DNA of 64,000 bases. Source: Solimonas fluminis. GTDB taxonomy: Bacteria > Pseudomonadota > Gammaproteobacteria > Nevskiales > Nevskiaceae. Below the pieces are notes generated by a model. That model did not search any database, was not told where the DNA came from, and was given only the letters and a program-made list of their open reading frames with translations. The position numbers and the translations under genes were made by a program. Positions 1 to 64,000 of this stretch are shown piece by piece (within the stretch, counting starts at the first letter, position 1; every line of letters begins with the position of its first letter). The stretch spans positions 186,001 to 250,000 of the forward strand of contig NZ_PSNW01000003.1 in the NCBI RefSeq assembly GCF_002930645.1, in the 5' to 3' direction.

Positions 1-345
1 GACCACGTAGCCGTTGCGGTCGGTGCCGAAGGCGCCGGCGCGGGAGTAGACCGTGGCGCCGTTGTCGCTCAGCGTGAAGAAGCCCTGGCCACTGATGGCC
101 AGGTCCAGGTTGTTGTTGGTGAAGTTCACCGAGCCCTGCGAGAACTGCTGGGCCACCTTGTCCAGGCGCACGCCGGCGCCCACCGCGTTGTCCGAGATGC
201 CGCCGGAACTCTGCGGGAAGAAATCCACGAACTGCGCGCGCGAGCCCTTGAAGCCCGTGGTGTTGGCGTTGGCGATGTTGTTGGCGGTCACGCCGAGATC
301 GGCGGAGGCGGCATTGAGGCCGGACAGGGCGATGCGGAAGGTCAT
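1..345 (-). CDS. flgE: Flagellar hook protein FlgE, N-terminal part (cut by window edge)
   Basis: Reading leftward from the ATG at 345 gives a protein beginning MTFRIALSGLNAASADLGV and continuing with the NNIANANTTGFK motif, the hallmark N-terminal flagellar rod/hook signature. About 115 codons are present and the frame is open to the edge, so the hook D1/D2 domains lie outside. FlgE polymerises outside the cell into the hook after export by the flagellar type III apparatus. It is the fourth gene of flgB-C-D-E: flgD ends about 10 bases upstream, so it is almost certainly co-transcribed. The family is certain; whether the remainder is intact cannot be seen. Confidence 0.95.
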   Translation of the reverse strand, partial: MTFRIALSGLNAASADLGVTANNIANANTTGFKGSRAQFVDFFPQSSGGISDNAVGAGVRLDKVAQQFSQGSVNFTNNNLDLAISGQGFFTLSDNGATVYSRAGAFGTDRNGYVV

Positions 346-354
346 GGGTGACTC

Positions 355-1017
355 CTAGAAGATCTGGCGGACATCGGCGAGCTTGGTGGCGCCGAGCCCG
401 GAGAGATTGAGCGTGAGCCCGTCGCTGCCCAGCGAAACGCTGTCGACCACGTCGAGCCCGTAGGTGGAAAGGGATTGCGTGCTGCCGCCCTGGTCGAGCG
501 TGGCGCGCAGGGTGTAGGTGCCGGCTTCCATGCGCTTGCCGGACTCGTCCTTGCCGTCCCAGGTGAACTGGTTGAGTCCCGCGGCGCGCGTGCCGAGGTC
601 CAGGCGGCGCACGACCTGGCCGGAGCCGTCGACCACGTCCACCTGCAGCGTGCCGCCGGCAGGCAGCTCGGCCGCGGCGCCCATGGCGCCCTCGTCCGGC
701 AGCAGCGACGTCTTGGACGGCACCAGCACGCCGCGCCCCACCATCTGGGCGCCCTGCAGGGCCTGCGACGACTGCAGGGAGGCCGCCATGGCGGAGAACG
801 ACTCCTGCATCTGCTGGATGCCGGAGACGGTGCTGAACTGCGCGATCTGGCCCAGGAACTGGGCGTTGTCCATCGGCTTGGTCGGGTCCTGGTTCTGCAG
901 CTGCGTGGTCATCAGCTTCAGGAATTCCTCCTGGCCGAGCTGCTGCTTCTTCTTGCTGCCGTCCTGCTGCAGCGAGAGCCCGAGGTTGTCGAAGGTGGTG
1001 CTGCCGACGGCGGCCAT
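355..1017 (-). CDS. flgD: Flagellar hook assembly (cap/scaffold) protein FlgD
   Basis: The 220-aa product has the FlgD N-terminal signature (EEFLKLMTTQLQNQDPTKPM, about residues 29-48), followed by a region ending in the Ig-like/tudor C-terminal domain with the FTWDGKDESGKRMEAGTY stretch typical of FlgD. Length matches the family (about 220-240 aa). FlgD caps the growing hook and is needed for FlgE polymerisation. It lies between flgC and flgE, about 10 bases from each, consistent with one operon. Confidence 0.96.
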   Translation of the reverse strand: MAAVGSTTFDNLGLSLQQDGSKKKQQLGQEEFLKLMTTQLQNQDPTKPMDNAQFLGQIAQFSTVSGIQQMQESFSAMAASLQSSQALQGAQMVGRGVLVPSKTSLLPDEGAMGAAAELPAGGTLQVDVVDGSGQVVRRLDLGTRAAGLNQFTWDGKDESGKRMEAGTYTLRATLDQGGSTQSLSTYGLDVVDSVSLGSDGLTLNLSGLGATKLADVRQIF

Positions 1018-1027
1018 GGATGGGTCC

Positions 1028-1432
1028 TTACTTGCCGAGGTTGAGCGTACGCAGGGTCATGTCCTTGGCGGTGTTCATCACCTCCACGCTGGCCTGGTAC
1101 GAGCGGGAGGCCGAGATCATGTTGACCATCTCCTCCACGATGTTGACGTTGGGTGCGTAGACGTAGCCGTCCTTGTCCGCCAGCGGGTTGCCCGGCTCGT
1201 AGCGCTTCTGCGCCTCGGCCTGGCTCTCGACCACGCCGCGCACCTGCACGCCGGAGCCCTCCGGGTTCTGGGCGTCGGCGATGGCCTGGAACACCGGCAG
1301 CCGCGCCTTGTAGACCGAGTTGGCGTCGCCGCTGACCGAATCCGCGTTGGCCAGGTTGGAGGCCACCGTGTTGAGTCGCACCGACTGCGCGCTGAGCGCG
1401 GAACCGGCGATGTCGAAGATCTTCATGGACAT
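1028..1432 (-). CDS. flgC: Flagellar proximal rod protein FlgC
   Basis: The 134-aa protein has the rod-protein N-terminus ([20 protein letters not shown] then NLANADS) and the C-terminal signature [20 protein letters not shown], both diagnostic of FlgC. Family length is about 135 aa. It forms part of the periplasmic rod between MS ring and hook. FlgB starts 14 bases upstream and FlgD about 10 bases downstream. Confidence 0.97.
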
Positions 1433-1446
1433 GGCGGGCTACTCCC

Positions 1447-1836
1447 TTACTGTCCGGTGATGGCGGTCAGCAGGGAGCGCAGCCGGCCGTCCATGAAGCT
1501 CAGGCTGGCCTGGTACTGCAGCGAGGCCTGCGCGAACTGCGACTGCTCCACCTGCGTATCCACGGTATTGCCGTCCACCGCGGGCTGCGTCTGCAGGCGG
1601 TAGACCGTGGCGGCCTTCAGTTTTGCGTCGTCGATGCCGCTATCCGTGGCAGCAGCGCCTCCGGCTGCAGTCGCGGCGGGCTGTTGCGCCGCCGCGAGCA
1701 GCTTCTGGAAATCGATGTCGCGCGCACGGTAGCCCGGGGTGTCGGCATTGGCGATGTTCGCGGCCAGCAGCTCCATGCGGCGCCGCTGCAGTTGCAGGGC
1801 GTCGGCGTGGATACCGAACAGCGGGTCGTTGGCCAT
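1447..1836 (-). CDS. flgB: Flagellar proximal rod protein FlgB
   Basis: I place the start at the ATG at 1836 (MANDPLFGIHADALQLQRRR), because a GGAGG ribosome-binding site sits just upstream and the longer open frame is low-complexity. The 129-aa protein carries the rod motif LLAANIANADTPGYRARDIDF, nearly identical to other FlgB proteins. FlgB is the first rod subunit above the MS ring. A sigma54-type promoter lies about 40 bases upstream, making this the first gene of flgBCDE. Confidence 0.95.
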   Translation of the reverse strand: MANDPLFGIHADALQLQRRRMELLAANIANADTPGYRARDIDFQKLLAAAQQPAATAAGGAAATDSGIDDAKLKAATVYRLQTQPAVDGNTVDTQVEQSQFAQASLQYQASLSFMDGRLRSLLTAITGQ

Positions 1837-1875
1837 GAGGTCCTCCGGGCGAAAAGCCTTTGTGGAGGAACCAAG

Positions 1876-1890
1876 GCAACTGCCGTACCA
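1876..1890 (-). promoter_or_regulatory. Sigma54-type promoter for flgBCDE
   Basis: On the minus strand the sequence reads TGGTACGGCAGTTGC, matching the -24/-12 consensus TGGCACG-N4-TTGC with one mismatch and the invariant GG and GC dinucleotides 12 bases apart. The predicted start is near 1864, about 28 bases before the flgB ATG. In Pseudomonas and Vibrio, rod/hook genes are class II or III sigma54-dependent operons driven by FleQ/FlrC-type activators, which fits. Confidence 0.75.
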
Positions 1891-1927
1891 GACCAGGGGC
1901 CGGATATCGGACAGAGCTTGGGGGGCC

Positions 1928-2015
1928 GTTCGCCCTGAGCCTGTCGAAGGGCGGGCGGCGGATGCGGCGGCGCGGGTCAACCAGGCCGCCCGCGCTTCGG
2001 CAGGCTCAGTATGAA
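1928..2015. repeat. REP-like paired inverted repeat between flgB and cheV
   Basis: The left part reads GTTCGCCCTGAGCCTGTCGA and the right part CGCTTCGGCAGGCTCAGTAT, its imperfect reverse complement about 60 bases away. The CTGAG-CNTGTCGAAG core recurs at 52101-52190 and 58746-58778 and, degenerate, at 5536-5560. Such extragenic palindromes are common in proteobacteria and may act as weak terminators or mRNA-stabilising hairpins; here it could end the cheV transcript. Confidence 0.7.
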
Positions 2016-2034
2016 CAGCCCCGAGGGTGCGCGC

Positions 2035-2967
2035 TTAGTGCCTGATCTGTATGGCTTTCAGCCGTTCCACCACGGCCTCGGCCAGTTCGTCGGAACTGAA
2101 CTTGGGCAGGAAGCGGTCCGCCCCCACCCGCTCCACCATGGCGTGGTTGAAGATGCCCGACAGCGAGCTGTGCATCAGCACGTAGAGCCCCTTCATGCGC
2201 GGGTCGCGACGGATTTCCGTCGTCAGCCGGTAGCCATCCATCGCCGGCATTTCGACGTCGGAGATCACCATCAGCAGCTGTTCGTCCAGCGCGCCCCGGT
2301 CCGCCAGTCCCTGGAGCTGGCGCAGTGCGTCCTTGCCGTCGGTGGCGGTCAGGGCCTCGATGCCCAGCTGGGTCAGCACCTTCTCGATCTGGCTGCGCGC
2401 CACCCGGGAATCGTCCACCACCAGCACCCGGCGCCCGCGGGCGTCCAGTTCCATCGCCCGCGCCTGCACCGAGTCCGACAGCCCCGGACGCTCGCCGGTC
2501 ACCGCCGCCAGCACCTTCTCCACGTCGATGATCTCCACCAGTTCCTCGCCGTAGCGGGTGATGGCGGTCAGGAAGCTCTCCGTGCCGGTCTCCGGCGGCG
2601 GCTGCACCGTGCCCACGTCCACATGGATGATGCGGTCCACCGCCTGCACCAGGAACCCCTGCACCGAGCGGCTGTACTCGGCCACGATCACGTGCGCCGC
2701 CGACTCCTCGGCGACCGCCGGCCCGCCGATGGCGCGGTGCAGGTCGATCACCGGCACCACCTTGCCGCGGATGTCCGCCACGCCCGCCACCAGCGGATGC
2801 GAGGACGGCATCATCGACAGTCGCGGCCGCCGGATGACCTCCTGCACCTTGAAGACATTGATCCCGAAGACCTGCCGCGGCCCCAGCCGGAACAGCAGCA
2901 GCGCCAGGCGGTTGTGCCCGGCCAGCTGGGTGCTGCGATCGATGCTCTCGAGTAGTCCGCTCGCCAT
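2035..2967 (-). CDS. cheV: Chemotaxis coupling protein CheV (CheW-like domain plus receiver domain)
   Basis: Starting at the ATG at 2967 (MASGLLESIDRSTQLAGHNR; GGAGA site upstream), the 310-aa protein has an N-terminal CheW-like domain (about residues 15-160; LALLLFRLGPRQVFGINVFK and ADIRGKVVPVIDLH) and a C-terminal receiver domain (about 175-300; VLVVDDSR acidic pocket, ISDVEMPAMDGY phospho-acceptor Asp, later Lys in RFLPKF). CheV couples chemoreceptors to CheA and is tuned by phosphorylation. It is divergent from flgA, the arrangement seen next to flagellar genes in pseudomonads, and has its own sigma28-type promoter. Confidence 0.95.
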   Translation of the reverse strand: MASGLLESIDRSTQLAGHNRLALLLFRLGPRQVFGINVFKVQEVIRRPRLSMMPSSHPLVAGVADIRGKVVPVIDLHRAIGGPAVAEESAAHVIVAEYSRSVQGFLVQAVDRIIHVDVGTVQPPPETGTESFLTAITRYGEELVEIIDVEKVLAAVTGERPGLSDSVQARAMELDARGRRVLVVDDSRVARSQIEKVLTQLGIEALTATDGKDALRQLQGLADRGALDEQLLMVISDVEMPAMDGYRLTTEIRRDPRMKGLYVLMHSSLSGIFNHAMVERVGADRFLPKFSSDELAEAVVERLKAIQIRH

Positions 2968-2987
2968 GCGCGTCTCCGTTTGGGCAG

Positions 2988-3014
2988 GTATCGGCGGCCG
3001 GGGACATTTCTTTA
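2988..3014 (-). promoter_or_regulatory. Sigma28 (FliA)-type promoter for cheV
   Basis: On the minus strand the -35 element TAAAGAAA and the -10 element GCCGATAC are separated by exactly 11 bases, against the FliA consensus TAAAGTTT-N11-GCCGATAA. The start would fall about 14 bases before the cheV ATG, leaving room only for the ribosome-binding site. This puts cheV in the late flagellar class with the chemotaxis genes. Confidence 0.75.
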
Positions 3015-3084
3015 GCGTCCCCTTCACCCTCGCCCACGGGCGCCGGAGGCATTCGTCCAGCGAGATTCGCAGGCGACGATCTGC

Positions 3085-3099
3085 TGGAACAGGCCTTGC
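3085..3099 (+). promoter_or_regulatory. Sigma54-type promoter for flgA
   Basis: TGGAACAGGCCTTGC has the invariant GG and GC spaced 12 bases and matches the TGGCAC-N5-TTGC consensus with one change. The predicted start lies near 3111, just before the flgA ATG at 3129. Confidence is lower than for the flgB site because the motif is slightly weaker. Confidence 0.55.
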
Positions 3100-3128
3100 C
3101 TCCACCCCGCCATCACCCGGAGCCCCGC

Positions 3129-3806
3129 ATGAAACTCCCCAGCGCCCTCCTCCTTCTGTTCGCCGGCAGCCTGGCGCAGGCCGCCGACGGCGTGCAGCCG
3201 CTGGAAGCCCTGCGCGACAGCGCCATCGCCGCCGTGCTCGCTCAGGCCGCTCCCAGCGCGCGCGCCGAAGCCCTGGCCCTGGACGAGCGCCTGCGCCTGC
3301 CCGCCTGCGCCGAGGCCCTGCGCGCCGCGCCGGAGCCGGTCCGCGGCGGCCAGGTGCGCGTCGCCGTCAGCTGCGGCGCCCCGGCGTCCTGGACCGTCTA
3401 CGTCGGGGTGCGCCTCACCGATATCCGCCCGGTGCTCACCCTGGCCCGCGGCGCCCAGCGCGGCGAGGCCATCGACGCCGGCCTGCTCGTCCCGCAGGAA
3501 CGCGACATCGCCAGCCTGCCCTACGGCTACTTCAGCGACCCCGCCCAGCTCGCCGGCCGCCAGCTGCGCCGCCCGGCCGGCGCCGGCAGCGTGCTCACGC
3601 CCGACATGGTGGAGGGCCAGAAGCTCGTCCGCCGCGGCGACCTCGTCACCGTCGTCGGCCGCGCCGGCCCCATGGAAGTGCGCAGCCAGGGCAAGGCCCT
3701 GCGCGACGGCGCCGCGGGCGACCGCATCCCGGTGGAGAACAGCAGTTCGCGACGGGTGGTGGAAGGCCGGGTGACCGGCGGCGGCCTGGTGGAGGTGCGC
3801 CTCTAG
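3129..3806 (+). CDS. flgA: Flagellar basal body P-ring assembly chaperone FlgA
   Basis: The ATG at 3129 begins a clear signal peptide (MKLPSALLLLFAGSLAQA), giving 225 aa. The C-terminal half is a SAF-like domain: VLTLARGAQRGEAIDAGLLV, RRPAGAGSVLTPDMV and RRGDLVTVVGRAGPMEVRSQ match the conserved FlgA pattern. FlgA works in the periplasm to help FlgI assemble into the P ring. It is divergent from cheV and upstream of flgMN, the usual flgAMN arrangement. Confidence 0.94.
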   Translation: MKLPSALLLLFAGSLAQAADGVQPLEALRDSAIAAVLAQAAPSARAEALALDERLRLPACAEALRAAPEPVRGGQVRVAVSCGAPASWTVYVGVRLTDIRPVLTLARGAQRGEAIDAGLLVPQERDIASLPYGYFSDPAQLAGRQLRRPAGAGSVLTPDMVEGQKLVRRGDLVTVVGRAGPMEVRSQGKALRDGAAGDRIPVENSSSRRVVEGRVTGGGLVEVRL

Positions 3807-3888
3807 TCGCGCCGCCATGAAAAAACCCAGCAGAAACAGCATCTCGCGGGCCGACGCCGGCTTTCCGTCGGCCGCCTTGCGGAAATCC

Positions 3889-3915
3889 TCAAGTTTTCCC
3901 GGCGGGCGCCGTTAA
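3889..3915 (+). promoter_or_regulatory. Sigma28 (FliA)-type promoter for flgMN
   Basis: TCAAGTTT and GCCGTTAA are separated by exactly 11 bases, each differing by one base from the FliA consensus TAAAGTTT-N11-GCCGATAA. It lies 34 bases before flgM. FliA-dependent expression of its own anti-sigma factor is the standard feedback loop. Confidence 0.85.
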
Positions 3916-3949
3916 CCGGGCCAGTACCCCATGCCCGAGGCGTCCCGCC

Positions 3950-4267
3950 ATGAGCTCGAAGATCGACAACACCTACGGTCCCCAGGGACCGGCCGCCGCC
4001 GCCCGCGCCCGCCAGGCGCAGGCCGTGCAGCCCAATGCCTCGCCGGGAAAGCCTGCTGCGGCCGTGACCCCCGGCGAGTCGGTCAAGCTCACCGGCGAAG
4101 CCCAGATGCTGGCCCAGGCCGGCAAGGCCGCCTCGGAAGCGCCGGACGTGGACATGAAAAAGGTCAGCGAGCTGCGCGACAAGGTCCGCGACGGCCGCTA
4201 CCAGGTGAACGCGGAGCGTGTCGCCTCGAAACTCACGCGGTTTGAATGGGAGCTTGCCAGCCGATGA
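3950..4267 (+). CDS. flgM: Anti-sigma28 factor FlgM
   Basis: The 105-aa protein begins MSSKIDNTYGPQGPAAAARA. It has a disordered, Ala/Gln-rich N-terminal half and a conserved C-terminal sigma-binding region (KVSELRDKVRDGRYQVNAER then VASKL, about residues 72-97), matching FlgM. It holds FliA inactive until the hook is finished and is then exported. The stop codon overlaps the flgN start (ATGA), so the two are translationally coupled. Confidence 0.93.
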   Translation: MSSKIDNTYGPQGPAAAARARQAQAVQPNASPGKPAAAVTPGESVKLTGEAQMLAQAGKAASEAPDVDMKKVSELRDKVRDGRYQVNAERVASKLTRFEWELASR

Positions 4268-4734
4268 GCCACAACCCCTGGGCCCCGCAGCCCCTTCCCC
4301 TGACGGAGAACCTGCGCCAGCAGCTCGAGCACACGCGACAGCTGCTGCTGACGCTGGAGTCGGAAAAGCAGGCCCTGCTGGCCGACGATGCCGACGTGCT
4401 CGAGCGCGTCACCGCCGCCAAGGCCGGCAGCGCCGAGATCCTGCGCCGCCTCGGCGAACCCCTGCTGCGCCTGCGCGCCGCCCAGGGTCCGCTGAAGGAA
4501 CACTTCGCCCGCCTGCCGGATGCCGCGCGCCTGCTCGCCGACTGGGACGAGCTGCAGGCGCTGGCACAGCGCTGCCAGCGCGCCAACCAGGAGAATGCCA
4601 TGGTGCTGGAAGTGCGCCACCGCCAGGTGCGCCAGACGCTGGCCAACCTGCGCGGCGACGTCCCCCAGCAGACCTATGGCCGCGGCGGCTACGGCAGCGT
4701 CAGCCTCGGCGGCCAGCGGCTCGGCAGCGCCTGA
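4264..4734 (+). CDS. flgN: Flagellar export chaperone FlgN
   Basis: Starting at the ATG that overlaps the flgM stop, the 156-aa product is mostly helical: LRQQLEHTRQLLLTLESEKQ (about 16-35), ALLADDADVLERVTAAKAG, and a C-terminal helix with NAMVLEVRHRQVRQTLANLR. This is the FlgN pattern and length. FlgN chaperones the hook-filament junction proteins FlgK and FlgL. Identification rests on pattern plus position after flgM. Confidence 0.88.
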   Translation: MSHNPWAPQPLPLTENLRQQLEHTRQLLLTLESEKQALLADDADVLERVTAAKAGSAEILRRLGEPLLRLRAAQGPLKEHFARLPDAARLLADWDELQALAQRCQRANQENAMVLEVRHRQVRQTLANLRGDVPQQTYGRGGYGSVSLGGQRLGSA

Positions 4735-4750
4735 CGGAGAACCCGCTGCC

Positions 4751-5467
4751 ATGAGCGCCCTCGCCATTCCTGCACAGACCGCGGCGGAGCGCGACCGAAC
4801 CGCCATCATCGAGGACCGCCGGCAGATCGCCGCCCTGCTCGGGCGCGTGCTGCATGCCCGCTGCCTGCTGTCGCTGAGCCTGGGCGAAGGCGAGCTGTGC
4901 AGCAGCCTGCTGCTGGAGGTCTCGCCCCTGCGCGGCTGCCTGCTGATCGACGCCCCGTTCCCCGAGATCCCGCTGACGCCGGGCACCTCGCTGCTGGTCA
5001 GCGGCCAGCTCGACGGTGGCCGCTTCGTGTTCCGCAGCACCGTCGAAGCCCCCACACTCGCCGCCACCGGCGACCTGCTGCAGCTGCGCTTCCCCGAGCG
5101 CGTGCAGTACCGCGAGCGCCGCGGCTCCTTCCGCATTGCCCTGCCCGCCAACGCCGGCCTGCCCGCCTCGCAGTTCACGCACGACGGCATGGTCTTCCGC
5201 GGCATGCTCGCCGACCTCTCCCGCAGCGGCGCCGCCACCGTCGTCACCGGCGGTCGCGGCGCGCCGGGCGAAGAACTGGACTGCCTGCTGCGCCTGCCGG
5301 GCACCACCCTGCAGACCCGCGCCGAAGTGCGCAGCCGCCACGAGCGCAACGGCCAGCTCCGCCTGGGCCTGCGGCTGGTCGATCTCACCCCGGCACAGGA
5401 CGCGATGCTGTCGGCCGAGATCGCGGCGCTGCAGCGGATGGCGCTGCGGGGCAGAAGGCCGCATTGA
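4751..5467 (+). CDS. PilZ-domain (YcgR-like) flagellar brake protein
   Basis: The 238-aa protein has an N-terminal YcgR-like region (about 20-110) and a C-terminal PilZ domain beginning at the c-di-GMP-binding RxxxR motif in YRERRGSFRIALP (about 118-130), with the second motif DLSRSGAATV (about 157-166). Two-domain YcgR proteins bind c-di-GMP and slow the flagellar motor. It follows flgN by 16 bases, so it probably shares the flgMN transcript, as in Pseudomonas where flgZ follows flgMN. The symbol flgZ is plausible but not certain. Confidence 0.88.
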   Translation: MSALAIPAQTAAERDRTAIIEDRRQIAALLGRVLHARCLLSLSLGEGELCSSLLLEVSPLRGCLLIDAPFPEIPLTPGTSLLVSGQLDGGRFVFRSTVEAPTLAATGDLLQLRFPERVQYRERRGSFRIALPANAGLPASQFTHDGMVFRGMLADLSRSGAATVVTGGRGAPGEELDCLLRLPGTTLQTRAEVRSRHERNGQLRLGLRLVDLTPAQDAMLSAEIAALQRMALRGRRPH

Positions 5468-5535
5468 GGCAGTGCCGTTCGCCCAGAACCTGCCGACGGG
5501 CGGGCAGTAACTCATTGTCCGGCAGGAAAAGTCCG

Positions 5536-5560
5536 CCGTGCTTCGACAGTTTCAGCACGG
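5536..5560. terminator. Hairpin between convergent genes (possible bidirectional terminator, REP-related)
   Basis: CCGTGCT and AGCACGG form a 7-bp perfect stem around an 11-base loop containing TCGACAG, a degenerate copy of the REP core seen at 1928-2015. It lies between the convergent PilZ gene and the next gene. No T-run follows, so any termination role is uncertain. Confidence 0.4.
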
Positions 5561-5572
5561 TTGGCCTCAGCC

Positions 5573-6247
5573 TCAAGGAACCCACTCGCTCGCCCAGGCT
5601 GTCGGATCGAGGCAGCCGACAGGGGCCGCTTTCACTTTCCGGGCCGGCCTGAAGTCCATAGGCACCGTCAGTTCCACCTTGAAGGCGATACGGCGAATGG
5701 CTCCATAGTCGCCCTCGCCCGAAATATCGTCCGGCGCTGCACTTCCGGGTTCGATATCGGCGTCGATCACGTGCAAAATTCCTGCGCCCATGGCGAAAGT
5801 CCCGAGCTTCCGGAGCGCATCCTTTTGCGCCCTATTGCCGGAGGGCCAAAGATAGTCCTCCAGTGCCGCCCTTGCGGCAGGCATGTCGGTCCGTCGCAGC
5901 AGAAACCAGAAACGACGGGGCTCCCTGGATACGGCATCCTGCGCAAGCACGGCATAGGTCGTATCGATCGCCGTGGCGGGCCGCCCGTGCCATGGCGGTG
6001 TTAGCAGGTAGATGTACGAATCGAATTCGCCCAGCCGGGGCTGGGTCGGCCCGATCTCGAAGGACCAGCCCCGCTGCTCGTTGCTGACTTCCATCCGGAA
6101 GGACAGGCCCATGCCGATGGCCTGGCGGAACTCCTGTTCTCCTTGCACCTGCCCTGAGAAGCTCAGGCGCTGGCACCCGGGCGCCGCGACGGCGGCCAGC
6201 GGGGACAGCAGGAGAAGCATGAGGGCGCACAGCAAGGTCCGCATCAC
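5573..6247 (-). CDS. Secreted protein of unknown function
   Basis: The 224-aa product begins with a clear Sec signal peptide (MMRTLLCALMLLLLSPLAAV then AAPG) and is therefore probably periplasmic. The mature part contains two cysteines (one just after the signal region, one near the C-terminus in GCLDPTAW) and no motif I recognise. A neighbouring ATG three bases downstream could also be the start. It is followed about 45 bases upstream by the pentapeptide-repeat gene on the same strand. I can assign no function. Confidence 0.75.
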   Translation of the reverse strand: MMRTLLCALMLLLLSPLAAVAAPGCQRLSFSGQVQGEQEFRQAIGMGLSFRMEVSNEQRGWSFEIGPTQPRLGEFDSYIYLLTPPWHGRPATAIDTTYAVLAQDAVSREPRRFWFLLRRTDMPAARAALEDYLWPSGNRAQKDALRKLGTFAMGAGILHVIDADIEPGSAAPDDISGEGDYGAIRRIAFKVELTVPMDFRPARKVKAAPVGCLDPTAWASEWVP

Positions 6248-6293
6248 AGTCTCCAGGACATCAGAAGGGAAAACCGCCGAACACCCAAATCCC

Positions 6294-6896
6294 TCAGTCC
6301 ACGATCTCGATGTCCAGACTCCGCAGCAGGTTCACCGCATCCGGCAGGCTGAAGCGCGCGCCGCTGATCCGGTTGCTCCGCGCATCGATCGCATAGTTCA
6401 CCGCATCGCTGAAGTCCGCCTTCACCAGCTTCGACTGGTGGAAGGTCGCTCCGGCGAAATCCGTCTGGATGAAGCTGGCATGCGAACAGTCCGCCTCGGT
6501 GAAGTCCACGTCGCGGGCCTGGCAGGCCTCCATCTTCGTTTCCTGCAGGTAGAGCCCGAAGAACGAGGACGAATTCAGCAGGCACTCGTCGAATCGGAGC
6601 TGCCCGCCCAAGGCCACGCTGGGCCAGCGCGCCGCCGTCCAGTCGATGCCGACCAGCTTGCAGGACGAGAACGACACCTCCCGGAACGAGCTGCCGCGCA
6701 GCACCGCCAGGCTGAGGTTGCAGCCGGAGAATTCGCAGCCGTCGAAACGGCACTGCAGCAGCTGCGCGTGCGAGAAATTGCACTTCGCGAAGCGGCAGTC
6801 GTGGAAGCTGGCGCCGTTCAGTTCGGCGCCCTCCAGGTCCAGCTTCTCGAAGAGCTTTCCCGAGTGCTCGGTCTTGTCCAGCAGGGCCTTGCTCAC
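6294..6896 (-). CDS. Pentapeptide-repeat protein (McbG/Qnr-like)
   Basis: I choose the GTG at 6896 (VSKALLDKTEHSGKLFEKLD), which has a CTGGAG site upstream and avoids overlap with the next gene; 200 aa. Two blocks of A(D/N)LXX-type repeats (about 20-75 and 105-165: GAELNGASFHDCRFAKCNFS, DFTEADCSHASFIQTDFAGA) are interrupted at GIDWTAARWP and end in a conserved tail (NLLRSLDIEIVD). That two-block right-handed beta-helix plan resembles McbG/Qnr proteins, which protect DNA gyrase. No resistance should be assumed: many chromosomal homologues have unknown roles. Confidence 0.85.
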   Translation of the reverse strand: MSKALLDKTEHSGKLFEKLDLEGAELNGASFHDCRFAKCNFSHAQLLQCRFDGCEFSGCNLSLAVLRGSSFREVSFSSCKLVGIDWTAARWPSVALGGQLRFDECLLNSSSFFGLYLQETKMEACQARDVDFTEADCSHASFIQTDFAGATFHQSKLVKADFSDAVNYAIDARSNRISGARFSLPDAVNLLRSLDIEIVD

Positions 6897-6957
6897 GCGG
6901 CCGGCTCCAGGGTTTTCAGGGTGGGGAGACCGGTTCAGGTCCTGCCCAAAGCGCCGC

Positions 6958-7713
6958 TCAACCGCTGGACTTCCTCGACTTCGCGCGGCTGCGTTCGCGG
7001 TACTCCGCGAGCACCCGCTCCACGTAGCTGCGGGTCTGGGGAAACGGCGGGATGCCGCGGTAGGCATCCACCGCGGTCGGCCCCGCGTTGTACGCGGCGA
7101 TGGCGAGGTGCGTGTCGTTCTTGAAGCGGCTCAACAGGCGGCTCAGGTAGCGCACGCCGCCGGAGATGTTCTGGTCGGCGTCGAAGCTGTCGGTGACGCC
7201 CAGTTCCGCCGCCGTCGCCGGCATCAGCTGCATCAGGCCGCGCGCGCCGACGCGCGAGACGGCACGCGTGTCGAAGCAGGATTCCACCCGGATCACCGCC
7301 TGCACCAGCGCCACGGGCACGCCATGGGCGTCGGCATGCCTGGCCATCACCGCCTGCCACGGCGCGGCCCGCTCATCCATCAGCTGCTGGTTCACGCCCT
7401 TGCAGGACGCCGCCCAGCCGACGAGCGTCTCTCCGGCTTCGGCACCGGCCTGCTCCTCCGCGGAAGCCGGTGGCGGCTCGCTCAGCACCGGGCGCGCCGC
7501 GCCGGAGCCCGGAAAGACCTCGGTGTACTCCCCGTTGGCCGGCGGGCTGGTCGAATACACCGGCATGCCCCGGCCGTTTTCCCGATAGAGGTAGAGCTTC
7601 AGCGGCTCGGCCGCCGCCTGCAGGCTCGCCAGGCCCAGCACGACGAAGGCCGACACGCGCAGCAGCGCGCGCCGGCAAGATGACTGGCTGAAGATCAAGC
7701 AGGATTCTCCCAT
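6958..7713 (-). CDS. Lytic transglycosylase, SLT domain
   Basis: Beginning at the ATG at 7713 the 251-aa protein has a signal peptide (about residues 1-35, ending SLQAAA), a short DUF4124-like stretch (GMPVYSTSPP) and a C-terminal SLT catalytic domain. The catalytic Glu lies in VIRVESCFD, followed by GARGLMQLMPATAAELGV, YLSRLLSRF and AAYNAGP. The enzyme would cleave the MurNAc-GlcNAc bond of peptidoglycan in the periplasm. A Lys/Arg/Ser-rich tail ends the protein. The start is near the remnant gene on the opposite strand, so this end may be rearranged. Confidence 0.88.
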   Translation of the reverse strand: MGESCLIFSQSSCRRALLRVSAFVVLGLASLQAAAEPLKLYLYRENGRGMPVYSTSPPANGEYTEVFPGSGAARPVLSEPPPASAEEQAGAEAGETLVGWAASCKGVNQQLMDERAAPWQAVMARHADAHGVPVALVQAVIRVESCFDTRAVSRVGARGLMQLMPATAAELGVTDSFDADQNISGGVRYLSRLLSRFKNDTHLAIAAYNAGPTAVDAYRGIPPFPQTRSYVERVLAEYRERSRAKSRKSSG

Positions 7714-7739
7714 GGGCGCGTACATTAGCAGCGACTTCG

Positions 7740-7996
7740 CCCAAGGAGGAAGAGACCCGAAGCCCCTGCTGTTCCAGGTGGGCAGCCGCGAGATGCTGCT
7801 GGACGACTCCGTGCGTGCCGCCGCCCTCGCCGAAGCCGCCGGCGTCCCCGTGCAACTCGAGATCTGGCATCGCCTGCCGCACGTCTTCCAAGCCATGGCC
7901 ATCCTGCCGCAGGCGCGCGCCGCCACTGGAAGCATCGTGGAATTCATCCGGCGCCATGCCGGCTGGGAAGCAGATCACTCTTCGACGGCCTTGTAG
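7740..7996 (+). pseudogene. 3' remnant of an HSL-family alpha/beta-hydrolase (esterase/lipase) gene
   Basis: The frame reads PKPLLFQVGSREMLLDDSVR ... GVPVQLEIWHRLPHVFQAMA ... ATGSIVEFIRRHAGW. This is the C-terminal end of hormone-sensitive-lipase-family hydrolases, including the catalytic Asp region (LLDDS) and catalytic His (PHVFQ). Only about 80 residues remain. The N-terminal two thirds with the HGGG and GDSAGG motifs are absent because the lytic transglycosylase starts there on the other strand. A decayed or truncated gene, not a functional enzyme. Confidence 0.75.
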
Positions 7997-8113
7997 CCGC
8001 AGCCCGCCCCATCAGGAATGAGGATTCAGAGGGCCGCTTTCAGCCCAGAACAGCCCGCGGGATGCGGCAGCAGCCTGCTCCAATGCAGTCGTTCGCCATC
8101 CATCGCATACCGG

Positions 8114-8860
8114 TCAGGTCTTCGAGACGATTCGCTCGCCCAGCGCCGGCCACAATCGGAGGAGCAGCGGCAGGAAGCGCACCGCGCCGGGCCGGACCTC
8201 GGACCGGCCCTTGCGAGTCCCGGCCAGCGCCTGCGCCGCAACCTGCTTCGCGGGCAACTTCGGCACTTGCCGGTGCGCGACCGATGGGGTGTCGACCACG
8301 GGCGGCAGCAACTCGGTAACGGTGATTCCCAGGGGCGCGAGCTGTCGGCGCAGTGACTTGGAAAGACTGTGCAGCGCGGCCTTGGCGGCCGAATACAGCG
8401 GCGCACGAGTCGCGGGCGCCAGTGCATACCCGGAACTGACGACCAGGATGGCGGCCGGGTACGAGCGGCGCAGCAGCGGCAGGAACTCCGCAATCAGGTT
8501 CACCGCTCCCTCGGTGTTGCTGCGCAACTCCAGGGAAAGATCCAGGCCGGAAAGATCGGCGGTGAAATCGATCTCGCGCGAGCCGCCCGCGTTGCTGACG
8601 AGCAGGTGGACCGCGGGAACAGCCTCGGCAACCCGAGCGGCGAACTCGCGCACCGCGGCGCGGTCGGTGACGTCGCAGACGGCGGTGCCGATGCCGGGAA
8701 AGCCGAGCGTCAGGGCAGCCAGCTTCCCGGGGTCCCGGGCGCAGGTGAACACCGTCCAGCCCTCCGCATGCAGCTGGCTGACGATCGCCTTGCCGATGCC
8801 CGAAGAGCCACCGCTGACTACCGCAACACGTGCTGCCGAAACAGATTTCGATGCGTCCAT
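8114..8860 (-). CDS. Short-chain dehydrogenase/reductase
   Basis: The 248-aa protein has the Rossmann cofactor motif SGGSSGIGKA near residue 16, the NAGG motif near 90, a catalytic Ser in VVSSGYALAP and the YxxxK pair in YSAAKAAL near 156-160, all at classical SDR spacing. The C-terminal part resembles DltE-type SDRs. Substrate unknown. It is the last gene of a leftward operon whose other members suggest oxidation or reduction of an acyl-CoA or alicyclic intermediate. Confidence 0.93.
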   Translation of the reverse strand: MDASKSVSAARVAVVSGGSSGIGKAIVSQLHAEGWTVFTCARDPGKLAALTLGFPGIGTAVCDVTDRAAVREFAARVAEAVPAVHLLVSNAGGSREIDFTADLSGLDLSLELRSNTEGAVNLIAEFLPLLRRSYPAAILVVSSGYALAPATRAPLYSAAKAALHSLSKSLRRQLAPLGITVTELLPPVVDTPSVAHRQVPKLPAKQVAAQALAGTRKGRSEVRPGAVRFLPLLLRLWPALGERIVSKT

Positions 8861-8884
8861 GGGGAGGGTCCCGGTCGAATGGCT

Positions 8885-9376
8885 TCAGAGGTAGCGGCCC
8901 AGGAGCGGACGGGAGGCTGCGGCCTCCAGCTCCATCTGGCGCTGAAGATCACCGGCCACGAATCGTTCGATCGTGCCGCCGACCACGGGCAGGCTGCAAC
9001 GCACTTGCCAATCATGGCGCAGTTCGGTACCGGCCGGACAGCAGATCGCGCGCATTTCGCAGCGCAGCTCCACCGGCAGCCCTTCTAACTCGATCTCAAC
9101 CCTGCCGGCGCCTTCGGCGGCATCCCAATAATCCCTATGCTCAAGGGTAGAAACCGCCGGCACCAGCTTCTTGATCAGGGCCGGCACCGGAGCATCGCTT
9201 CGCATGGTCCGCCGGATCCGGATGTAAAACCTGCCGCCCGAATGGCTGTGCTCCAGGACCTCGCTGCTCAGCATCGCCATGGCCCGAAGCTTGTCCTGGT
9301 GAAAGGACAGATCAGTCATCGCCCGCAGCACTGCCCCTGGAGGGACCGGGTAAACGACGGAGATGGATTTCTTCAT
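8885..9376 (-). CDS. DUF2505 (SRPBCC-superfamily) protein
   Basis: The 163-aa product begins MKKSISVVYPVPPGAVLRAM and has the alternating strand pattern and C-terminal helix (TIERFVAGDLQRQMELEAAA) of DUF2505, a START/SRPBCC-like fold often found beside acyl-CoA metabolic genes. Its start codon overlaps the stop of the acyl-CoA synthetase gene (ATGA), indicating translational coupling. A lipid or hydrophobic-ligand binding role is a family-level inference only. Confidence 0.75.
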   Translation of the reverse strand: MKKSISVVYPVPPGAVLRAMTDLSFHQDKLRAMAMLSSEVLEHSHSGGRFYIRIRRTMRSDAPVPALIKKLVPAVSTLEHRDYWDAAEGAGRVEIELEGLPVELRCEMRAICCPAGTELRHDWQVRCSLPVVGGTIERFVAGDLQRQMELEAAASRPLLGRYL

Positions 9377-11325
9377 GCCTTGCCATTCAAGGTGAAGGGA
9401 AAGGGAAACTTGCCGAGGACCTGCCGCGCCGCTTCCGGGGATGCGTTGATTCCCAGCTGCACGTGAACCGTCAAACCCCGGGACTTGTCGTCGGCCACGG
9501 TGATCTGCAGGATCCCGACATCCGCCGCCCGCAGCGCGCCTTCCAGGGTTTCGCGGGTTTCCCGGTGCTTCAATGCCGGCTTGAAGATCTTGCCGACCGC
9601 CGTCAGCGGCATCTGCTCGATGATGCGGACATGCTTCGGCAACGCCGCACGCTCGGTGATTTCCCTTGTCAGGAACTCCAGAAGCTCGGCCTCGGAGGCG
9701 CTTGCGCCGCTCCGCAGCTGGACGTAGGCCACCGGGATTTCCCCGGCATGGGCGTCGGGCCGCCCCACCGCCGCCGCGATTTCGACCGCGGGATGCCGGT
9801 GCAAGGGCTCCTCGATGCTGAGCGGATCGATGTTGTGTCCGCCACGGATGATCAGTTCCTTCTTTCGACCCGTGAGATAGAAGTAACCCTCGCCGTCACG
9901 GCGTGCCAGGTCGCCGGTGTTCATCCAGCGCCGGCCGTCGCCGCAATCAATCCACAGTCCCTTGTTCTGCGTTTCCTCGCGGTAGCCGGCAAAGACGTTC
10001 GGGCCCGAGACCAACAGGACCCCCACTTCGCCATCGGCGCAGTCACGCTCGTAGCGGCCGTTCTCGTCCAGCAATACGGCTTTCATCGCTTGGCCCGGCA
10101 CGCGCAGGCCAATGGACCCGATCCGGCGGTCGCCGAGGGGCGGATTGACGCTGCTGACGCAGGTGGCTTCGGTCAGGCCGTAGCCCTCGAGGATCTTGAT
10201 GCCGGTCCGCTGCTGGAATCCGCGGAACACCTCGATCGGCATCGGCGCCGCGCCACAAAGGCCGTATTCCAGTGAACTGACGTCGCGGCTTCCGATCGGC
10301 ACCTGCAGCAGGCCCGCGTAGAGCGTCGGGACGCCGCTGAAGAAATTGACCCGGTGCCGCTCGATGACTTCCCAGAACCGCTGAACCAGGCCGGGCCCAC
10401 GGTAACCCTGCGGCGTCCCGAGGATCACATGGGCGCCGCGCGAGAACGGCAGCAACCCGGTCACCAGCACACCGTTGACATGGAACAGCGGCAATCCGCA
10501 GAAGGCGACCTTGCCCGGCCCGATGCCATCCCCGAGGAAGCGTCCGGCGCTCCAGGCGTTGGCGACCTCGTTGCGATGGCGCCGTACGGCAATCTTCGGA
10601 AGCCCCGTCGTGCCGCCGGTGCAGAAGTAGGACGACGTGTCATCGGGCGAGATCACACGCCCACTCGACAGTCGGGTGCCGTCCTGGCGCAGCACGCATC
10701 GGCCGAAGTCGTGGACCCGGAGCGCCTTCGGGATCGCCTTGCGCACGCCTCGCAGGCCATGCAGCCGGTATTCCTCGCGCTTCTGCAGCAGACGGGCCAC
10801 CGGGGCCTTGGCGCCTCGAACCCGGTCCGCCAGATTGACCAGTACCAGATGTTTCAGGCTGGGCAGCTTGCCGAGAATGCTCGACACCTTGGGCCACAGG
10901 TCCGTACCCGGGAATGGCGCGAGAGTGACCAGGATGCTGGCGCCGGCAGCGTTCAGAAGCTCCGCGATCGCCGGAGCCTCCAGCAGGGGGTTGATGGCGA
11001 AGACGATGCCCGTGGCCTCGCCGCCCCAGATGACGAAGTGGGTCTCGGGCAGGTTCGGCAGTACAAAGGCGATGACCGTGTCCTTCGTCGCTCCCAGCTG
11101 GTGGAAGAAATTGGCGGTCCGGTTGATTCCCATCATCAAGGAGCGATAGGACCAGACCTGTGGCTTGCGATGCTCGTCGGTGGTGAGAAAGAAGCTCAGC
11201 GCCGGTGCGGCGGGATCGACTCCGGCTCCCCGGCGGATCATCTCGTAGGTGCTGTGCGGAAGGTCGGCGGGCAGGCCGGCAGCCTCGATGCTCTCGACAT
11301 CGGCGAGCGTCGCGATACCGTCCAT
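9373..11325 (-). CDS. AMP-forming acyl-CoA synthetase
   Basis: The 650-aa protein carries the ANL-superfamily motifs: phosphate loop SSYFCTGGTTGLPK (about residue 230), GYGLTEATCVSS (about 390), NTGDLARRDGEGYFYLTGRK (about 470) and the catalytic Lys near the C-terminus in LTAVGKIFK. It would activate a carboxylic acid to its CoA thioester through an acyl-adenylate. About 60 residues follow the usual end, longer than common family members. It sits 5 bases after the FAH-family gene in one operon. Confidence 0.93.
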   Translation of the reverse strand: MDGIATLADVESIEAAGLPADLPHSTYEMIRRGAGVDPAAPALSFFLTTDEHRKPQVWSYRSLMMGINRTANFFHQLGATKDTVIAFVLPNLPETHFVIWGGEATGIVFAINPLLEAPAIAELLNAAGASILVTLAPFPGTDLWPKVSSILGKLPSLKHLVLVNLADRVRGAKAPVARLLQKREEYRLHGLRGVRKAIPKALRVHDFGRCVLRQDGTRLSSGRVISPDDTSSYFCTGGTTGLPKIAVRRHRNEVANAWSAGRFLGDGIGPGKVAFCGLPLFHVNGVLVTGLLPFSRGAHVILGTPQGYRGPGLVQRFWEVIERHRVNFFSGVPTLYAGLLQVPIGSRDVSSLEYGLCGAAPMPIEVFRGFQQRTGIKILEGYGLTEATCVSSVNPPLGDRRIGSIGLRVPGQAMKAVLLDENGRYERDCADGEVGVLLVSGPNVFAGYREETQNKGLWIDCGDGRRWMNTGDLARRDGEGYFYLTGRKKELIIRGGHNIDPLSIEEPLHRHPAVEIAAAVGRPDAHAGEIPVAYVQLRSGASASEAELLEFLTREITERAALPKHVRIIEQMPLTAVGKIFKPALKHRETRETLEGALRAADVGILQITVADDKSRGLTVHVQLGINASPEAARQVLGKFPFPFTLNGKA

Positions 11326-11330
11326 GGTGA

Positions 11331-12452
11331 TCAGGCTCCGGCGACGATGCGGTTGCGTTGCACACCCAGGTCGACCCGGCCATCCGCGCTGCGGATGCTC
11401 GCCTCGACCACGTCACCCGGCTTCAGGTATTGGGTGCGTTTGGACTGCACCTTGAAGAAAATCTCCCACTTCTTCCTTTCCGGCAGCAGGGCGCCGATCC
11501 GCTGCTTGGCCGGCGAGGGCACGGAGAGCGCGCATCCCGCCGGCGTGCCGGTGGCGATGAGGTCACCGGGCTCGAAGTCCTGCACCTGCGAGAGCTCCGT
11601 CAAGGTCTCGGCGGGGCCGTAGACCAGGTTGGCCGTGCTGTCCTGCTGGCGCGTCTCGCCGTTGACCGTCAGCTTGAGTTGCAGTTCCTTCAGCACGCCG
11701 ATGTTGCCGGCGTCGAGCAGGGTGATGTGCGGTCCCACCGGGCCAAAGGTACGGAAGCTCTTGCCCTTGTAGAACTGCATCTGCGGGATCTGCACGTCGC
11801 GGGCGGAGTAGTCGTTGACGATGACGGCGCCGGCGATGTACTCGTGCAGGTTGGCATCGGTCACCTTGACCGGGCCGCGGATCGCCTTGCGGATGATCAG
11901 GCCGAGCTCGATCTCATAGTCCAGGAACTGGACCATGCTGGGGCGGATGACATCCGTGTTCGCCGGCGAGATGCAGCTCTGCGCCTTGGTGAAGATCATG
12001 TTGTAGGTCTTCACATCCGGGTCCATGCCCGACTCGATCATGTGCTGGCGATAGTTGGCGCCCTGGCAGACGAACTGCTGGTTCTCGGTCACCGGCGACA
12101 GCAGTCGGACCTCGGAAAGCGCCAGTGTGCCGCCGTCGAGCCCCTTCAACGACAGTCCGGCGCTGATGAGAGCGCCCGTGGTCGGGAATTCTCCCGGAAT
12201 GGGCGTGATGAGATTGCTGCGGATAGCGCCCCATTGGGCACGGTTCTGATGCTCGAAGCGGACGATGTTGACAGGCATGGCGGGGACTCTGGAGGCGGAT
12301 GGAAGATCCGGGCGTGGATCGGAACGGATGGTGGAATCTGGGAATGCGGCTTCGGCAGGCACGACGACCGGGGCGGCGCCACATGCGACAGCGGCCGCAG
12401 CGCCTGCCTTCAGCAGCCGGCGGCGCGTGGGATCATGCGAGGCAGAGCTCAT
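11331..12452 (-). CDS. Fumarylacetoacetate hydrolase-family enzyme with a Tat-type signal
   Basis: The C-terminal about 280 of 373 residues form an FAH domain: metal ligands are expected in FLDYEIELGLII and NDYSARDVQ, with GDLIATGTPAGCA and LKPGDVVEASI near the end. Family members cleave C-C bonds of dioxo acids or act as hydratases/decarboxylases, typically after ring cleavage. Unusually, the N-terminus carries a twin-arginine leader (TRRRLLKAGAAAAVACGAAP, about 9-28), which suggests export to the periplasm; most FAH enzymes are cytosolic. An internal Met (MPVNIVRFE, near residue 59) could start a cytosolic form. Confidence 0.88.
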   Translation of the reverse strand: MSSASHDPTRRRLLKAGAAAAVACGAAPVVVPAEAAFPDSTIRSDPRPDLPSASRVPAMPVNIVRFEHQNRAQWGAIRSNLITPIPGEFPTTGALISAGLSLKGLDGGTLALSEVRLLSPVTENQQFVCQGANYRQHMIESGMDPDVKTYNMIFTKAQSCISPANTDVIRPSMVQFLDYEIELGLIIRKAIRGPVKVTDANLHEYIAGAVIVNDYSARDVQIPQMQFYKGKSFRTFGPVGPHITLLDAGNIGVLKELQLKLTVNGETRQQDSTANLVYGPAETLTELSQVQDFEPGDLIATGTPAGCALSVPSPAKQRIGALLPERKKWEIFFKVQSKRTQYLKPGDVVEASIRSADGRVDLGVQRNRIVAGA

Positions 12453-12467
12453 CGGGCCGGGTCGCTG

Positions 12468-13556
12468 TCAGCCGAACAGCTTGGCCAGGGTGACCAGCTT
12501 GCCGACCGACAAGTCCGGGCTGCGGCGCAGGTTTCGGATCAGCGCCGCGATATTGGCGGGCGTCATCTTCGGCTTGGTGAAACTCGACGGCATCACCGGC
12601 CCCCATTGGGCCATGGCCTCCCGGCTCACCGGGTGATGACCCGTCGGGCGATCAGCGGTGAAAAGATCGCCGTCGCAATAGTGCTCATGCTTGTCGCCCC
12701 AGGGGTCCTGCCAATAGTCGAAGATCTGGCTGCCCAGGATATGGCGCCCGATCCCCCATGCGTGCCGCCATCCGCGTTCACGCAGGACGCGCTGGCCCAT
12801 GCCGACCGCATCGGCATCGACCACCTCGAAGGCACTGTGGCTGTACATCGGCGCGAAGCCCTGGGCCATGGCCAGGGTGTGATGGTCGGCCGGCGTATCG
12901 CCGAGGTCGAGACGGAAGAAGGTCACCGCCGGCGAGCCGTCGGGCAGTAGCTGGACATCGCTGGGAATCAGGCCGAAATGCTGCGTGTACCAGGCGCTGG
13001 TGGCCTGGTAGTCGGCCACCTCGATCACCACATGTCCCAGGCGCAGGACATCGGGCGGCTGCGCGGCCGGGCGCTGCGTCGCGTTGACGCGCCGGCGGTC
13101 GCCGGCCAGGTTGAAGTAGATCGGATCGCGGTGAGGCAGTTCATCGACCTGGCTCTGCTCCGCGACCACCTCGACCCTGAAGCCGGAAGGGTCCGTGAGG
13201 TCCAGGACGTACCCACCCCCAGGATAGGTCATGGAGCGGATCGCTCCAGCTCCGGGCAGCCGGGCCAGCCGCTCCAGGTCGGCATGACCCGACACCAGGA
13301 GGCCGAAGCCGCGGAATCGCGCCTGGGGACCGCGATGCACGCGGTAGCAATACGGCGACGGACCGGTGCCCCGCATGAACAGCAGGTCTTCCGTGCGGCT
13401 GGCCCGGTGCAGCCCGAAGTCCGCCAGGAACTGCTCGGCGCGCTGCAGGTCGGGCCTCTCGAAGATCAGGTACGCCAAGGCCTGGGCTTTCACGGTCGGG
13501 GAGGGATGCCGCGCCGGTTGAGGCGTGGTCATGAGGCTGGAGTCCGTCTGGGTCAT
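12468..13556 (-). CDS. VOC-family extradiol ring-cleavage dioxygenase
   Basis: The ATG at 13556 has an AAGGTGG site at good spacing; the product is 362 aa with two glyoxalase/VOC modules (about 30-140 and 175-300). Candidate iron ligands are the His in LGHVVIEV, the His in HHTLAMAQG and the Glu in GDKHEHYCD, an arrangement typical of type I extradiol dioxygenases with two domains. It would open a catecholic ring in the meta position. It is the first gene of the leftward operon and is divergent from the acyltransferase gene, with a putative regulatory site between. Confidence 0.85.
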   Translation of the reverse strand: MTQTDSSLMTTPQPARHPSPTVKAQALAYLIFERPDLQRAEQFLADFGLHRASRTEDLLFMRGTGPSPYCYRVHRGPQARFRGFGLLVSGHADLERLARLPGAGAIRSMTYPGGGYVLDLTDPSGFRVEVVAEQSQVDELPHRDPIYFNLAGDRRRVNATQRPAAQPPDVLRLGHVVIEVADYQATSAWYTQHFGLIPSDVQLLPDGSPAVTFFRLDLGDTPADHHTLAMAQGFAPMYSHSAFEVVDADAVGMGQRVLRERGWRHAWGIGRHILGSQIFDYWQDPWGDKHEHYCDGDLFTADRPTGHHPVSREAMAQWGPVMPSSFTKPKMTPANIAALIRNLRRSPDLSVGKLVTLAKLFG

Positions 13557-13590
13557 GGGAAAGGCCACCTTAGGGATATCTGATGATGAA

Positions 13591-13616
13591 TTTATCTATA
13601 ACTGATAAACTTGTCA
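13591..13616. promoter_or_regulatory. Putative TetR operator in the divergent catabolic promoter
   Basis: TTTATC and GATAAA form an inverted repeat (13591-13609), and the minus strand reads TGACAAGTTTATCAGT across 13601-13616. The same TGACA-N4/5-TATCAG arrangement occurs before the TetR gene (18858) and before the PhyH gene (19805). Position between two divergent operons and recurrence near the regulator suggest a shared operator; this is an inference. Confidence 0.5.
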
Positions 13617-13681
13617 AATATGGTGAAGATATCTATGATGATCGCCGTTCGCCCACTATTCGGGCTTGAAGAGATGCCCCG

Positions 13682-14539
13682 ATGGCCGCCCCGGCACCCG
13701 CTGAATTGCCCCCTTTCGATCCCCCGTCGCCCAGGCAGATGCGGCGGTCCTTCGCCCTGCCGCGGCGCTGGTTCTACCCGGAGTTTCTCGGGCTCTGGGA
13801 ACTGGATCTGAAGCGGCCGGCCCTGTTTGTCGGCAATCACACGCTGTTCGGATTGACCGACGCGCCGCTGATGATCGAGCACCTCTACACGCAGTACGGC
13901 GTGATGCTGCGCGGCCTGGGCGACCGCGGGCATTTCCAGGTTCCGTACTGGGGGCCCTTCCTGGAACGCAACGGCATGGTCCTTGGCACGCCGGAGAATT
14001 GCGCCGCGCTGATGCGCCAGGGCCAGCACGTGCTGGTGTTCCCAGGCGGCGGACGCGAAGTCATGCGGCGCAAGGGCGAGGCTTACCGCCTGATCTGGAA
14101 ACAGCGCGCCGGCTTCGCCCGCATGGCCATCGAACACGGCTACGACATCATTCCCTTCGGTTCGGTCGGCCCGGACGAGAGCTATCGCATCCTGCTCGAC
14201 GCCGACGACGTGCAGAACTCGGCGGCCTGGCGCTGGCTGGCGAAGCGGTTTCCGCTCGATGAGATGACCCGCGGCGGCGACATGATCCCGCCGATCCCGC
14301 GCGGGCTCGGGCTCACCATCCTGCCGCGCCCGCAGCGCTACTACTTCGGCTTCGGTCCGCGCATTCCCACTGAACACCTCCAGGGCCGCCAGGGCGACAA
14401 GGACGTCGTCTGGGCCGTGCGCGAGCAGGTCGCCAAAGCGGTCGAGAGCCAGATCCAGCGCCTGCTGAGCTATCGCTCCGAGGACCGGCTGCAGAACTGG
14501 AGCCTGCTGCGGCGGTGGCTGGCTCCGCTGCAGGTCTGA
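13682..14539 (+). CDS. Lysophospholipid/diacylglycerol acyltransferase-like protein (PlsC superfamily)
   Basis: The 285-aa product has the acyltransferase block I as GNHTLFGLTDAPLM (about residues 51-64; H-x6-D, the variant found in the MGAT/DGAT-like subgroup), block III as LVFPGGGREVMRRKGEAYRL (about 119-138) and a following VGPDESY. Such enzymes transfer an acyl group from acyl-CoA to a glycerolipid or other alcohol. It begins the rightward arm of the catabolic cluster. The actual acceptor cannot be told from sequence. Confidence 0.85.
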   Translation: MAAPAPAELPPFDPPSPRQMRRSFALPRRWFYPEFLGLWELDLKRPALFVGNHTLFGLTDAPLMIEHLYTQYGVMLRGLGDRGHFQVPYWGPFLERNGMVLGTPENCAALMRQGQHVLVFPGGGREVMRRKGEAYRLIWKQRAGFARMAIEHGYDIIPFGSVGPDESYRILLDADDVQNSAAWRWLAKRFPLDEMTRGGDMIPPIPRGLGLTILPRPQRYYFGFGPRIPTEHLQGRQGDKDVVWAVREQVAKAVESQIQRLLSYRSEDRLQNWSLLRRWLAPLQV

Positions 14540-14571
14540 CCGCTTTCACTTCCTCTTTCTTCAGGAACTCC

Positions 14572-16218
14572 ATGAACCCATCATCCCAGGCGACGCCGGC
14601 GTCGCTGCCCGAGAGAGTCTCTGTCCTGGTCACGGGTTACGGGCCCGTCGGCGCCGCCATCGCCTGCCTGCTCGGCCGCTACGGAGTGCATGCACTGGTC
14701 ATCGACAAGGCCAGCGACATCCTGCTGCACCCGCGCGCGATCGCGCTGGACAACGAAGCGCTGCGCATCCTGCAGATGGTCGGCCTGGACGAGCAGGCCT
14801 TCGAACGGGTGGCCATTCCCGAGGTCCGCATGCATTCTCCCTATGTCGGACAGTTCGGGCGGGTGAACAGCACCGGGTCGATCGACGGCCACGCCAAGCT
14901 GGTGACGTTCTTCCAGCCGGACCTGGAAAGGGCCTTGCGCCGACAGCTTGGCGTCCTGCCTACCGTCCGGACCGCCGGTGGCGTCGAGCTGCTCGATTTC
15001 GTCGAGGAAGCTGGCGCGGTGCGGGCGCGGGTCCGGGATGCCTCGGGGGTCGAGCGCGAGATTCTGGCCGACTTCCTGGTGGGTGCCGACGGCGCCAACT
15101 CCTTCGTCCGCCGCAAGATCGGCCAGGACTTCGGTGGAGAGACCTACCCCGAGGACTGGCTGATCGTGGACGGCCGCAATGTCCCGAAACCCATCGATCA
15201 CATCGAGTTCATCTGCGACCCGAACAGGCCGATTCCCCACATGCCGGCACCGGGCCAGCGCGAGCGCTGGGAATTCATGCTGGCACCGGGCGAAACCCGT
15301 GAGCAGATGGAGACCGACGAACGCATTGCCGGCCTGCTCGCGCCCTGGGGCCGCCTGGACCAGATCACCGTCGAGCGCCGGGCGGTCTACCGCTTTCATG
15401 CCCGCTGCTGCGACCAATTCCAGAAGGGCCGCGTCTTCCTCGCCGGCGACGCCGCGCACATCACGCCGCCCTTCGTGGGCCAAGGGCTGGTCGCTGGGCT
15501 GCGCGATGCCGCCAACCTGAGCTGGAAACTTGCAGCGGTGGTCCATGGCAGGGCTGAACCCGGCATCCTGTCGACCTACGACCAGGAACGCCGCCCGCAC
15601 GCGCGCGCCATGATCGGCCTGGCCAAGCTGATGGGCCGCATGGTGATGCCGCGCAACGCCGTTGTCGCGCTGCTGACGCATGGCACCGTGCGGCTGCTGC
15701 GCCTGATCCCGCCGCTGAGGAACTTCATCGACGACCTGGGCATCAAGCCGAAGAACCAATTCGCCAAGGGACTGTTCGTGCGCGGTCGCGCCCGGCTGAA
15801 GCGCGGCGGCCAGATTCCCCAAGGCTGGATCCGGCGTTCCAATGGCGAAATCGGCCTGAGCGATGCCGCGCTGGACGGGGGCCTCACGCTCGTGGGCTTC
15901 GGCGTGGACCCTCAGACCCTGCTCGCTACCTCGCAGCGGCAAGCCTGGGAGGCGGCCGGCGGCCAGTACCTCCAGGCCTGCCATCGCAGCCAGTCGCTGC
16001 ACCGTGGCCCCCATGCCGTCGAAGACCTCGATGGGGCGCTGATTCCGGGCGCCGCGCCCTTCGGCTGGATCGCCGTCGTGCGGCCTGATCGCGTCGTCCT
16101 GCACGATGGTCCATCCACGGATGCGATCCGCATCGTGGAGGAGTCGCTGTCGTTGCTGCGAGGCCGCGCCCCCCTGATTTCCCGCCAACCGCAGAGCCGG
16201 GGGGACTCCCACGCATGA
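14572..16218 (+). CDS. FAD-dependent aromatic hydroxylase, MhpA-like
   Basis: From the ATG at 14572 the protein is 548 aa. It has the FAD Rossmann motif GYGPVG (residues 22-27), the DG motif region FLVGADGANSFVRRKIG (about 165-180) and the second FAD motif GRVFLAGDAAHITPPFVGQG (about 285-305), all typical of class A flavin monooxygenases close to MhpA (3-(3-hydroxyphenyl)propionate hydroxylase). It could ortho-hydroxylate a phenolic substrate, supplying a catechol for the extradiol dioxygenase. Its stop overlaps the start of the DUF1302 gene by ATGA. Confidence 0.9.
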   Translation: MNPSSQATPASLPERVSVLVTGYGPVGAAIACLLGRYGVHALVIDKASDILLHPRAIALDNEALRILQMVGLDEQAFERVAIPEVRMHSPYVGQFGRVNSTGSIDGHAKLVTFFQPDLERALRRQLGVLPTVRTAGGVELLDFVEEAGAVRARVRDASGVEREILADFLVGADGANSFVRRKIGQDFGGETYPEDWLIVDGRNVPKPIDHIEFICDPNRPIPHMPAPGQRERWEFMLAPGETREQMETDERIAGLLAPWGRLDQITVERRAVYRFHARCCDQFQKGRVFLAGDAAHITPPFVGQGLVAGLRDAANLSWKLAAVVHGRAEPGILSTYDQERRPHARAMIGLAKLMGRMVMPRNAVVALLTHGTVRLLRLIPPLRNFIDDLGIKPKNQFAKGLFVRGRARLKRGGQIPQGWIRRSNGEIGLSDAALDGGLTLVGFGVDPQTLLATSQRQAWEAAGGQYLQACHRSQSLHRGPHAVEDLDGALIPGAAPFGWIAVVRPDRVVLHDGPSTDAIRIVEESLSLLRGRAPLISRQPQSRGDSHA

Positions 16219-18746
16219 AGCTCCTGAAATCCCCGGGGGCCGCCGGCATTGCGGCGCTCGCCATCATGTCCTCGCCTGCGCTGGCCCTGGACTTCGAAAT
16301 CCCGATGGGAACCGGTGAAGGCATCGACGCCGTGCTCAATACCAGCATCACCGTCGGCGCCGGCATTCGCATGGAGGATCGCTCCTCGGATCTGGTCGGA
16401 AAGTCCAATCTCGATCCGCAGGCCTGCACCGGCCCCAACGGCGCTCATCAAAGCTGCCAGGGGCTGTTCAGGAATCAGGTTTTCCCTGCCCAGCGCCTGG
16501 TGGCCGCGCCCGGCGCGGCCTCGATCAACAACGACGACGGAAATCTCAACTATGGCAAGGGCGACCTCTTCTCCTCGCCCGCCAAGGTGACCAGCGACCT
16601 GACGCTTCGCTTCGGCTCGGTCAGCTTCTTCGCCCGCGCGCTGTATTTCTACGACTTCACCAACAACGACTTTCGCGAATATCACCCCAACCGCATCACG
16701 GCGCGCAATTACCTGGACGTGGGTCGCGAAGTCTCCACTGCCCCGCTGTCGGCTCCGGATCTGCCCACGCTGCTGCAGAATCCCTTCTCTCTCTTCACGG
16801 GCGTGATCGCCAGCCGCCCCTGGGCTCAGTACGGCCATGACGGCCGCCGCATCGTGTACGGTCCTGGCGGCGTGGTGCGCAATCGCCGCAGCGACGGAGA
16901 AACCCTGCGCCAGATCGGCTCGGACCTGCAGCTGATGGACGCGGTGGTGTTCGCGCAGATCCCGATGACGGACGACAAGGCCCTGACGCTGAAGCTGGGG
17001 CGCCAGACCGTGAACTGGGGGGAAAGCACCACCCTGGCGCTGAACAGCATCAATCAGGCCAACCCGATCAACGCCAACAACTTCTACCGTATCGGCCGCA
17101 CCGTGGAAGAAGTCTTCACGCCGATCGGCATGGTCTTCGCCAGCTTCGAGCCGGCCGAGGGGGCGACGCTCGAGGCCTTCTACCAGCTGGAGTGGAAAGC
17201 TGTCGAAGCCCCGGCACCGGGCAGCTATTTCTCGGACCTCGACATTGGCACCCGCAATGCGGTTTCGTTCGTGAACATCAGTACAGGCGGCGTCGCCGAG
17301 GATGAGGGGCAGTTCGCGGTCCCGCTCGACTCGCCGCTGACCGGCCTGAGCAACTCGAGCTCGGCGTTGCGCCGCCTCAAGGACGCCGAGCCGGCCTCCG
17401 GCGGCCAGTTCGGCATCGCATTGAAGTACTACATGGAGTCCCTCGGCAATGGCGTGGAGGTGGGCGCCTACTACATGAACTACCACTCCCGCCTCCCCCT
17501 GGCGAGCTTCTACGCCGCGAACGCCAGTTGTGCCCGGCGGGAAGGCAACGATCTGGCAATCGACGCCCGTGATCTGGCGACCTTCCTCGCCACCTGCCCG
17601 GACATTCCCTTCCTGCATTCGCTGAGCCACCCGGGGGAGTCGGCGGAACACGCCACCGACAGCGCGGCGGCGCTCGACACCGCCCGTGTCCAGCTGGAGT
17701 ATCCCGAGAACATCCATCTGGTTGGGCTCAGCTTCAACACCTCGATGGGTGACTATTCCTTCCAGGGCGAGGTCGCCTACCGCCCCAACCTGCCGCTGCA
17801 GGTCGACCTGCAGGACCTCGCCTTCGCCGCGCTGGGACCCACGCTGACCCGCTGCCACGACCGCCGCCTTGGCTGCCTGGGGTCCGCGGAACTGCTGAAT
17901 GTGGGCATCGGCTACGATGCTGACGGCCACGCGACGAACTGGGGCTCGAGTGACTTCGTGGACGCCAGCGGCAACACCCCGTACCCGGACCTCATCAACG
18001 TCGGCATCGGGCACGTGCCGGGCTCCGCGCGCGCCTTCCCGAGCTTCGTGACCGCCTACCGGGGCGGCCAGGTGGGCGAAAACCCTCCCTGCGCCGCCGG
18101 ACTTTCCGATGCCGACTATCACCGCGGCATGGACTGCCACATCCGCGGCTACGAACGCTTCGATGTCTACCAGTTCAACTTCGGCAGCACCCGCGTCTTC
18201 GGTCCGCAGGAAAACCCTTTCGCCGCCGACCAGATCATTTGGGTGACCGAATGGGGCGCCACCTGGGTGCCCGGCATTCCCTCGCTGGACGAGCTGCAGC
18301 TCGAGGCGCCCGGCACCTATTACCACGCCAGCGCCGGTGCCGACGGCTCCGGCGCCGACGGCTCGCGCCAGGCCTGCTCGCTCAACCCTGCCTGCTCCTA
18401 CGGACCGGACGGCATCCGCTTCAACCCGCACCAGGAAGACCTCTCCGGCTTCGCGGACGAGTGGTCCTGGGGCTACCGCATGATCGGCTTGTTCAGCTAC
18501 GAGAGCGTCCTGCCCTCGATCAGCCTTCGCCCGTCGATCGTCTGGTCTCACGATGTGCGTGGCACCTCGCCCGGACCGGCCGGCAACTTCGTGCAGGGAC
18601 GCAAGCAGGTCGATCTGTCGCTCGAAACCCGCTACCAGGACGCGCTGTCGTTCACCGTCGGCTACAGCTGGTTCACCGGCGGCGGACGGTACAACCTGTA
18701 CCGGGATCGGGACTACCTGCAGTTCTTCGCCCGATATCAGTTCTGA
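16215..18746 (+). CDS. DUF1302 family outer-membrane protein
   Basis: The 843-aa protein starts with a Sec signal peptide (cleavage likely after SSPALA) and has the DUF1302 layout: NTSITVGAGIRMEDRSSDLV, then LNYGKGDLFSSPAKVTSDLT, KLGRQTVNWGESTTL and a C-terminal strand ending in FARYQF with terminal Phe, as in outer-membrane beta-barrels. Family members occur next to steroid, phenol and other hydrophobic-compound degradation genes and are often paired with DUF1329, which is not present here. A role in uptake of the cluster substrate is inferred from context. Confidence 0.88.
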   Translation: MKLLKSPGAAGIAALAIMSSPALALDFEIPMGTGEGIDAVLNTSITVGAGIRMEDRSSDLVGKSNLDPQACTGPNGAHQSCQGLFRNQVFPAQRLVAAPGAASINNDDGNLNYGKGDLFSSPAKVTSDLTLRFGSVSFFARALYFYDFTNNDFREYHPNRITARNYLDVGREVSTAPLSAPDLPTLLQNPFSLFTGVIASRPWAQYGHDGRRIVYGPGGVVRNRRSDGETLRQIGSDLQLMDAVVFAQIPMTDDKALTLKLGRQTVNWGESTTLALNSINQANPINANNFYRIGRTVEEVFTPIGMVFASFEPAEGATLEAFYQLEWKAVEAPAPGSYFSDLDIGTRNAVSFVNISTGGVAEDEGQFAVPLDSPLTGLSNSSSALRRLKDAEPASGGQFGIALKYYMESLGNGVEVGAYYMNYHSRLPLASFYAANASCARREGNDLAIDARDLATFLATCPDIPFLHSLSHPGESAEHATDSAAALDTARVQLEYPENIHLVGLSFNTSMGDYSFQGEVAYRPNLPLQVDLQDLAFAALGPTLTRCHDRRLGCLGSAELLNVGIGYDADGHATNWGSSDFVDASGNTPYPDLINVGIGHVPGSARAFPSFVTAYRGGQVGENPPCAAGLSDADYHRGMDCHIRGYERFDVYQFNFGSTRVFGPQENPFAADQIIWVTEWGATWVPGIPSLDELQLEAPGTYYHASAGADGSGADGSRQACSLNPACSYGPDGIRFNPHQEDLSGFADEWSWGYRMIGLFSYESVLPSISLRPSIVWSHDVRGTSPGPAGNFVQGRKQVDLSLETRYQDALSFTVGYSWFTGGGRYNLYRDRDYLQFFARYQF

Positions 18747-18857
18747 CGATGGGGGCCGCTCGGCTGCCGGCGAATACGCGCTTCGCCGCGAAGGCCCGAC
18801 TGGTGGTGTGTTGCCCCGGGAATGACAAGCTTGCCGGGCCCATTTCCTCCTCATTCC

Positions 18858-18872
18858 TGACATAATTATCAG
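18858..18872 (+). promoter_or_regulatory. Putative operator before the TetR gene
   Basis: TGACATAATTATCAG lies about 30 bases before the tetR ATG in an AT-rich interval. It matches the motifs at 13601-13616 and 19805-19820 (TGACA followed 4-5 bases later by TATCAG). Position is suited to autoregulation. Confidence 0.5.
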
Positions 18873-18903
18873 ACTAGAACCCGTGCCCCATACGAGCCTT
18901 TCC

Positions 18904-19632
18904 ATGCCGAAGACATCCGCCCCGAAATCGAAGGCCGCCAAACCGGCCGCCGGGAAGAAAACCGAGGTTGTCGCCGAAAAGGAACCGCGCGGCGCGCGGC
19001 GCCGGCGTGAAACACGCACCAAGCTGCTGGATGCCGCCTTTCGCCTGATGGCCGAGCGCGGCATGGACGGCGTCGCCATCAACGAGATCACCGAGGAGGC
19101 GGACGTCGGATTCGGCTCGTTCTACAACCACTTCGAGTCCAAGGAAGCGATCTACGACGCCCTGATGAACACCGTGTTCGAGGACTTCGCCAAGCACCTC
19201 GACGAGCTGACGACGGGCATCGACGATTCGGCCGTCATGGTATCGCACTGCATCCGGTTCACGATCCTGCGCGCCCGCAAGGAGCCCACCTGGGGCAAGT
19301 TCCTGGTCCGGGAAGGCTACTCGGCCCGGGTACTCAGCCGCGGCTTGGGGCAGTTCCTCTTGCGCGACATCCTCAAGGGCGTCGCCAAGAAACGATTCAA
19401 ATCGCCTGATCTGCTGATGAGCTTCGTCGGTGTTGGCAGCATGGTCTTGGGTGCCATTGCGGCCAATGCGGAGGCGAGTTCGCTTCGCGGCCCGCTGAGC
19501 GAGCAGCTGCGGAAGATGGGGCTTGAAACCGACAATATCCCTGAGCGCGCCGCGACCCTGGCCCTCGTTTCCCTGGGCATCCCGGAGCGCGAAGCGGCAG
19601 CCATCGCCCGGTTGCCATTGCCCTCGCCCTGA
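18904..19632 (+). CDS. TetR-family transcriptional regulator
   Basis: I favour the ATG at 18904; a GTG at 18883 is possible. The protein (242 aa) has a Lys/Ala/Pro-rich N-terminal extension of about 35 residues. The TetR HTH follows: RETRTKLLDAAFRLMAERGM ... AINEITEEADVGFGSFYNHF ... SKEAIYDAL (about residues 40-90). The ligand-binding C-terminal half is not diagnostic. It lies between the DUF1302 and PhyH genes, and shared sequence motifs near three promoters suggest it controls the whole catabolic cluster. Confidence 0.92.
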   Translation: MPKTSAPKSKAAKPAAGKKTEVVAEKEPRGARRRRETRTKLLDAAFRLMAERGMDGVAINEITEEADVGFGSFYNHFESKEAIYDALMNTVFEDFAKHLDELTTGIDDSAVMVSHCIRFTILRARKEPTWGKFLVREGYSARVLSRGLGQFLLRDILKGVAKKRFKSPDLLMSFVGVGSMVLGAIAANAEASSLRGPLSEQLRKMGLETDNIPERAATLALVSLGIPEREAAAIARLPLPSP

Positions 19633-19804
19633 GGCCAGCAGCGCTCCCGGCCTCACGGAGGGCTTGGCGAAGGCGCCCCTCCGCAAGACGGAGCAGTGGA
19701 CACCCCCCGGGGGCGGCCTACCGTCCAGCCGGGCCGCAGCGAACACACTCCGGATGGATCTCTCTCCCGCTCGAGCAGGGCGCAGCCTTCACCGGTTCTT
19801 TATT

Positions 19805-19836
19805 TGACATTAATATCAGTTACGATTAACTTGTCA
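19805..19836 (+). promoter_or_regulatory. Putative palindromic operator before the PhyH gene
   Basis: TGACATTAAT (19805-19814) and ATTAACTTGTCA (19825-19836) form an imperfect inverted repeat, and the left half also contains the TGACA-N5-TATCAGT motif shared with 13601 and 18858. It sits about 37 bases before the gene start with a GGAGG ribosome-binding region after it, so it would overlap or abut the promoter. Confidence 0.55.
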
Positions 19837-19872
19837 TGTCACTTCAAGAACCGCCCCCGCAGGGAGGACATC

Positions 19873-20886
19873 ATGAGTTTCTCCGTCATGCCGAATCGCA
19901 TCCTCACGACTGAGGAAATCACCCGCTACCACGAGGATGGCGTCGTGATGATCAAGGGCGCGATCGACCCCAACTGGGTGAAGCTGATCGAAGCCGGTGT
20001 CGAGCGCGCCCGCGACGAGATGTCGATGGTCGGACGCTTCATGTCGCGCAAGACCCGCGGCTACCAGATGGATATCTTCCTGTGGAAGCGCATCGACGAA
20101 CTGCGCGACGCCATCTACTACGGCCCCTTTGCGCATTGGGCGCAGCAGTTGATGGGCTCCAACGAAGTGCGCTTCTTCTACGACCAGATGTTCGTGAAGG
20201 AGCCGGGTACCGACGCCCCGACACCCTGGCATCAGGATCTTTCCTTCTGGCCGATTCGGGGCGAGCAGATCACGTCGTTCTGGATTCCCCTGGATCCGGT
20301 CACGCGCGAGAGCAGCGGCCTGATGTACGTGCGGGGCTCCCATCGCTGGCCCCAGCGCTTCAAGGCGATCTCGCCGGACTACGTCGCCGCCATCATCGAC
20401 GAGAAGATGGACGATATACCGGACATCAATGCCAACCCGGAGCGGTACGAATTGCTCGACTGGGTGATGGAGCCGGGCGACATCCTGATGTTCCACCCGC
20501 TGACGCTGCACGGCAGCCACGGCAACATGCACCGCACGCGGCGTAGGCGCGCACTGGCGCTGCGCTGGACGGGCGACGACGTGGTCTATGCCCCCACCCG
20601 CAAGCGCATGCCGATTCATTACCGCCACTCATCGACGGTAGGCGGGGGCCTGCAGGGTGCTGCCTTCCCGCGCATCCTGCCGGCACACGAGCCCACGGAG
20701 CGCTTGGCCAGGCGTCTGCCGGAAAGTCCGGCGTTCGGCCGGGTCCTGGCCTCGGGCTGGCACAACTTCATGTCCTCCATGACCATGAAGACGCGCGGCA
20801 TACAAGCGCAACAGCTCAAGCAGACCTGGACTCAGCCCAAGGCACTCTCCGGAGACCCGGCCGGCTCCAGGGAACAGATCAGGTGA
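19873..20886 (+). CDS. Phytanoyl-CoA dioxygenase-family (PhyH) Fe(II)/2-oxoglutarate oxygenase
   Basis: Start ATG 19873 follows AGGGAGGA at good spacing; 337 aa. The facial triad is visible as H120-x-D122 (TPWHQDLSFW) and H213 (LTLHGSHGN), with a 2-oxoglutarate-binding Arg candidate at about 231 (RRALALRW). The reaction is probably hydroxylation of an acyl-CoA or a hydrophobic small molecule. It follows the TetR gene and shares the putative operator motif. Confidence 0.92.
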   Translation: MSFSVMPNRILTTEEITRYHEDGVVMIKGAIDPNWVKLIEAGVERARDEMSMVGRFMSRKTRGYQMDIFLWKRIDELRDAIYYGPFAHWAQQLMGSNEVRFFYDQMFVKEPGTDAPTPWHQDLSFWPIRGEQITSFWIPLDPVTRESSGLMYVRGSHRWPQRFKAISPDYVAAIIDEKMDDIPDINANPERYELLDWVMEPGDILMFHPLTLHGSHGNMHRTRRRRALALRWTGDDVVYAPTRKRMPIHYRHSSTVGGGLQGAAFPRILPAHEPTERLARRLPESPAFGRVLASGWHNFMSSMTMKTRGIQAQQLKQTWTQPKALSGDPAGSREQIR

Positions 20887-21114
20887 AGGGCAAAATCATC
20901 GTGGCGGCCGTGGCTGCGGCCTCCGGCCATTCCATATGGGGCCCGGCACGCTGATGCCCTGCGGCCCCGCGCTGCGGGCGCAACCACTGGGCCGGCGCCG
21001 GGACTGCCGCGCGCTGGACCGCCTGCATCGACGGCACGATCTCCTCCGGAGAAAGGGCGGCCGACGAGATCGGGGCCCGCCGCAGGGCATCTGAAGCCCG
21101 CAGCTAGCGGCGCG

Positions 21115-22074
21115 CTATGGCACCCATCCAGGCCTTGCCGCGGCCTGCTTCACCCAGGCCGTCATCTGCGCCTCGTCGAGCCGGTCGCCCTCGTGGAGGT
21201 CGATCCAGCGTGACTCGCCGCTGCGCTCGGTCGCGCCGGGCGGCGGCGGCTGCAACGCCGCGCCCTTGAAGAAGGTCACCTTCACGTAGCGCGTCAGCAC
21301 GTGGAAGGACAGGAACCAGCCCTGCCCCTGGACACCGTAGAACGGCGAATTCCATTTCACCGCCTTGCGCACCCCCGGCACCGCCTTCACGATCAGCGCG
21401 TCCAGGCGCTTGCCCAGGGCGCTCTTCCAGCCCGGCATCGCGTCGATGTAGGCCTGCACCGGCGCGTCGCCGTCCGCCTTGGCGATCTGCGGATTGCCGC
21501 CCGACAGCAGCTTCACCGGCCCGGCCTGTTTCGCCGACGGCTTCGCCTTCTTCGCCGTTGCTGCGTTCTGCGCCGCCGCAGCCTTCACCAGCGCCTTGAA
21601 GGCCGCGGCGTCCGGCTTCTCGCCCTCGCGGATGTCGATCGCCCGGCGCGTGTTGCCCTCCAGGCTGGCATTGAACAGGCCCTTGGGATCCGGCAGGCTC
21701 GCGCCCTTGGCGAAGGTCAGCTTCACCACCTGCTTGTAGGACTCGCCGGTGCAGAGGATGCCGCCGTGGGACCACACCGGCGTGCCCATCCATTTCCACT
21801 CCTCGGCGACACCGGGCAGCGCTTCCAGGATCAGCTTGCGCATGCGGGCCAGGGCCTCGCCGCGCCAGCCGCCCAGTTCCGCGATCCGCCCGTCGATCAG
21901 CCGCGACGCGTCCGTGCCGGCGGCCTGGCCCGGCTTGAGCTTCATGTCACGGTTCGCGGCAGGCGCCGCGGCGGCCGCGCGGGCCTTCGGCTTCCTGACC
22001 GCAGGGGCATCCGCCTTCGCGGCGGACGCCTTCACGCTCCGTGCGGAGCGACCCTTCCCTGGTTTGGCTGCCAC
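21115..22074 (-). CDS. Tandem DUF1801 protein
   Basis: The GTG at 22074 has an AGGAGAAAGG site; the 319-aa product starts with a Lys/Ala-rich basic segment (about 1-45). Two DUF1801 domains follow: the first contains LPGVAEEWKWMGTPVWSHGG, the second VPGVRKAVKWNSPFYGVQGQ, each followed by a KLTFAKGA/KVTFFKGA strand. DUF1801 proteins have a YdhG-like fold and are common small cytosolic proteins of unclear role. The tandem fusion with a histone-like basic N-terminus is unusual. Confidence 0.83.
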   Translation of the reverse strand: MAAKPGKGRSARSVKASAAKADAPAVRKPKARAAAAAPAANRDMKLKPGQAAGTDASRLIDGRIAELGGWRGEALARMRKLILEALPGVAEEWKWMGTPVWSHGGILCTGESYKQVVKLTFAKGASLPDPKGLFNASLEGNTRRAIDIREGEKPDAAAFKALVKAAAAQNAATAKKAKPSAKQAGPVKLLSGGNPQIAKADGDAPVQAYIDAMPGWKSALGKRLDALIVKAVPGVRKAVKWNSPFYGVQGQGWFLSFHVLTRYVKVTFFKGAALQPPPPGATERSGESRWIDLHEGDRLDEAQMTAWVKQAAARPGWVP

Positions 22075-22246
22075 GATCCTTTCTCCTGCTGCCCGGGCCC
22101 GGCTGGCCCGCCATCCGGGCTGCAAGCCTAGCGCAGCAGGACCACTCCCGTTCCATCCGGCCCGCTCCTGCCATCCACGGCAGGCATCCGGGGCGGCCGT
22201 ACCCTCGAAAAGCATGGCCGGCGCATGTTGACGGGCTTCGGGAGCG

Positions 22247-22996
22247 GTGATAATCGTCCAAGTCGGTCAGAACCCGGTAGACGCGAGCTTGCTCATCACC
22301 TTCGAAGACAGGGCATCGGATTCGCCGGTAGTCGACCGGGTGTGGCGCAGCCACAGCGACCGCGGCGGACCGTTCCAGTCCATGGCCAGTCCCAACTGGG
22401 GCATGGTCGTCACCCGCCTGCGCGGCGAGACTTTCCTGACCGTCCGGGGCCCTGAAACGATGGCCTCGATCGCCCAATGCCCCGCGGAAGGCGAATGGGT
22501 GGGCGTCCAGTTCAAGGTCGGCACCTGCATGCCCCTGCTCGCCACCGCCACCCGTCGCGACCGGAACGACCTGCAGCTTCCGGGCCTGTCCGGAAAGACC
22601 TTTGCCCTGGATGGCTCGGCCTGGGAATACCCCAGCTTCGACAACATCGACAGCTTCGTGAAACGGCTGGTCGGCCGCGGGCTGATCGTCACCGATCCGC
22701 ACGTCCGGGCCGTCCTGCTGGACCAGCGGCAGGGGCTTTCAAGACGCACCGAGGAGCGGCGGTTCCGGAGGGTCACCGGCCTGACCCGGGTCGCCATCCG
22801 GCAGATCGAGCGGGCCCGCAGCGCAACCCTCCTGCTGCTGCAGGGACGGCCCGCGACAGACGTCGCCTACGAGCTGGGCTATGTCGACCAGGCCCACATG
22901 ACCCGGTCCCTCGCCCGCTTCGTCGGCCAGACGCCGGGGCAGATCCATCGCGGCGGCGCGAGCCTGTCGCTTTTATACAATCCGGAAGATCGGTGA
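22247..22996 (+). CDS. AraC-family transcriptional regulator
   Basis: The GTG-initiated 249-aa protein has a C-terminal AraC HTH pair (about 150-235: LSRRTEERRFRRVTGLTRVA, then ATDVAYELGYVDQAHMTRSL and RFVGQTPGQIHR). The N-terminal half is a probable sensing domain. It precedes the DoxX-like, DUF4287 and NTF2-like genes on the same strand and may control them or the divergent DUF1801 gene. Confidence 0.87.
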   Translation: MIIVQVGQNPVDASLLITFEDRASDSPVVDRVWRSHSDRGGPFQSMASPNWGMVVTRLRGETFLTVRGPETMASIAQCPAEGEWVGVQFKVGTCMPLLATATRRDRNDLQLPGLSGKTFALDGSAWEYPSFDNIDSFVKRLVGRGLIVTDPHVRAVLLDQRQGLSRRTEERRFRRVTGLTRVAIRQIERARSATLLLLQGRPATDVAYELGYVDQAHMTRSLARFVGQTPGQIHRGGASLSLLYNPEDR

Positions 22997-23089
22997 TTGC
23001 GTAGCCTTTCCTCTGCAACGGGCCGGCGCGATGGAAGACCGATCGATCCCGATCGGAGCTCGCGCCGGACCCTCACCAGGGAATGACAC

Positions 23090-23503
23090 ATGACCATCGA
23101 GGCCCTCCCGGGTTCTTCGGGATGGATTTGGGCGGGACGCGCACTCAGCGTCCTGGCGATCGCCTTCCTGCTCCTGGACGCCGCCATGAAGCTGGTTCCC
23201 GCCGCCCCCGTCATGGAGGCGATGAAGGATCTCGGCTTCAATGGCGGCGTCGCGCTGGCCCGGGGCCTGGGGATGCTCCTGCTCTTCTGCACCCTGCTCT
23301 ATGCCCATCCCAGGACGGCAGCGATCGGAGCCGTCCTGCTCACCGGCTACCTGGGCGGTGCCATCGCCGCCCATCTCCGCCTCGGCAACCCGCTCTTCTC
23401 CCACGTTCTCTTCGGCCTCTACGTGGGCCTTTTCGTCTGGGGCGGCCTGCTGATCCGCAATCCGCAGCTGCGTGCCCTGCTCCTGCCCGGAGCCCAGCCA
23501 TGA
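23090..23503 (+). CDS. DoxX-like membrane protein
   Basis: The 137-aa product has four predicted membrane segments (about 12-32, 48-70, 75-95 and 100-122) and a DoxX-like pattern (AFLLLDAAMKLVP, GLGMLLLFCTLLYAHPRTAA, GGAIAAHLRLGNPLFSHVLF). DoxX-like proteins are inner-membrane proteins of poorly defined role. The stop overlaps the start of the next gene (ATGA). Confidence 0.83.
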   Translation: MTIEALPGSSGWIWAGRALSVLAIAFLLLDAAMKLVPAAPVMEAMKDLGFNGGVALARGLGMLLLFCTLLYAHPRTAAIGAVLLTGYLGGAIAAHLRLGNPLFSHVLFGLYVGLFVWGGLLIRNPQLRALLLPGAQP

Positions 23504-23718
23504 CCTTCCAGGCGTATCTCGACAACATCGAGGCCAAGACGGGCAAGAGCGCCGCCGACTTCAAGGCACTGGCCGCCCGCCAGGGTTTCATGGAAGACGG
23601 CCGGCTTCGAGCGGGCGTGAAGGCCGGGGACATCGTCAGGTGGCTCAAGGCCGACTTCGGCCTGGGCCATGGACACTCCATGGCGATTGTCGCCGTTCTC
23701 AAGGGACGCAGGGGCTGA
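23500..23718 (+). CDS. DUF4287 domain protein
   Basis: The 72-aa protein (MTFQAYLDNIEAKTGKSAAD ... DIVRWLKADFGLGHGHSMAI) matches the small DUF4287 family. It begins at the ATGA overlap with the DoxX-like gene, so it is translationally coupled. DUF4287 is often fused or adjacent to DUF1801 genes; a DUF1801 gene lies about 1.5 kb away here. Function unknown. Confidence 0.85.
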   Translation: MTFQAYLDNIEAKTGKSAADFKALAARQGFMEDGRLRAGVKAGDIVRWLKADFGLGHGHSMAIVAVLKGRRG

Positions 23719-23772
23719 GAACCGGCGCAGATCACAGGGACCCTGCCGTGACCGCCACCGACGAGGCCGCTG

Positions 23773-24156
23773 ATGCCATCCGCTGAAACCCTGCGGCGAT
23801 TCATTGAACGCGTGGAGCAGAACGCGCACGCCGAGGCCATCGAGGAGTTCTATGCGAGCCATGCATCGATGCGGGAGAACCAGGCCCCTCCGCGAGTCGG
23901 GCGCGATACCCTGATCGCCGCAGAGCGGAAGACCCTGGCCCGTGCGAGAGCCGTCCGCTCGAGATGCGTGAAACCGGTCTTCCAGAACGGTGACCGGGTG
24001 GTCATCCACTGGACCTTCGATTTCCAATGGCTGGATGGCGGCAGCAGCCATCTGGAAGAGCTGGCCTACCAGCGCTGGGAGGGAGAGCGGATCGTCGAGG
24101 AAACGTTCTTCTACGACCCGGCCCAGGGCATCGCGCGGCGCCACCCCGACGCCTGA
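23773..24156 (+). CDS. NTF2/SnoaL-like protein
   Basis: The 127-aa product has the NTF2-like pattern: an N-terminal helix with EQNAHAEAIEEFYASHASMR, the strand VFQNGDRVVIHWTFDFQWLD, and a C-terminal LAYQRWEGERIVEETFFYDP. The fold commonly forms a small hydrophobic pocket in isomerases or binding proteins. It lies 54 bases after the DUF4287 gene and probably belongs to the same unit. Confidence 0.83.
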   Translation: MPSAETLRRFIERVEQNAHAEAIEEFYASHASMRENQAPPRVGRDTLIAAERKTLARARAVRSRCVKPVFQNGDRVVIHWTFDFQWLDGGSSHLEELAYQRWEGERIVEETFFYDPAQGIARRHPDA

Positions 24157-24223
24157 GCCAGCATGGCCAGACAGGCCCGCTTGCGGCGTTGCGCCGCCGG
24201 CACTGCACCGCCGGACAGGCGCT

Positions 24224-25177
24224 TCAGAACTTCGGCTGGGCCGTCGCCGCCTTCTCGCACTGGTAGACGTAGCAGCCCACCTCGGTCTGGCCCGTCATCC
24301 TGTCGACCCGGTTGCCGCGCCATTGGAATGCCGCGGCATTGATGTCGCAGGCATAGCCCTCGCAGCGCTGTTCGCCTTGCCAGATCCTGATGGCGATCTT
24401 GCGGTTCTGCCAGCCCTTGTCCTCGCAGCTCCCCGAGGTTGTCGAAGAATTGTTGTAGTTCGTGCCGCTGGAGCCGCTGCTGTAGTTGCTTGAACTGTTG
24501 CCGCCGTGCGAGTTGGTCGTGTTGTAGGTGGACTGGCGGACGGAAACCGGCGAGCAGGACAACACGATGTCGGGCGTCCGGTCCGGAATCAGGTACTCAT
24601 AGGCCGACGCCGGCATGTTCCCGACCTGGACCCTGCCCTTCACGTCGTAGATCCGCTTGGTCCCTTCATCGTAGTTCATGACCAGCTTCCTGCCGGAATC
24701 GAGTATCTGGAAACGTCCGTCCTGGGTGGACCCGGCCTGTTCCCCGCTGGTGATGGTCTGGGAGAAGCGCATCGAACCCGAGTCGAACGACACCTCCGAC
24801 GTCACCCTCTCGCTATAGTCGAACTCCTCGCAGGCCTCCCGGGCCTCGGTGATCGAATAGCCTTCCTTCGCCCTGCCGCCGTTCTTCATCGCGTAGTAGT
24901 TGCCGACGGTATTCAGGAGCGACTGGGAGCGCGCGGTGCTGGAATCGAAGATCGCCGTGGATTCCGTGGTGACGGTGAGATCCGCCCGCGCCCCTTCGGA
25001 CACCCGGATTTCCCGGCGCTGGCTCTTGCGGACCTCGCAGAGCCGCAGGTCCTCGGTATCGTCGGGCTCGGTGAAGGTATTCTCGTACGTCGTGCCGGCC
25101 AGCTGCAGGATGCTCTGGGAATGAGCGGGTCCTGCCGCCATGACGAGCAGGCCGGCCGCAAGCAGTCTGGCATTCAT
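24224..25177 (-). CDS. Secreted protein of unknown function with a Ser/Asn-rich linker
   Basis: The favoured ATG at 25177 gives a Sec signal peptide (MNARLLAAGLLVMAAGPAHS) and 317 aa; an ATG at 25186 is possible. The middle is beta-rich (VSFDSGSMRFSQTITSGEQA). Around residues 215-250 lies a low-complexity Ser/Asn/Gly/Thr linker (NSHGGNSSSNYSSGSSG). A Cys-rich C-terminal segment follows (CEDKGW, RCEGYACD, GCYVYQCE) that could form disulphides. Unrecognised; the layout suggests a periplasmic or surface protein. The next upstream gene on this strand also encodes a small secreted Cys-containing protein. Confidence 0.72.
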   Translation of the reverse strand: MNARLLAAGLLVMAAGPAHSQSILQLAGTTYENTFTEPDDTEDLRLCEVRKSQRREIRVSEGARADLTVTTESTAIFDSSTARSQSLLNTVGNYYAMKNGGRAKEGYSITEAREACEEFDYSERVTSEVSFDSGSMRFSQTITSGEQAGSTQDGRFQILDSGRKLVMNYDEGTKRIYDVKGRVQVGNMPASAYEYLIPDRTPDIVLSCSPVSVRQSTYNTTNSHGGNSSSNYSSGSSGTNYNNSSTTSGSCEDKGWQNRKIAIRIWQGEQRCEGYACDINAAAFQWRGNRVDRMTGQTEVGCYVYQCEKAATAQPKF

Positions 25178-25233
25178 GTGGCGCATAGCTCCCTGGAGCC
25201 TCGTAGAAGATGGGCGCTTGCGCCTGGATGCAA

Positions 25234-25509
25234 TCAATTCGACAACGTCGCGTCGACGGAGCAGTCCGACCCGCTGCCCGTCTGTGCACAGCTGCAGTTC
25301 GAATACTGGACACTGGTGGGCTTCCAGGCATACGGATAGTACTGGGGAAATCCGACCTGGGTGCTGGCCCACTGCTGGGCGCTGCTCTTGGCGCCCGCGC
25401 AGGCCCTGACGTCATTGTCGCCCGAGTAGGTGAACGTCTTCGTCTCGGAGTGCGCAAAGGCAGCGGTCGAAGCCAGTCCGATCACTACCGCCAGCAAAGC
25501 GTGCTTCAT
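25234..25509 (-). CDS. Small secreted cysteine-containing protein
   Basis: The 91-aa product begins with a signal peptide (MKHALLAVVIGLASTAAFAH) and has four Cys residues in the mature part (RACAG, NCSCAQ, SDCS). A GGGGAAA site precedes two adjacent ATG codons (25512 and 25509). It lies about 55 bases upstream of the larger secreted-protein gene and may be co-transcribed with it. No family recognised. Confidence 0.65.
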   Translation of the reverse strand: MKHALLAVVIGLASTAAFAHSETKTFTYSGDNDVRACAGAKSSAQQWASTQVGFPQYYPYAWKPTSVQYSNCSCAQTGSGSDCSVDATLSN

Positions 25510-25727
25510 CATTTTCCCCAGGGCTCGGTTGCGGCAATCCGCGTGACATGACAGCAATGGACCCGGGGCACAGCCCCTGGCGTCCGCCGGCCATTCTGCC
25601 ACCGGCAGGCGCCGCCAGACTACGGCCGCAGGACCCACCCGTTAAGGGGGTTGCAGCCGCCCCCCCGGATTGCGCGTTCCCGGCGGCGCCCCCCAAAAAA
25701 GGCCTGCCGCCGGCGCGGCACTCCCGC

Positions 25728-26021
25728 TCACGACCACCCCAGGAACGACAGTATCCCGCCGGCGATTCCCATCGCGACCGGAGGCGGCGCCATGCGGAAA
25801 TGGACCCGTGGATTCCTGGCCGCCTCGCCGGCCAGGAAATACCCCCGCCACAGGACCCGCTCCTCCAGGACAGCCGCCGGCAGCATCGCCGCGGCCAGCC
25901 CGAAGGACACCAGGAAGTTGGTCGAGCGGCTCCATCCGGCGTGGCCCAGCAGCAACGCATGGAGGTATCCCGCGACCGCCGCGCTCGCCAGGAACAGGAG
26001 CGTGTACAGGAGCTTGCGCAC
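25728..26021 (-). CDS. Probable small membrane protein
   Basis: The 97-aa GTG-initiated frame has three hydrophobic segments (about 4-26, 36-52, 78-96). It begins 12 bases after the stop of the receiver-domain gene on the same strand, which argues for co-transcription, but the ribosome-binding site is weak. No family recognised. Confidence 0.5.
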   Translation of the reverse strand: MRKLLYTLLFLASAAVAGYLHALLLGHAGWSRSTNFLVSFGLAAAMLPAAVLEERVLWRGYFLAGEAARNPRVHFRMAPPPVAMGIAGGILSFLGWS

Positions 26022-26033
26022 GGCGAAAGCGTG

Positions 26034-26459
26034 CTAGCGCAGCAACTCCACCTTCACCCCCCGCAGCCGCTCCAGCGCCCGCTCCAGCGCCTCGACCTCC
26101 AGCGGCTTGTTCAGGTAGCCGCTGGCGTGGCCCTTGAAGGCCGCGTGCACGTCGCGGTCGTCGTCGGAGGAAGTCAGCATGATCACCGGCAGCCCCGCCA
26201 TCGCGGAATCCGCGCGGATCGTCGCCAGCACCTCGGCCCCCTTCATGCCGGGCATGTTGACGTCCAGCAGCACCAGCGCCGGCAGGCCGCTTGCCGCCGC
26301 CGCGGCGCGCAGCTGCTCCAGCGCCTCCTCGCCCGACTCGCAGTGCAGCAGCGGATTCTTCACGCCGGCCTTCTGCAGGCCGCGCCTCACCGCAAAGAAA
26401 TCGTCCGGGTTGTCGTCCACCACCAGGAAACTATGCTCGGGCATCTTGCTCTTGTTCAT
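26034..26459 (-). CDS. Single-domain response regulator (Rcp1-like)
   Basis: The 141-aa protein is a lone receiver domain: acidic pocket in FLVVDDNPDD, phospho-acceptor Asp in LVLLDVNMPGMKG, conserved Ser/Thr in IMLTSSDDD and Lys in GYLNKPLE. There is no output domain, as in Rcp1, which pairs with phytochrome-like kinases. The gene starts inside the 3' end of the upstream histidine kinase gene (29-base overlap), so the two form a coupled two-component pair. Confidence 0.92.
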   Translation of the reverse strand: MNKSKMPEHSFLVVDDNPDDFFAVRRGLQKAGVKNPLLHCESGEEALEQLRAAAAASGLPALVLLDVNMPGMKGAEVLATIRADSAMAGLPVIMLTSSDDDRDVHAAFKGHASGYLNKPLEVEALERALERLRGVKVELLR

Positions 26460-28497
26460 GGAGGTTCCTCTCCGGTAGCGTGAAGTGGAAGGTGGTGCCC
26501 TCTCCGGGCCGGGATTCGATCCAGATGCGGCCGCCGTGCAGCTGCACGATCTTCTGCACGATGGTCAGCCCCACGCCGGTGCCGCCGCCGTAGGCATCGC
26601 GCTTGTGCAGGCGCTCGAACAGCGAGAAAACGCGCGCATGATGCTCCGGCTTGATGCCGATGCCGTTGTCGCGCACGTAGAACACGCGGTCCAGGTTGAT
26701 CACCTCGCAGCCGATCTCGATCCAGCGATCCGTCTTGTCGTTGTACTTGATGGCGTTGGTGATCAGGTTGCGGAACAGCTCGCCCACGCGGATGCGGTCG
26801 CAGTGGGCGCGCGGCAGCGGCCGCGGTATCCGCAGGTCCACCGCCTTCTCCTTCAGGCTGAAGTCCAGCGATTCCAGGATATCGTGCAGCACGGCGTTGA
26901 GGTCGGTGTCCTCGCGCGCCATGCCGCCGCGGCTCATGCGCGAGATATGCAGCAGTTCCGCGATCAGCGTCTCCATGCGCCGCGCCTGGTCGCGGATCTT
27001 CTGGATCATCAGGCGCCCCTCGTCGTCCAGGCGCTCGGCGTAGTCCTGCTGCAGGTATTGGGCGAAGCTGGCGATGCCGCGCAAGGGCTCCTTGAGATCG
27101 TGCGAGGCGGTGTAGGTGAAGTCGTCCAGCTCGCGGTTGGAGCGCTCCAGCTCCTCGCGCGCCTGCGCCAGGCGGGTGGCGTCCCAGTTGGCCCCGGCCA
27201 TGCGCAGCGCCCGCCCGCGCTCGTCGCGCAGGATCGTCGCGCGGCACTGGATCACGCGGATGCGGCCGTCCGGCAGTCGGATGCGCACCTCGTCGAAGTA
27301 GTTCTCCTGCGTCCCCTCCAGCGCGGCGTGGATGCGCCGGGAGAACCCCTCGCGGTCCTCCGGGTGCACCAGCTTGAGCACCAGGGAGAACTTCAGCGCC
27401 TGCGGCTGCTGGCCCGGCGGCAGGAAGCTGCTGATCGCGTCGTCATACTCCAGCCGGTCCTCCTGGCAGTGCCAGACCCACACCGCGATGCGCGCGGAAC
27501 TGGTGGCCACGCGATAACGCTCCTCCATGCGCGCCATCCGCTCCTGCTGGCGCCGCTGGTCGGTGAGATCCCAGACGATGCCGGCGATGCTCACCGCCTG
27601 GCCCAGGTGACCGCGCTCGGCCTTGCCGCGCGAGCTGATGTAGCGGACCTCGCCGTTGGGCCGCAGCACGCGATACTCGTCCTCGTAGTCGCTGCCGCCG
27701 AACTTCACGAAGCGCGTATAGCGCTCCACCACGCGCGGCCGGTCCTCCTCGTGCATGCAGGAAATGTAGTCCGCCATGCGGTCCGAGAAACGCTCGCCGT
27801 CCAGTCCCAGCACCGACTGGATGTGCCCGTCCACCTTCAGTTCCACCAGCGGATCGCTGGTGGACCAGGCCCCCAGGCCCGGCGAATCCAGGGCCAGCTG
27901 CAGGCGCTCCTGCGTGGCGCGCGCCAGCTTCAGCGCGCGATCGCGCCCGGAGAAGATCTGCAGGCCATGCAGCACGATGATGGTCAGCATCAGCGCCTGC
28001 CAGAGGTCCGCCGGGTAGAGCCCGCCGGCGGTGTAGTGCGCCCGCAGGAACAGCATCAGCGCCCCGCCGACGGCGCCGGCCAGCAGGGCCTCGACGTAGT
28101 GCCGGTACTGGTTGCGCAGGCCCAGGTCGGCGTAGGACAGGTAGAACACCAGCAGCGTCGGCATGCCCGGCAGCGGGTCGTGCGGCACGCCGATCACCAT
28201 GGCGCAGAGATCGATGCCGATGATCGCGCGCTGCAGTCGCGGCGTCAGGCGCTGCCCGCCCGCCAGCACCATGATCAGCACCACCGCCAGGATGTAGATC
28301 ACCATGGCGATGGCGATGCCCACCCGGTCCAGGAAGCCCGGCGCCAGGCCCAGCGCGCTGACATAGAAGAACAGCAGCCCGGCGAAGATCGCGCGGTAGA
28401 GGAACTGGGAGTAGTAGGCCAGCTGGCGCAGGGGCGGCTGCGCGCGCACGTGGCGCTCGCCGCGCGGGCGAACCTCCAGGCCAGCCGCCACCGCCAT
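26431..28497 (-). CDS. Membrane-bound PAS-domain sensor histidine kinase
   Basis: The 688-aa protein has about six hydrophobic membrane segments in the first 190 residues, two PAS/PAC modules (about 205-330 and 335-455, with PAC pattern EDEYRVLRPNGEVRYISSRG), and a HisKA domain with phospho-His in YTASHDLKEPLRGIASFAQY. The HATPase domain follows, with N-box FRNLITNAIKYND and G boxes VRDNGIGIKPEH and GGTGVGLTIVQKIV. It resembles kinases that signal to receiver-only proteins. The signal sensed cannot be inferred. Confidence 0.92.
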   Translation of the reverse strand: MAVAAGLEVRPRGERHVRAQPPLRQLAYYSQFLYRAIFAGLLFFYVSALGLAPGFLDRVGIAIAMVIYILAVVLIMVLAGGQRLTPRLQRAIIGIDLCAMVIGVPHDPLPGMPTLLVFYLSYADLGLRNQYRHYVEALLAGAVGGALMLFLRAHYTAGGLYPADLWQALMLTIIVLHGLQIFSGRDRALKLARATQERLQLALDSPGLGAWSTSDPLVELKVDGHIQSVLGLDGERFSDRMADYISCMHEEDRPRVVERYTRFVKFGGSDYEDEYRVLRPNGEVRYISSRGKAERGHLGQAVSIAGIVWDLTDQRRQQERMARMEERYRVATSSARIAVWVWHCQEDRLEYDDAISSFLPPGQQPQALKFSLVLKLVHPEDREGFSRRIHAALEGTQENYFDEVRIRLPDGRIRVIQCRATILRDERGRALRMAGANWDATRLAQAREELERSNRELDDFTYTASHDLKEPLRGIASFAQYLQQDYAERLDDEGRLMIQKIRDQARRMETLIAELLHISRMSRGGMAREDTDLNAVLHDILESLDFSLKEKAVDLRIPRPLPRAHCDRIRVGELFRNLITNAIKYNDKTDRWIEIGCEVINLDRVFYVRDNGIGIKPEHHARVFSLFERLHKRDAYGGGTGVGLTIVQKIVQLHGGRIWIESRPGEGTTFHFTLPERNLHEQEQDARA

Positions 28498-28691
28498 CCC
28501 GCACTCTCCTCTGTCGCCGGTCGAGGCGCCGGCGTAGAGGCCATCTTACGCAAAATCCGCCAGGAATCAGCGGTCTTGCGTCACAACTTGCAGCACTGCG
28601 CATTTGCGCGCCGCCCCGGGCGGACCTTAGTCTGGCGCCGAGCCCGCCGGCCACTCCGGCATCGGCGGCCGGGTGACGCCAGGAGCACAGG

Positions 28692-28898
28692 ATGGACCCC
28701 AACCAGAATCCCCCCGCCCGGAGCGAACCCGGGCGCAAGAACACCGGCACCATCATCCTGTCCGTGCTCGCCCTGGCCCTGGCCCTGACCTGGGCCGTCT
28801 CCACGCTGTTCGAGATCGGCCTGCTCAAGTCGTTTGCCGCCGTGATCCTCGTCCTGTTCGGCATCCTGGTGGCGCTGTTCATGAGCGGCATCACCTGA
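28692..28898 (+). CDS. Small two-helix membrane protein
   Basis: A good AGGAG site precedes the ATG. The 68-aa product has a short Pro/Arg-rich N-terminus and two hydrophobic segments (about 20-39 and 46-65). It is divergent from the histidine kinase gene. No family recognised. Confidence 0.65.
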   Translation: MDPNQNPPARSEPGRKNTGTIILSVLALALALTWAVSTLFEIGLLKSFAAVILVLFGILVALFMSGIT

Positions 28899-28993
28899 GA
28901 CGCGCACGGCCCCCCGCCGCCGGGCGCGGAAGGGCCGGATGTTCCCGCAAGGCTCCCGAGGAAAAGGCGGCCCGCAGCAGGCCGCCCAACGCC

Positions 28994-29206
28994 CTAGTGC
29001 GTCGCGCTTTCCAGGCTGTAGGCCAGGAAGCGGCTGCCGCGCGGCGTCACGCGCACCGCGCCGGCATCCAGCGAGATCAGGCTCAGTCCGCCCAGGGCCA
29101 TCACGTCGTCCAGTTGCAGATCGTCCAGCGGCAGGGCGCCGGCATGGGAAATCTTCTCCAGCAGTTCAAGCTGGGGAGTGCCGAGGCGGATGGACCGGGT
29201 TTCCAT
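28994..29206 (-). CDS. Small protein of unknown function
   Basis: An AGGAGG site lies 8 bases before the ATG, strong support for a real 70-aa gene (METRSIRLGTPQLELLEKIS ...). The sequence is Leu/Asp-rich with a C-terminal VRVTPRGSRFLAYSLE, faintly like a winged-helix wing, but too short to assign. It stands alone between the small membrane protein and the phosphoethanolamine transferase. Confidence 0.6.
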   Translation of the reverse strand: METRSIRLGTPQLELLEKISHAGALPLDDLQLDDVMALGGLSLISLDAGAVRVTPRGSRFLAYSLESATH

Positions 29207-29481
29207 GACGCGAACCTCCTATGGTGCACAGCAAGCGCCGGCCGGCAGGACAGCGGCCGCAGGAGGGTACGCCCGCCAGATGACATTTGCATGTCCCGGG
29301 CGGCAGGGTGCCTCCCGGGCAAGAAACGGGCCGGGGGCGCAGGACCGGCAGAATCCACCCGCCCGGGCGCCTCTGCTTTGGCGGCCGACAGACAGGCGTC
29401 TGAATGGAATGAAGATTTCAGCGAGCGCCGGCCCCGGATGCCGGTGGCCAGCGTCGCATGCGCCGGGGCCTGCGCCCTGAT

Positions 29482-31239
29482 TCAGCCCTCGGCGCCTGCC
29501 GCCCGGCCCTCGCCGTCCGCCATCGCCGGCCGGCGGCAGGCGCCGAACAGGTCCTCCTTCACCTCGTAGGCCCGCGTCCTCACCGAGAACAGGCCCAGCA
29601 TCGTCGAGAAGACATCGTCGTGCGTGCGCGGCAACGCCGCCGCCTGCCCGACGCAGCCCAGGTCCAGGCCCAGCGCCTGCGGCGCCCCGCGCGAGAACCA
29701 GGCCACCATCGGCACCTGCCGCTGCTCCTCCGGCGCCAGCTTCCAGGGCAGGCCGTGCAGGTAGGTGCCGTTCTCGCCCAGGCTCTCGCCGTGGTCCGAC
29801 ACATAGATCATCACCGAATCCATCCGCCCCTGCTGCGCCTCCAGCTTCGCCACCAGGTCGGACAGCACCTGGTCGATGTAGACGATCGTGTTGTCGTAGG
29901 CGTTGACCAGCTCCTCGCGCGTGCAGCGCTGCACGTTGGCATCGCGGCAGTCCGGCGTGAAGGCACGCGCCGACTCCGGATAGCGCTTGTAGTAGGCCGG
30001 CCCGTGGCTGCCCTTGGTGTGCAGCACCAGCAGCTTCGCCCCCACGCCGGGGAACTGCTGCGGCAGATCGCGCAGCAGGATGCCGTCGCGGCACTCGCCG
30101 TTCTCGCAGAGCAGCGGGTCCTCCGTCGCATCCAGCGACACCATGCCCACCCGCTTGCAGACGTTCTGGCAGCCTGAATCGTTGTCGAGCCAGCCGATCT
30201 TCACTCCGACGCGCTTGAGCAGGTCCACCAGGTTTTCCTGCTTCTCCTCCCGCCCGCGGCTGAAGACCCCGCGATCGTCGATGGAGAACATGCAGGGCAC
30301 CGACTCCGCCGTATAGGTGCCGCAGGCGCTGACGTTGGGGAAGTTCACCAGGCCAGGGATCTTCGCCAGCCGCGGCGTCGTCTCGCGCCCGTAGCCATTG
30401 AGCTGGAAATTGGCCGCACGCGTGGTCTCGCCCACCACCAGCACCACCAGCAGCGGCCGGCTCGAAACCGCCGTGCTGCGCACCGCATCGGTCGCGATGG
30501 GCTGCGGCGGCAACCGCGGCCCCTTGGGCAGGATGTCCTGCACATAGCGCTTCACCGCGTGCAGCGGAAAGGTGGGGTTCACGTAGACGCGCACGTCGCG
30601 GTGAATGCGCCCCCAGATCATCAGCTCATGCTGGTGCGGCAGGAACACCCCGAGCAGCATCACGATCAGCGCCCCCACCAGCATCAAGCGCCGCAACAGC
30701 TCCGTCCCGGCACCTTCCCAGCGCAGCGGCCAGCGCATCACCAGCAGGGCCGGCAGCAGTCCCTGCAAGGCCACGTGCAGGAACAGGCTGAACTGCAGCA
30801 GGTCCCCCGCCTCGTGCCGGTCCGTGCGCGCCACGTTCACCAGCATGGAGCGGTCGATCACCGTGCCGAAGCGGTCCATGAAGTAGCTGCACACCGCCGC
30901 CGTCACCAGGAAGACCACCAGCGCCGGCTTCAACGTGCGCCGCCAGGCCAGCGGCGCCAGCGCCAGCCCCAGCAGCACCACCAGGGCCACCGCCACGCTG
31001 CCCATGATGCGCCACTCCTGCGGCCCCGCCGGGGCCGGCAGCGACGCCGCCACCGCACGGAAGAAAGACAGGTTCTGGGTCAGCGCCAGGTAGGCCACCA
31101 CCAGCATCAGCAGCGTATTGGGTCCCACCGCCGGCAATCGCAGCCAGGCAAGCGGAAGAAACCGGGGCTGGGCAGGCGAATCCTGGCGGGCAGCGGTAGG
31201 AACAGCCTGCGACGGCGCAGGCTCGGACGGCGGGGGCAT
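29482..31239 (-). CDS. Lipid A phosphoethanolamine transferase (EptA/MCR family)
   Basis: The 585-aa protein has about five membrane helices in the first 200 residues and a periplasmic sulfatase-like catalytic domain. Expected zinc ligands and nucleophile are visible: Glu271 in VVGETTRA, Thr310 in GTYTAESVPCMFS, and the Asp-His pair in YVSDHGESLGENG. Multiple Cys pairs typical of the family are present (GCQNVCK, LCENGEC). The enzyme transfers phosphoethanolamine from phosphatidylethanolamine to lipid A. Chromosomal copies are common in gammaproteobacteria, so resistance cannot be assumed. It is the last host gene before the prophage. Confidence 0.93.
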   Translation of the reverse strand: MPPPSEPAPSQAVPTAARQDSPAQPRFLPLAWLRLPAVGPNTLLMLVVAYLALTQNLSFFRAVAASLPAPAGPQEWRIMGSVAVALVVLLGLALAPLAWRRTLKPALVVFLVTAAVCSYFMDRFGTVIDRSMLVNVARTDRHEAGDLLQFSLFLHVALQGLLPALLVMRWPLRWEGAGTELLRRLMLVGALIVMLLGVFLPHQHELMIWGRIHRDVRVYVNPTFPLHAVKRYVQDILPKGPRLPPQPIATDAVRSTAVSSRPLLVVLVVGETTRAANFQLNGYGRETTPRLAKIPGLVNFPNVSACGTYTAESVPCMFSIDDRGVFSRGREEKQENLVDLLKRVGVKIGWLDNDSGCQNVCKRVGMVSLDATEDPLLCENGECRDGILLRDLPQQFPGVGAKLLVLHTKGSHGPAYYKRYPESARAFTPDCRDANVQRCTREELVNAYDNTIVYIDQVLSDLVAKLEAQQGRMDSVMIYVSDHGESLGENGTYLHGLPWKLAPEEQRQVPMVAWFSRGAPQALGLDLGCVGQAAALPRTHDDVFSTMLGLFSVRTRAYEVKEDLFGACRRPAMADGEGRAAGAEG

Positions 31240-31428
31240 TCAGGCTCCGGCAACAGTACGGGAGCCTGAAAACTATCAATCGGACCGTCATCAGCCGGTT
31301 AGCGCAATGTCACCGCAATGTCACCGCCCGGCCGATGCCAGGGCGAGGTTCCCGGCGAGGCTGCCTGTGCGGAAAGCGGGGCAATGCTCCGCGCTATGTG
31401 AACGGGACGACGGGGCCCTCTGCAAGCG

Positions 31429-31517
31429 GGTCAGGCACTTCACTGAGGACCGAGGACGCTGGCTCGATATACAAACGAGTCAGGCGCTTTACTGAAGACT
31501 GAGGATTCTGGTCGATT
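31429..31517. repeat. Imperfect direct repeat of about 39 bp at the host-prophage boundary
   Basis: GGTCAGGCACTTCACTGAGG... (from 31429) recurs as AGTCAGGCGCTTTACTGAAG... (from 31478); roughly four fifths of positions agree over 39 bases. The second copy ends within the stop region of the leftmost prophage gene. The surrounding 31240-31515 interval has no gene. It might be an attachment-site duplication, a regulatory repeat, or chance. Confidence 0.5.
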
Positions 31518-32328
31518 AGCCTAGATTGGCGGGCAAAGTCTCGGCACTTCTGCCACTCTGTAACATCTGACTCGCCATCTGCATCGAGATTCGCCCCTGA
31601 TCCAGTTCTTGCCGAATTGCGTCATCCAGTTGTGCTTTTAGCACACTGATGTCGGGTGGTGGACCGGGAGGAGCAAAACCGATCAGAGTGACATCCAGAG
31701 TCTTCTTGTAATAACGCCGCAGTGCCTTGAAGGTAATGAAAGCGCCCACGTGCGTACTTACATGGACATCCGATGGAACGATACGCCCATACCTCAGAGC
31801 CCGTGGCAAAACGCCGTCGAGGTAAGCGCTAAATGGATCGCGATAGACATAGATGATTTTTACTCGACGGCCAAACGCCAGTGCTGCATCGATCTTTCGT
31901 CGCGCTCCGCGAATGGATGCAAGGTTCCCGTCGTAAACAAAGCCTGATGATGGCGCAAGGGTTGACTTCCCTGCTCCGGTTCCTCCGGCCATGAAAACCA
32001 GCTCTTCGCCGGCATCTCCGGATGACTGCTCCAAGAGGACATGAAAGGCCGCTTCCTTGATGCGTGTGGAGGCGGCCTGAACAATCACCGAATTCCTGGT
32101 TCTATCCTTCGATGAAGCGGAATACTCTACAAAAATTTCCTTTGCAATATCTGCATTCAGATAGTAGGGATTCCCAGTCATATCGAGGGCCTTCTGCCGA
32201 TACCGCTCGATGAAGGTCTCGATGTTTTCCCTAACCAAAGCGTCGAGATCCGCCGCTCTACCTAGAGGCTTTGCATAGCCATCTTCAGAATAGTCCGGTT
32301 CGCTGTCAGATATCACATCGGCATTCAT
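31516..32328 (-). CDS. Orphan Zeta-toxin-like P-loop kinase
   Basis: From the ATG at 32328 the protein is 270 aa. Walker A is FMAGGTGAGKST (residues 113-123), followed by FVYDGNLASIRGARRKIDAA and KIIYVYRDPFSAYLDGVLPR, then GRIVPSDVHVSTHVGAFITF. Zeta toxins phosphorylate UDP-activated cell-wall precursors; whether this relative does so is unknown. The whole protein aligns with the C-terminal about 240 residues of the 590-aa product of 32686-34458, but lacks that protein's virion-type N-terminus, so it looks like a displaced toxin module. It lies beyond a terminator at the left end of the prophage. No cognate antitoxin follows. The interval is AT-richer than the phage backbone. Confidence 0.8.
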   Translation of the reverse strand: MNADVISDSEPDYSEDGYAKPLGRAADLDALVRENIETFIERYRQKALDMTGNPYYLNADIAKEIFVEYSASSKDRTRNSVIVQAASTRIKEAAFHVLLEQSSGDAGEELVFMAGGTGAGKSTLAPSSGFVYDGNLASIRGARRKIDAALAFGRRVKIIYVYRDPFSAYLDGVLPRALRYGRIVPSDVHVSTHVGAFITFKALRRYYKKTLDVTLIGFAPPGPPPDISVLKAQLDDAIRQELDQGRISMQMASQMLQSGRSAETLPANLG

Positions 32329-32393
32329 ATTGATTCGGATATGACACCGCCCAGTGATTGGCGTCACATACGCTCCATTCAGATACCTCAGTC

Positions 32394-32423
32394 AAAAAAT
32401 AAACCCCGCCAAGTGCGGGGTTT
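32394..32423 (-). terminator. Rho-independent terminator
   Basis: On the minus strand AAACCCCGC-ACTTG-GCGGGGTTT is a perfect 9-bp stem followed by ATTTTTTGA. It lies at the stop codon of the 69-aa gene and separates the fused Zeta-like toxin unit from the orphan copy. Confidence 0.85.
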
Positions 32424-32632
32424 CAGAACATCTTATCGACAGGTTTCAAATAACGGGAAGGATCATGCAAGCTCTTTTCATACTCGCGCATCCAGGCTTG
32501 CTCCTCTGGAGGGAATGGCCGCCCGGAGGCATCGAGGTAAGCACCATCTGCGGCCTTCTTCAACCGAGGAACCCACCATCGCCGCCCATCGGGCTCGACA
32601 TTGACTCCTGTCTCTGGTTCATTGTTGTCCAT
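32423..32632 (-). CDS. Small protein after the Zeta-like toxin (candidate antidote)
   Basis: The 69-aa acidic/aromatic protein (MDNNEPETGVNVEPDGRRWW ... PVDKMF) starts 53 bases after the 590-aa toxin gene and ends in a strong terminator, the slot in which immunity genes stand elsewhere in this prophage. Its middle (YLDASGRPFPPEEQAWMREY) faintly resembles the 60-aa protein at 55026-55208 (LYRDSSGKLVDEAFRKYDKE). No known antitoxin family recognised; a role as immunity protein is positional inference. Confidence 0.6.
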   Translation of the reverse strand: MDNNEPETGVNVEPDGRRWWVPRLKKAADGAYLDASGRPFPPEEQAWMREYEKSLHDPSRYLKPVDKMF

Positions 32633-32685
32633 GCCTGAATTATAGTCGTGTGACTGGCTTCATCTCAAATCCACACGGCCTTCCT

Positions 32686-34458
32686 CTAGTCGTTTTGTGG
32701 CAAGGACGGCTGAGGTCTCCCTCTCGCAAGTGCCTGCGAATAGATGAGGGGGGAGATTCTTCCATCCTCGTATTCAGCCTCAACGAGCTCGTTAAGCCTC
32801 GCCAGCAGTTTATCGTAGCTAGGCGGCAGTCCCTCCGGGATGATGCCTTCAATGCTAACGTCAGGCCTTCCCTTGTAGCGCCTGTTCAATGCTTTTATCG
32901 TTATCATCGATCCAATATGGGTGCTGGCATGGATATCAGTAGGAGCGATTCGCCCCATGCTCATTGCACGGGGAATCACGCCTTTAAGATAAGCATCCAC
33001 AGGATCTCGGTATACGTACACGATCCTAACCTTACGACCAGAGCCCAACGCCGCATCAATGCCTGTGCGGGCTGACTTCACGGATGCCAAGTTGCCGTCA
33101 TATACGATGCCAGCATGCGGAGCCGAGGTTGTCTTTCCGGCGCCGGTGCCGCCCGCCATGAATACGACAGTATCCGTCTCTGAAGTTACTGGCTGAGCCA
33201 GCGTATCCTTCCACGCCGCATTTTTTATCTCTGAAGCCCTGTTCTGGACCGCCATTGAGTTCCTAGTGCGAGAATCCCGAGACGCCGCATACTCGGGAAA
33301 CAACTCCTTGGCCAGATCTGTACTGATGTAGTTGGAATTTCCGGTCAACTTAATTGCCATCGCCCGATATTGATTCAGCAAATCGGCCGCCTGATCTCCG
33401 CCGGCAATCTCGATGGCTTGCCCAGGACTTTGTGGCACTGGCGCATCCGTGGACGGAACATCGACGGCTGGTGCGGTTAAAGGCGGATTCTTGGATTTTC
33501 TGGAATCCACCGCCAACCTCACGGCGGAAAATGGCAACACGGACGCGCTTCCAATAAGCCCGGCATATCCAATGCGTGACAACGCGTCTTTCAAATTTAT
33601 TTCTTCGTCCAGCACTCCTGCGTCGTAAGCCTCGATCAACGACTGGGAAACAGAACCCTCAGTTGCGGAAATCCCCATGGCAGCACCCACTCGCCCACCC
33701 TTCGAGCGAGCGAGACTCTGCATGCCTTTCGGCAACGCACCAGACGAGAGAATCTTCTTTGCAGGTAACGTCAGCAGTGCGGCGAGCGGCCTATTGAGAA
33801 CAGATTGCGCGGCCACAACTGGCGCCGCGCGACGAAAAGCACCCTCAGATCCCAAGTCCTTGTCCATGCCATCTGCGACCAAACCTCCTGCCGCCGGCAG
33901 CATCATCGTAGTGGCTGCCAATCGAGGACTTCGCAAGGCAAGACCTACACCAACAGCAGGTACCATCTGGACACCTGCTGTTCCGAGATCATATGTGAAT
34001 CCTGCAAGCGCTCCCCTTGGGCGATCGGCTTGTATGCGCTGATTCAGCTTGGCGAGTTCGCCGCGGGTCTCGTCTGCATAGCGCTGTGCCGCTTCATTCC
34101 GATGGTTGTAGAAGGTTGGCGACAACCTTCGCGCCATGTCCGAGACCGGAGCCCCGCTTGCAAAGCTGCGCGGCCCCGCAAGCGCCCGCGCAGTCAGCAG
34201 TGCTGGCGATGCCATTCCCATCGACAGCATCGAATCCAGAGACCCGGTGACTGCCTTTCCCGGCTCCGCGACTATCTGCTCGCCGAGGAACTTCATCTGG
34301 CCCAGCATGGCCAAGCCCGATAATCCGAGCCCTCGCAGCGTGGATCGTTCGCGGGATTCGTCCAGGCCACTTTTACCCAAGCTTTGGAATTTCCGCGCGA
34401 TCCATGCATCGCCGCCGGGCGCCGTCTCTGGCACAGCATCTTGGCCCAAGGCATTCAT
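32686..34458 (-). CDS. Virion-type protein with C-terminal Zeta-like kinase toxin domain
   Basis: The 590-aa product has two parts. Residues 1 to about 330 are Gly/Ala-rich with many short hydrophobic stretches, typical of phage ejection/internal virion proteins, and include DAWIARKF (about 18-25) and STLRGLGLSGLA (about 39-50), motifs echoed in other toxins here. Residues about 355-590 are the Zeta-like domain: Walker A GGTGAGKT (436-443), IVYVYRDPVDAYLKGVIPRA, GRIAPTDIHASTHIG. The gene overlaps the preceding virion gene by ATGA and so belongs to the late operon. This is the architecture of a polymorphic toxin whose trafficking domain is a virion protein; delivery with the particle is my inference. 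Confidence 0.82.
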   Translation of the reverse strand: MNALGQDAVPETAPGGDAWIARKFQSLGKSGLDESRERSTLRGLGLSGLAMLGQMKFLGEQIVAEPGKAVTGSLDSMLSMGMASPALLTARALAGPRSFASGAPVSDMARRLSPTFYNHRNEAAQRYADETRGELAKLNQRIQADRPRGALAGFTYDLGTAGVQMVPAVGVGLALRSPRLAATTMMLPAAGGLVADGMDKDLGSEGAFRRAAPVVAAQSVLNRPLAALLTLPAKKILSSGALPKGMQSLARSKGGRVGAAMGISATEGSVSQSLIEAYDAGVLDEEINLKDALSRIGYAGLIGSASVLPFSAVRLAVDSRKSKNPPLTAPAVDVPSTDAPVPQSPGQAIEIAGGDQAADLLNQYRAMAIKLTGNSNYISTDLAKELFPEYAASRDSRTRNSMAVQNRASEIKNAAWKDTLAQPVTSETDTVVFMAGGTGAGKTTSAPHAGIVYDGNLASVKSARTGIDAALGSGRKVRIVYVYRDPVDAYLKGVIPRAMSMGRIAPTDIHASTHIGSMITIKALNRRYKGRPDVSIEGIIPEGLPPSYDKLLARLNELVEAEYEDGRISPLIYSQALARGRPQPSLPQND

Positions 34459-34841
34459 GGCAGTCGATCTTCCCAGGTGCCACCCAGATACCCTGAACCA
34501 AAGTACCCATCTGATTCAGGCGGGTTCATGGAGAGGCCGAATCTCGGGAATGGCAACTGTTCTCGCCGTATCCTCCGCCGTTCTCCGATCGCTTCAAGGT
34601 GATCATCGAGGCTGGCCACATTCCACTGCCGCCTCTCGCTGGCGGTCAGGGAACCTGCTTGTTCGTCTTCCTGCGCCTGCAGGCGCAGGCCATATGCCTG
34701 CTGCCAACGCGCATCCTCCACCGCGGTGCGCTCGCGCCGCTCATTACGCTCCTCGTCCGCCCGCTGCAGCCGGTCCACGAAGTCGAAGCCGTTCATGAAG
34801 CCATCCATGAATCCGGCGGCGCGAAAGCCGCCGCGGCTCAT
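34455..34841 (-). CDS. Small phage virion-region protein
   Basis: The 128-aa product is rich in charged residues with a long helical, coiled-coil-like middle (RLQRADEERNERRERTAVED ... RIRREQLPF) and an N-terminal MSRGGFRAAGFMDGFMNGFD. ATGA overlaps couple it to both neighbours. Short charged helical proteins in this position are often internal virion or tail-core components. No specific family recognised. Confidence 0.7.
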   Translation of the reverse strand: MSRGGFRAAGFMDGFMNGFDFVDRLQRADEERNERRERTAVEDARWQQAYGLRLQAQEDEQAGSLTASERRQWNVASLDDHLEAIGERRRIRREQLPFPRFGLSMNPPESDGYFGSGYLGGTWEDRLP

Positions 34842-35377
34842 CGGGCACCTCCCTGCAGCCCGCGCAAAGCGGTGGTCCGCGGCGCGGGGCTCTGGAGCAA
34901 ACCCAGCACCCGGTCACGGCCTCCCGCCCGCTCGATGCCGACGGCCAGCATCGCCGCGCCGCGCAGGCGGTCGCGCAGGCGGCGCAGCGGGAGACGCAGC
35001 ACCTCGTCGGTGTCGGCGGACGTGCGGCCGCGCGTCACCGGGGCGCGGTAGTCGTACTCGCTGCCGTCCGGGCGGCGGGCACGGATGTCCAGTTCCAGGA
35101 TCACCGCGTCGCCGTCCAGGTAGGCCGCGACCAGGCGCTTGGCGGTGACGACGCCGCCGTCGCGCAGGCGCTCGCCCAGGCCCTGGCGCAGCTCGCGGGC
35201 GAACAGGCGGTTGGCAAAGGCGTACAGCTCCGCGCCCGTCAGGCCCGCCGTGTCGCCACCATCGTTGACGGCGGCGTCGTAGCGCAGCGCGGCGCGGCGG
35301 AACGCCGGGTCGTCGAACTGAGCGGCGAAGTCGCTGCGCAGGAACTCGGCGGCGCGTTGTGCTTTCGTGTCTTTCAT
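34838..35377 (-). CDS. Phage virion-region protein
   Basis: The 179-aa protein has a mixed helical N-terminal half (EFLRSDFAAQFDDPAFRRAA) and a beta-rich middle (AVILELDIRARRPDGSEYDY). Its C-terminus ends in TTALRGLQGGAR, closely resembling the TALRG motif near the N-termini of the two Ntox44 toxins. It overlaps the following gene by ATGA. Function unknown; position suggests a virion or internal protein. Confidence 0.72.
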   Translation of the reverse strand: MKDTKAQRAAEFLRSDFAAQFDDPAFRRAALRYDAAVNDGGDTAGLTGAELYAFANRLFARELRQGLGERLRDGGVVTAKRLVAAYLDGDAVILELDIRARRPDGSEYDYRAPVTRGRTSADTDEVLRLPLRRLRDRLRGAAMLAVGIERAGGRDRVLGLLQSPAPRTTALRGLQGGAR

Positions 35378-35387
35378 GGGTTCTCCT

Positions 35388-35666
35388 TCAGAACAATGCG
35401 TCGATCAGCAGGCCGGCGCCGGCGCCGACCAGGGCACCGACGGGTCCTGCCGCCATGCCCAGCTTCGCGCCCACAGCGGCGGAGCCGAGCCCAACCGCCG
35501 CGCCGATGCCGGCACCGGTGCCCACCATCTGCGCACGCTGCTGGTCCTCCGCCGCCTTGAAGGCGCTGCGTGCGGCGTTCAGCGATTCCTCGCGGTTCGC
35601 CGCCGCGCCCCAGAGCTGGCCGGTCTCGTTCTTGGCGGCCATGGCCGTGCCGAGCAAACCGCTCAT
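35388..35666 (-). CDS. Glycine-zipper virion protein
   Basis: The 92-aa product has a helical N-terminal half and a C-terminal membrane-compatible glycine-zipper region (GTGAGIGAAVGLGSAAVGAK ... GALVGAGAGLLIDALF). Small proteins of this kind in podovirus late operons can be ejected to help form a conduit across the envelope; that role is inference. The start overlaps the previous stop (ATGA). Confidence 0.75.
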   Translation of the reverse strand: MSGLLGTAMAAKNETGQLWGAAANREESLNAARSAFKAAEDQQRAQMVGTGAGIGAAVGLGSAAVGAKLGMAAGPVGALVGAGAGLLIDALF

Positions 35667-36121
35667 TGCCCACCTCCCAGGCCGTAGCGCGGAGCGCCGC
35701 CGGTCATGATCCGCGCATTGCGCTGGTCGAAGGCACGGTTGGCACGGTTGGCGGCGTTGGCGTCCGCCAGACCCTGGGCCAGGTCCTCCCGACGCGCCAT
35801 GGCAGCCTGCTGCTGCGGCGACAAGGCCAGGCCCTGGCCCGCCAGGCGCTCGCGCAGCGCCTGGCCGCCCTGGCGGAAGCTGCGCGCCACCGCGTCGCGC
35901 GCAGACTGCACGCCGTTGGCGCGCAGTTCCGGGTTGTCGTACATCCAGGTCAGCCGGTCCTCGATCGGGCGGATGTGCTGCTTGTAGCGCTCGAAGTCGG
36001 CGCGTCGGATGGCGGCCTGCGTCTTGCTGGCGTAGTGCTTGTCGCGGCTGGAAATGCCCAGTGCGTTGCGATAGCTCGGCTGCGCATCGGGAGCCTCCAG
36101 GGAGGCGGGGATGGTGAACAT
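35663..36121 (-). CDS. Phage internal virion-type protein
   Basis: The 152-aa protein is Gln/Arg/Ala-rich and predicted helical (RRADFERYKQHIRPIEDRLT, GQALRERLAGQGLALSPQQQ, GLADANAANRANRAFDQRNA), a composition common in podovirus ejection proteins. It is coupled by ATGA to the glycine-zipper gene. No known family recognised. Confidence 0.72.
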   Translation of the reverse strand: MFTIPASLEAPDAQPSYRNALGISSRDKHYASKTQAAIRRADFERYKQHIRPIEDRLTWMYDNPELRANGVQSARDAVARSFRQGGQALRERLAGQGLALSPQQQAAMARREDLAQGLADANAANRANRAFDQRNARIMTGGAPRYGLGGGQ

Positions 36122-36214
36122 GGAAACTCCTGGTCAGGGTGAATGAATGCGAAAATCCGGCCTCTCCCAAGGGGAGAGGCGACAAGGCAGAAGCAAGCGG
36201 CGCGGGCGAATCCG

Positions 36215-36895
36215 TCAGAACCCGTACCGCGAACCCGGCTGCAGCGACATCGTTCCGAAATCGGGCGTCATCGAACCGTCGGCAATCGCGTCGAAGCTGC
36301 CGTAGGTGGACAGCGACGAGGGCGAACCGCCGGCCGGCGTCGCCTTGCCCCGCAATCCATACGCCGCCGCCATGCCCGCCGCCGAGCCGATGGCGTCCTG
36401 CATCGCGGCGCGGCCCTGGAAGGCGTTCTGCGCATCGGCCAGCGAGCGGCGCTGCGCCAGGTCCGCCGCCTCCGACAGGCCCTGCAGCGCCTGCGTGCGC
36501 TCGCCGCGGCCGATATCGATCAGCGCCTGCAGGCCTTGGGCGTACTGGTCGTCGATCAGTGCGTCCAGGGCCGCCATGCCCTGGCCCAGGGCCTGCGCAC
36601 GGTCGTTGGCGAAGCCGGCCAGGCCCATCGCATAGCGCCCGGAGCCGGGCGCCGCGCCGCTGCCGAAGAGCCGGCTCTCCAGGCCCTGCTGCGCGCGGCC
36701 GAAGGCCTGGGCGTAGTCGGTGGCGGCGGTGTCCAGCGCCTGGCGCCGGCGCGGCGCCACGTCCATCGTGTCCTCGAAAAAGCTCTGCTGCAGCGGCAGC
36801 CAGCGCTCGCGCCAGTCGTCGTAGGACTCGGCCGCGATGGCGGCCATCTCTTTCTGCTCGGCGGTCTCGCCGGGCGCCTTGGGTTTGCTTCCCAT
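36215..36895 (-). CDS. Phage internal virion-type protein
   Basis: Starting at the ATG at 36895 (MGSKPKAPGETAEQKEMAAI), the 226-aa product begins with the SKPKAPxxTxxE pattern often seen at the start of tail/ejection-region proteins of podoviruses. It continues as Ala/Gln-rich helices (ALIDIGRGERTQALQGLSEA) with a Gly-rich segment near 190. The next gene upstream ends 5 bases before the start. Probably a virion component. Confidence 0.75.
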   Translation of the reverse strand: MGSKPKAPGETAEQKEMAAIAAESYDDWRERWLPLQQSFFEDTMDVAPRRRQALDTAATDYAQAFGRAQQGLESRLFGSGAAPGSGRYAMGLAGFANDRAQALGQGMAALDALIDDQYAQGLQALIDIGRGERTQALQGLSEAADLAQRRSLADAQNAFQGRAAMQDAIGSAAGMAAAYGLRGKATPAGGSPSSLSTYGSFDAIADGSMTPDFGTMSLQPGSRYGF

Positions 36896-36900
36896 GTGAT

Positions 36901-37290
36901 TCACTCCTGGATATCGAGTTGGTATTCCACCGCGCGCAGCCGCCAGCGCGGGTCCAGCAGGCGCTCGAAGCCGCGGCGGCGGGTGCGCAAGGCCAGCGTC
37001 GCCGCGCCCACGTCGCGGGCGATCTGCTCCAGTTGCGGCAGGTAGCGCGGCGTCAGGCCGCCGCCGGCGCCCTGCGCCAGCCACAGCAGCAACTCCGGGC
37101 GGCCGTTGTCCTCGCGCCGGTACTTCTTCAGCACCACGAAGCCCTCGGGGCAGGTGTAGAGCTGCGCGTGGCCGAAGCGGCACTCCGCGTAGACCTCCTC
37201 CGGCGTCTCGTCGTCTCCGGCGAGGATCGCGGCCACCGCGCCGCGGATGCGCGGCCATTCGCGGCGGATGTCGGCAGCTTGGAGTGCCAT
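36901..37290 (-). CDS. Phage tail-region protein, possibly GNAT-like
   Basis: Starting at the ATG at 37290 (MALQAADIRREWPRIRGAVA), the 129-aa protein includes HAQLYTCPEGFVVLKKYRRE, a strand ELLLWLAQG and a helix EQIARDVGAATLALRTRRRG, an order compatible with a small acetyltransferase-like fold found in some phage morphogenesis regions. The similarity is weak. It starts 2 bases after the glycine-rich fibre gene. Confidence 0.7.
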   Translation of the reverse strand: MALQAADIRREWPRIRGAVAAILAGDDETPEEVYAECRFGHAQLYTCPEGFVVLKKYRREDNGRPELLLWLAQGAGGGLTPRYLPQLEQIARDVGAATLALRTRRRGFERLLDPRWRLRAVEYQLDIQE

Positions 37291-37292
37291 GC

Positions 37293-38024
37293 TCAGTACT
37301 CCAGCAGCAGCGCCGCCGCGGCTCCGGCGCCCGGCGTGTTGCCGGCGGGGCATCCGCCGCCGCCCGCGCCGTAGCCGGTGGCGGCGCCGCCGTTGGCATC
37401 CTTGCCGCCGCGCCCGCCAGCCCCCAGCGGCGTATCGGCGCCATCGCCGCCGTCATCATGGATGGTGAGCGCCAGCGTGGCGGAGAAGCCGCCGCGCCCG
37501 TTGCGCCCCGGCAGGCCGATCACGCCCGCGGCATGGTCGGCGCCCACCGCCGCACTGCCGCCACTGCCGCCCAGGCCCGCCGCCGTGCCGGCCGCGCCGG
37601 CACCGGCCACGATGCGCGCGTCGCCGGTCTCGGCCAGCAGCCAGGCCGTGGCCGCCGAGCCGCCGGGCGGGATGCGGTAGGCGATCACCTGGCCGGGGTT
37701 CACGCGCAGCGTGCCCTCGCACAGCGCACCGGCACCGCCGCCGCCACCGCCCGAGCGCGGCCCGCTGCCCTGACCCACCGCGCCGCTCGCGCCGGGGCCG
37801 ATCAGGCGGAACCTCAGCGCGTACACGCCGGCCGGCACCGTCCAGTTCTTGGCGGCGGCGTTGCCGGCGTTGTCCGCGAACAGACGCGGGTAGGCGGCGA
37901 ACTGCGTGATCTGCCCCTGCAGCTTGCCGACGATGGCCTGCAGCCCGTCGCCGGGCAGCACCGGCGCGTTCTGCGCCGCCAGCGCCGGCAGCGGCTCCAC
38001 GAAGCGATACTTGAGCGTGGCCAT
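37293..38024 (-). CDS. Glycine-rich tail fibre/tip protein
   Basis: The 243-aa protein has a short N-terminal adaptor part (ATLKYRFVEPLPALAAQNAP) and a long Gly/Ala-rich C-terminal region with SGGGGGGAGALCEGTLRVNP, GLPGRNGRGGFSATL and GYGAGGGGCPAGNTPGAG. This is the pattern of glycine-rich receptor-binding tips that form polyglycine-type bundles in phage fibres. It overlaps the upstream tail protein by one base. Confidence 0.75.
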   Translation of the reverse strand: MATLKYRFVEPLPALAAQNAPVLPGDGLQAIVGKLQGQITQFAAYPRLFADNAGNAAAKNWTVPAGVYALRFRLIGPGASGAVGQGSGPRSGGGGGGAGALCEGTLRVNPGQVIAYRIPPGGSAATAWLLAETGDARIVAGAGAAGTAAGLGGSGGSAAVGADHAAGVIGLPGRNGRGGFSATLALTIHDDGGDGADTPLGAGGRGGKDANGGAATGYGAGGGGCPAGNTPGAGAAAALLLEY

Positions 38025-39076
38025 CAGAACGCCCGGTAGTAGACGGCGATCTTGTCGCCCGCCACCAGCGCCGACACACCCGCGGTGGCCAGCCCGCCGG
38101 CGAAACCCAGGCGCGTCTTGCTGCTGGCGCCGCCGGTGTAGTTCACCGTGAAGTCGTCACCCTCGAACTGCGCGCCGGCACCGGCCACCGCCAGGCGCAC
38201 CGAGTCCTGCGCCGCCACGTCCGGCAGGTCCACGTACTGGTTGGAGATGTCGGTGGGCGACAGCGTCACCGCCTGGCGCCGCGACTTCTTCGCCACCGTG
38301 GCGCCGCTGACCGGATCGCGCCGCGTGGTCTGGTCCTTCTCCGCCGGCGCGCTGTCGGTCTTCACGCGCAGCTGGCCGCTGCCGTTGCCGGGGTTGGTGG
38401 ACTCCAGTCCGGAGAGCGCCGCAAGGTCCACCGACAGCGTGTTGCCCACCTTGGCCAGCATGTCGCCGGCCTCGATCGACAGTACCGACGGATACGCCAC
38501 GAAGCTCAGAGGTGTGACGCCCACCGTGATCGGGTTCTCCGTGGTCAGGATCACCTGGTAGCCGGCGTACTGCGTGCCGTTGGTCACGGGGAAGTACGCG
38601 CCCTTGGACACCTCCGCGTCCTCGTCGAAGTCCGCGCGGCGCGCCAGCGTGTAGCTGCCGCCCACCACCTCCGCCACGTAGACGCCGTTCTCGGCCGGGG
38701 CCACCTGCGCCAGCAGGCCGATGGCGTCACCGTCCTGGATCGTGCGGCCGTCCACCAGCAGCGGCGTCGCGCCGGACAGCACCAGCGGCGCCATGGCCAG
38801 CACGTCCACCGCCTCCTTCGGGTCCTGCTTGCCGTTGATCACGTTCTGCACGTATTCCACGGTCACGTAGTCCTTCTCGGCGCTGGGCATCGGCAGCGCC
38901 GCCGCGGCCTTGGGCTGCGCCTGCAGCTCCAGCTCGTTCGCCGAGGTCAGCTTGAGGATGTCGATGTCCGCCGTGTTGGCCGCGTTGCGGCCACGCAGCA
39001 TCTCGTTGTTGTCCAGGCGGATCTTGGCGCCGTTGACGGCGTTGTCCTCGATGAACTTCCGCTTCAGTTGCGACAT
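38024..39076 (-). CDS. Phage tail fibre-type protein
   Basis: The 350-aa protein begins MSQLKRKFIEDNAVNGAKIR and contains repeats of the KDYVTVEYVQNVINGKQDPK / LLAQVAPAENGVYVAEVVGG type that occur in phage tail/host-specificity proteins. A beta-rich C-terminal half follows (DFTVNYTGGASSKTRLGFAG). It is probably a trimeric fibre or baseplate-attached protein upstream of the glycine-rich tip gene. Confidence 0.78.
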   Translation of the reverse strand: MSQLKRKFIEDNAVNGAKIRLDNNEMLRGRNAANTADIDILKLTSANELELQAQPKAAAALPMPSAEKDYVTVEYVQNVINGKQDPKEAVDVLAMAPLVLSGATPLLVDGRTIQDGDAIGLLAQVAPAENGVYVAEVVGGSYTLARRADFDEDAEVSKGAYFPVTNGTQYAGYQVILTTENPITVGVTPLSFVAYPSVLSIEAGDMLAKVGNTLSVDLAALSGLESTNPGNGSGQLRVKTDSAPAEKDQTTRRDPVSGATVAKKSRRQAVTLSPTDISNQYVDLPDVAAQDSVRLAVAGAGAQFEGDDFTVNYTGGASSKTRLGFAGGLATAGVSALVAGDKIAVYYRAF

Positions 39077-39134
39077 GGTTGCTCCTTGTGTGTGAGGGGT
39101 TGTTGGGGTCAGGTTTGCGATTCAGCGCTGGGAT

Positions 39135-39989
39135 TCAGGTGAGGTACCGCACGGAAAAGCTGTCGCCGCTCTCCAGCAGCAGCTCCAGCGCCAGGCCGTC
39201 CCAGGACAGCTCGGCTCCGGATATCGAGAAATCCACGCCCGGCTTCTGCTCGATGCCGTGGTGCACGCACAGCTCCACCGCCAGCGGATCCGCCGGCGCA
39301 TCGCTCAGGCTCACGCGGCGCGCCGCGAGCATGGCCGGCGTCACCGTGTAGCGATCCGTGCGGTAGGGAATGGCCGCCGCCTCCACGCGGCCATCCGCGC
39401 GCAGCTGCAGCAAGCGCCCTCCGCCCGGTGTCAGCAGCGGCTCGCCCGGCAGCACCAGCACACGGTCGCCATCCAGCGCCACGCCGATGCGGCGCTGCCA
39501 TTGCCCGCTGCCCGGCAGGGTGGCCAGGCCTCCGCCGGGCGCCGCGTAGAGCACGTCGCCCGGCGTCCAGGCCCAGGTCTCGCAGTCCAGTGCCTGGCCT
39601 TCCGTGGCCACCGCCACCAGGCCCGCTTCCGGCCGCGTGATGGCCACGCCCAGCAGCGCCGCCGCATGCACCGGGTTGCCGGTGTCCGCCGGCACCGCGC
39701 CCGCCGCGCCGTAGGCCAGCACCTGCCCCGGCTCCAGCGGCTGCGCCGCCACCACGCGCAGGCGCGCGGCCTCCGCCGGCGCCGGCACGTCCACCGTCCT
39801 GGGCACGCGGCCGATGGCCTCCAGCAGCGCCCGCCGCTGCCGCTCCCGCGCCTCGCCGGAAGCGTCCAGGGAGGATTCCAGCCGCTCCAGGCGGATGCGA
39901 ATCGCGTCCACCGCGGCGCGGGCCGCGCGGATGCCGGCCTCGCTGCCGAACTCGCGCGGCGTGTGGATCGCGGGGGTGCGTGAGGTCAT
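39135..39989 (-). CDS. Phage tail-associated protein
   Basis: From the ATG at 39989 (MTSRTPAIHTPREFGSEAGI) the product is 284 aa: an N-terminal coiled-coil-like helix (about 15-60, RAAVDAIRIRLERLESSLDA) and a beta-rich domain with repeated GDVLYAAPGGGLAT and LAYGAAGAVPADTGN stretches, as in capsid-decoration or fibre-like proteins. It is the first fibre-block gene after the Ntox44 modules. No family name is secure. Confidence 0.7.
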   Translation of the reverse strand: MTSRTPAIHTPREFGSEAGIRAARAAVDAIRIRLERLESSLDASGEARERQRRALLEAIGRVPRTVDVPAPAEAARLRVVAAQPLEPGQVLAYGAAGAVPADTGNPVHAAALLGVAITRPEAGLVAVATEGQALDCETWAWTPGDVLYAAPGGGLATLPGSGQWQRRIGVALDGDRVLVLPGEPLLTPGGGRLLQLRADGRVEAAAIPYRTDRYTVTPAMLAARRVSLSDAPADPLAVELCVHHGIEQKPGVDFSISGAELSWDGLALELLLESGDSFSVRYLT

Positions 39990-40149
39990 GAAGGCTCCGG
40001 TGTGGCGGGAAAAGGCGGCGCGCAGGCGCGAGCCTCCCGGGCTCGCGGGCGAGCCGGGCTTGGTGTTTGAATTGAAGAATCGGCCAGACGGCCGGAGAAC
40101 TAAATCAGCGATGCGACAATGCTGACACGCAGGATCAATCGCGGTTCGC

Positions 40150-40223
40150 AGGTTGGGCTGAGCGCAGCGATGCCCAACGCCTGCGGACAAAGTCGTTGGG
40201 CATCGCTGCGCTCAGCCCAACCT
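40150..40223. repeat. Perfect 30-bp inverted repeat (extragenic palindrome)
   Basis: The arm at 40150-40179 (AGGTTGGGCTGAGCGCAGCG...) is the exact reverse complement of 40194-40223, with a 14-base spacer. It lies in the 39990-40262 gap, immediately downstream of the second Ntox44 immunity gene on its coding strand and before the fibre block. There is no terminal T-run, so it may be a REP/MITE-like element, an RNA-stabilising hairpin or a recombination scar. The rest of the gap holds no gene I can support. Confidence 0.85.
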
Positions 40224-40262
40224 ACACTTACTTCATGCTCTTGGGATCAATCGTGGAACGTC

Positions 40263-40673
40263 TCAAAAGCGGATCGTGGTGACGGTGAAGGCTTGTCTTC
40301 CAGAAGCCCATGCCTCCTGACAATAGTCCACCCCGCACTGCGTCAGCCCAAAGGAGTTCCACAAGGCACCCAACCGGGTCCTGTAGGTAGAGGCGTTCCC
40401 ATTGATCCTACCATTCGTGCAGATCATGGAAACATGAGTATTCATCCTTGCAAATCCCATGGATTCCATATCATCGCTGTCATTGGGATCAGGAATTTCC
40501 CGGCGCTGTGCATCCAACCGACAGTTCTCCAGCGAGGACTCCTGCATCGACAGGAGAAGCCTTTCGACATCCTGCTCGGCGGATGGTGTATCGCTACTCG
40601 GCATGAGACCCCACAAAAGCAAAAGCCCCAGTCCTATCAGGACTGCCATTGCAACTGCCCTCTTCTTATTCAT
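40263..40673 (-). CDS. Membrane-anchored immunity candidate for Ntox44 (copy 2)
   Basis: The 136-aa product has an N-terminal signal-anchor (AVAMAVLIGLGLLLLWGLMP, about 6-25) and an exported domain with four Cys: ENCRLDAQRREIPDPNDSDD, SMICTN, TQCGVDYCQEAWASGRQAF. Its start overlaps the toxin stop (ATGA). It is paralogous to 42319-42744, which has the same position after the other Ntox44 gene. Export implies protection in the periplasm. Immunity is inferred from position, coupling and co-duplication. Confidence 0.78.
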   Translation of the reverse strand: MNKKRAVAMAVLIGLGLLLLWGLMPSSDTPSAEQDVERLLLSMQESSLENCRLDAQRREIPDPNDSDDMESMGFARMNTHVSMICTNGRINGNASTYRTRLGALWNSFGLTQCGVDYCQEAWASGRQAFTVTTIRF

Positions 40674-41614
40674 GGAATCCTCTTGACCTTGTTTATGCCG
40701 TTCCAGTGCTGCATCTCAAACTTCAGGTCGTCCAATGTCAGATCGCTACCGTACTGCCCGTACAGATGCATACCCAATCGGACGGCAGCCTGGTCGGCCG
40801 GGTCATCCCAACCTCTTTCTCCCCATCCCATTCTCAAATAGGCGGTGTGACGATCCTTGGGCTCAGGATGATGTTCTCGAAACTCCTGAACTCTCCTGCC
40901 ACCTTCCTCGGACCAAGCTTGCACATGCCCCGCGGCGTCCAGCAATACATCTTCCGGATACCCTGCTGCCATTCCAACGTATCCATAGTGGATATTGGAG
41001 AAGACGTCGAACAGGTATCGATCATTTGAATCCGGAGAGTAGAACCATTTCGCCGAGGTTCCTTTGAAGGGATGAGTCTGTCCCTTGTTTTCTCCACCCC
41101 GCCTTAGTGTTCTTTTATGGTCCCAAGGACCATTGCCCTTCACCTTTCGCCTGAATCTGAGGAGGCCTTCGGCCTCGCCAACAAAGGTTCCTGGCTCATT
41201 CAGTCGGCGTATTCCAACAAGCGCGGTTGACCTCGAGTTCCGCATCATCTCCTCGTAGATATACGAGGCTGCCTCCCCGAACACACCATCAGGCGGCTCT
41301 GGCACCCGGAATGTCCTAGTGTCTTTCCACCATTGATAGCCAGAGTCCCCATTACGCTGTTGGGCCAAACCCTTCTGAATATTCTGCATCAATGCTTTCG
41401 ATCTTTTGTTGCCGGCTTGCGCAGAATTGTGCAAATCCTGCACAACATTCAGATCGAGTCCCCTGAGAGCCGTCCTAGCTCCAGGTGCATGCGCAGGCTT
41501 GGTACCATCGTCCACGGCAGTGTTTGGGGATTCCTGCAAATCCAGGGCGAAGTCGTAGCCACGTAGGAAATCCCCCAGGAAGTTGGTCTCGCTCTGATCT
41601 TTCGTGTTCGTCAT
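40670..41614 (-). CDS. Ntox44-domain polymorphic toxin (copy 2)
   Basis: The ATG at 41614 lies 5 bases after the duplicated tail-gene fragment; the product is 314 aa. Residues 1-60 hold the conserved leader (NTKDQSETNFLGDFLRGYDF, TALRGLDL). From about residue 110 the Ntox44 (Bacterial toxin 44) pattern follows: ASYIYEEMMRN, GPWDHKRTLRRGG, FDVFSNIHYGYVGMAAGYPE, GWDDPADQAAVRLGMHLYGQ. No Rhs, VgrG or secretion domain is present; the partner seems to be the phage tail. The stop overlaps the immunity candidate. Enzymatic activity cannot be determined from sequence. Confidence 0.85.
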   Translation of the reverse strand: MTNTKDQSETNFLGDFLRGYDFALDLQESPNTAVDDGTKPAHAPGARTALRGLDLNVVQDLHNSAQAGNKRSKALMQNIQKGLAQQRNGDSGYQWWKDTRTFRVPEPPDGVFGEAASYIYEEMMRNSRSTALVGIRRLNEPGTFVGEAEGLLRFRRKVKGNGPWDHKRTLRRGGENKGQTHPFKGTSAKWFYSPDSNDRYLFDVFSNIHYGYVGMAAGYPEDVLLDAAGHVQAWSEEGGRRVQEFREHHPEPKDRHTAYLRMGWGERGWDDPADQAAVRLGMHLYGQYGSDLTLDDLKFEMQHWNGINKVKRIP

Positions 41615-41619
41615 GGCAT

Positions 41620-42258
41620 TCACTCCAGCTCCTCCATCTCCTCCGCCACCTCCACCGACTGCACCCTTGAGGTGCCCGCCAGCTCGATCTCCAGGCTGGC
41701 CTGCGCCAAGCGGTCCGGCAGCACGAACTCCATGGCGGAGGTGACGGCGCGGGTCAGCCAGGGGGCGCTGTCCGCGTACAGGGTGAGCTGCAGGTCCTCG
41801 TAGTCCGCCGCCCGCACCTGGGCACAGCCGAAGGCCGTGGGGCGCGGTAGCTGGAACAGGCGCGAGCGCCAGCGGTAGGGTCGGCGCGTGCTGCCGCCCT
41901 CCCACTGCCAGACCTGGTTGCCCATCACCAGCAGCAGGCGGTCGGTCAGCGGGTCGCTGTAGGCGGCCTGGGCCCAGAGGTCGGTGAAGACCAGGCCGAA
42001 GCCGCCGTTGCGCGCGTCCAGGATGAAGCCGCCGCGCTCGCCGCCTGTCTTCTCGTAGAAGCCGAAGTAGCGGTCGTCATGCGCCACGCCCAGCATGGAG
42101 GCCGGGTTCAGGGCCTGCCATTGCTCGCGCGTCAGCAGGCCCTCCGTCAGCAGCAGCGCGCGCCCTGGCCGTTGATGGCCACCAGTCCGTCCGGCGAGGC
42201 GTAGACGATGCCCACGTCCTTGAGGTGGGCGACGCTGCGCTTGGCGCTGCAGGCCCGC
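41620..42258 (-). pseudogene. Duplicated 3' fragment of the 901-aa tail protein gene
   Basis: This stretch is nearly identical to 43688-44325, the end of the intact tail gene. Over the last 158 codons only four residues differ (for example FGCAQ for FACAQ, ADSAPW for ADGAPW). One G is missing near 42157, shifting the upstream frame, and similarity stops abruptly near 42258. It has no start region and encodes no complete protein. Its 5-base spacing to the following toxin start matches the intact copy, showing that tail end, toxin and immunity gene were duplicated together. Confidence 0.92.
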
Positions 42259-42318
42259 GCAATCAGCAGCGCTGTGCTCAGCGCTTTGAACTTTCTCTTT
42301 GCAACAGGCGACTCTGTA

Positions 42319-42744
42319 TTAATTAGTCACCTTTTCGGTAGTAGTCACGATAAAGAGCTGCCTGCCGGAAGCCCAGGCTTTCTGGCAGTATCCCTCGCCA
42401 CATTGCGTCAATCCCTTTTCCCGCCAAAGCGGGCTAAAGCGAGCCCTGTAGGTCGCGACAGTTGCATCTACTCTTGTTTCACCGCAGCGCATGGAAATCT
42501 GCGTAATCGAGCGGGAGTGCATCATCGACGCCATATCGTCTTCGTCATTCGGGTTCGAAATGCCGCGACGCTGTTTATCCATCCGACAATTTCCTACGTC
42601 CATCGACGAGATGGCAATCCTTAGCCTCTGGACATCCTGCTCTACAGGTGGAACTTCGCCGCCTGGAAGAAAGACAAAACCAAGAACCAAAACCATTGTG
42701 GACAATGTCAATATCACAATGGCTTTTTTTACCTTTTTCCTCAT
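42319..42744 (-). CDS. Membrane-anchored immunity candidate for Ntox44 (copy 1)
   Basis: The 141-aa product has a basic N-terminus and signal-anchor (VKKAIVILTLSTMVLVLGFV) and an exported domain matching its paralogue: GNCRMDKQRRGISNPNDEDD, MRCGETR, TQCGEGYCQKAWASGRQLF. All four Cys positions are conserved with 40263-40673. The start overlaps the stop of the upstream toxin (ATGA). The pair has diverged considerably outside the core, as expected if each is matched to its own toxin. Confidence 0.78.
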   Translation of the reverse strand: MRKKVKKAIVILTLSTMVLVLGFVFLPGGEVPPVEQDVQRLRIAISSMDVGNCRMDKQRRGISNPNDEDDMASMMHSRSITQISMRCGETRVDATVATYRARFSPLWREKGLTQCGEGYCQKAWASGRQLFIVTTTEKVTN

Positions 42745-43682
42745 CGCTCGCTCCTCATCTTTTGAATACCTGCCCAGTTCCGAAGCTCGAAATCCAGGTC
42801 TTCCTTTGTGAGGTCGCTGCCATAATTCTTGTAGAGATGCATTCCCAGCAGGACCGCTGCCTGATCTGGCGGATCATCCCACCCTCTATGACCCCAGGCG
42901 ATGCCTCGATACGCAGTATGCCCGCCATTCTGTATTGGATGCCCACGCCGAAATGCCTCGGCTCGCTTATTGCCCGCCTCCGATCGGCCTTGGGCAAATC
43001 CTGCGGCATCCAGAAGAACATCTTCGGGATACCCTGCAGCCAGGCCGACGTACCCGTAGTGGATGTTGGAGAAGACATCAAAGAAGTATCTTGAATCGTC
43101 ATCAGGATTGTAGAACCACTCTGCCGACGTACCCTTGAACCGATGCACTTGCCCGGGATTGGGGATACCCCATCGCAAGGTGTTTTTGTGATCCCAAGGT
43201 CCTTCCCCTCTTACTTTCAAGCCGAATCTCAGGAGGCTGTCACCTTCGGCCAGCAAGCCTCCCTTGGCATTCCTGCCCCGCATGTAGGCAAGATCGGGAG
43301 ACTCGGCGTTTCTCATCATTTCCTCATGTATGTAGGCCGTGGCCTCTGAGAACACTCCATCACGAGATGGCATCCTGAAGGTTCTCTCATCCTTCCACCA
43401 TTGATATCCAGCGTCCCCTTCTCGCTGTTGGACCAATCCTTTCTCAATATTCTGCATCAGTGCTTTCGATCTTTTGTTGCCGCCTTGCACAGAATTGTGC
43501 AAATCCTGTGCAGCTTTCCGATCGATCCCCCTGAGCGCCGTCTTGGAGGCGGGGCTATGTGGACGTTCCGTCAGGGCACCCTCGTCGGTGCTTTTGGATT
43601 CCTGCAAATTCAAGGCAAAGTCGTACCCATGAAGAAAGTCCTTGAGGAAGTTGGTCTCGCTCTGATCTTTCGTGTTCGGCAT
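42741..43682 (-). CDS. Ntox44-domain polymorphic toxin (copy 1)
   Basis: This 313-aa protein begins 5 bases after the intact 901-aa tail gene. It shares the leader NTKDQSETNFLKDFLHGYDF and TALRGIDR (residue 48 on, the same position as copy 2) and the linker QDLHNSVQGGNKRSKALMQN. The Ntox44 core is ATAYIHEEMMRN, GPWDHKNTLRWG, FDVFSNIHYGYVGLAAGYPE, GWDDPPDQAAVLLGMHLYKN. Differences from copy 2 concentrate in the variable loops and C-terminus. The gene is AT-richer than the tail gene before it. Confidence 0.86.
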   Translation of the reverse strand: MPNTKDQSETNFLKDFLHGYDFALNLQESKSTDEGALTERPHSPASKTALRGIDRKAAQDLHNSVQGGNKRSKALMQNIEKGLVQQREGDAGYQWWKDERTFRMPSRDGVFSEATAYIHEEMMRNAESPDLAYMRGRNAKGGLLAEGDSLLRFGLKVRGEGPWDHKNTLRWGIPNPGQVHRFKGTSAEWFYNPDDDSRYFFDVFSNIHYGYVGLAAGYPEDVLLDAAGFAQGRSEAGNKRAEAFRRGHPIQNGGHTAYRGIAWGHRGWDDPPDQAAVLLGMHLYKNYGSDLTKEDLDFELRNWAGIQKMRSER

Positions 43683-43687
43683 GGTGT

Positions 43688-46393
43688 TCACTCCAGCTCC
43701 TCCATCTCCTCCGCCACCTCCACCGACTGCACCCTTGAGGTGCCCGCCAGCTCGATCTCCAGGCTGGCTTGCGCCAAGCGGTCCGGCAGCACGAACTCCA
43801 TGGCGGAGGTGACGGCGCGGGTCAGCCAGGGGGCGCCGTCCGCGTACAGGGTGAGCAGCAGGTCCTCGTAGTCCGCCGCGCGCACCTGGGCACAGGCAAA
43901 GGCCGTGGGGCGCGGTAGCTGGAACAGGCGCGAGCGCCAGCGGTAGGGTCGGCGCGTGCTGCCGCCCTCCCACTGCCAGACCTGGTTGCCCATCACCAGC
44001 AGCAGGCGGTCGGTCAAAGGATCGCTGTAGGCGGCCTGGGCCCAGAGGTCGGTGAAGACCAGGCCGAAGCCGCCGTTGCGCGCGTCCAGGATGAAGCCGC
44101 CGCGCTCGCCGCCTGTCTTCTCGTAGAAGCCGAAGTAGCGGTCGTCATGCGCCACGCCCAGCAGGGAGGCCGGGTTCAGGGCCTGCCATTGCTCGCGCGT
44201 CAGCAGGCCCTCCGTCAGCAGCAGCGGCGCGCCCTGGCCGTTGATGGCCACCAGTCCGTCCGGCGAGGCGTAGACGATGCCCACGTCCTTGAGGTGGGCG
44301 ACGCTGCGCTTGGCGCTGCAGGCCTGCGGCGATTCCAGCTTGCGCATGGACATGGCGTCCGGCGTGTAGCCGGTGGCCACATAGGGGTGGGACTCGGTCA
44401 GCACCACCAGGCTGGCGTCGATCGCGCCGATGGCCACGATGGGATAATCCGTGGCCAGGCGGTAGTCCAGCGGAAAGGCGTGGTAGCGCCCCTGCGCGGA
44501 GAACACCAGCTCGTTGCGGGAGAAGCCGGCGAGAAAGCCGTTGGGCATGGCCAGCAGCCCGCGCAGGTCGGCCGGCGGCAGGTCGTAAAGCTGCGATTCC
44601 AGCACGCTGCCCAGGTCGGCGTCCGTCTTGCTGTCCACGTAGGTGACCTGGTCCAGCGGGATGCGCTCCACGCGCAGGTAGGCGCTGCTGCCGGCGCCGG
44701 TGGCGGAGCGGTACAGCGTCTTGTGGCTGATGCCGTAGCCGGCCGGCGCCGTGGCGGGCGTGTCGATGCGCACCGGGGCGTTGTTGCTGCGCTGCACGGT
44801 GCGGCTCACCGGGCTCGGCGGGCCTTCTTCCCCGAACTCGTTGGTGTAGGTCCAGACGTAGTTGGTGAAGACGATGCTCTCCGGCCGGTCCGGCTCCGGC
44901 GCGGTGACGGACAGCAGCACGTTGTCCACCCAGCTGCGCTCGCTGGTCTCGTTGGAGCGGGACTTGAAGCCCACGCAGGAGCCATTGACCTCGATCTCCG
45001 CCTCGTGATTGCTCACCACCGCGACGCCGCTGTCCAGCCTGGTGACGCGCAGCTTCAGCCGCGCGGCGGCGGCGCTGATGGTGTTGACCTCCGCCACCAC
45101 GCGGACCCAGCGGTTCTTCAGCGAGGAGGCGAGCTGCGCCAGCGGCGAGCCGCCCTGGTCGCCCCAGGCCCCGTAGCGCATCAGCCGGCAGCCGTTCTCG
45201 CCGACATTGATGCCCACGCCATAGCCTGCCGCGCTGGCGTAGAGCATCAGCGTGAGGTTCTCCACGGCATACATGTCGGCCTCGATGCGCGCCTTGGGGC
45301 TGGTGGCCAGGCCGATGTCCTTGTACAGGTAGCTGACGCTGTTGTTCTGCGTGAAGCGCCAGCTCGGCGCCTCGCGCCCGGTGCCGGGGTCGATCTCCAC
45401 GCGCGTGACGCCGCCCTCCGGGCCCTTGATCCAGCCGTCGAAGGAGCTGCAGTCGAAGGGCTCCTCGTAGTCCATGGCCGACAGCTCCAGGCTGTCCAGG
45501 TAGGCGTCGTTCTGTCCCGCTCCCTCGCGCTCGAAGATCATCACCAGGCGCACGGTCTCGGCCCCGGCCGGCACCTGGCGGGAGACACTGCGCTGCACCC
45601 AGCCCAGGGCCGGCGTCACCGCCTGCACCGGCGCGATGGCCTCGCCCACCGGCAGGTTGTTCTCGTCATGGAAGCGCAGCCCCATGGCCGCCGCGCTGCC
45701 GGCGGGCCCGCTGGCCTGCCACCATTTCAGCTCCAGCATCTGCTGCGGGAAGACGTGCGCCGACGCCAGCAGCAGCGTCTGGTGCGCCTCGGTCCGCGCC
45801 GCGCCACCGCCGCAGAAGCAGTAGCTGCCCTGCTGCGCCGCCAGGCCGGCAGCGTCGCCGGACGTGCGTACATCCAGGTCACCCTCGTCCACGATCCAGC
45901 CGGCCGTGCCGCCGGACTCGGCGCCCGGGTTGGTGAACTCCACGTTGCTGGCGTCGGGCACCACGGTGTCCAGCGCCAGCGCCGGCACGGCCTCCGGCGC
46001 CGGCACGCCCAGCAGCAGGCTGTCGCAGGGATACCGCTGCCCGCAAGGGCCGATGGCCTTGGCCAGGTTGGTGACGCGCGGGGCGTCGGTGCCGCTGAAG
46101 TAGCTGCGCTCGGTGCTGTCGCCGGCGATGGGCCCGCGTGCCACGTCCACCGACACGGCCTCCGTGCCCAACTCCGCCGCCGTCCAATGCAGCCAGTGCT
46201 GGCGCGCCATCAGGTGCAGGCTGCGCACCTCGCCGCTCTTGAACAGCGCGCTGTTGAAGCCGGGCTCCAGCCAGGCTTCCAGGTCGCCGCTCAGCAGGCG
46301 GGCGTTGAGCGCGGTCTGCGCTGCCTCCGGCGGCAGGCGCTGCGGTGCCACGCGCGGCATGACGCCGCGCGAGGGCGTGAGGGAGATCTTCAC
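43688..46393 (-). CDS. Large phage tail protein (tail tube/knob-type)
   Basis: The 901-aa protein begins MKISLTPSRGVMPRVAPQRL, like podovirus tail tubular B/stabilisation-type proteins. Its beta-rich body contains NYVWTYTNEFGEEGPPSPVS and LRGLLAMPNGFLAGFSRNEL ... HAFPLDYRLATDYPIVAIG, patterns common in gp12-like tail proteins. Size and position after two adaptor genes fit (T7 gp12 is about 790 aa). Its 3' end is the source of the duplicated fragment at 41620-42258. It may anchor the toxin that follows. Confidence 0.82.
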   Translation of the reverse strand: MKISLTPSRGVMPRVAPQRLPPEAAQTALNARLLSGDLEAWLEPGFNSALFKSGEVRSLHLMARQHWLHWTAAELGTEAVSVDVARGPIAGDSTERSYFSGTDAPRVTNLAKAIGPCGQRYPCDSLLLGVPAPEAVPALALDTVVPDASNVEFTNPGAESGGTAGWIVDEGDLDVRTSGDAAGLAAQQGSYCFCGGGAARTEAHQTLLLASAHVFPQQMLELKWWQASGPAGSAAAMGLRFHDENNLPVGEAIAPVQAVTPALGWVQRSVSRQVPAGAETVRLVMIFEREGAGQNDAYLDSLELSAMDYEEPFDCSSFDGWIKGPEGGVTRVEIDPGTGREAPSWRFTQNNSVSYLYKDIGLATSPKARIEADMYAVENLTLMLYASAAGYGVGINVGENGCRLMRYGAWGDQGGSPLAQLASSLKNRWVRVVAEVNTISAAAARLKLRVTRLDSGVAVVSNHEAEIEVNGSCVGFKSRSNETSERSWVDNVLLSVTAPEPDRPESIVFTNYVWTYTNEFGEEGPPSPVSRTVQRSNNAPVRIDTPATAPAGYGISHKTLYRSATGAGSSAYLRVERIPLDQVTYVDSKTDADLGSVLESQLYDLPPADLRGLLAMPNGFLAGFSRNELVFSAQGRYHAFPLDYRLATDYPIVAIGAIDASLVVLTESHPYVATGYTPDAMSMRKLESPQACSAKRSVAHLKDVGIVYASPDGLVAINGQGAPLLLTEGLLTREQWQALNPASLLGVAHDDRYFGFYEKTGGERGGFILDARNGGFGLVFTDLWAQAAYSDPLTDRLLLVMGNQVWQWEGGSTRRPYRWRSRLFQLPRPTAFACAQVRAADYEDLLLTLYADGAPWLTRAVTSAMEFVLPDRLAQASLEIELAGTSRVQSVEVAEEMEELE

Positions 46394-47733
46394 TCCAGGT
46401 TCTCCGAGTCGTCGATGAGGGTGATGTCGGACGTCATCTGCAGCACGGTGACGTCGCCGTCCACCAGGCCGAACTTCACGGCGAAACTGTGCTCGCCGTT
46501 CCCGTCGGGCAGCGAGGTCCAGCGCGGCTCCGACTCCATCTCCTGCGGCGAGGTCTCGGGGCTATAGCCATAGGCGTAGTACACCGGCAGCGGCTTGTCG
46601 ACCGGCAGGCGGTGCACCACCAGCAGGGCCATCTTGTTGCCCAGCTCGGCCAGGTTGGCGCGCGGGCGGTTGTGCTGGACGACGATCTGGTTGTGGTAGC
46701 GGAACGAATTCGGCGTGCTGTCGAGCAGGCCGCGGTAGACATTCGGCTTGCCCAGGCGCGAGCCGTTGCTGGAAGTTCCCCAAAGCACGAAAGCCCGGCG
46801 GATGAAGGGATCGTTCTGCGTCCCGCTCACCTCCATGTCGCCCTGAAACACCGTCTCCATGCTGAAGTAACGGGCCTGCGGCGTATCCTGCTGCAGGGCG
46901 TTGTCGAAGCCGAACAGCTCGAAGTTCAGGATCCGCGCCCCGGTCACGTCCACCTGCAGGCCGCCGGAGAGGTCGATGTCATCGGCCACCGGGTAGAGCA
47001 AGGGAACCTCCAGCCCCTCGACCGTGCCGCTCTGGCGCGGGCCGAACTGGATGCTCCCCTCGGACGGAAGATAGTGAACGCCCGGAATCATCAGCGGAAT
47101 GTCATCGAAGGACCCCGGGCGCCTCGCGTCCAGCGTCCGCCAGCGGCAGCCATAGGCCTGGCCGTTGCCGCTCGGGAATGCCGCACCATGCGCCGACAGG
47201 ACCTGGGCCGGCAGGGCGTCGGAGAGGGTGCCCCAGCCGTTGCCGATGTCCAGGCGGATCTCTCCCCCATGCAGCACGCAAGGCGCTTCGGTGGCGGGGT
47301 CGAATACCGTGAAGCGCTGCCCGTAGTCGTCGAAGCGGACGACCACCTCGCGCCGGCCGCCGGCCGGCACCTCGTAGACCTGTGGATCGCCGATGATCTG
47401 GCCATCGCCCCAGGACGCGCCCACCGTGAGCTGCGTGCCCTGCTCGCTCTCGATCTGCAGCAGGAGCAGCGCGCTGGCCTGCGGCAGCAACCCGGCGATC
47501 ACCACGTCCAGCTGCGTGCTGCTGTCGGTGAATCCCGGCGGGATGACCACGCGCTCGCAGGGGACCGACGGCCCCCAGCGGAAATGCCGCCAGCCCTCGC
47601 TGCTCTCCGGCTCGCCGCTGGCCAGCGGCAGCGCCGCCAGCGCTGCCAGGTTGCACTGCACCTGGTCCGCCGGCGGGGGCTCCTCGACGCCCGGCGAGGT
47701 GCCGTGGCGGCGGTGGACGTACCCGTAGCTCAT
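46390..47733 (-). CDS. Phage structural protein, tail region
   Basis: The 447-aa protein is predicted beta-rich (ASALLLLQIESEQGTQLTVG, GGEIRLDIGNGWGTLSDALP, GGLQVDVTGARILNFELFGF) and lacks enzymatic motifs. It is coupled by short overlaps to both neighbours, the 207-aa adaptor and the 901-aa tail protein. I would place it among tail-knob or head-tail junction proteins; no family is certain. Confidence 0.72.
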   Translation of the reverse strand: MSYGYVHRRHGTSPGVEEPPPADQVQCNLAALAALPLASGEPESSEGWRHFRWGPSVPCERVVIPPGFTDSSTQLDVVIAGLLPQASALLLLQIESEQGTQLTVGASWGDGQIIGDPQVYEVPAGGRREVVVRFDDYGQRFTVFDPATEAPCVLHGGEIRLDIGNGWGTLSDALPAQVLSAHGAAFPSGNGQAYGCRWRTLDARRPGSFDDIPLMIPGVHYLPSEGSIQFGPRQSGTVEGLEVPLLYPVADDIDLSGGLQVDVTGARILNFELFGFDNALQQDTPQARYFSMETVFQGDMEVSGTQNDPFIRRAFVLWGTSSNGSRLGKPNVYRGLLDSTPNSFRYHNQIVVQHNRPRANLAELGNKMALLVVHRLPVDKPLPVYYAYGYSPETSPQEMESEPRWTSLPDGNGEHSFAVKFGLVDGDVTVLQMTSDITLIDDSENLE

Positions 47734-48353
47734 GCGAACCTCCGGGGCAGCACGCGCAGGCCGCGCGGCAGGTGCGCCCGCAGCGCGCGGCCCTTGGCGT
47801 TGACCTTGGCGGCATGGAACAGCAGCCCGTGGCGCGCCGCCGCCTGCGGCGAAGACCAGGCGGCGCCCTCCAGCGCGCAGACGCGTGCCAGCGCGCCGTC
47901 CGCCAGCGCGTGGTCGTACTGGCGCACGATATCGTCACCCACGCTGTCGGCCTCCGGCGCCGGCTGCACGATCACCGAAACCCATGCGGGCTCGGAGAGA
48001 TCGTCCGCGTCCTCCGGCGGATACGGCACCAGCTCCAGCGTGGCCGGCGGCAGCCACAGGAAGGCACTGGGCCGCCCCGGCCGCTGCGGCAGCAGGCGCG
48101 GGTCCGCCGGCTGCAGCGGCTGGCCGCGGTACTCCACCGCGTCCGCGCCGATGATCTCCTCCGCGCCGTCCTCCGGCACCAGGTCGTAGTGGCTTACGCC
48201 CGCCTCCAGCGCCAGCTCCAGCGTGCGCCGCGCAAACCAGCTGTCGCGGCAGAACTCGCGCGCGGCGTGGCGCAGCGCCTCCCGCAGCAGGAAATCCGGG
48301 CAGCCGGGCGCCTGCCGCCGGCACAACGGCAGCAGCGAGTCGAGCGCGGCCAT
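47730..48353 (-). CDS. Phage head-tail/tail tubular protein
   Basis: The 207-aa product has the helical N-terminal pattern of gp11/adaptor-like proteins (CPDFLLREALRHAAREFCRD, SWFARRTLELALEAGVSHYD) and a beta-strand middle (SAFLWLPPATLELVPYPPED). A C-terminal helix with HAAKVNAKGRALRAHLPRGL follows. It overlaps the following gene by 4 bases and shares one base with the preceding gene. Probably part of the connector or tail tube. Confidence 0.78.
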   Translation of the reverse strand: MAALDSLLPLCRRQAPGCPDFLLREALRHAAREFCRDSWFARRTLELALEAGVSHYDLVPEDGAEEIIGADAVEYRGQPLQPADPRLLPQRPGRPSAFLWLPPATLELVPYPPEDADDLSEPAWVSVIVQPAPEADSVGDDIVRQYDHALADGALARVCALEGAAWSSPQAAARHGLLFHAAKVNAKGRALRAHLPRGLRVLPRRFA

Positions 48354-49018
48354 CAGGCATCCTCGCCCGTGCGGGCCGCCACGTCCGGATCGGTGGGCGC
48401 AAAGGAGAACTGCAACTGGGACTTCAGCCCCAGCGCATTGGCGAACAGCGTCATGTAGGCGCCGGAGCGGTTCATGTCGCCGGACTTGCTGCTCTTGGCG
48501 TAGGCATAGGCCACCACCCAGTTGTGCAGCGGGTTCTCGTAGAGATCGTCCAGAGGCAGCGTCTGCGCCGCATCGGTCACCGCGGGCAGCGCCTTGACGC
48601 CCTGCAACTCCACCCAGCCCTCCGCGGCCGGGAACACGTAGAACAGGCGCGGCAGGCGCTTGTCGTGGCAGTAGTGCAGCACGGCATCGCCGCTGGACCC
48701 GTGCCAGTCCGGGTAGCTGTGGTCCAGCTCGTTGCGCTCCACCTGGCGGATGGCGCGGCCCGGCGTCTGGCCGTCCGCGCCCAGGTTGCGCACCAGGCCC
48801 AGGAACTGGACGAAATCCGCCGGCAGGTCCTGGCGCGTGCCGGGCACCAGCTCGAAGGCCTCCGCCGTGGCCGCCACGTCCGGCTTGGCGGCCACGATGG
48901 CGCTGATGCCGGCATTGAGGTAGTCCAGCAGCTCCGTGGGCGACCAGCGCACGCCGGTCTCGTCGAACAGCGTGCGCGCGGCGCGCTGCAGCACGCGGGA
49001 GCAGGCAATGGTTCCCAT
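48353..49018 (-). CDS. Phage adaptor protein (DUF6682-like)
   Basis: The 221-aa product has the typical adaptor arrangement: ARTLFDETGVRWSPTELLDY, then GISAIVAAKPDVAATAEAFE, DLPADFVQFLGLVRNLGADG and a C-terminal helix (LHNWVVAYAYAKSSKSGDMN). Proteins of this pattern link portal to tail in podovirus-like phages. It starts 3 bases after the preceding small gene ends. Confidence 0.8.
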   Translation of the reverse strand: MGTIACSRVLQRAARTLFDETGVRWSPTELLDYLNAGISAIVAAKPDVAATAEAFELVPGTRQDLPADFVQFLGLVRNLGADGQTPGRAIRQVERNELDHSYPDWHGSSGDAVLHYCHDKRLPRLFYVFPAAEGWVELQGVKALPAVTDAAQTLPLDDLYENPLHNWVVAYAYAKSSKSGDMNRSGAYMTLFANALGLKSQLQFSFAPTDPDVAARTGEDA

Positions 49019-49021
49019 GGC

Positions 49022-49336
49022 TCAGTGCTCCTTGCCGCCGAAGGCATCGGCCTGGCGCTGCGCTTCCGCCGCCGCGGCCGCATCCACGGCCGGAACCGCC
49101 GCCAGGCGCTTTCGGAGCTTGAGCGTGTCGCGCTGGCGCCGCGCCTGCCGCTGGTCCTGCTGCTCGCGCATGCCGGCTGCCGCGGCCGCGCGCACCTGCG
49201 CACGCTCGCGTGCGAGGGCGATGTTGTCGACATGGTCCGCGGGCAGCTCTTCCACGGTCTTGAAGCGCGCACTGGCCGCCAGGCGCGCGCTATAGGGGTA
49301 TACCGCGCCGTCGGCGCGGATCAGGTACTTGGGCAT
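49022..49336 (-). CDS. Small helical phage protein
   Basis: The 104-aa protein starts MPKYLIRADGAVYPYSARLA and continues as a highly charged Ala/Arg/Gln helix (MREQQDQRQARRQRDTLKLR). The start lies 36 bases after a terminator that closes the Imm32 module, leaving little room for a promoter. Likely a head-completion or chaperone-type protein; no family recognised. Confidence 0.65.
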   Translation of the reverse strand: MPKYLIRADGAVYPYSARLAASARFKTVEELPADHVDNIALARERAQVRAAAAAGMREQQDQRQARRQRDTLKLRKRLAAVPAVDAAAAAEAQRQADAFGGKEH

Positions 49337-49372
49337 GGGGACTCCTGGGTGAGAAAAAGAACAGCGGAAACG

Positions 49373-49397
49373 AAAAAGCCCGCCAAGTGGCGGGCTT
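49373..49397 (-). terminator. Rho-independent terminator after the Imm32-type gene
   Basis: The minus strand reads AAGCCCGCC-ACTT-GGCGGGCTT, a perfect 9-bp stem followed by TTTCG. It sits about 40 bases after the immunity stop, inside the long late operon. Confidence 0.85.
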
Positions 49398-49436
49398 AGG
49401 GTGCAGCTTGTTGATGTAGGCCGGGCTGGGGGCGGG

Positions 49437-49670
49437 CTATTTATCCTCGTCCGGCCAGATGCATACCTTCACGTGCTTGAACGATCTAGTGTCGAGCCCC
49501 TGAGGCTTATCGGACAGGGTGGTGCCTCCCCATTCCGGGCTCATCAGGTGCACATGATCGGGTTCTTCGCTCTTTGCCAGGTGGATCAGAATATCCGCCA
49601 ACTCGAGAAGGCTCTTCCGGTCACCATGGACGTGAAGTGTTTCGTTGCCCGCGAATTCGAAGCTCAACAT
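49437..49670 (-). CDS. Imm32-type immunity protein
   Basis: The 77-aa product (MLSFEFAGNETLHVHGDRKS, ADILIHLAKSEEPDHVHLMS, PEWGGTTLSDKPQG, FKHVKVCIW) matches the Imm32 family pattern, including the DHVHLMSPEWGG core and the C-terminal VKV-IW strand. Imm32 genes follow polymorphic toxin genes in many bacteria. It begins 12 bases after the toxin gene, so the two form a pair. No signal peptide, so protection is probably cytosolic. Confidence 0.85.
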   Translation of the reverse strand: MLSFEFAGNETLHVHGDRKSLLELADILIHLAKSEEPDHVHLMSPEWGGTTLSDKPQGLDTRSFKHVKVCIWPDEDK

Positions 49671-49682
49671 GTCTTCCTCATT

Positions 49683-50777
49683 TTACTTCCGGATCAATTC
49701 GTCCCCGAGAGGAAACTTTCTCTTTTCCTTCTTCGAGTTTAGCCCGTCTTTCATACGATGGACATCAACGTGGGGAAGTTCATAAATCTTGCCGTATTTC
49801 TGCCCCCCATCCAAATAGTACTTCCGGCCGCTCTTCGGATGAAAATAAGATCCAATCCCTGCCGATGGATCAAGCCCCTTCTTCGAGAAATCGCGCCCCG
49901 TCAGAAGCTGGTCTATGTCAGGAAAGGTCTTTCCGTAAAAAGGATTCTCCCCCAACCCCCTCCTGACAGGGAGATCACGCGGCAGTCCAAATTCGTCCAT
50001 GCCCGCTCGGTAGGATCGATATTCTTCCGAGTTGAGCATCGTGTTGTTGTCCGGGCGTTGATGCCTTTTGGCCTTTAGCCTAGAAAGTTCCATGCGGGAA
50101 GCGGGGTCGCCCGCTCCAAAAGCGTGATTCGGTCTTTTTGGAGGGCACTGCAGCTTCCTGGCATCCGGCAGCACGCGTGCCAAGGTGTCGGCAATGAACC
50201 GTTGCCAGTCCAATTCACCTTTCACCGAGCTCCGCAAGTCTGGCGCGCTCCCGTCTTCTTTCCTTGCGGATCGAGTGATGTCATTGGGAATTCGCCACCC
50301 GCTTCCGACAAGGAGTGCCGCCGAGGCTGCCAGTGCTGGATTGCCCGTAGAAGCTCCAGCATTCTCCGCAGCCAACATCGAGATTCCGCCACGCAGACCC
50401 TCCTCGACCGCTTGGCGTGAGCCATCGCGCAGGCCGAAGATTGCAGCCGATCCACCCCGACCGAAGGCGAATGCTGCCCGATCCGCCCCGGAACCCGAGT
50501 CCACCGGCCCCATCAAGGCACCGGTCCGCGACAGCTGGCGGGCGATCCAATCTCCGCTACCAATGACCTGCGAACGATCCAGCAGATCAGGCATGAGGTC
50601 CTGCCGGCCCATCAGGCCTACGGCCGTGCCGTACCCCGCCAGACCCAGGTCCGCAACATTGGCCACGGTATCCACCGGCAGGCCAAACAAATCCGCGGAA
50701 AGGCCGCGCTGCACGCCTGCCAGGCCGGATACGCCAACACCTTGAAGGCGGGTTGGAGCCTTGTTGTCTTGAGGCAT
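49683..50777 (-). CDS. Virion-type polymorphic toxin paired with Imm32
   Basis: From the ATG at 50777 the protein is 364 aa. Residues 1 to about 180 are Gly/Ala-rich with TRLQGVGVSGLAG (9-21) and SGDWIARQLSRTG (about 90), echoing the motifs of the 590-aa Zeta-like toxin; this half resembles phage-encoded virion-associated proteins. The C-terminal about 150 residues are charged and AT-rich in DNA: GLPRDLPVRRGLGENPFYGK, SYFHPKSGRKYYLDGGQKYG, KIYELPHVDVHRMKDG, KRKFPLGDELIRK. Such a C-terminus next to Imm32 suggests a toxin, possibly a nuclease; the family name is uncertain. Confidence 0.78.
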   Translation of the reverse strand: MPQDNKAPTRLQGVGVSGLAGVQRGLSADLFGLPVDTVANVADLGLAGYGTAVGLMGRQDLMPDLLDRSQVIGSGDWIARQLSRTGALMGPVDSGSGADRAAFAFGRGGSAAIFGLRDGSRQAVEEGLRGGISMLAAENAGASTGNPALAASAALLVGSGWRIPNDITRSARKEDGSAPDLRSSVKGELDWQRFIADTLARVLPDARKLQCPPKRPNHAFGAGDPASRMELSRLKAKRHQRPDNNTMLNSEEYRSYRAGMDEFGLPRDLPVRRGLGENPFYGKTFPDIDQLLTGRDFSKKGLDPSAGIGSYFHPKSGRKYYLDGGQKYGKIYELPHVDVHRMKDGLNSKKEKRKFPLGDELIRK

Positions 50778-50802
50778 GGTGAGGTCTTGTAGAAAGCCCA
50801 AG

Positions 50803-50826
50803 AAAAAAGCCCCGGCTTCCCGGGGC
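50803..50826 (-). terminator. Rho-independent terminator between the capsid block and the toxin
   Basis: On the minus strand GCCCCGG-GAAG-CCGGGGC forms a 7-bp GC stem followed by TTTTTTCT. It lies between the 43-aa gene and the toxin start, so the toxin-Imm32 pair is flanked by terminators on both sides (this one and 49373-49397). Confidence 0.82.
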
Positions 50827-50845
50827 CTCGTTACCGCTGTACCGC

Positions 50846-50977
50846 TTACTTCTTCTGGTGCGAGCCGGTCTCGCACCAGGCCTTGCGGCCACCGCCCTTC
50901 TTGCGCGTGCCGTCCGGCGTGGCGCCGGGTTGGGTGTAGGGGTTCACCGGCTTGGCGAGCTTTTCCTTGCAGTTCAT
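50846..50977 (-). CDS. Very small basic protein after the capsid gene
   Basis: An AAGGAA site precedes the ATG; the 43-aa product (MNCKEKLAKPVNPYTQPGAT then PDGTRKKGGGRKAWCETGSH) is basic and ends HQKK. It sits just downstream of the capsid gene in the same direction. Perhaps a small head-associated protein; unrecognised. Confidence 0.55.
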   Translation of the reverse strand: MNCKEKLAKPVNPYTQPGATPDGTRKKGGGRKAWCETGSHQKK

Positions 50978-51045
50978 TTGGGTTCCTTGGGTTGATGGAT
51001 TCAATACTGCGCAGGATGAGAGAGTTACAGACACCCTCTCCCCTG

Positions 51046-51071
51046 CCCCTCTCCCGCTTGCGGGAGAGGGG
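51046..51071. repeat. Perfect 12-bp hairpin, CCCTCTCCC-type extragenic repeat
   Basis: CCCCTCTCCCGC-TT-GCGGGAGAGGGG is a perfect palindrome 13 bases beyond the capsid gene stop. Related CCTCTCCC/GGGAGAGG hairpins occur at 36160-36180, 58918-58945 and twice in 60918-61045, all in gaps of the prophage. They might stabilise or process the late mRNA. Confidence 0.8.
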
Positions 51072-51084
51072 ATTTACAGCGGGC

Positions 51085-52038
51085 TTACAGTGCCGACAGG
51101 TCCGGCGTGACGCGGCCCAGGGCCAGGTAGCGCGGCTCCACCACCTTGTAGCCGTAGACCGCCAGGCCGCGGATGGCGGAAGCGAACTTGGTCTGCAGGC
51201 GGATGACCTCGGCGTTGATGAACTGGTTGGCCCAGGTCACTCCGTCCTTGTGGCCGGCGACGATGGGGGTGACGTTCAGCGCCGCGTCGGTGTAGTCGGC
51301 GAGCTGGTTGGACTCGTAGATCGTCAGGCCGTCGATGGTGCCCAGGCGGCCGTTGCGCAGCGTGCCCTCGGCGTCGCCGGTGATGAGCGCCGACTTCACG
51401 TCCGTGTTCTTCAGGATGGTGCAGAACCAGGCCGGCAGCACGACCCAGCGGCCGACCTTGGAGACGCCCTGCTCGGTCAGCGCCTGGTTCATGCGCATCA
51501 GGAACTTGATGGCGTTGTCGGCGTCGATCACCACCGGCGCGCCGACGGCGCCCAGGTCGATGGCGCCGGACTTCTTGCCGGCGCTGGCGCCCTGGTTGTC
51601 GGCGTGGATGTCCAGGATGATGTCGGACAGGAACTCCGCGTCCTGCTTGAGGACGACCTGCTCGGCGGCGTCCTCGGCGTACATGTCCATCAGGCCCATG
51701 TCGCTCTGGATGCGGTCGACGTCGTCCAGCACCACGGCGTAGTACTTGCCGCGGTTGAGCTCCAGCTCGGTGGCGCTCTCCTCCGGCGTCTCGTAGGCGA
51801 TGTCCAGGTTCTTCTGGTAGTCGCCCACCGAGACGTCCGGCGTGCGGCGGATGATCACCTTGTCGCCCAGGCGGGTGACTTCACCCTCCCAGTCGTTGCT
51901 GGTGATCTCGCCGCAGACGGTCATGTCGTAGTGCTTGACGGTGGCCTTCTGCGAGAACAGCGTCGGGATGTACTTCGACGTGCCCGCGCCGTTGGCGGAA
52001 AGATTCGGGTAGGTGCCCGAGATCGGCATGTTTGCCAT
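51085..52038 (-). CDS. Major capsid protein
   Basis: The 317-aa protein (MANMPISGTYPNLSANGAGT ... QKATVKHYDMTVCGEITSND) matches the pattern of podovirus major capsid proteins of the P22-coat-like group: DWEGEVTRLGDKVIIRRTPD near 65-85, VLDDVDRIQSDMGLMDMYAE near 120 and VLPAWFCTILKNTDVKSALI near 210. Family and size fit an HK97-fold capsid subunit. It follows the scaffold gene by about 165 bases, the normal order. Confidence 0.88.
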   Translation of the reverse strand: MANMPISGTYPNLSANGAGTSKYIPTLFSQKATVKHYDMTVCGEITSNDWEGEVTRLGDKVIIRRTPDVSVGDYQKNLDIAYETPEESATELELNRGKYYAVVLDDVDRIQSDMGLMDMYAEDAAEQVVLKQDAEFLSDIILDIHADNQGASAGKKSGAIDLGAVGAPVVIDADNAIKFLMRMNQALTEQGVSKVGRWVVLPAWFCTILKNTDVKSALITGDAEGTLRNGRLGTIDGLTIYESNQLADYTDAALNVTPIVAGHKDGVTWANQFINAEVIRLQTKFASAIRGLAVYGYKVVEPRYLALGRVTPDLSAL

Positions 52039-52100
52039 GTGTGTTGGTCCTTGTATGGGTTGGGTATTGAAACTCGATGGGCTAGGCGCCCCTGGCGGTC

Positions 52101-52190
52101 CGTTCGTGCTGAGCTTGTCGAAGCACGAGCAGACCGCCGTGACGGCCGGCCGGGCATCCGTTCACCCTTCGACACGCTCAGGGCGAACGG
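52101..52190. repeat. REP-like inverted pair between scaffold and capsid genes
   Basis: CGTTCGTGCTGAGCTTGTCG (52101 on) and CACCCTTCGACACGCTCAGG (from 52163) are inverted copies of the same GAGC-TGTCGAAG core found at 1928-2015 and 58746-58778. Because the same repeat is found in host DNA, the prophage has either acquired host repeats after integration or carries them itself. The rest of the gap holds no gene. Confidence 0.7.
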
Positions 52191-52203
52191 ATGGGATGGA
52201 CCT

Positions 52204-53181
52204 TCAGGCGATCCTGCCGGCCATGTACGCCTCGTCGATGCGCTGCTGCATCGCGGCCTGCTCCTGCGCGCGGCCACGGTAGCGGCCCCGCGCCACGTCG
52301 GCCTGGAACTGGCGGATCTGCGCCTGGCTCATGGCGGGGCGCGGATCGGGCGGCGGGTTGCCGCCGTCGGGCGAGCCGTCCGGCAGCAGGCGCTTGCTCG
52401 GGTCGCGCACACCGGGGCGGGCGCCCTGGCCGCGCAGGTAGTCGCGGAAGACGCGGGCCACGCGGCCGGCATCGCGGCGCTGCTCCAGGCGGTACAGCAG
52501 GGCCTGGCGCTCTTCGCCGGTGGCCTCGTCGTGTTCCGCCAGGTAGGCCAGGAAGCGCGGGTCGGCATTGACCTGCTCCCATTCCGGCACCTGCCGCGCC
52601 AGTTCGGCGATGAAGCCGTCATAGGCGCCCTGCTGCTGGCTGCGCTGCGTCTGCGCCACGCGCTCGCGGGTGTCCTCCAGCTCCTGGCGCAGCGGCGCCA
52701 GCGAGGACTCCATCGCGTTCTGGAGCTGCGGCTGCAGCGTGCGCTGCGCGGCGCGCAGCACCGCCCGCAGGTGGTCCTCGCCGTAGTGCTCGATCTGCTC
52801 GGCGCTGAAGTGCTGTGCCAGGTCCAGGCCCGCCAGCGGATCGCGGCCGGCGTCGATCTGCCCCTGCAGGCCGGCCAGTTGCCGCTGCATCTGCTGCAGT
52901 TGCGCCGCCTGGTCCTGCTGCTCGCGCGCGCGCTCCTCGCGCTCCTTGCGCAGCACGCCCTCCGTGGTGCGGAAGCGCGCGTGCCAGTAGTCCGGCGTGG
53001 AGCCCGGGTCCGGCAGTGCCGCCTCGGCGGCCGGCTCGTCCGCGGGCGCCACCGCTGGCACCGGCTCCACCTCGGGAGCGGGTGCCGCTGCGGGGTCCGG
53101 GCCGGGCTGGGCCAGCTGCGCCTCCAGTTCATTGGCGGCGGCGATCTGCTTCTGGATATTCCTCGGGTAACGTCGGCTCAT
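52204..53181 (-). CDS. Phage scaffolding protein
   Basis: From the ATG at 53181 the product is 325 aa, acidic and Gln/Ala/Pro-rich, with a Pro-rich acidic N-terminal segment (about 20-65). A long predicted coiled coil follows (about 80-200: EGVLRKEREERAREQQDQAA, QLQQMQRQLAGLQGQIDAGR, LRQELEDTRERVAQTQRSQQ), then a C-terminal helix. This, directly before the capsid gene, is the typical scaffold. It would assemble inside the prohead and be released. Confidence 0.85.
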   Translation of the reverse strand: MSRRYPRNIQKQIAAANELEAQLAQPGPDPAAAPAPEVEPVPAVAPADEPAAEAALPDPGSTPDYWHARFRTTEGVLRKEREERAREQQDQAAQLQQMQRQLAGLQGQIDAGRDPLAGLDLAQHFSAEQIEHYGEDHLRAVLRAAQRTLQPQLQNAMESSLAPLRQELEDTRERVAQTQRSQQQGAYDGFIAELARQVPEWEQVNADPRFLAYLAEHDEATGEERQALLYRLEQRRDAGRVARVFRDYLRGQGARPGVRDPSKRLLPDGSPDGGNPPPDPRPAMSQAQIRQFQADVARGRYRGRAQEQAAMQQRIDEAYMAGRIA

Positions 53182-53255
53182 CGGGTTTTCTCCACGCCGC
53201 GACGCGCCGGGGCCCGGGACGGGTCGGCGGTGGGGCGTTGGTGGTGGGTGGAAAC

Positions 53256-53283
53256 AAAAAAAGCCCGGCGATGGCCGGGCTTT
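53256..53283 (-). terminator. Rho-independent terminator before the scaffold gene
   Basis: On the minus strand AAAGCCCGGC-CATC-GCCGGGCTTT is a strong stem followed by a T-rich run (TTTTTTGTTT). It lies between the MAPEG/NTF2-like genes and the scaffold gene, closing the inserted cargo block. Confidence 0.87.
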
Positions 53284-53396
53284 GGCGAGCTGCGGACGCA
53301 AGCTCTCTGGGAACTATTTTACGCGGGTGTCGGGGCGGCTCATAACGGAGTTCCGTATTTCTTCAGCCCCGCTCCCGATGGCGGGATGCTTCCGCC

Positions 53397-53798
53397 CTAC
53401 GGGGTGCGCGGCTTCATCGCCTGCAGCATGGCGGCCATCTTCTCGTGGATCAGGTTGATGGCCTTGAGCGGGCGCAGCATCACCTTGAAGTCGATGACCT
53501 GTCCGGCTTCGTTCCAGCGGATCATGTCCACGCCGTTGACGCGGATGCCGTCCAGCTCCAGCTCGAACTCCAGCACCGCGTCGCGGTCCACGCGGACCTC
53601 GCGAACGTAGCGGAACGTCTCGTTGCCGAACACGGCGAAGGCGGCGGCGAGGTACATCTTCGTCAGCGCCTTGCCGGCCTGGGGCGTGTGCACCACCGGC
53701 GAGTGGAATACCGCATCCTCGGCCAGCAGGGCATCCAGGCCCTTCACGTCCTTCTGCTTCATCAGCCGGTGCCAGGTTTCGATCGGATCGGGGTGCAT
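53397..53798 (-). CDS. NTF2/SnoaL-like protein (cargo gene)
   Basis: The 133-aa product has the ketosteroid-isomerase/SnoaL pattern: PIETWHRLMKQKDVKGLDAL, EDAVFHSPVVHTPQAGKALT, FKVMLRPLKAINLIHEKMAA. Genes of this type are metabolic or stress-related and not part of phage structure. It starts 9 bases after the MAPEG gene, so both form one insertion between the immunity island and the scaffold gene. Confidence 0.85.
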   Translation of the reverse strand: MHPDPIETWHRLMKQKDVKGLDALLAEDAVFHSPVVHTPQAGKALTKMYLAAAFAVFGNETFRYVREVRVDRDAVLEFELELDGIRVNGVDMIRWNEAGQVIDFKVMLRPLKAINLIHEKMAAMLQAMKPRTP

Positions 53799-53807
53799 GG
53801 GAATCTC

Positions 53808-54206
53808 CTAGTTCAGGGAATGCAGGACGATCAGCGCCCAGAGCCCCAGCACGGCCAGGAAGTTGATCGTGAAGACCAGGCCGCGGAGCCGGATGTTGGT
53901 GGTGAGGATCTGCACCAGGCTGTGCAGCACGCGCCCGGCGACGAAGACCCAGGCCAGCGGCAAGGCCAGATTGCCGGGGGCCGACTGCATCAGGATCAGG
54001 CAGGCCGCGTAGAAGAACAGCGGCCACTCGAACTGGTTGGAGAGGTTGGCGCTGATGCGGGGCTCCACCGCCGCCCAGGGATTGCTGCCGTCAGACCGGC
54101 GGCCGATGCCCCAGATCTTCGGCGCCCTGGCCACGGTCAGCAGCACGTACAGGAAAGCCGCCAGCGCCACCTGGGCGGCCATGGGGATGATCAGGGGGTG
54201 TGACAT
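53808..54206 (-). CDS. MAPEG-family membrane protein (cargo gene)
   Basis: The 132-aa protein has four hydrophobic segments and the MAPEG pattern: NPWAAVEPRISANLSNQFEW, AWVFVAGRVLHSLVQILTTN and LRGLVFTINFLAVLGLWALI. MAPEG enzymes use glutathione in eicosanoid or detoxification chemistry; bacterial members are mostly uncharacterised. Its place inside a phage late region is unusual and marks acquired cargo. Confidence 0.87.
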   Translation of the reverse strand: MSHPLIIPMAAQVALAAFLYVLLTVARAPKIWGIGRRSDGSNPWAAVEPRISANLSNQFEWPLFFYAACLILMQSAPGNLALPLAWVFVAGRVLHSLVQILTTNIRLRGLVFTINFLAVLGLWALIVLHSLN

Positions 54207-54270
54207 GGATACGTTCGCCTCTGGTGAATGGCTCTTACATGAAAGCTACTTGGCACACCTCACTGATGCT

Positions 54271-54293
54271 CGTGGGCTAAAGCCCACCCTACG
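54271..54293. repeat. GTAGGGTGGGCTTTAGCCCACG-type repeat element
   Basis: CGTGGGCTAAAGCCCACCCT is a palindromic element that ends right where the truncated immunity-gene fragment begins. Copies or half-copies recur at 54654-54731, 54952-54979 and 55283-55361, always in gaps. Confidence 0.75.
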
Positions 54294-54298
54294 CTTAC

Positions 54299-54376
54299 TG
54301 CCCTGATGAACTGAGAAATGTCCCAGTCCCTCACAAAAACAACACCTTCACCGAAGTGAATGCCGCTGGTAGCCAT
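54299..54376 (-). pseudogene. Truncated N-terminal fragment of an immunity-type gene
   Basis: The ATG at 54376 starts MATSGIHFGEGVVFVRDWDI-SQFIR, almost the same as residues 1-25 of the intact protein at 56008-56358 (MATSGIHFGEGVVLVRDWDV). About 86% of bases match over roughly 95 positions, then similarity stops exactly at the palindromic repeat 54271-54293. About 90 codons of the original are missing. Confidence 0.85.
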
Positions 54377-54397
54377 ATCGCTTTGCCGGCTTTCCGT

Positions 54398-54607
54398 CTA
54401 TGCCCCGCCTTCCCGCAGAGCCTGTCCGACACATTCCTCCCAATCCTCCCAAGCTGCGGGGTCAGCGGGAACACCATCACCCAAGAATTGCATGGCCCCC
54501 AACAAAGAGCCGATGTCGTCCGACTTCGTTAACTGATACTCCCGTTCCAGGAACAGGAACATCGCCTTGTAGGCTTCTTTTTTGGACAACTTTATCTGAT
54601 CGTTCAT
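54398..54607 (-). CDS. Small immunity-type protein
   Basis: The 69-aa protein (MNDQIKLSKKEAYKAMFLFL, LTKSDDIGSLLGAMQFLGDG, ADPAAWEDWEECVG) matches a widespread small acidic family that I associate with polymorphic-toxin immunity loci; no formal family name is certain. The upstream leader (AGAAAGACCAGGGTG on the coding strand) closely resembles the leader of the gene at 56008, so the cassettes share a 5' flank. A GTG at 54616 could also be the start. Confidence 0.68.
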   Translation of the reverse strand: MNDQIKLSKKEAYKAMFLFLEREYQLTKSDDIGSLLGAMQFLGDGVPADPAAWEDWEECVGQALREGGA

Positions 54608-54653
54608 CACTTCCACCCTGGTCTTTCTGAGGAAGCCAATCCCGTTACAGCAA

Positions 54654-54731
54654 GCGTAGGGCGGGCTTTAGCCCGCGCGGCTAATGGGGCGGAGAATACT
54701 AAGCGTGGGCTACCACCTACCCTACACTTGC
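54654..54731. repeat. Composite GTAGGGCGGGC repeat, copy A
   Basis: AGCGTAGGGCGGGCTTTAGC... runs for about 78 bases as two palindromes separated by CTAATGGGGCGGAGAATACT. It is nearly the same as copy B at 55283-55361. The interval 54608-55025, about 420 bases, holds this repeat, another at 54952-54979 and a terminator, but no gene I can support. Confidence 0.8.
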
Positions 54732-54951
54732 TGGTATCCAGGCCCGAGTGGATCGAGGCATGCAGCGATGATGCCAGTGTTGGGAGAGTTCGCGACAGGC
54801 GGGTCGAGGACCCGCCCTACTCGGGCTACCGCTTCAACCACCGCGACGAAGACCTGAAACCCTTGCTGTATCAGCTTCTCAGCCACATCAGCACCCGCGA
54901 GATTCAGTCCATTTTGGTCCGGAATTAGGGGGAATTACCTTTGAGAATACA

Positions 54952-54979
54952 AGCGTGGGCTAAACCCACCCTACGCTCG
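54952..54979. repeat. GTAGGGTGGG-type palindromic repeat
   Basis: AAGCGTGGGCTAAACCCACC then CTACGCTC is another single copy of the element listed at 54271-54293, located just before the terminator of the 60-aa gene on the opposite reading. Confidence 0.7.
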
Positions 54980-54990
54980 CTGCATGCGCC

Positions 54991-55014
54991 AAAAAAAAAC
55001 CGCCATCAGGCGGG
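54991..55014 (-). terminator. Rho-independent terminator after the 60-aa gene
   Basis: On the minus strand CCGCC-TGAT-GGCGG is followed by nine T residues. It directly follows the small gene at 55026-55208, one of the clearest terminators in the window. Confidence 0.88.
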
Positions 55015-55025
55015 ATTCTTCGGGC

Positions 55026-55208
55026 TTACCAGATTTTACGCTTGGCAGGGTCGAGGTTAGCAATGAAAGACAAGTACTCCTTGTCATACTTCCTGAACGC
55101 TTCGTCCACGAGCTTTCCCGAACTATCACGGTACAGCTCTGCCCCCGAAGGCTTGATAGGTCGCTTCGTCGAGGCTTCCGCTTTCGAGTTCTTTTCGTAG
55201 GATTTCAT
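55026..55208 (-). CDS. Small basic protein in the immunity island
   Basis: The 60-aa product (MKSYEKNSKAEASTKRPIKP ... LYRDSSGKLVDEAFRKYDKE ... PAKRKIW) is Lys-rich and AT-rich in DNA, with its own strong terminator. It resembles loosely the 69-aa protein at 32423. It could be a DNA/RNA-binding antidote; no family recognised. Confidence 0.55.
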   Translation of the reverse strand: MKSYEKNSKAEASTKRPIKPSGAELYRDSSGKLVDEAFRKYDKEYLSFIANLDPAKRKIW

Positions 55209-55282
55209 TCAATTTCTCCTGAATATCATTATATCGAATCTCAGGCACTCGATCCATTTTGGTTAGATTATTGCCCGAGCAA

Positions 55283-55361
55283 GCGTAGGGCGGGCTTTAT
55301 CCCGCGCGGCTAATAGGGCGGAGAATACTAAGCGTGGGCTAAAGCCCACCTTACACCTGCT
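55283..55361. repeat. Composite GTAGGGCGGGC repeat, copy B
   Basis: This is nearly identical to 54654-54731 over about 78 bases (AGCGTAGGGCGGGCTTTATC..., then CTAATAGGGCGGAGAATACT, then a second palindrome). A further degenerate half-copy lies near 55400. Two long direct repeats flanking the 60-aa gene could allow its excision or duplication by recombination. Confidence 0.8.
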
Positions 55362-55486
55362 TCTGAATTGGCAGTTCACTGGGCAGATTATTTCAGGAAC
55401 ACCCTACGCTTTCTTATTCAGCCCCTTGCAGCGATGTGGGACGGCGGAATACAGGAATTCGCGACGGACATGGGCAGTGACTCGCT

Positions 55487-55921
55487 CTACACGGGCTGAT
55501 CAAGCTCGTCAAGAATCCGCAACGCCTTCTTGTACTTCTCCTGCCGCTTCAGATCTTTGTCAGTGACATCGCTTAGCCGTGTCAGATCCATGTTGTCCTT
55601 GAGATCTTCCACCTTCACCCTCCTCGCCAAAGGATTGGCTGCAAGTCTTTTTATGAAGCCCTCGTAGTCTTCGCCCTTGCGGCGAGTCAGGCAATCAACT
55701 GCACTAACCACCGACTCTGGGAAACCCAGGACGCGAAGATCCTGCAATGAAACATCCCCGTCTTCCACCACGTCATGCATAACGGCCGCCATCATTTCTG
55801 CGGCACTGCTCATGCGGAGCATCAGGCGCAGAGGATGAAGAATGTAGGGACTACCACCCTTGTCAATCTGCCCTTGATGCGCTTTGCAAGCCAAGGTGAT
55901 TGCTGCCTCGATGTTGCTCAT
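55487..55921 (-). CDS. HD-domain hydrolase related to RelA/SpoT hydrolases
   Basis: The ATG at 55921 follows AAGGTGA; 144 aa. The metal site of the RelA/SpoT (MESH1-like) hydrolase family is visible: AITLACKAHQGQIDKGGSPY ILHPLRL (first His), AAVMHDVVEDGDVSLQDL (HDxxED) and VKVEDLKDNMDLTRLSDVTD. Such small alarmone hydrolases remove pyrophosphate from (p)ppGpp-like nucleotides, and related ones neutralise toxic nucleotide synthetases. Its place among immunity-type genes suggests protection against a nucleotide-synthesising toxin, but it could be a general phage enzyme. Confidence 0.82.
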   Translation of the reverse strand: MSNIEAAITLACKAHQGQIDKGGSPYILHPLRLMLRMSSAAEMMAAVMHDVVEDGDVSLQDLRVLGFPESVVSAVDCLTRRKGEDYEGFIKRLAANPLARRVKVEDLKDNMDLTRLSDVTDKDLKRQEKYKKALRILDELDQPV

Positions 55922-56007
55922 TTTCACCTTTGAGCACTAGCTCACTTCGATTAAAGGAGCGTTGAGAATGCCAATCGTGGTAAAGCTCGCCCTGGTATTT
56001 CTTCTAA

Positions 56008-56358
56008 TCAATCGGCATTTCCCATAAGCCTCAGAACCTTATCAATGGTTTTCAAAACGGATTGATGATCGTATTTATCATTCGCATCCTGCTTCTTCAA
56101 CCAGCGCAAGTAATCTACGAACATGGTTTTTCGCTGAATTTCGGCCAAGGCTTCGTCCAACTCCATGTCTCGCACTCCTGGGGCAGAGCTATCAAAATCA
56201 TCCATCCACGCCAGGCAAGCATCCAGAAGCCATCCGGCTGTGCTTTCACGCTTCAGGTATTCCTCGCAATGGATGGCAACTGCCCTGATGAACTGGGATA
56301 CGTCCCAGTCCCTCACCAAAACAACACCTTCACCAAAGTGAATGCCACTGGTGGCCAT
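56008..56358 (-). CDS. Immunity-type protein (intact copy)
   Basis: I take the ATG at 56358, preceded by GGGAAGGCGAG; a GTG at 56415 would add 19 residues. The 116-aa protein (MATSGIHFGEGVVLVRDWDV, FIRAVAIHCEEYLKRESTAG, DYLRWLKKQDANDKYD) is acidic and helical and has a decayed partial copy at 54299-54376. Location after a toxin and a HEAT-like gene suggests an immunity cassette. No known family name. Confidence 0.68.
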   Translation of the reverse strand: MATSGIHFGEGVVLVRDWDVSQFIRAVAIHCEEYLKRESTAGWLLDACLAWMDDFDSSAPGVRDMELDEALAEIQRKTMFVDYLRWLKKQDANDKYDHQSVLKTIDKVLRLMGNAD

Positions 56359-56429
56359 CTCGCCTTCCCGGTTATCCATCCATTTGCAATCTGATCGTTT
56401 ACTACTTACTTTCACCTTGGTCTTTCTGA

Positions 56430-56765
56430 TTAGGCCACGAACATATCGATATCATCCAGCGCATCAGAAACACAGCTTGAAATGCGAGGGTCGCTCGCCT
56501 TCGCATGAAGAGATGGCAACACTTTCTCTCGATCAAGCTTGCCGTGGATCCTGGCGATATGACCAAGGCAAGTGGCAGCCAAGCAAGCTAAGTATTCGTC
56601 ATTATCTTCAAGATAGTGCAGACACTTATCCTGAACCCACTGCCAGTCATCATCGTAGAAGGCAATGGATACCAGCGCCCTGCAAATCCTCTTCGGGTCA
56701 TTTGAAGCGAATGCCTCGAGAGCATATTTCCTGCTCGCCCACTGAACGTCTGCTTTTTCATTCAT
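56430..56765 (-). CDS. HEAT-repeat-like immunity candidate
   Basis: The 111-aa product has alternating amphipathic helices typical of a short HEAT/ARM solenoid (ASRKYALEAFASNDPKRICR, ALVSIAFYDDDWQWVQDKCL, DEYLACLAATCLGHIARIHG). It has no signal peptide and is acidic. It overlaps the end of the upstream toxin gene by 8 bases, the tightest coupling available, so it is the best candidate for that toxin's immunity protein. HEAT-like immunity proteins are known for several contact-dependent toxins. Confidence 0.77.
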   Translation of the reverse strand: MNEKADVQWASRKYALEAFASNDPKRICRALVSIAFYDDDWQWVQDKCLHYLEDNDEYLACLAATCLGHIARIHGKLDREKVLPSLHAKASDPRISSCVSDALDDIDMFVA

Positions 56766-58455
56766 CTGCGCTTCCTAATATGCGACCACGCCGATCCGCC
56801 ATGCCTGCTTTACGCAGAGCGTTCTGCATATCGATATGCAACTGGTCCCAAGACCTAACGTGTCCATGATAGGTGCCGTATTCTGTCCTATCAAACACCA
56901 CGAACTCACCGGTATCGTAGTCGATTCCAATCCGCCTTCCGGAAGATTCCTTGACCGTAACCGAGCTGTCGAGTGCGCTTTGTCCGTTTCGTGGCCCCCT
57001 GCTTTTCCTGCCGATCTCGATGTTCTTGTGATAATCAACCGGCTCAAAATTCAGGCGGCGTGCCGCACCGAGATTGTCCTCAATAGGATCGGTTACTTGT
57101 AATTCCGCATCCGCTGTCTCCTGAGAAGGGCGCCACTCCGCATCACCCAATTCCTGTGAAGGCCTTGATTGAAGAGGCGATCGTTCCTCCGTCATCTTGC
57201 GAGACAGCCTCTGATAGCCTCCTGCCTTCGCGCTCCCTACCTCCACCTCCAGCGGGACCAACATGGCAGGCCTTATAGCGGAAGCGATCACCTCCTTCCA
57301 GTCGGCACCGACAGGATTCTCAGATGTCCCCACCCCATCACTGCCCTGACGCGCCTGAATACGCGCAGCATCTCTAGCTGCCGGATTCGCCTGGCGATAT
57401 CCGCCGATCTTCGCTTCTGCTATCTGTCCAGGCGCGCCTGCCAGCCCTCCAAGCACCGAAAGCAGAACATCACCGCCTTCAATTTTTCCGCGCGCAGCCC
57501 ATTGCGAAGCTGCTTCGGTGATCGAAGAAATCAAGGTCTGCACAGGCAATTGGGCGGCGAGATTGGCAAATTCACGCCCCAACGGGGGGAGGCTGGAAGG
57601 GGCCAGCATTCGCGTACCCAGTGCACCGCCAAGCCCCCCTCCCGCTGCCACGATGGACGCCTTTCTACGCGCTTCGCTGCGCGCAGTCGCCATCACCCCC
57701 GCATCGCTCATTGCTCTCTGCAGAGACTGCTTGCTCCGAACATCGACCCCTTGGCGGGCCAAAGAATGAATCAGTTCAGCCGCATATTCCTGGTCGTACG
57801 CCGACTTGGTGCCGAATCCGATACCAGAAACTGCCGCAACGCCCTTGTCGATGCTCCGCCCTCTGCGCGCTAGCGTTAGTTGCAGGGCCATTTCCGGAGT
57901 GGCCGCCATCAGGCTTGGCGACAAAGCTCCAATGGCTCCTGCAGGATCAGCGGCGATTGCCGTAGCCTTTTCACGCAGTCCAGATGCCGCAGAATACTTT
58001 CGCTCAAAATCATTCTGTGGCGAAATTGACAGACTCAGCGCTTCCTTGGCGATCAAGCCTCTCTGCTGATTCAGTTGTTCCCTGACATCTGCCAGCCTGC
58101 GATTTCGCGTTCGGGAACTCCTGGGAATAATCGGTCGCAGGCTGAGTGGCGCTTCTTCCGGCTTCATGTATGCCGACTCAATCTCGGCCAAGTCGCGTTC
58201 ACGTTCGATTGCCAGCCGCTGACTCCATAGCGAGCGCGCCTGACGCATCCGATCCGCTAACTTCGGAGCCTCGACCTGTCGCCACTGTTCGGGCGGCGAT
58301 CCTCCGAGGCTCTGCCGCAGGAAATTCTGGCCATAGTCTGGTCCCATCAGCGCTCGCCGCTGCGGGGCAGCGTTGCGGTGTGGTGGCGACAAGGGTGGCG
58401 GGTCCAGCACGAAGCCTGGCGGTAGTTCCGCCGGGTTAGGGTGTTTCAGTGGCAT
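56758..58455 (-). CDS. Virion-type polymorphic toxin near the portal gene
   Basis: The 565-aa product has a Pro-rich N-terminus, long helices (about 60-150), and a Gly/Ala-rich membrane-compatible middle (about 160-370: AAATPEM, IVAAGGGLGGALGTRM, GGDVLLSVLGGLAGAPGQIA) as in phage ejection proteins. The C-terminal about 70 residues form a compact domain, GRRIGIDYDTGEFVVFDRTE, YGTYHGHVRSWDQLHIDMQN, ALRKAGMADRRGRIL, resembling nuclease-type ends of polymorphic toxins. A position two genes after the portal recalls MuF-type phage toxins. The activity itself is not established. Confidence 0.75.
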   Translation of the reverse strand: MPLKHPNPAELPPGFVLDPPPLSPPHRNAAPQRRALMGPDYGQNFLRQSLGGSPPEQWRQVEAPKLADRMRQARSLWSQRLAIERERDLAEIESAYMKPEEAPLSLRPIIPRSSRTRNRRLADVREQLNQQRGLIAKEALSLSISPQNDFERKYSAASGLREKATAIAADPAGAIGALSPSLMAATPEMALQLTLARRGRSIDKGVAAVSGIGFGTKSAYDQEYAAELIHSLARQGVDVRSKQSLQRAMSDAGVMATARSEARRKASIVAAGGGLGGALGTRMLAPSSLPPLGREFANLAAQLPVQTLISSITEAASQWAARGKIEGGDVLLSVLGGLAGAPGQIAEAKIGGYRQANPAARDAARIQARQGSDGVGTSENPVGADWKEVIASAIRPAMLVPLEVEVGSAKAGGYQRLSRKMTEERSPLQSRPSQELGDAEWRPSQETADAELQVTDPIEDNLGAARRLNFEPVDYHKNIEIGRKSRGPRNGQSALDSSVTVKESSGRRIGIDYDTGEFVVFDRTEYGTYHGHVRSWDQLHIDMQNALRKAGMADRRGRILGSADE

Positions 58456-58478
58456 GGGGCTCTCGATAAAGGATGGGG

Positions 58479-58712
58479 CTAGCCGCGCTGCGCGCGCGCC
58501 AAAGCCTGCTGCGCGGTCTGCGGGGCCTTGAGGAGTTCTTCCAGCGCCAGCGCGCGGCCCTGCGAGCGGTGCAGCGCGGGGCCGTCGAGGCGGCGGTTGG
58601 CCTCGTCGGCCTGGTTGAGCGAGGCGGTGAGCCAGTCGCGGTAGAGTTGGTAGTCGGGATTGGCTTGCAGGCGCAGCAGGGCGGCGCCGAGGCGCGGATC
58701 CAGGGTTTGCAT
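58479..58712 (-). CDS. Small protein between portal and toxin genes
   Basis: The ATG at 58712 starts MQTLDPRLGAALLRLQANPD; 77 aa, predicted two- or three-helix bundle with Leu/Ala/Gln-rich helices (RSQGRALALEELLKAPQTAQ). Small proteins at this place in podovirus-type gene orders are usually unknown. It follows the portal after a 200-base gap containing a REP-like repeat. Confidence 0.65.
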   Translation of the reverse strand: MQTLDPRLGAALLRLQANPDYQLYRDWLTASLNQADEANRRLDGPALHRSQGRALALEELLKAPQTAQQALARAQRG

Positions 58713-58745
58713 GGGGTCTTTATGACTATGGATCTTGATGGGCGC

Positions 58746-58778
58746 CCGTTCATGCTTCGACAGGCTTAGCACGAACGG
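58746..58778. repeat. REP-like inverted repeat
   Basis: CCGTTCATGCTTCGACAGGC ... TTAGCACGAACGG is an imperfect palindrome with the TTCGACAGGCT core of the repeats at 1928-2015 and 52101-52190. It lies upstream of the 77-aa gene. Confidence 0.65.
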
Positions 58779-58914
58779 GGAGAGGTCGGGAGTTCAGGGG
58801 GAGCCATCCATGGCGAGGCTGCGGCTACTTGAATGAGCCTCCGGGGCGGCCATCCGTGGCCGCCCGTGATCTGCCGCAGGCGATGCCATTCGGGCATCGC
58901 TCAAGCGCGGCAAA

Positions 58915-60894
58915 TCACCCCTCTCCCACAAAGGGAAAGGGAGCAGGAGCGACAGAGGGTTCCAGCAATGACGGTTCCTGCCTCTCCCGCGCCGCCAGCT
59001 CCTCCTCGCTCGGCATGATGTCGTCCACGCGCAACTCCAGGCCCTCGAAGTACTGGCGCAGCAGGGCGGCGCGGCCGCGTTGGCCGATGATGCCGAGGTC
59101 CACGGGGTTGGCGGTGGCGGCCAGGGCCTGCTGGCGGCGCTGCTGGGCCTGGTCCTTGATCAGCAGGGCGGCGGTGCCGCGCGGCACCACGGCGCAGTCA
59201 CCCTTCAGCCCGGGTTCGTCCACATACAGCATCACCCAGTTGAAGGCCTGGGTGACGGTGCGCGAGATCACCTGCGTGTCGATGTTGGCGATGCCGCGGC
59301 GCAGGCCCTTGGCGGCGGCGTTGAGCAGCATGGACAGGCCCGAAGCGGTCTCCCCTGCTCCGCCGACGCGGTCGTTGCCGTAGGCGTAGCGCGGGATGCC
59401 GGTGGCGTCGTCGGCGCGGCGCTCGAAGTTCTCGAACACGGCCAGCAGTTCCTGCGCGTTGCTGCCGGGCTGGAAGAAGCCGATGGGCGCGCGCTGCGCG
59501 GCGTTGGGGTCGCTCTTGAACTGCCAGATCTTCCAGGGGTGCATCTGCGTGATGGCTTCGCCGTCGGCCAGGCGGTCCACCTCCATGTAGACCTGCGGGC
59601 CGCTGGCGATGCCGAGGTTGCTGACCAAGGCGCGGGCGGAGGCGTTGCAGAGGTCTTCGTGCGGCTCGCACATCTCGGGGATGGCGCGGCCCCAGAAGGC
59701 GCCGGGGATCGCCTCGTAGCAGGCCTTGTGGTACGGGCGCTGGCCCAGCGGATCGTCGTTGACCACGCAGCGGATCAGGTGCTCGCCGACCAGGATGGCG
59801 TCGATCTCGTAGGGGCGGTCCGGATCGTCGACCTCGGCGGCGTCGTAGCCCCAGTCCAGCAGCAGGCGGCCGGGCACGGCGCCCCAGTAATGCAGGCCGT
59901 CGGTGAGGTCGTCGCGCGTCAGCCAGTCGTAGCTGCTGTCGCCTTCCAGGCGGTTGCGCTCGGCGTCGGTCCAAAGCCAGTGGCGCAGGCCGCCGCCGCG
60001 CGCGCCCTGCAGCACCTGGCGGATGTCCCACTCGGAGTTTCCGGGGATGCCGATCATGGCGTAGAGCTCCGACTCGGTCAGGCGCAGGCGCTCGATGAAG
60101 TCGCGCTCTTGCGGGCTGCGCGCATGCGGCGCGGGGTAGCAGTCGAAGGGGCTGATGCGCTTCCAGGCCAGGCCGTGGCCCTCGCTGACGGCGGGCGTGG
60201 CGCCGCCCAGCCATTGCAGGCGACGCTGGCGGCGCGTGTAGGGACCCTTGAGGATGGCGGCGGGATAGGTGGAGAAGTCCTCGATGAACTCGTCCAGCGC
60301 GGCGTCGTAGCCACCCTCGTCCATCAGGTCGGCGATGCGGTCGGCCATGCGCGCGGCGCGGCGCTGCGCTTCCTTGCGCTCGTCCTGGCGCAGGCGGCTC
60401 TCCAGCTCGCGCGCCTGCCCGGCCACCTGCTCGCGGAACTGCCGGGGGTCCTGCGGCTGGCCGGCGGCGATCATCTGCTGCCGTGCCTGCCGCGCGGCGC
60501 GCAGCAGCAGTTGCCGGCGCTGCGGCGGCGGCAGGTCGGGCAGCGTGCTGGGCTCCAGCGCCCAGGCGCGGTCGGCGGCGGGCATGAGGATGTCTCGGAT
60601 CCAGGCGGCGGCGGCGCGGCTCTTGGTGGCGGACAGCGGCATGAACAGGCCGGTGGCGCAGCCTTGTTCCTGGAACTCGCGCAGCTCGCTGTCGGCATAC
60701 ACGCCCTTGCGGCGGCGCAGGCAGTTGAGCAGGCGCCGGTCGATCTGCTCGCGGGCGCGCTTGTTGCGCTGCCAGGCGGACTGGATATGGGCGACGAGCT
60801 GCGAGGGCGCCTTGGGCGCGGATGGCGGCGGGGGCTGGTCGCGCTGCTTGAGCTGGTCGGGGGTCTGCAGGTGGAGGAGGCCGAGGGTGGGCAT
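58915..60894 (-). CDS. Portal (head-tail connector) protein
   Basis: From the ATG at 60894 (MPTLGLLHLQTPDQLKQRDQ) the protein is 659 aa. Typical portal features are QSAWQRNKRAREQIDRRLLN, AAAWIRDILMPAADRAWALE, a stem/wing region with PLGQRPYHKACYEAIPGAFW, and a C-terminal ATGIPRYAYGND ... ETASGLSMLLNAAAKGLRRG. This is a large podovirus-type connector, in the expected place between large terminase and scaffold. A long Gln-rich tail ends the protein. Confidence 0.9.
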   Translation of the reverse strand: MPTLGLLHLQTPDQLKQRDQPPPPSAPKAPSQLVAHIQSAWQRNKRAREQIDRRLLNCLRRRKGVYADSELREFQEQGCATGLFMPLSATKSRAAAAWIRDILMPAADRAWALEPSTLPDLPPPQRRQLLLRAARQARQQMIAAGQPQDPRQFREQVAGQARELESRLRQDERKEAQRRAARMADRIADLMDEGGYDAALDEFIEDFSTYPAAILKGPYTRRQRRLQWLGGATPAVSEGHGLAWKRISPFDCYPAPHARSPQERDFIERLRLTESELYAMIGIPGNSEWDIRQVLQGARGGGLRHWLWTDAERNRLEGDSSYDWLTRDDLTDGLHYWGAVPGRLLLDWGYDAAEVDDPDRPYEIDAILVGEHLIRCVVNDDPLGQRPYHKACYEAIPGAFWGRAIPEMCEPHEDLCNASARALVSNLGIASGPQVYMEVDRLADGEAITQMHPWKIWQFKSDPNAAQRAPIGFFQPGSNAQELLAVFENFERRADDATGIPRYAYGNDRVGGAGETASGLSMLLNAAAKGLRRGIANIDTQVISRTVTQAFNWVMLYVDEPGLKGDCAVVPRGTAALLIKDQAQQRRQQALAATANPVDLGIIGQRGRAALLRQYFEGLELRVDDIMPSEEELAARERQEPSLLEPSVAPAPFPFVGEG

Positions 60895-60917
60895 GGGGTT
60901 TCCTTGGGAATTACTCC

Positions 60918-61045
60918 TCTCTCCCGCTGGCGGGAGAGAGGCTGGGAGAGAGGGTTTCTGCAAATCAGGGGAGGGCTGACGAGGGTCGATCTACCGGAAT
61001 CCTCTCCCCTCACCCTCTCCCATGAAGGGGAGAGGGGAACCAGCG
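60918..61045. repeat. Two CCCTCTCCC-type hairpins between large terminase and portal
   Basis: CTCTCTCCCGCTGGCGGGAG (60918 on) and CCTCTCCCATGAAGGGGAGA (61012 on) are two separate palindromes in the 153-base gap. They belong to the same extragenic family as 51046-51071 and 36160-36180 and may modulate mRNA stability between terminase and portal. Confidence 0.75.
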
Positions 61046-61047
61046 GC

Positions 61048-62544
61048 TCAGCGCCAGCGCACGGGCTGGATTTCGCGCGCCTGGGTGTTGCGCGTGTCGG
61101 TTCGAGCATCGCCGGCCACGGCACCGGTGCGGAAGGCGTCGGCGGCATGGGAGGACCAGTCGTGCAGGGGCTGGTCCTTCCAGCAGCCGCGCACGGCGTC
61201 CCATTCTTTGCGGTAGTGCTCCAGGGCCTTGCGGCCCTCGGCGGTGCGGCTTTCGTCGAACCAGCATTGCGGCAGCAGGCGGCGCACGGCCTCGATGCCG
61301 TCGGCCACCTTGAGCTGCGGGGCGATGTCGAAGCGGATGCCCAGCTCGGCGGCGGCCTGCAGGCGGCTCTTGGCGTCGTTGCCCAGTTCGCGCACCCGCA
61401 GGTCGTGCGGGCCGACATGGCGGCTGTAGACGATGCCGTGCTGCCTGGCCCGCTGTTCCAGCACGCCGCGATAGTGGGCCAGGCCCTCGCCGCTGTTCTC
61501 GTAGTAGTCCACCACGCGCAGTTGCAGGCCCTGGCGCTGCAGGAACCAGATGGCGGTGCTGTCGTCCACGCCGAGGTCCCACCAGGTCTCCACCTGCAGG
61601 CTGCGGTCCCAGGGTACTTCGCAGACGCGGCCGGCGCGGTAGGCCTCCAGCAGCAGGGGGCCGTAGTAGGCGCCCTCCGTGCTCTGCTGGAAGGCCTCCT
61701 CGGGCGTGGAGGGATACTCGGAGCGCACGTCGTCGCCCTGGTCGCGCCATTTGCGCGCGTACCAGCAGCGCTGGCCGCGCGTCAGCGCGCGGCCGATGCG
61801 CGCTTCGGTGTCGTGGAAATAGCGCAGCTCGGCCTCGGTGAAGACGAAGGCGGGTTCCTCCACGCTGTACTCCGGATGCTCCCACCAGGGCAGGAAGGAG
61901 AAGCGCCAGTCGCCGTGCAGCAGCGGCGCGTCGGCGCGTCGCTGCTGCGCCTGGCGGCAGAGCTCGTAGAAATGTCCGGCGCGGCCGCGGGCGGTGGACT
62001 CGATGACCTTGATGCCGCCCCGGGGGACGGCCTCGAAGGCGCCGGTGCGGATCTCCTGCGCGCGACGTGGATAGTGCGCGCAGATGTAGCCGTACTCGGT
62101 GACGTGCAGGATCTGCACGGTGCCGGAGCGGAAGGTGAGGCCCACGCGGAGGCTGGAACCGTTGGCGAAGATCATCTCGCTCTCGGTCTCCTTGACGGTG
62201 GGCACGGCGGCGCGCAGCTCCGGCGGCAGGTTGTCGTAGGCGAACTTGATCTTGTCGCGGAAGATCACCTTGGCGTCTTCCTTGGTGTGGGCGATGACGC
62301 CCACCGACACGTCGCGGTTGAACAGGCAGGTGTCGAGCCACAGCATGCAGTAGCCGGTGGTGATGCCGAGCTGGCGCACCTTGAGTTCCAGGTTGTTGTG
62401 CGCCAGGTGCCCGTAGGCACGCTGCTGTGCCCAGTTGGGTGCGAAGCGGATGCGCTTTCCTTCCTTGTCCTTGATCCAGTAGAGATTCGACAGGCGCCAG
62501 GCGCGGTCGGCCAGCGGGGAGACTTCAGCGGCGGACGAGTCCAT
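61048..62544 (-). CDS. Terminase large subunit
   Basis: I select the ATG at 62544, which has a GGAGG site at the right distance; 498 aa. The ATPase motifs are LKVRQLGITTGYCML (Walker A-like, about 50-64) and ILHVTEYGYI (Walker B with catalytic Glu); the nuclease domain has WWDLGVDDSTAIWF and a C-terminal HDWSSHAADAFR. The protein would cut and pump DNA into proheads. It overlaps the small-subunit gene by 20 bases. Confidence 0.93.
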   Translation of the reverse strand: MDSSAAEVSPLADRAWRLSNLYWIKDKEGKRIRFAPNWAQQRAYGHLAHNNLELKVRQLGITTGYCMLWLDTCLFNRDVSVGVIAHTKEDAKVIFRDKIKFAYDNLPPELRAAVPTVKETESEMIFANGSSLRVGLTFRSGTVQILHVTEYGYICAHYPRRAQEIRTGAFEAVPRGGIKVIESTARGRAGHFYELCRQAQQRRADAPLLHGDWRFSFLPWWEHPEYSVEEPAFVFTEAELRYFHDTEARIGRALTRGQRCWYARKWRDQGDDVRSEYPSTPEEAFQQSTEGAYYGPLLLEAYRAGRVCEVPWDRSLQVETWWDLGVDDSTAIWFLQRQGLQLRVVDYYENSGEGLAHYRGVLEQRARQHGIVYSRHVGPHDLRVRELGNDAKSRLQAAAELGIRFDIAPQLKVADGIEAVRRLLPQCWFDESRTAEGRKALEHYRKEWDAVRGCWKDQPLHDWSSHAADAFRTGAVAGDARTDTRNTQAREIQPVRWR

Positions 62545-62941
62545 GCAGGCCTCCATTGTGTTGCGCGGCTTCGGAGAGAAGCTGCGCCAGGCTGCCCTCG
62601 CCTTCCGCTTCCTGCGCGACACCGGCATCGAAGACGCCCAGGGCCTTGCCCAGCAGTTCCAGGGCCTTGAGGCGGTCGATGGTCTGCAGGCTGCGGACCT
62701 GCTTGGTCTCGGTGCTGCCCTCGTCGTGCTCGTCCTTGCGCTTGAGTCCGCTCTGGTCCTGCCACTCCAGGCCGGAGATGGCGGCGGCGGTGTCGTCGTC
62801 CCAGTCCTGCGGCGGCCTGAGGTTGCCGGCGGCGTCGAACAGCCGGCGCACGTCGAAGCGCGCGGCGCGGGAGAGATGGGCCAGGACTTCGTCGCGGCCC
62901 ATGTGCTGCGCGGCCCAGGGGTTGTTGCCTTTGGATTTCAT
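62525..62941 (-). CDS. Terminase small subunit (short form)
   Basis: The 138-aa protein (MKSKGNNPWAAQHMGRDEVL, LSRAARFDVRRLFDAAGNLR, IDRLKALELLGKALGVF) matches the central and C-terminal part of Terminase_2-type small subunits, including the typical KALELLGK end. The usual N-terminal helix-turn-helix DNA-binding segment is absent from this frame. It directly precedes and overlaps the large subunit. Perhaps another factor selects DNA, or the N-terminus is lost. Confidence 0.8.
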   Translation of the reverse strand: MKSKGNNPWAAQHMGRDEVLAHLSRAARFDVRRLFDAAGNLRPPQDWDDDTAAAISGLEWQDQSGLKRKDEHDEGSTETKQVRSLQTIDRLKALELLGKALGVFDAGVAQEAEGEGSLAQLLSEAAQHNGGLHGLVRR

Positions 62942-62955
62942 GTCTGGCTCCTGGC

Positions 62956-63510
62956 TCAGAACACCCAGCCGAGTCGCGCCCGGCCCTGCAGGGCACCGCC
63001 GTCTTCCACGCTCAGTTCCACGCCGACGCGGAAGCGGCCGAGGTCGCGCTCCAGCCAGAGGCCGGGCCGCTCGCGGCGCAGGTCCAGGCTGGCGCCGGCG
63101 GCCCAGGCGCGCGTTGCCGGCACCGGGACGGGCTCCAGCGCCAGGTCCAGCGCCCGGGTCACTTCGCCGTCCGGCGAACTGGCGACCACGCGGCGGCCGC
63201 CGTCGAGCTGCAGCAGCGACAGGTCCAGCGACAGCGGCGGGCAGTCCTCGCGCGCAGGCTGCACGGTGAGAGCGACGCGGCGCTCTTCCTTCCCGCCGCG
63301 CGGCAGGAGGTGGGGCGTCCGGGGGAGATCGGCAGGCGGCGCCGCACGCGCTGCGACGATGCTGCCGTCGCGCTGGCGCAGCGCCGGCAGGGGACGGCGG
63401 TCCTCGACCGCGGCGACCGGCGCCGGATGCAGGCTCCAGCCGATGACGCCGCCCGCCAGGATGCCGAGCAGCAGGACCAGGGCCAGCAGGACCAGGTAGA
63501 GGCGGCTCAT
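62956..63510 (-). CDS. Membrane-anchored lysis-region protein (spanin-like position)
   Basis: From the ATG at 63510 the 184-aa product has one N-terminal membrane segment (VLLALVLLLGILAGGVIGWS, about 6-25) and a beta-rich soluble part (LDLALEPVPVPATRAWAAGA, RPGLWLERDLGRFRVGVELS). Its start overlaps the lysozyme stop (ATGA). Position between lysozyme and terminase fits an inner-membrane spanin or accessory lysis protein, but the usual coiled coil of Rz is not evident. Confidence 0.6.
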   Translation of the reverse strand: MSRLYLVLLALVLLLGILAGGVIGWSLHPAPVAAVEDRRPLPALRQRDGSIVAARAAPPADLPRTPHLLPRGGKEERRVALTVQPAREDCPPLSLDLSLLQLDGGRRVVASSPDGEVTRALDLALEPVPVPATRAWAAGASLDLRRERPGLWLERDLGRFRVGVELSVEDGGALQGRARLGWVF

Positions 63511-63956
63511 GACGGGCGCTCGCACAGCTCGCGCTCCGCGGCGCGGCGCCGCTCCAGGCCGGGCAGGCGGACGCCGCGCGCGTGGACCCAGCGGCCGAGT
63601 TCCGCGCAGGCACCGGCGTAGTCGCCGGCATTGAGCCGGCGCGCCAGCGTGGAACGGCAGAACGCGCGCGAGCCGACGTTGAAGCTGAAGGAGGTGAAGG
63701 CCGCGCGCTGGCCCGGGGTGAGCGGCACGCGCACGCAAGCCATCATGGCGTCATGCGCCGCGAGCAGTTCGCGGCCCAGCAGGGCCTCGCACTGCGCGCG
63801 CGTGGCGGTGTCGCCCAGGCGCACGCCGGCGGTGCTGCCGTAGCAGATCGTGGGAATGCCCACCGGGTCGCGGTAGGCCGCGGTGCGCAGGCCCTCGAAC
63901 CCGGCCACCAGCACGAAGCAGCCGAGCAGGCCTGCAGCGGCGAGCCGGGCCTTCAT
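63507..63956 (-). CDS. Phage lysozyme, GH24 family
   Basis: The ATG at 63956 gives 149 aa. The catalytic E-8aa-D-5aa-T triad is explicit: Glu21 in GFEGLRTAAYRD, Asp30 and Thr36 in PVGIPTICYG. The N-terminus (KARLAAAGLLGCFVLVAGFE) is a signal-arrest-release type sequence, so secretion could use the host Sec system with a pinholin. C-terminal helix with RRRAAERELCE. It overlaps both neighbours. Confidence 0.92.
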   Translation of the reverse strand: MKARLAAAGLLGCFVLVAGFEGLRTAAYRDPVGIPTICYGSTAGVRLGDTATRAQCEALLGRELLAAHDAMMACVRVPLTPGQRAAFTSFSFNVGSRAFCRSTLARRLNAGDYAGACAELGRWVHARGVRLPGLERRRAAERELCERPS

Positions 63957-64000
63957 GCCCGCCCCCGCAGCTCGCGCCGCCACTTCCACAGCAGGTGCGC
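63953..64000 (-). CDS. C-terminal end of a holin-like gene (cut by window edge)
   Basis: The frame AHLLWKWRRELRGRA-stop ends with an ATGA overlap to the lysozyme start. A short basic, Trp-containing tail directly before a lysozyme gene is typical for holins, whose membrane segments would lie beyond the edge. Confidence 0.55.
   Translation of the reverse strand, partial: AHLLWKWRRELRGRA

Follow-up and report, generated by a model that had tools for sequence, protein, structure and literature searches.

A predicted RolR-type TetR regulon in a putative phenol-degradation gene cluster of Solimonas fluminis

Does a short motif that recurs in three promoter regions of a putative catabolic gene cluster mark a single regulon, governed by the TetR protein encoded within the cluster? 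We addressed this question for the window, i.e. the whole stretch of 64,000 nucleotides that was analysed. The plus-strand arm of the cluster consists of an acyltransferase (13682..14539, PF01553), an FAD aromatic hydroxylase (14572..16218, PF01494, reaching the subfamily cut-off of NCBIfam NF004829) and a DUF1302 protein (16215..18746). It is followed on the same strand by tetR (18904..19632), coding for a protein of 242 aa with the domains TetR_N and TetR_C_40, and by phyH (19873..20886), coding for a PhyH-family Fe/2-oxoglutarate oxygenase. The minus-strand arm starts with a VOC-fold, extradiol-dioxygenase-like protein (12468..13568) and continues with a fumarylacetoacetate-hydrolase-family (FAH) protein (11331..12452), an acyl-CoA synthetase reaching the cut-off of NF005714 (9373..11325), a DUF2505 protein (8885..9376) and, as its last gene, a short-chain dehydrogenase (8114..8860). 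These families suggest ring hydroxylation, meta-cleavage, hydrolysis and CoA activation of a phenol. The literature screened, mostly titles and the beginnings of abstracts, contained no description of the cluster.

The motif TGACA-N4-TATCAG is present in three exact copies, located at 13602-13616 on the minus strand and at 18858-18872 and 19805-19819 on the plus strand. They are the only exact copies in the whole genome (G000; 4,668,848 bp), where the reversed control pattern has none. By composition approximately 0.44 copies would be expected per genome and 0.0006 per 6.25 kb, and under a deliberately AT-rich background for 360 bp of intergenic DNA the probability of at least three copies is 2e-12. 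A chance origin of the three copies is excluded. Allowing one mismatch added 12 genomic places (15 in total), compared with 2 for the control pattern.

The preliminary description had given a spacer of four or five bases. All three copies carry N4, and a scan of the window for the N5 form gave no match with fewer than two mismatches. Of the positions named there, 18858-18872 was correct, while 13601-13616 and 19805-19820 were each one base too long. The AT-rich nature ascribed to the three intervals applies to those at the arms (with as little as 27% GC in 60-bp windows) and before phyH (33%) and is weak before tetR, where the interval has 62% GC and the best 60-bp windows 45%. That the motifs lie partly within larger palindromes was confirmed, since the 14-bp core TGAYA-N4-TRTCA has dyad symmetry in itself and, at the arms site, this symmetry reaches over 26 bp (type CATAnTTGAYAAnnTTRTCAAnTATG).

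The relaxed dyad TGAYA-N4-TRTCA was found at five genomic places, namely the three cluster sites and two others reading TGAYANNNNTRTCA. Both of the latter were left out of the regulon. L157 is located inside an open reading frame; L161 precedes an alpha/beta-hydrolase frame that is closely followed by the frame of another TetR-like protein, to which the site more likely belongs. Because the relaxed dyad occurs elsewhere only at these two places, the regulon in this genome comprises the one locus described here, as far as can be judged from sequence.

The tetR product matched PF00440 (the TetR_N DNA-binding domain) with 54.7 bits at a cut-off of 24, and its residues I62-F77 (ITEEADVGFGSFYNHF) match the helix-turn-helix motif IxxxAxxGxGxFYxxF. 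The closest solved relative by sequence was RolR of Corynebacterium glutamicum (phmmer 6.8e-28). RolR was also the top fold match of the predicted model (pLDDT 84.8), with Z scores of 21.6 and 20.2 for 3aqt and 3aqs, respectively, compared with 17.5 for the next family; the rmsd was 4.4 over 193 residues at 33% identity. Judged by sequence and model, RolR is the closest known protein, and we refer to the window regulator as a putative RolR-type TetR protein. Repressors of the KstR and KstR2 type, which are TetR proteins as well, also govern a catabolic cluster via several operators, as is predicted here, but their sequence matches were weaker (1.4e-7 for KstR and 4.8e-6 for KstR2).

In the resorcinol regulon of C. 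glutamicum, RolR governs the catabolic operon rolHMD along with the rolR gene. Its operator rolO is described in PMC9210681 as a repeat TGAAC-N4-GTTCA, with two dimers bound on 29 bp, that is located downstream of both transcription starts and acts as a roadblock. Both systems have a TetR protein of the same fold and, going by that description, the same 14-bp spacing, as the predicted window dyad is likewise a 5-bp inverted repeat with N4. In contrast to the half-site TGAAC given for RolR that of the window is TGAYA, three operators are predicted over approximately 6.2 kb, and the window cluster contains meta-cleavage-type genes.

The predicted operator O1 (13597..13622, minus strand) comprises the 26-bp dyad and is situated between the VOC/FAH/ligase arm and the acyltransferase/FAD-monooxygenase/DUF1302 arm. 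A consensus scan of this region detected two promoter-like sites, compared with 0.2 in shuffled sequences. These were TTGTCA-17-TATGAT for the acyltransferase arm (13611..13639, plus strand, 10 of 12 matches) and TTGACA-17-TAAATT for the VOC arm (13589..13617, minus strand). They face in opposite directions and the -35 boxes of both overlap O1, unlike rolO with its reported position beyond the two starts. With O1 lying over both -35 boxes, a single dimer, or a pair of dimers, would silence the two arms. O2 (18852..18877, plus strand) is located 31 bp before the tetR start codon at 18904 and would allow autoregulation. O3 (19799..19824, plus strand) precedes phyH and would join a third transcript to the regulon. 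Neither at tetR nor at phyH did a promoter-like site exceed the scan cut.

Depending on where the sites lie with respect to the transcription start, the TetR-like protein could also act on them as an activator or dual regulator. We regard this as improbable, because the overlap of O1 with both predicted -35 boxes suits repression and RolR is a repressor.

In 11 of 61 related genomes (the own genome and ten others) the TetR protein was found at E <1e-30, and the ten orthologue-bearing genomes were compared over approximately 19.5 kb each. Exact or near-exact copies were present at cluster promoters in five of them (G003, G002, G010, G021 and G037), with exact copies at O1-homologous promoters in G003 (L046:15302) and G002 (L047:4027). 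Orthologous clusters of other genera thus have the motif at corresponding promoters. In G011, G033 and G013 the dyad was a variant whose half-sites read TTGAA, in G032 the copy had diverged, and G019 was the one of the ten with no site. Of the 11 genomes with an orthologue 5 contained the exact motif, compared with 5 of the 50 others of the set (Fisher p = 0.012), degenerate rather than exact motifs being common in the former. Sites at the phyH/tetR promoters were additionally found in L050, L082, L083, L140, L147 and L153.

In a genome_contigs scan the best 80 of 498 relatives corresponded to 76 distinct loci. These were mostly Burkholderiales, besides Solimonas, Lysobacter, Myxococcus and two metagenome-assembled genomes labelled Hyphomonadaceae and Eremiobacterota. 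For a held-out test, a position model was derived from the three window sites alone and applied to a 460-bp region around the tetR start of 83 other loci, excluding the own locus. The threshold was set at the 95th percentile of dinucleotide shuffles, so that about 4 of the 83 were expected to exceed it. The tetR-upstream region was above threshold in 77 loci with the 16-bp model and in 79 with the 26-bp model, figures which do not represent 83 independent observations because many of the loci are closely related Burkholderiales. The six loci missed by the 16-bp model were four of the TTGAA/Ile class, L148 and L055; the 26-bp model missed L111, L136, L148 and L055. No site was present in the tetR-upstream region of L055. 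A further model was positive in 83 of 84 loci, but as it had been trained on these very regions we do not take this as evidence of significance. The duplicates L046, L048 and L049 (of L079, L081 and L147, respectively) were left out of the locus, covariation, tree, pocket and tandem counts.

A wider search detected homologues in 2 of 369 genomes of a class sample and in 3 of 398 genomes of a phylum sample, the own genome being included in both. Three of these homologues were new. One of them, L156, carries a site in the interval from tetR to the VOC gene. The other two, the more distant L162 and L163, had no site scoring at least 12 in the 3.7 kb examined.

Residue 70 of the recognition helix was found to vary together with base 4 of the half-site. 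Ile was present in 4 of 83 proteins, whose 8 half-sites read TGAA without exception. The 78 proteins with Phe or Tyr go with TGAC or TGAT, and TGAA was found in none of their 156 half-sites. A single protein with Leu had one TGAA and one TGAC half-site. L055, which lacks a site, was omitted from both the covariation table and the tree. When the tree was computed with the helix columns left out, two changes were required for the Ile state, of which the starred branches force only one, so that few independent events lie behind the covariation. RolR has Thr at the aligned position and, together with its TGAAC half-site, fits as a further, distant case of the pattern.

These data also bear on the possibility that the motif is mainly the sigma-70 -35 element TTGACA in AT-rich promoters and not an operator. 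The arms motif does overlap two promoter-like -35 boxes and TTGACA is found at phyH as well. Nevertheless, we rejected this as the sole explanation and consider it very unlikely, since the motif, as a symmetric dyad, greatly exceeds a -35 box in length, no recognisable -10 follows the copies at phyH and tetR, the 4.67-Mb genome has no further exact copy and the motif covaries with a TetR helix residue. Least credible is that the sites serve another regulator encoded elsewhere while the linked TetR binds something else: the genome has 32 TetR-like matches, but the sites are kept upstream of orthologous tetR in the held-out loci, they covary with the recognition helix of the linked protein, and the RolR operator is reported to have the same geometry.

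We assign the three motifs, with a probability of about 0.9, as predicted operators of the cluster's own RolR-type TetR repressor. The single TetR regulon put forward in the preliminary description is well supported by comparative evidence, i.e. by the 77 of 83 held-out sites, the covariation with the helix residue and the 14-bp geometry reported for RolR. The kinship to RolR and the tandem arrangement at related promoters are additions to that description.

This tandem arrangement became apparent from the spacing of neighbouring dyads in relatives. Among 126 strong sites, 72 had a second core above threshold at offset -18 and 15 had one at +18, compared with a mean of 0.2% elsewhere. The strict, model-free form TGA-N8-TCA was found at 18 bp on one side in 59 of the 126 strong sites (12 of 52 flank-distinct ones) and at 0.01 sites per other offset. 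None of the three window sites has the strict 18-bp pair. Near O1 a possible weak dyad (AGATAAATTCATCA on the minus strand, 13584..13597, core score 12.9) is located at 19 bp instead of the 18 bp of the relatives and is uncertain. Next to O3 a partial core at offset +18 (CGATTAACTTGTCA, 19823..19836, plus strand, core score 8.2) deviates from the strict form, and near O2 no second core was found. Binding of paired dimers thus appears as a family trait suggested by the relatives rather than by this locus. Homodimer pairs on long operators of 28-32 bp are mentioned for QacR and CgmR in PMC9210681. The relatives of the window regulator would resemble these in placing a dimer pair on a long operator, and would differ in that the putative second site forms a dyad of its own at a distance of 18 bp.

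The ligand residues of RolR include D94, R145, R148 and D149, as named in PMC3086911. In an alignment read by eye the RolR ligand residues correspond to D100, F151, R154, D155 and L148 of the window protein. The four polar ones were identical in 82, 79, 83 and 83 of 84 proteins, respectively, the own protein included. Three of the four polar resorcinol-binding residues are kept in the window protein, and the equivalent of R145 is Phe (F151), a state shared by 3 of the 84 proteins. As three of the four polar residues are kept here and all four in most relatives, a phenol resembling resorcinol is the probable inducer. The hydrophobic places F107, L114 and F172 are mostly occupied by smaller residues (V/I, T and V, respectively).

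The motif, its conservation, its covariation with the regulator, and the regulator's kinship and fold were established by computation. For binding, repression, induction and pathway we infer the following course. A TetR dimer would read the 14-bp dyad at O1, O2 and O3, and in many relatives the second dyad would be occupied by a side-by-side dimer as reported for RolR. The C-terminal pocket would take up a phenol, probably similar to resorcinol, that is either the substrate or an intermediate of the pathway, and the repressor would be released. Derepression would then provide the FAD hydroxylase for ring hydroxylation, the VOC protein for meta-cleavage, the FAH-family protein for hydrolysis and the ligase for CoA activation.

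A more far-reaching reading that joins all these points is tentative and, as a whole, rather doubtful. According to it, a RolR-type lineage of proteobacteria and of records labelled Myxococcus and Eremiobacterota would read 14-bp dyads arrayed with their centres 18 bp apart. Residue 70 would set base 4, with an aromatic residue specifying a pyrimidine and Ile, Leu or Thr specifying A. The pocket would keep the resorcinol clamp but have lost its bulky hydrophobic residues, so that a phenol of the resorcinol type bearing a side chain, e.g. an alkylresorcinol, would act as inducer and be degraded by the cluster via ring hydroxylation and meta-cleavage. The alkylresorcinol idea is a hypothesis that combines the family-based pathway with the RolR-like pocket.

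The most interesting additions are the covariation of residue and base and the 18-bp spacing conserved in relatives. Operator specificity may follow a simple rule that pairs residue 70 with base 4. What had been a guess from sequence alone is now a defined regulon with testable predicted operators. Furthermore, a cluster that is present in many genomes is now linked to a known sensor family, which gives a lead to its inducer.

In ten of the related loci from other genomes (L099, L104, L118, L119, L120, L127, L132, L138, L144 and L145) a second homologous tetR gene was located approximately 6-9 kb downstream, preceded in each case by a separate operator-like site. With these predicted sites, the second genes would make up regulons of this type arranged in tandem within Burkholderiales.

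Relatives of the window TetR with about 55-61% identity were found in records labelled as Myxococcus (L080), Eremiobacterota (L154, MAG) and Hyphomonadaceae (L140, MAG). The occurrence under these taxon labels suggests horizontal transfer or binning errors. Genes of the cluster adjoin the TetR relative in L080 and L140. The PhyH homologue of another related locus (L049:8365-8772) matched as two separate pieces with a coverage gap between them, and may be broken or remodelled.

Within the genome of Solimonas fluminis itself, a perfect dyad TGATAGTAATATCA was present at L161:1501-1514 (C31:163226-163239), immediately 5' of an alpha/beta-hydrolase-like reading frame which is followed by a different TetR-like frame. 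This dyad is probably the own, predicted site of the adjoining different regulator.

The Solimonas terrae locus (L110) carried four operator-like sites inside 20 kb, of which three lie away from tetR; these sites suggest a regulon of larger size.
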